Assembly: GCA_046760705.1 (NCBI GenBank)
Contig: JBHIER010000254.1
Span: 1-5,383, forward strand
DNA length: 5,383 bases
Direction of reading: 5' to 3'
From: JBHIER01 sp046760705 [NCBI: bacterium]
Lineage (GTDB): Bacteria; JBHIER01; G020348925
Numbering within the stretch: position 1 is the stretch's first letter; each line of letters opens with the position of its first letter. The translations under genes and the position numbers were made by a program. Of the stretch, positions 1-5,383 are shown one piece after another. The notes beneath the pieces were generated by a model. It searched no databases. It had not been told where the DNA came from and saw nothing but the letters and a program-made list of their open reading frames with translations.

Positions 1-60
1 TTTTGTCTCGATCTCTCCCGTAGTTAGGTTGATGTAGGCAATCTTTCGGTTCAACGCCAT
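1..60 (-). CDS. Aldehyde:ferredoxin oxidoreductase family protein, N-terminal 20 codons only
   Basis: Only the first 20 codons lie in the window; the gene continues leftwards past base 1. The start is an ATG at 60-58, preceded by AGGAGG (74-69) with 8 bases of spacing. The peptide begins MALNRKIAYINL and continues TTGEIE. This matches the opening beta-strand pattern of aldehyde:ferredoxin oxidoreductases (a '+K I x x (V/I) (N/D) L T T G E I' signature at the extreme N-terminus). Members of that family are tungsten or molybdenum pterin enzymes with one [4Fe-4S] cluster; they oxidise aldehydes with ferredoxin, and relatives such as BamB act in benzoyl-CoA reduction. The substrate cannot be told from 20 residues. 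The gene follows the zinc-ribbon gene by 17 bases, so the two are probably cotranscribed. The family call is inference from a short but characteristic stretch. Confidence 0.68.
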   Translation of the reverse strand, partial: MALNRKIAYINLTTGEIETK

Positions 61-77
61 CGGATCGTCCTCCTCGC

Positions 78-269
78 TCAGGTGGCAATGCGGTCTCGAA
101 TTCTATCCCAGACCGGCCCCCGAATTTTGGCTGTCTTTGGATAGGGCCACGATATGCGCCATTCCATCTCACACTTCGGGCAGGTTGCCTTCTCCGCTCT
201 GGCCGAGGGCCTGAATCTCGTAAAACAGTTCAAACACCGGACCTCGCCGTCCCTTGTTCCACGCCTCAA
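78..269 (-). CDS. Small zinc-ribbon protein (63 aa) preceding an AOR-type gene
   Basis: A 63-residue basic protein with two CxxC knuckles: C12-x2-C15 (CLNC) and C30-x2-C33 (CPKC), 14 residues apart. This is the classic spacing of a treble-clef or rubredoxin-like zinc ribbon. The tail from about residue 36 (EWRISWPYPKTAKIRGPVW) is rich in Trp, Pro and Lys/Arg and looks constrained rather than random. The start is TTG at 269, chosen because a near-perfect AAGGAGGT lies 4 bases upstream; no ATG or GTG in this frame fits. The stop is 17 bases before the ATG of the AOR-type gene, so it sits first in a two-gene unit. It has no catalytic motif. Possible roles are a small partner, electron-transfer or maturation factor of the oxidoreductase, or a nucleic-acid-binding regulator of it. 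I do not recognise a named family. Confidence 0.82.
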   Translation of the reverse strand: MRRGTRDGEVRCLNCFTRFRPSARAEKATCPKCEMEWRISWPYPKTAKIRGPVWDRIRDRIAT

Positions 270-273
270 AATG

Positions 274-281
274 ACCTCCTT
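274..281 (-). promoter_or_regulatory. Shine-Dalgarno site fixing the TTG start of the zinc-ribbon gene
   Basis: AAGGAGGT on the minus strand, 4 bases from the TTG at 269-267. It is the strongest ribosome binding site in the window and is the main reason to accept the rare TTG start. No convincing -35/-10 pair was found between here and 352. Confidence 0.8.
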
Positions 282-349
282 GCTATTCAGAGGGCTGCAG
301 TCAAAATGAAATTCTGGAAGAGTTCAAAACAGAACTGCTAAGACAGATC

Positions 350-368
350 AAATCAAGCCCTCTCTGCC
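350..368 (-). repeat. Direct repeat copy 1, upstream of the zinc-ribbon/AOR unit
   Basis: On the minus strand this reads GGCAGAGAGGGCTTGATTT. It matches the copy at 1227-1245 (GACAGAAAGGGCTTGATTT) at 17 of 19 positions, with 12 consecutive identical bases. It ends 80 bases before the TTG start at 269; the other copy ends 89 bases before the queH start. It could be a shared promoter element or regulator site, or a chance match. Confidence 0.45.
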
Positions 369-484
369 GGTTGCAACGTTGGAGAAACCAACCTTGATCG
401 CACTGGAGCGATCTCTTTGATCCTAACCAAGACGATAGGTTGGCCCTCTTCAGCCTGTTCCTGAGCCAATTTCTTAACCCACAC
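353..484 (-). CDS. Uncertain small open reading frame between queH and the zinc-ribbon gene
   Basis: In the 300-base gap after queH one minus-strand frame is open from 601 to a TGA at 355-353 (82 sense codons), overlapping the end of queH in another frame. It has no ATG. The most usable start is GTG at 484, preceded by GAGGAG with 6 bases of spacing, which would give 43 residues starting VWVKKLAQEQAEEG and containing QPIVLVRIKEIAPVR. The composition (alternating charged and hydrophobic residues, few rare residues) looks like real protein, and so does the part upstream of the GTG (FEPRCSQKAYPRDCNEEEY). I do not recognise it. It may be a true small gene, the 3' end of a gene whose 5' end has been lost, or chance. 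The apparent Shine-Dalgarno could simply be Glu codons of the longer frame. Confidence 0.25.
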   Translation of the reverse strand: MWVKKLAQEQAEEGQPIVLVRIKEIAPVRSRLVSPTLQPAERA

Positions 485-570
485 GTTATACTCCTCTTCA
501 TTGCAGTCTCGTGGATATGCCTTTTGCGAACATCGTGGCTCAAAGGCAAAACGGACTCCGTAACCAACGC

Positions 571-1137
571 CTATCCTCGTCGGATGCGTTCTCTCTCTTC
601 TCTACTATACAAACACCCACAGTAATCCTGTCGATAGAGCCAGTATTTTTTACTCAGCTCCACAGTCTTTTTGAATCCGTTTCTCTTTTTGAAATCGGTC
701 CTGAGAAAATTCACTCCTGACTGAACCTCAATCTCCCCTCCGATACGGTTTATGACAACTGCGTTCTTGTGCGGACTGATAGTTAAGGTAGTAGTGAAAT
801 TGTTAAACTCATTCTCTTTGGCGAATCGAGCTGCCCTCTCCAACCTCATTCGAAAACAGATCTGGCAGCGTGGGCCGCCTTCTGACTCCTTTTCCAGACC
901 CTCGGTTAAGGTGAACCAGCGATCTGCATCGTATTCGCCCCAGAAGAGTTCGACCCCAAGTTTCTCGGCCAGCTTTTTCATCTCCATCAGCCGAAGCTCG
1001 TACTCCTCCTCAGGATGGATGTTGGGGTTATAAAAATAACCCGTCACCTGATAGTCCTGCTGCAATAGATCGATAACATGCGGTGAACACCCCGCGCAGC
1101 ACACATGGACCAGCATCTTTGAACGGTGTGGACTCAT
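571..1137 (-). CDS. queH: Epoxyqueuosine reductase QueH
   Basis: A 188-residue protein of the QueH (formerly DUF208) family, the non-orthologous replacement for cobalamin-dependent QueG. It reduces epoxyqueuosine to queuosine in the wobble position of tRNAs with GUN anticodons, in the cytoplasm. The metal-ligand cysteines of the family are in place: adjacent C13-C14 in HVCCAGCSPH near the N-terminus, C91 and C94 in GPRCQICFRMRL, and C173 and C175 in DYCGCLYS near the C-terminus. The stretch YFYNPNIHPEEEYELR (about 35-50) and FTTTLTISPHKN (about 114-125) are also typical. Length is normal for the family. The start at 1137 has GGAAGGG four bases upstream; the internal Met8 has no ribosome binding site. 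No other queuosine genes are visible here. The gene lies 106 bases downstream of the 254-residue protein, with a possible promoter of its own. Confidence 0.94.
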   Translation of the reverse strand: MSPHRSKMLVHVCCAGCSPHVIDLLQQDYQVTGYFYNPNIHPEEEYELRLMEMKKLAEKLGVELFWGEYDADRWFTLTEGLEKESEGGPRCQICFRMRLERAARFAKENEFNNFTTTLTISPHKNAVVINRIGGEIEVQSGVNFLRTDFKKRNGFKKTVELSKKYWLYRQDYCGCLYSREERERIRRG

Positions 1138-1204
1138 CTGACCCTTCCAGCCGTGACGGCCTCCTTCCCAATTCCAAGGACAACCTCTTTCTGATCAGAG
1201 GCAC

Positions 1205-1233
1205 AATTTAGAGACAAAGGAGCCTGAAATCAA
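1205..1233 (-). promoter_or_regulatory. Weak candidate sigma-70 promoter for queH
   Basis: On the minus strand: TTGATT (1233-1228, 4/6 to consensus), a 17-base spacer, then TAAATT (1210-1205, 4/6). The spacing is ideal but both boxes are imperfect. The -35 box falls inside the direct repeat at 1227-1245. If used, it gives queH a leader of about 60 bases. It would start transcription just after the stop codon of the upstream gene. Confidence 0.3.
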
Positions 1234-1245
1234 GCCCTTTCTGTC
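1227..1245 (-). repeat. Direct repeat copy 2, upstream of queH
   Basis: This is the second copy of the 19-base motif at 350-368 (17 of 19 identical). It starts within the stop codon of the 254-residue gene and ends 89 bases before the queH ATG, nearly the same distance as copy 1 has to its gene. It contains the proposed -35 box TTGATT. Confidence 0.45.
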
Positions 1246-2008
1246 ATCGGAGTGAGTTGTCAGAGTCTGCCAAACGCTGAGCCTTCTTCACCCCTTCTAT
1301 GATGCTGATGGCCTTTTTCACTTCGCCCTCGTCTCCGGAGACAGCCAGGGTGACCGCCCCCTGGGAGTCGGCCAGACCGCCGGAGGCGATGTGGAGGACA
1401 TCGACATCGGCCAGAAGTTTGAGGGCATCGATCTCGGTCACGGCCCGGCCGTACATGAGAGGCATCAGCCCGACCTTTCTGCCAGTAGCGTAATCGAGGG
1501 TCTCAAGCCCGCATCGGTTCGAAGCCTCTCTCACCGAGGGAATGAGCTTCTCCAGCCCCACCGGAATGATGAGGTGGGAACCGCGGGCTGCCAGTATCCC
1601 GAGGGCAGTTCCGATGGTCCCTCCAAATTCGTTCTGCAGGAGGATACCGACGTTCCCTTCAGGATCGATGGCGTTCGCCCCCTTGATGAAGACATCGTTC
1701 CGACCGAAGGCTGCTAAGGCATCCTTGGGGTGGACATCAACGCTCCTTCCATCCTTAAGAACAACAGGCTTCATTCGCTTCTCGCCTTCTGAGAGCCGGA
1801 GTTCGCCGCCGGTGATGTATCCCGCGATGTACCGCTCACATTCAATTCTCTCACCCAAGAGCTCCTCGGCCACATACGCACAGGTGCTGCCCCAACCCAC
1901 GATAATGGTTCCCCTCTCCGAGGCCCTTTTCACTTCCGGAAGCGCAGCGATCCCTTTCGCAATGAGTCGCTTCGATTCTTTTGGAGTGAGCACAAATAAC
2001 GCTTTCAT
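1244..2008 (-). CDS. Conserved-looking protein of unknown function with an RpiA/NagB-like (ISOCOT) pattern
   Basis: A 254-residue soluble protein without signal peptide or membrane segments. The pattern TIIVGWGSTCAYVAEELL (34-51) resembles the 'G-x-G-S-T' phosphate-binding turn and following helix of ribose-5-phosphate isomerase A. NDVFIKGANAIDPEGNVG (104-121) resembles the RpiA 'D-x-V-x-x-G-A-D-E-x-D' active-site strand and turn. This suggests the NagB/RpiA/CoA-transferase-like (ISOCOT) fold that also covers LUD-domain proteins. The catalytic RpiA residues are not conserved (ANAID in place of ADEID), so isomerase activity is not predicted. Other Gly-rich segments are GGTIGTALGILAARG (129-143) and ASGGLADSQGAV (208-219). 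The start at 2008 has an AGGGAG 9 bases upstream. The gene lies 136 bases after lipA and 106 before queH. I believe proteins like this occur in archaea and anaerobic bacteria, but the substrate is unknown to me. Confidence 0.88.
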   Translation of the reverse strand: MKALFVLTPKESKRLIAKGIAALPEVKRASERGTIIVGWGSTCAYVAEELLGERIECERYIAGYITGGELRLSEGEKRMKPVVLKDGRSVDVHPKDALAAFGRNDVFIKGANAIDPEGNVGILLQNEFGGTIGTALGILAARGSHLIIPVGLEKLIPSVREASNRCGLETLDYATGRKVGLMPLMYGRAVTEIDALKLLADVDVLHIASGGLADSQGAVTLAVSGDEGEVKKAISIIEGVKKAQRLADSDNSLR

Positions 2009-2144
2009 TTTCCCGAACTCCCTGATAAGCGTTCCTCAGTTTCTGTGGTCCCATTCACCGGGACAAAGTCCGACACGACGCATCTATTGAAGTAGTGTAG
2101 CCCCTTGTGGGCGTCTTGGCATGCAGCCCCGCACAGGTGTATTT

Positions 2145-3026
2145 TCACTCAGCCCGCAAAGCTTCCGAGGGTTCTCGCACCTGCTCATAAAATTGGTCGG
2201 ACAAATAAGAACTCCGCACAAAAGGGCCGGCGGCAACCGATCGAAAGCCCATGGCCTCTCCGATCTCCCGATACTTTTTGAACTTCTCCGGGTGGACATA
2301 CTCGGCCACAGGCAAGCATTCCTTCGAAGGCTGAAGATACTGGCCAACGGTCAGAATGTCACACTCTGCGTCCCGGAGATCTTGCATAGTGGCCAGCACC
2401 TCCCCTTCGGTCTCCCCCAGGCCGACCATGAGACCCGACTTTGTGCGGGCCTCGGGTTCTATCTCTTTTACTCCTTTGAGGAGGGCGAGGGAGCGGTGGT
2501 AGCTGGTCCGTCGATCCCTCACCCCCGGGGCCAGCCGGGCCGCGGTCTCGACATTGTGACCGATGAGATCAGGCTCTGCCTCTATGACCGTTCGGAGCGA
2601 ATTGCGGCTCCCTTCAAAGTCAGGGATCAAAACCTCGACCAACGTATCCGGACAGATCTCCCTTATGGCCCGCACCGTGGCAGCAAAATGGCCGGCCCCG
2701 CCGTCGGGCAGGTCATCGCGGCTGACGGATGTAACCACGCAGTAGCTCAGCGAGAGTGCCTTGGCCGCTTCAGCAACCTGTCTGGGCTCGTTTATCTCCG
2801 GTGAGGATGGCGGCCCGGATTTGACACCGCAGAACCGACAGGCTCGCGTGCACACATCACCCAAAATCATGAAGGTGGCCGTTCCCCGCCCCCAGCACTC
2901 CCCTAAATTGGGGCAACCGGCCTCCTGGCAGACGGTGTGCAGGCCAAACCTCTCTAAGGTACCCTTTACATCCCTGAAGTGCTCACCGACGCCCAGACGT
3001 GCTTTGAGCCACAGCGGTTTTCTCAC
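2145..3026 (-). CDS. lipA: Lipoyl synthase LipA
   Basis: A radical SAM enzyme that inserts sulfur at C6 and C8 of protein-bound octanoyl groups to make the lipoyl cofactor of 2-oxoacid dehydrogenases and the glycine cleavage H protein. With the GTG start at 3026 it has 293 residues, normal for the family. The auxiliary [4Fe-4S] cluster cysteines are C33, C38 and C44 (CQEAGCPNLGEC), the radical SAM cysteines are C59, C63 and C66 (CTRACRFC), and the C-terminal RSSY motif, whose serine ligates the auxiliary cluster, is at 271-274. GHNVET (156-161), KSGLMVGLGET (196-206) and GQYLQPS (228-234) are typical. A longer frame reaches an ATG at 3104, but its extra 26 residues are Cys/Arg-rich and unlike LipA. 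GTG at 3026 has AGGAG 4 bases upstream and starts the standard RKPLWLK opening. No lipB or lplA lies in the window. Confidence 0.96.
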   Translation of the reverse strand: MRKPLWLKARLGVGEHFRDVKGTLERFGLHTVCQEAGCPNLGECWGRGTATFMILGDVCTRACRFCGVKSGPPSSPEINEPRQVAEAAKALSLSYCVVTSVSRDDLPDGGAGHFAATVRAIREICPDTLVEVLIPDFEGSRNSLRTVIEAEPDLIGHNVETAARLAPGVRDRRTSYHRSLALLKGVKEIEPEARTKSGLMVGLGETEGEVLATMQDLRDAECDILTVGQYLQPSKECLPVAEYVHPEKFKKYREIGEAMGFRSVAAGPFVRSSYLSDQFYEQVREPSEALRAE

Positions 3027-3053
3027 GATTCTCCTATTCTCATAAGGCCTCCT
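3023..3053 (-). promoter_or_regulatory. Translation-initiation region of lipA with a six-codon upstream frame
   Basis: AGGAGG (3053-3048) is followed after 4 bases by ATG (3043-3041), opening a six-codon frame MRIGES. Its TGA (3025-3023) overlaps the lipA GTG (3026-3024) as GTGA. A second AGGAG (3035-3031) lies within it, 4 bases before GTG. This arrangement would allow translational coupling or reinitiation onto lipA. The stronger of the two ribosome binding sites serves the mini-frame. Confidence 0.5.
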
Positions 3054-3099
3054 GCACTTGCAACTCAGATCAAGATGAAAACATAATCCCAAATTATGC

Positions 3100-3156
3100 G
3101 CCACAGAGTCACAAAGACAGAGAATTCCAACTCTGTCTGCTCCGAGCCTCTGTGGC
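3100..3156. repeat. Long imperfect hairpin, dispersed-repeat type (CCACAGAG...CTCTGTGG)
   Basis: The outer arms GCCACAGAG (3100-3108) and CTCTGTGGC (3148-3156) pair perfectly over 9 bases. The inner arms GACAGAG (3116-3122) and CTCTGTC (3131-3137) pair over 7 bases around the loop AATTCCAA. Flanking TATGC (3095-3099) and GCATA (3161-3165) can extend the stem with a bulge. The arms resemble the 'ccacagagacacagag' repeats found scattered between genes in many environmental bacterial genomes (from memory, not searched). It lies in the presumed lipA leader. There is no T-run, so a terminator role is unlikely. Confidence 0.7.
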
Positions 3157-3174
3157 TAATGCATATTCTCGGAT

Positions 3175-3202
3175 AATTTACACCCCCAACTGCAAAAGTC
3201 AA
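3175..3202 (-). promoter_or_regulatory. Candidate sigma-70 promoter for lipA, with a dyad over the -35 box
   Basis: On the minus strand: TTGACT (3202-3197, 5/6), a 16-base spacer, then TAAATT (3180-3175, 4/6). The -35 box lies inside the perfect dyad AAAAGTC-GGTT-GACTTTT (3211-3194), which could be an operator. Transcription from here would give lipA a leader of about 140 bases containing the hairpin at 3100-3156. Confidence 0.4.
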
Positions 3203-3260
3203 CCGACTTTTTGTAGGCTGTCCACCAGAATTTCACTTACATTGCCCGATACGTCCCCCC

Positions 3261-3290
3261 TCGTCATTGCTGCGCATGCAGGAATCTCCT
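3261..3290. repeat. Degenerate short dispersed repeat (CGTCATT..GCAT..GGAATCTCC type)
   Basis: The core ATTGCTGC (3266-3273), GCAT, GCAGGAAT (3278-3285) is an 8-base inverted repeat with one mismatch (position 3269 against 3282). Together with the flanks CGTC and CTCC it resembles the common intergenic 'GTCATTCCCGCGCATGCGGGAATCTCC' element, here with a G replacing a C. This element is familiar as the source of spurious 'VIPAHAGI'-like peptides; the plus strand here reads VIAAHAGIS. Confidence 0.55.
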
Positions 3291-3329
3291 GGTTGTGTGG
3301 CACCAGAGTGAGATCTTTGTATCCCAAGC

Positions 3330-3536
3330 ATGCGTATCGTTACTGGTATGAGCTCTCTAACCAACGCCAGTTACTTTGCCTGGGCACATACGACCTCATT
3401 CATTGCTGGATTGTTGGGTGGCCGGATCCCCAAAAAGATCGAGGGAAAAAATTTTGTGGAAGTTTTGCCAGCCCTTTTAAGAAAAGAGGTGGGAACGAGG
3501 GAGAGTCATTTTGATGGCACGTTTTGTCCACAATAA
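3330..3536 (+). pseudogene. Unrecognised open frame with one hydrophobic segment, possible gene fragment
   Basis: This frame opens after a TGA at 3309-3311, has an ATG at 3330 and ends in TAA at 3536 (68 residues). It contains a hydrophobic stretch SYFAWAHTTSFIAGLLGG (about 14-31), followed by RIPKKIEGKNFVEVLPALLRK, which looks like a membrane segment with a charged cytoplasmic continuation. Codon choice looks plausible for protein, but there is no ribosome binding site, and the 3460-3510 part also resembles short repeats read in the other direction. I cannot assign a family. It may be a remnant of a membrane protein or an accidental frame. Confidence 0.2.
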
Positions 3537-3683
3537 GCTCTTCACCTGTGGGGCGAGTTGGGGAGAAATAAAACGCCCGCCTCACACATCACAACTGGAG
3601 GATGAGTTGCTACCCAGGCGAGGAGATGTCCATCCGTCGGGGGGCCAATTCGGAGTCCAGAGAGAGAGACTCTTCTTAGAGAG

Positions 3684-3800
3684 CCCTTTTGTACAGCCAA
3701 TTTCAACGTCAACTCCGTCGGCCATTGGCCTTTTGGACCTGCAATTGCGGTGGTGGCCCAGGGCAATTATGCCTATCTGAGCTCGGGAGCAGGAGTTTGA
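3684..3800 (+). pseudogene. Remnant resembling the start of an LVIVD-repeat beta-propeller protein
   Basis: One plus-strand frame, open from about 3607 to a TGA at 3798-3800, reads NSVGHWPFGPAIAVVAQGNY followed by AYLSSGAGV and the stop. The pattern 'G-x-W-P-(Y/F)-G-P-A-x-A-V-x-V-x-G-N-Y-A-Y-x-x-x-G-A-x' is what I expect for the first blade of LVIVD-repeat (PF08309-like) extracellular propeller proteins, which are normally several hundred residues long. Here the frame stops within the first blade, just where the 'L-x-(V/I)-x-D-V' strand should follow, and I see no continuation in another frame before the promoter at 3818. There is no start codon or ribosome binding site nearby. I read it as a decayed fragment; the assignment rests on pattern recognition of about 25 residues. 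Confidence 0.4.
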
Positions 3801-3817
3801 AAAGGTCCAGAATTCCC

Positions 3818-3845
3818 TTGACAGAGAGGATCTGTTTGCTTTAAT
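3818..3845 (+). promoter_or_regulatory. Strong sigma-70-type promoter driving the DUF6599 gene
   Basis: A perfect TTGACA (3818-3823), a 16-base spacer and TTTAAT (3840-3845, 5/6 to TATAAT). It is the best promoter match in the window. Transcription would start near 3852 and run into the DUF6599 gene at 4146 with a leader of almost 300 bases. Confidence 0.6.
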
Positions 3846-4145
3846 TATGTGAGAGTTGCTCAGTGTCATACAGGTTGTGGTACAAGGAACCTCGAAATTG
3901 AGCGGGCGAGTAGCCGCTTCATTCTCCATCCTTCACCTATATGTTTTCCTCATCGGCGAAAGCCCGCTCATACTCAATTCTATGAAGGCCCACAGAAGAG
4001 ATAGGAGCATTGCTTCTTTTCCGCTGATCGCAGATGCTTCAGAACCAGTCCAGGGCGGTGCACGCATCCGTCTTCTTGGGAATAAATCCTGGAGACAGGC
4101 CGTAATGAGATGGTTGCAGACTTAGGACAACGATGCTGTAGAACA
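3846..4145 (+). other. Long leader or gene-free stretch before the DUF6599 gene
   Basis: About 300 bases between the promoter at 3818-3845 and the chosen start at 4146. The plus-strand frame open at 3856-4125 has no ribosome binding site and no recognisable pattern, so I do not call it a gene. A perfect 9-base inverted repeat, TGAGCGGGC (3899-3907) and GCCCGCTCA (3962-3970), could fold in the RNA with a 54-base loop. I see no riboswitch consensus and no terminator. Confidence 0.35.
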
Positions 4146-5042
4146 ATGTCCTTAAGAAAAGTACTCACACTATTATTTTGCGCGGCTGCTTTGACAACAG
4201 CAACATGCAGAAGAGAGACCTCGATGAAGATGAGTGAACTTGTGCCCCGTGAGATGCACGGGTGGAAAGCTCAAGACGAAGTAGAAACATACACCCGGGA
4301 CACCATCTTTGAATACATAAACGGGGCAGGCGAGGTGTATCGCTTATACGGGTTTCGGGAGTTGGTGGTCTGTCGCTTTGTCAAGGCTGACGAGCCGAAC
4401 CTCGTCGTTGAGCTATTCGACATGGGCTCGGCTGAGGACGCCTTCGGGGTCTTCACCCACGGGCGCCAGGCCGAAGAGGCAGGCATCGGACAGGGCTCTG
4501 AGCACAGAGGAAGCTTCTTGTGCTTCTGGAAGAATAAGTACTTCGTGTGCATCTATGCGGAAGGGGAAACCCAAGATGCTCAGGAGGCGGTGCCCGCTCT
4601 GGGCAGAGCCGTCGCCGGGGCTATCAAAGCCACAGGTTCAAAACCCAAAATACTTGACTATTTGCCAAAGGAGGGCCTGATTGAGAGAAGTGTTCGCTTC
4701 TTCCACACGCATGTCTCCCTCAACTATCACTACTTCGTCGCAGACTCCAACATTCTCAACCTTGACAATGACACGGATGCCGTGCTGGCTAAGTATCACC
4801 AGCCCGAGGGCAAATCCTACCTTCTGCTTGTGAGTTACCAGAATGAGGACCAAGCAAGGGCAGCCTGCGAGCGTTTCGTCGAGGCATACATGCCCGATGC
4901 AATGCAAACTCAGATCTGTCAAACTGAGGACGGCACATGGACGGCGGCGAATGTGGAGAGGGATGTTGTGGTAGTCGTTTTCGATGCCCCCACGAGAGAT
5001 GGGGCAAAAGGTCTGCTTGAGGCGGTACAAAGTGCTCGTTGA
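4146..5042 (+). CDS. Exported DUF6599-family protein of unknown function
   Basis: With the start at 4146 the protein has 298 residues. The first 21 form a signal peptide: MSLRK, a hydrophobic core VLTLLFCAAAL, then TTATC. Cys21 could be a lipidation site, but Thr at -1 and -3 makes a poor lipobox, so a secreted protein or an unusual lipoprotein are both possible. DUF6599 hallmarks are IFEYINGAGEVYRLYGF (54-70) and VELFDMGSAEDAFGVF (88-103). The rest alternates beta-strands and helices (YLLLVSYQNEDQARAACERF, 225-244; VVVVVFD, 274-280). A longer frame starts at ATG 4110, but its 12 extra residues would precede and weaken the signal peptide; neither start has a good Shine-Dalgarno. The function is unknown. 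The gene is on the strand opposite to the lipA block and probably uses the promoter at 3818-3845. Confidence 0.85.
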   Translation: MSLRKVLTLLFCAAALTTATCRRETSMKMSELVPREMHGWKAQDEVETYTRDTIFEYINGAGEVYRLYGFRELVVCRFVKADEPNLVVELFDMGSAEDAFGVFTHGRQAEEAGIGQGSEHRGSFLCFWKNKYFVCIYAEGETQDAQEAVPALGRAVAGAIKATGSKPKILDYLPKEGLIERSVRFFHTHVSLNYHYFVADSNILNLDNDTDAVLAKYHQPEGKSYLLLVSYQNEDQARAACERFVEAYMPDAMQTQICQTEDGTWTAANVERDVVVVVFDAPTRDGAKGLLEAVQSAR

Positions 5043-5045
5043 TCG

Positions 5046-5083
5046 GTTGTCGTTGTCGATGCTGGGAAGGAGGCTCGAGGCTC
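5046..5083 (+). repeat. Short tandem duplications downstream of the DUF6599 gene
   Basis: GTTGTC is duplicated in tandem (5046-5051, 5052-5057), and GAGGCTC likewise (5070-5076, 5077-5083). Together with the nearby CGATGCTGG this looks like a worn version of the 'ctcgatgctggatactcgatgctg' low-complexity runs often seen next to four-helix-bundle genes. The link is from memory and tentative. Confidence 0.3.
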
Positions 5084-5134
5084 GAAACACTGGGCCATGA
5101 ACCGATAATGATTTACGGGCTGGAGGATAGAGGC

Positions 5135-5383
5135 GTGAAGCACATTGGTGAGGAACCCACTAAGAAACCGATCCGTAGTTTCAAGGATCTGGAGGTTTAT
5201 CAGAATACATAGAATGCTTCAGTTGAAGTTATCACCAAGGGGTACTCTAAAAAGCACCAAAAGAAGGGGTTTCAGAAATACCTGGATGATGCTATGACTG
5301 AAAGCAACGAGATGATCGTTTCCTTGAGCCACGGAAGAGACCTGTATTCGCGATTTGTCAAGCCTAAACTCTGCGATGGGCTC
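5135..5383 (+). pseudogene. Four-helix-bundle (S23/IVP-like) protein gene, broken, 3' end beyond the window
   Basis: The frame from GTG 5135 (GGAGG 8 bases upstream; an in-frame ATG also lies at 5108) reads IRSFKDLEVYQNT, then TAG (5210-5212), then NASVEVITK directly followed by GYSKKHQKKGFQKYLDDAM, TESNEMIVSLSHGRDLY and so on to the window end. These are the successive parts of the four-helix-bundle family (TIGR02436-like, related to the proteins encoded in 23S rRNA intervening sequences). The usual residue between Thr and Asn is Tyr, so TAG is a one-base change from TAT or TAC. About 30 residues of helices 1-2, normally between the 'V-x-x-K' and 'G-Y-x-K-K-H' parts, are missing in frame near 5239-5240. 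The remaining 57 codons are open. The family is about 120 residues long and its function is poorly known. Confidence 0.82.

What the first reader, a model, noticed from the sequence alone, without database searches (positions are those of the whole stretch)
1..281. Zinc-ribbon miniprotein tightly linked to an AOR-type oxidoreductase
The sequence shows a 63-residue protein with two CxxC knuckles and a distinctive Trp/Pro-rich tail. It is translated from a TTG start with a near-perfect ribosome binding site, 17 bases upstream of an AOR-like start. Tungsten/molybdenum AORs need cofactor insertion and electron partners, and small partners are not always known. If this pair recurs, the miniprotein could be a dedicated maturation factor, partner subunit or regulator. 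A TTG start with a strong Shine-Dalgarno also makes it easy to miss in annotation.
Basis: partly seen in the sequence, partly recalled or inferred. Interest (0 to 1): 0.6.

Follow-up and report, generated by a model that had tools for sequence, protein, structure and literature searches.

The report
Zinc-ribbon partner of a tungsten enzyme
A tiny zinc-finger-like protein, matching no curated protein family, sits beside the gene of one branch of tungsten-type oxidoreductases in nearly every genome checked, so it is probably a dedicated assembly helper or small subunit of that enzyme.

Summary
Window 78-269(-) encodes a 63-aa protein with CX2C...CX2C, a TTG start and a strong ribosome binding site. 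It ends 17 bases before an ATG whose first 20 codons match the AOR of locus L001 at 18/20. L001 has the same LipA-unknown-QueH-mini-AOR order and a complete AFOR_N/AFOR_C protein.

The pair recurs. In 395 genomes of one phylum, 54 of 55 strong homologs lie on the same strand near AOR sequence (47 directly upstream, 7 downstream in the cluster); the exception is a degenerate copy. None of 6 weak hits does. In reverse, 45 of 48 close AORs have the mini, a 46th a truncated one at a contig edge; two lie near contig ends. None of 35 more distant AORs fetched does, but two further distant AORs carry a divergent version. Mini and AOR distances correlate at r = 0.91.

The family has invariant Arg/Trp/Pro residues on a predicted zinc ribbon plus hairpin; the window protein meets no Pfam or NCBIfam cut-off. 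Half the members have CX4C in the first knuckle, against a rubredoxin-type carrier. I favour an assembly factor narrowly over a stable subunit; the data do not decide. My searches found no description in print.

The parts
78..269 (-). AOR-linked zinc-ribbon miniprotein, 63 aa, TTG start 267-269
   Evidence: homologs; start supported by the aligned ATG of L001
274..281 (-). Shine-Dalgarno AAGGAGGT of the miniprotein
   Evidence: read from the sequence
69..75 (-). Shine-Dalgarno GAGGAGG of the AOR-family gene, in the 17-base gap
   Evidence: read from the sequence
1..60 (-). first 20 codons of an AOR-family (WorL-type) oxidoreductase; runs off the window
   Evidence: 18/20 identical to the complete AOR of L001, which meets AFOR_N and AFOR_C
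571..1137 (-). QueH, upstream neighbour in both the window and L001 (in L001 it overlaps the mini by ATGA); context only
   Evidence: PF02677 230.7 bits
1244..2008 (-). conserved protein of unknown function, syntenic in L001; context only
   Evidence: no Pfam match at 0.01; similar protein read in L001
2145..3104 (-). lipoyl synthase LipA, syntenic in L001; context only
   Evidence: TIGR00510 384 bits, cut-off 310.25

Best explanation
The miniprotein is a dedicated partner of the catalytic large subunit (WorL), or of the WorL-WorS pair, of one clade of AOR-family tungsten oxidoreductases. Most likely, by a narrow margin, it works as an enzyme-specific assembly or maturation factor. The zinc ribbon is a rigid scaffold (inferred), and the conserved hairpin with R38, W41 and the R-G-P-V-W motif (50-54) docks on apo-WorL while the bis-pyranopterin tungsten cofactor and/or the [4Fe-4S] cluster is inserted, or while WorS joins (inferred). 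Being translated just before WorL would let it bind the nascent large subunit (inferred). Shown here: the gene pair, its recurrence, its clade specificity, its co-diversification and the conserved motif. Not shown: physical binding, bound metal, tungsten in these enzymes, and the step it serves.
For: 54 of 55 strong homologs lie on the same strand near AOR sequence (47 directly upstream, 7 downstream in the cluster); 0 of 6 weak hits do. 45 of 48 close AORs carry it and a 46th has a truncated copy at a contig edge. Mini-AOR distance correlation r = 0.908 over 56 pairs, 0 of 2000 permutations as high. In two genomes with two pairs (G005, G224) each mini's nearest relatives broadly follow those of its own AOR. 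A second, distant AOR lineage (L067, L068) has its own divergent mini. The gene can move within the cluster (7 of 54) or apart from the AOR (G808), easier for a factor than for a fixed subunit. It is far commoner beside these AORs than the pterin gene WorX (13 of 50, 15 of 50 by the recount). The one strong homolog without an AOR nearby, L053, has lost the conserved W41 and W54. 27 of 55 members have CX4C in the first knuckle, against a redox carrier. A 2023 review states that no enzyme-specific chaperone has been found for the aldehyde oxidoreductase family although the enzyme's cluster suggests one (PMC10609526, passage).
Against: A stable small subunit would give nearly the same genomic pattern. 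AOR and WorS correlate about as well (r = 0.895 on 37 loci), and on recount every mini-linked AOR with enough flank has a WorS nearby (50 of 50), so the mini is never seen serving a lone WorL in that set. Distant AORs of the same phylum do without it (0 of 35 fetched), so it is not a general need for tungsten cofactor insertion. In G402 an intact mini persists beside a remnant of about 50 AOR residues. No family comparison links it to a known maturation protein above cut-off.
Confidence: 0.4

Rival explanations
1. It is a stable small structural subunit of the holoenzyme, for example bridging the large subunit and the ferredoxin-like WorS subunit or capping the cofactor.
For: Near-universal presence in the clade; co-diversification as tight as that of WorS with AOR; WorS accompanies 50 of 50 mini-linked AORs with enough flank but only 15 of 28 mini-less ones. 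My check raised this rival: one search had counted 47 of 50, and a recount found the three missing WorS genes.
Against: It lies 0.8-3 kb behind the AOR in 7 of 54 loci and is unlinked in one genome. WorS also occurs without it (15 of 28). As far as I recall solved AOR-family structures contain no such chain; the family profile found only weak zinc-ribbon matches in the PDB sequences (best E 0.096), but no structure of this clade is known to me.
Confidence: 0.35
2. It is a small electron carrier (rubredoxin-like, iron bound to the four cysteines) serving the AOR.
For: Four invariant cysteines in two knuckles.
Against: 27 of 55 members have CX4C in the first knuckle, unlike rubredoxins (their CX2C pattern is recalled); the clusters already carry a ferredoxin-like WorS (50 of 50; 43 of 46 rows with two intact CX2CX2CX3C motifs, median 16 Cys); rubredoxin potentials are far above the aldehyde/acid couple (recalled).
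Confidence: 0.06
3. It is a regulator (nucleic-acid-binding zinc ribbon) of the AOR operon.
For: Small zinc ribbons can bind nucleic acids; weak profile resemblance to MJ0042 and a Zn-ribbon RNA-binding family.
Against: 29 of 50 clusters have an IclR-type regulator within 5 kb (three members checked against Pfam); conserved Trp and Gly-Pro residues look like a protein contact; co-diversification with the enzyme.
Confidence: 0.05
4. It helps substrate handling, like the small zinc-ribbon carrier LysW that presents substrates to its enzymes.
For: LysW gives the top structural matches (Z 4.8, 44 aligned, rmsd 1.8); the AOR clade has an unusual active site.
Against: Parkin zinc domains score almost the same (Z 4.5), so this may be only a common fold; only 5 of 55 members end in Glu (LysW's C-terminal Glu is recalled) and tails vary.
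Confidence: 0.05

Closest known systems
FdhE (formate dehydrogenase accessory protein)
   Same: CxxC-rich accessory protein dedicated to the catalytic subunit of one kind of Mo/W enzyme and encoded near it (PMC10609526, passages)
   Different: FdhE has four CX2C motifs and serves periplasmic formate dehydrogenases; the mini has two knuckles, half of the first ones CX4C, and no FdhE profile match was listed
WorX / MoaD-like protein beside AOR genes
   Same: small accessory gene recurrently beside AOR-family genes, thought to act in pterin cofactor supply (PMC13328260, passages; PMC1779556, passages)
   Different: ThiS-like, not a zinc ribbon (Pfam ThiS above cut-off for L005, just below for L002); near 13 to 15 of 50 mini-linked AORs
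WorS / AorA ferredoxin-like small subunit
   Same: small partner of WorL, co-diversifies with it and is near 50 of 50 mini-linked AORs
   Different: larger (most rows 160-200 aa) with [4Fe-4S] motifs; also near 15 of 28 mini-less AORs
HypA zinc-ribbon metallochaperone
   Same: small zinc ribbon acting in metalloenzyme maturation; sub-threshold profile similarity (15.6 bits, cut-off 28.9)
   Different: shorter, lacks HypA's N-terminal nickel site (recalled) and is linked to AOR
LysW amino-group carrier protein
   Same: zinc ribbon of about 54 aa with a similar predicted fold
   Different: different pathway; 8-20% identity in the structural alignments, Z under 5

Membership tests
AOR/WOR large subunit (gene beyond base 1) | AFOR_N and AFOR_C domains | tested here: inconclusive
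   met by the syntenic L001 protein; the window holds only 20 codons, 18/20 identical to L001
AOR/WOR large subunit (clade linked to the mini) | [4Fe-4S] cysteines equivalent to PfAOR C288, C291, C295, C494 | tested here: met
   all four present in the L001 protein and invariant in the nine-row alignment A2; the C494 column is C in 54 of 54
Aldehyde-oxidising WORs | T243, E313, Y427 and H448 of PfAOR conserved (stated in PMC13328260) | tested here: not met
   T and H kept in 54 of 54; E313 is T in 53 of 54 and Y427 is S in 53 of 54; the 35 mini-less AORs also often lack E313 (E in 14)
Class II WOR | WorS encoded beside WorL (PMC13328260) | tested here: inconclusive
   met by 50 of 50 mini-linked AORs with enough flank; the window is cut off before it
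Rubredoxin | CX2C in both knuckles (recalled) | tested here: not met
   the window's copy meets it, but 27 of 55 family members have CX4C in the first knuckle
Rubredoxin | iron bound, redox active | not testable with these tools
   needs purified protein
FdhE | four CX2C motifs (PMC10609526) | tested here: not met
   two knuckles only
Zn_ribbon_4 / MJ0042 zinc finger | curated score cut-off | tested here: not met
   window protein 19.7 bits against 30.3 and 18.4 against 20.9
HypA | curated score cut-off | tested here: not met
   window protein 15.6 against 28.9 in Pfam
LysW | shared fold beyond a generic zinc ribbon | tested here: inconclusive
   Z 4.8 against 4.5 for parkin domains
Tungsten-enzyme maturation factor | needed for cofactor insertion, absent from the final enzyme | not testable with these tools
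   needs deletion and purification

The most novel reading that the evidence does not exclude
The miniprotein is the first dedicated maturation factor known for an AOR-family tungsten enzyme: a zinc-ribbon protein whose R38/W41/RGPVW hairpin holds apo-WorL, or the bis-pyranopterin itself, during tungsten cofactor insertion, in a clade whose altered active site suggests an undescribed reaction.
Probability: 0.33. Interest if true: 0.75.

Novelty: new variant of a known kind. Interest (0 to 1): 0.6.

Why it matters
How AOR-family enzymes receive their tungsten cofactor is open: a 2023 review says no enzyme-specific chaperone has been found for them although one is suggested (PMC10609526, passage), and a 2026 classification of more than 4,000 WORs has no word beginning with zinc, ribbon or rubredoxin in its main text (PMC13328260). 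A protein of roughly 60-100 residues that follows one WOR clade almost without exception gives a directly testable candidate for a maturation factor or an overlooked subunit, and a practical hint for expressing these enzymes in other hosts: co-express it. It is easy to miss in annotation, as the window's copy meets no curated family cut-off and starts with TTG.

Tried and rejected
Chance or false ORF: rejected, since homologs at 58-81% identity exist with invariant residues across 55 rows. Generic zinc ribbon with accidental neighbours: rejected, since weak hits of the survey do not lie by AOR (0 of 6); the 18 other weak-only genomes in the phylum of G009 were not examined for neighbours. Natural fusion of mini and AOR: none seen in the 71 loci. 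Hidden divergent minis near mini-less AORs: a motif scan of small same-strand ORFs within 2.5 kb found only two ferredoxins. Structure search: no Foldseek match at E of 0.001 or better and no Z of 5 or more, so the fold says only zinc ribbon plus hairpin. AOR positions specific to the clade (36 found, 30 of them beyond residue 217) did not point to a docking surface. Plasmid collection: no match. The literature search on glycyl-radical succinate synthase small subunits gave nothing useful. One search had missed three WorS genes (L007, L083, L084), found by tblastn; I lowered the maturation reading from 0.45 to 0.40 (its boldest form from 0.35 to 0.33) and raised the subunit reading from 0.30 to 0.35 for that reason. 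Limits: one search scored only up to three AOR candidates per genome and at most 15 mini candidates, so absences are less certain than presences; WorX counts differ between methods (mini-less AORs: 4 of 28, 0 of 28); the AOR tree is a quick one without the mixture model and has long branches.

Full report
What is there. Window 78-269(-) is a 63-codon ORF with TTG at 267-269, AAGGAGGT at 274-281 and two cysteine knuckles. Seventeen bases after its stop, with GAGGAGG in between, an ATG at 58-60 opens a frame that runs off the window; its 20 residues are MALNRKIAYINLTTGEIETK. No genome is held for the window, so the AOR could not be read directly.

Relatives. A scan of genome contigs gave 9 loci with homologs at 58-81% identity. 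In 8 of 9 the mini lies upstream of an AOR-like protein of about 630-645 residues as the next gene; in L008 the AOR is about 2 kb upstream in the same cluster, with WorX-like (own HMM; no Pfam match) and FAD-dependent genes between. L001 has the window's order LipA, unknown, QueH, mini, AOR, with QueH and mini overlapping by ATGA. Its AOR meets both AFOR families, is closest among solved structures to P. furiosus AOR by sequence (395 bits), and its first residues match the window's at 18/20.

Survey. With profile A1, 57 of 395 genomes of the phylum of G003 had a match at E of 0.001 or better. Fetching the 61 places (G003 was already held as L003) and scoring them locally gave 55 strong and 6 weak hits. 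Of the 55, 54 have AOR sequence on the same strand: 47 with the AOR starting within 350 bases behind the mini and 7 with the mini 0.8-3 kb behind the AOR. In 7 of the 54 the AOR is partial: five reach a contig end, while in L080 (G402) only about 50 N-terminal residues remain and in L065 (G262) the AOR breaks off, with a change of frame, after about 110-120 residues. The one without AOR, L053, is degenerate. None of the 6 weak hits is near an AOR.

Reverse direction. With AOR profile A2 on the same genomes, 48 AORs score above 900 bits; 45 have a mini. Of the other three, L108 begins inside a truncated mini at a contig edge, L106 ends 2 kb behind the AOR (sister loci carry the mini 2.2-3 kb behind) and L107 ends about 300 bases before it. 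Below 740 bits, 0 of 35 fetched AORs have one; I set aside L116 and L122, which look like C-terminal halves of clade AORs, and did not fetch G302:C60. Two further AORs near 640 bits (L067, L068) have a divergent mini with APVSW. On a quick tree of 100 AORs the label needs 2 changes once L106-L108 are left out, 5 with them counted as mini-less.

Other phyla. Phylum of G008 (a gammaproteobacterial MAG by its title): one strong hit in 398, G008 itself, and one weak. Phylum of G006: 1 of 140 at E of 1e-7, G006 itself. Phylum of G009: 20 of 246 at 0.001, two of them strong, G009 and G808; in G808 the mini is not beside the clade AOR, which is on another contig. Phylum of G001: only one genome held. 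Phylum of G002 gave nearly the same genomes as that of G003 (17 of 99).

Co-diversification. Over 56 pairs, mini and AOR distances correlate at 0.908, with no permutation of 2000 as high (maximum 0.325). On 37 loci with WorS downstream, mini-AOR 0.927, mini-WorS 0.868, AOR-WorS 0.895. Common descent of linked genes contributes to this, so it does not prove contact.

Anatomy of the family. Across 55 rows R11, C12, C15, R18, C30, C33, W41, P52 and W54 (window numbering) are invariant, and P31, R38, R50, G51, V53 nearly so. The first knuckle is CX2C in 28 and CX4C in 27; 51 have GPVW, 2 GPAW, 2 APVSW. AlphaFold2 gives mean pLDDT 80.5 and pTM 0.59 with strands 27-29, 36-43 and 46-52: I read this as a zinc ribbon continued by a hairpin that carries the conserved Arg/Trp and Gly-Pro residues. 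No solved structure matches well. No AOR-related family is among the Pfam and NCBIfam families listed for the 55 rows, and the window protein stays under the cut-off of each family listed for it.

The partner enzyme. Mapped on PfAOR, the L001 protein keeps the four cluster cysteines, T243 and H448. E313 is Thr in 53 of 54 clade AORs and Tyr427 is Ser in 53 of 54; in L001 the bridging-iron residues E332 and H383 are Ala and Leu. E313 and Y427 are given as little-varying in most aldehyde-oxidising WORs (PMC13328260, section read). The mini-less AORs also vary there (E in 14 of 35, Y in 3), so the loss is not unique. A substrate other than a simple aldehyde is possible. Near mini-linked AORs with enough flank, WorS is found in 50 of 50 (47 in the first count), WorX in 13 to 15, a WorN-like flavoprotein in 6 to 7 and an IclR regulator in 29. 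Near mini-less AORs WorS is found in 15 of 28. The names rest on Pfam scans of a few members and on the classes of PMC13328260.

Interpretation. A dedicated partner of this enzyme is well supported (about 0.9). Between a maturation factor and a stable subunit the genomic evidence cannot choose. I prefer maturation by a small margin: the gene can move to the end of the cluster or away from it, it is unlikely to be a redox carrier, and a dedicated chaperone has been expected but not found for this family (PMC10609526, passage). The constant presence of WorS beside it keeps the subunit reading close. The closest working analogue is FdhE (passages), but it is not a member: it has two knuckles, not four.

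Literature. Searches for AOR or tungsten terms with zinc ribbon, zinc finger or rubredoxin-like found one paper, on MoaD-like proteins (PMC1779556, passages read), which describes MoaD beside AOR; in the passages shown, its zinc ribbon is in another protein. Of PMC13328260 I read the abstract and outline, sections 5, 11 and 19 and found passages; of PMC6365974, PMC10609526 and PMC13197769, passages only. Supplementary tables were not available to me, so a neighbour listed there without comment cannot be excluded.

Noticed in passing
AORs of the mini-linked clade (54 rows): The clade lacks PfAOR's active-site E313 (Thr in 53 of 54) and Y427 (Ser in 53 of 54) but has an invariant Glu eight residues after the E313 position (54 of 54); its substrate may be unusual.
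   Followed up: partly
L053 / L183 (G241:C67): A decayed mini without W41 and W54 and without any AOR on its contig, in a genome with an intact pair elsewhere.
   Followed up: partly
L080/L182 (G402) and L065 (G262): Intact mini beside an AOR that is reduced to an N-terminal remnant.
   Followed up: partly
L180 and L184 (G808): Clade AOR and mini both present but on different contigs.
   Followed up: partly
window 1244-2008 (-): 254-aa protein with no Pfam or NCBIfam match, kept between QueH and LipA in both the window and L001.
   Followed up: no
window 270-570: About 300 bases between QueH and the mini that are absent in L001, where the two genes overlap.
   Followed up: no
window 4110-5042 (+): DUF6599 protein (118.7 bits), on the opposite strand to the other genes.
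   Followed up: no
window 5039-5383 (+): A frame interrupted by a stop at 5210-5212 that may be a broken small gene; no Pfam match above cut-off for either piece.
   Followed up: partly
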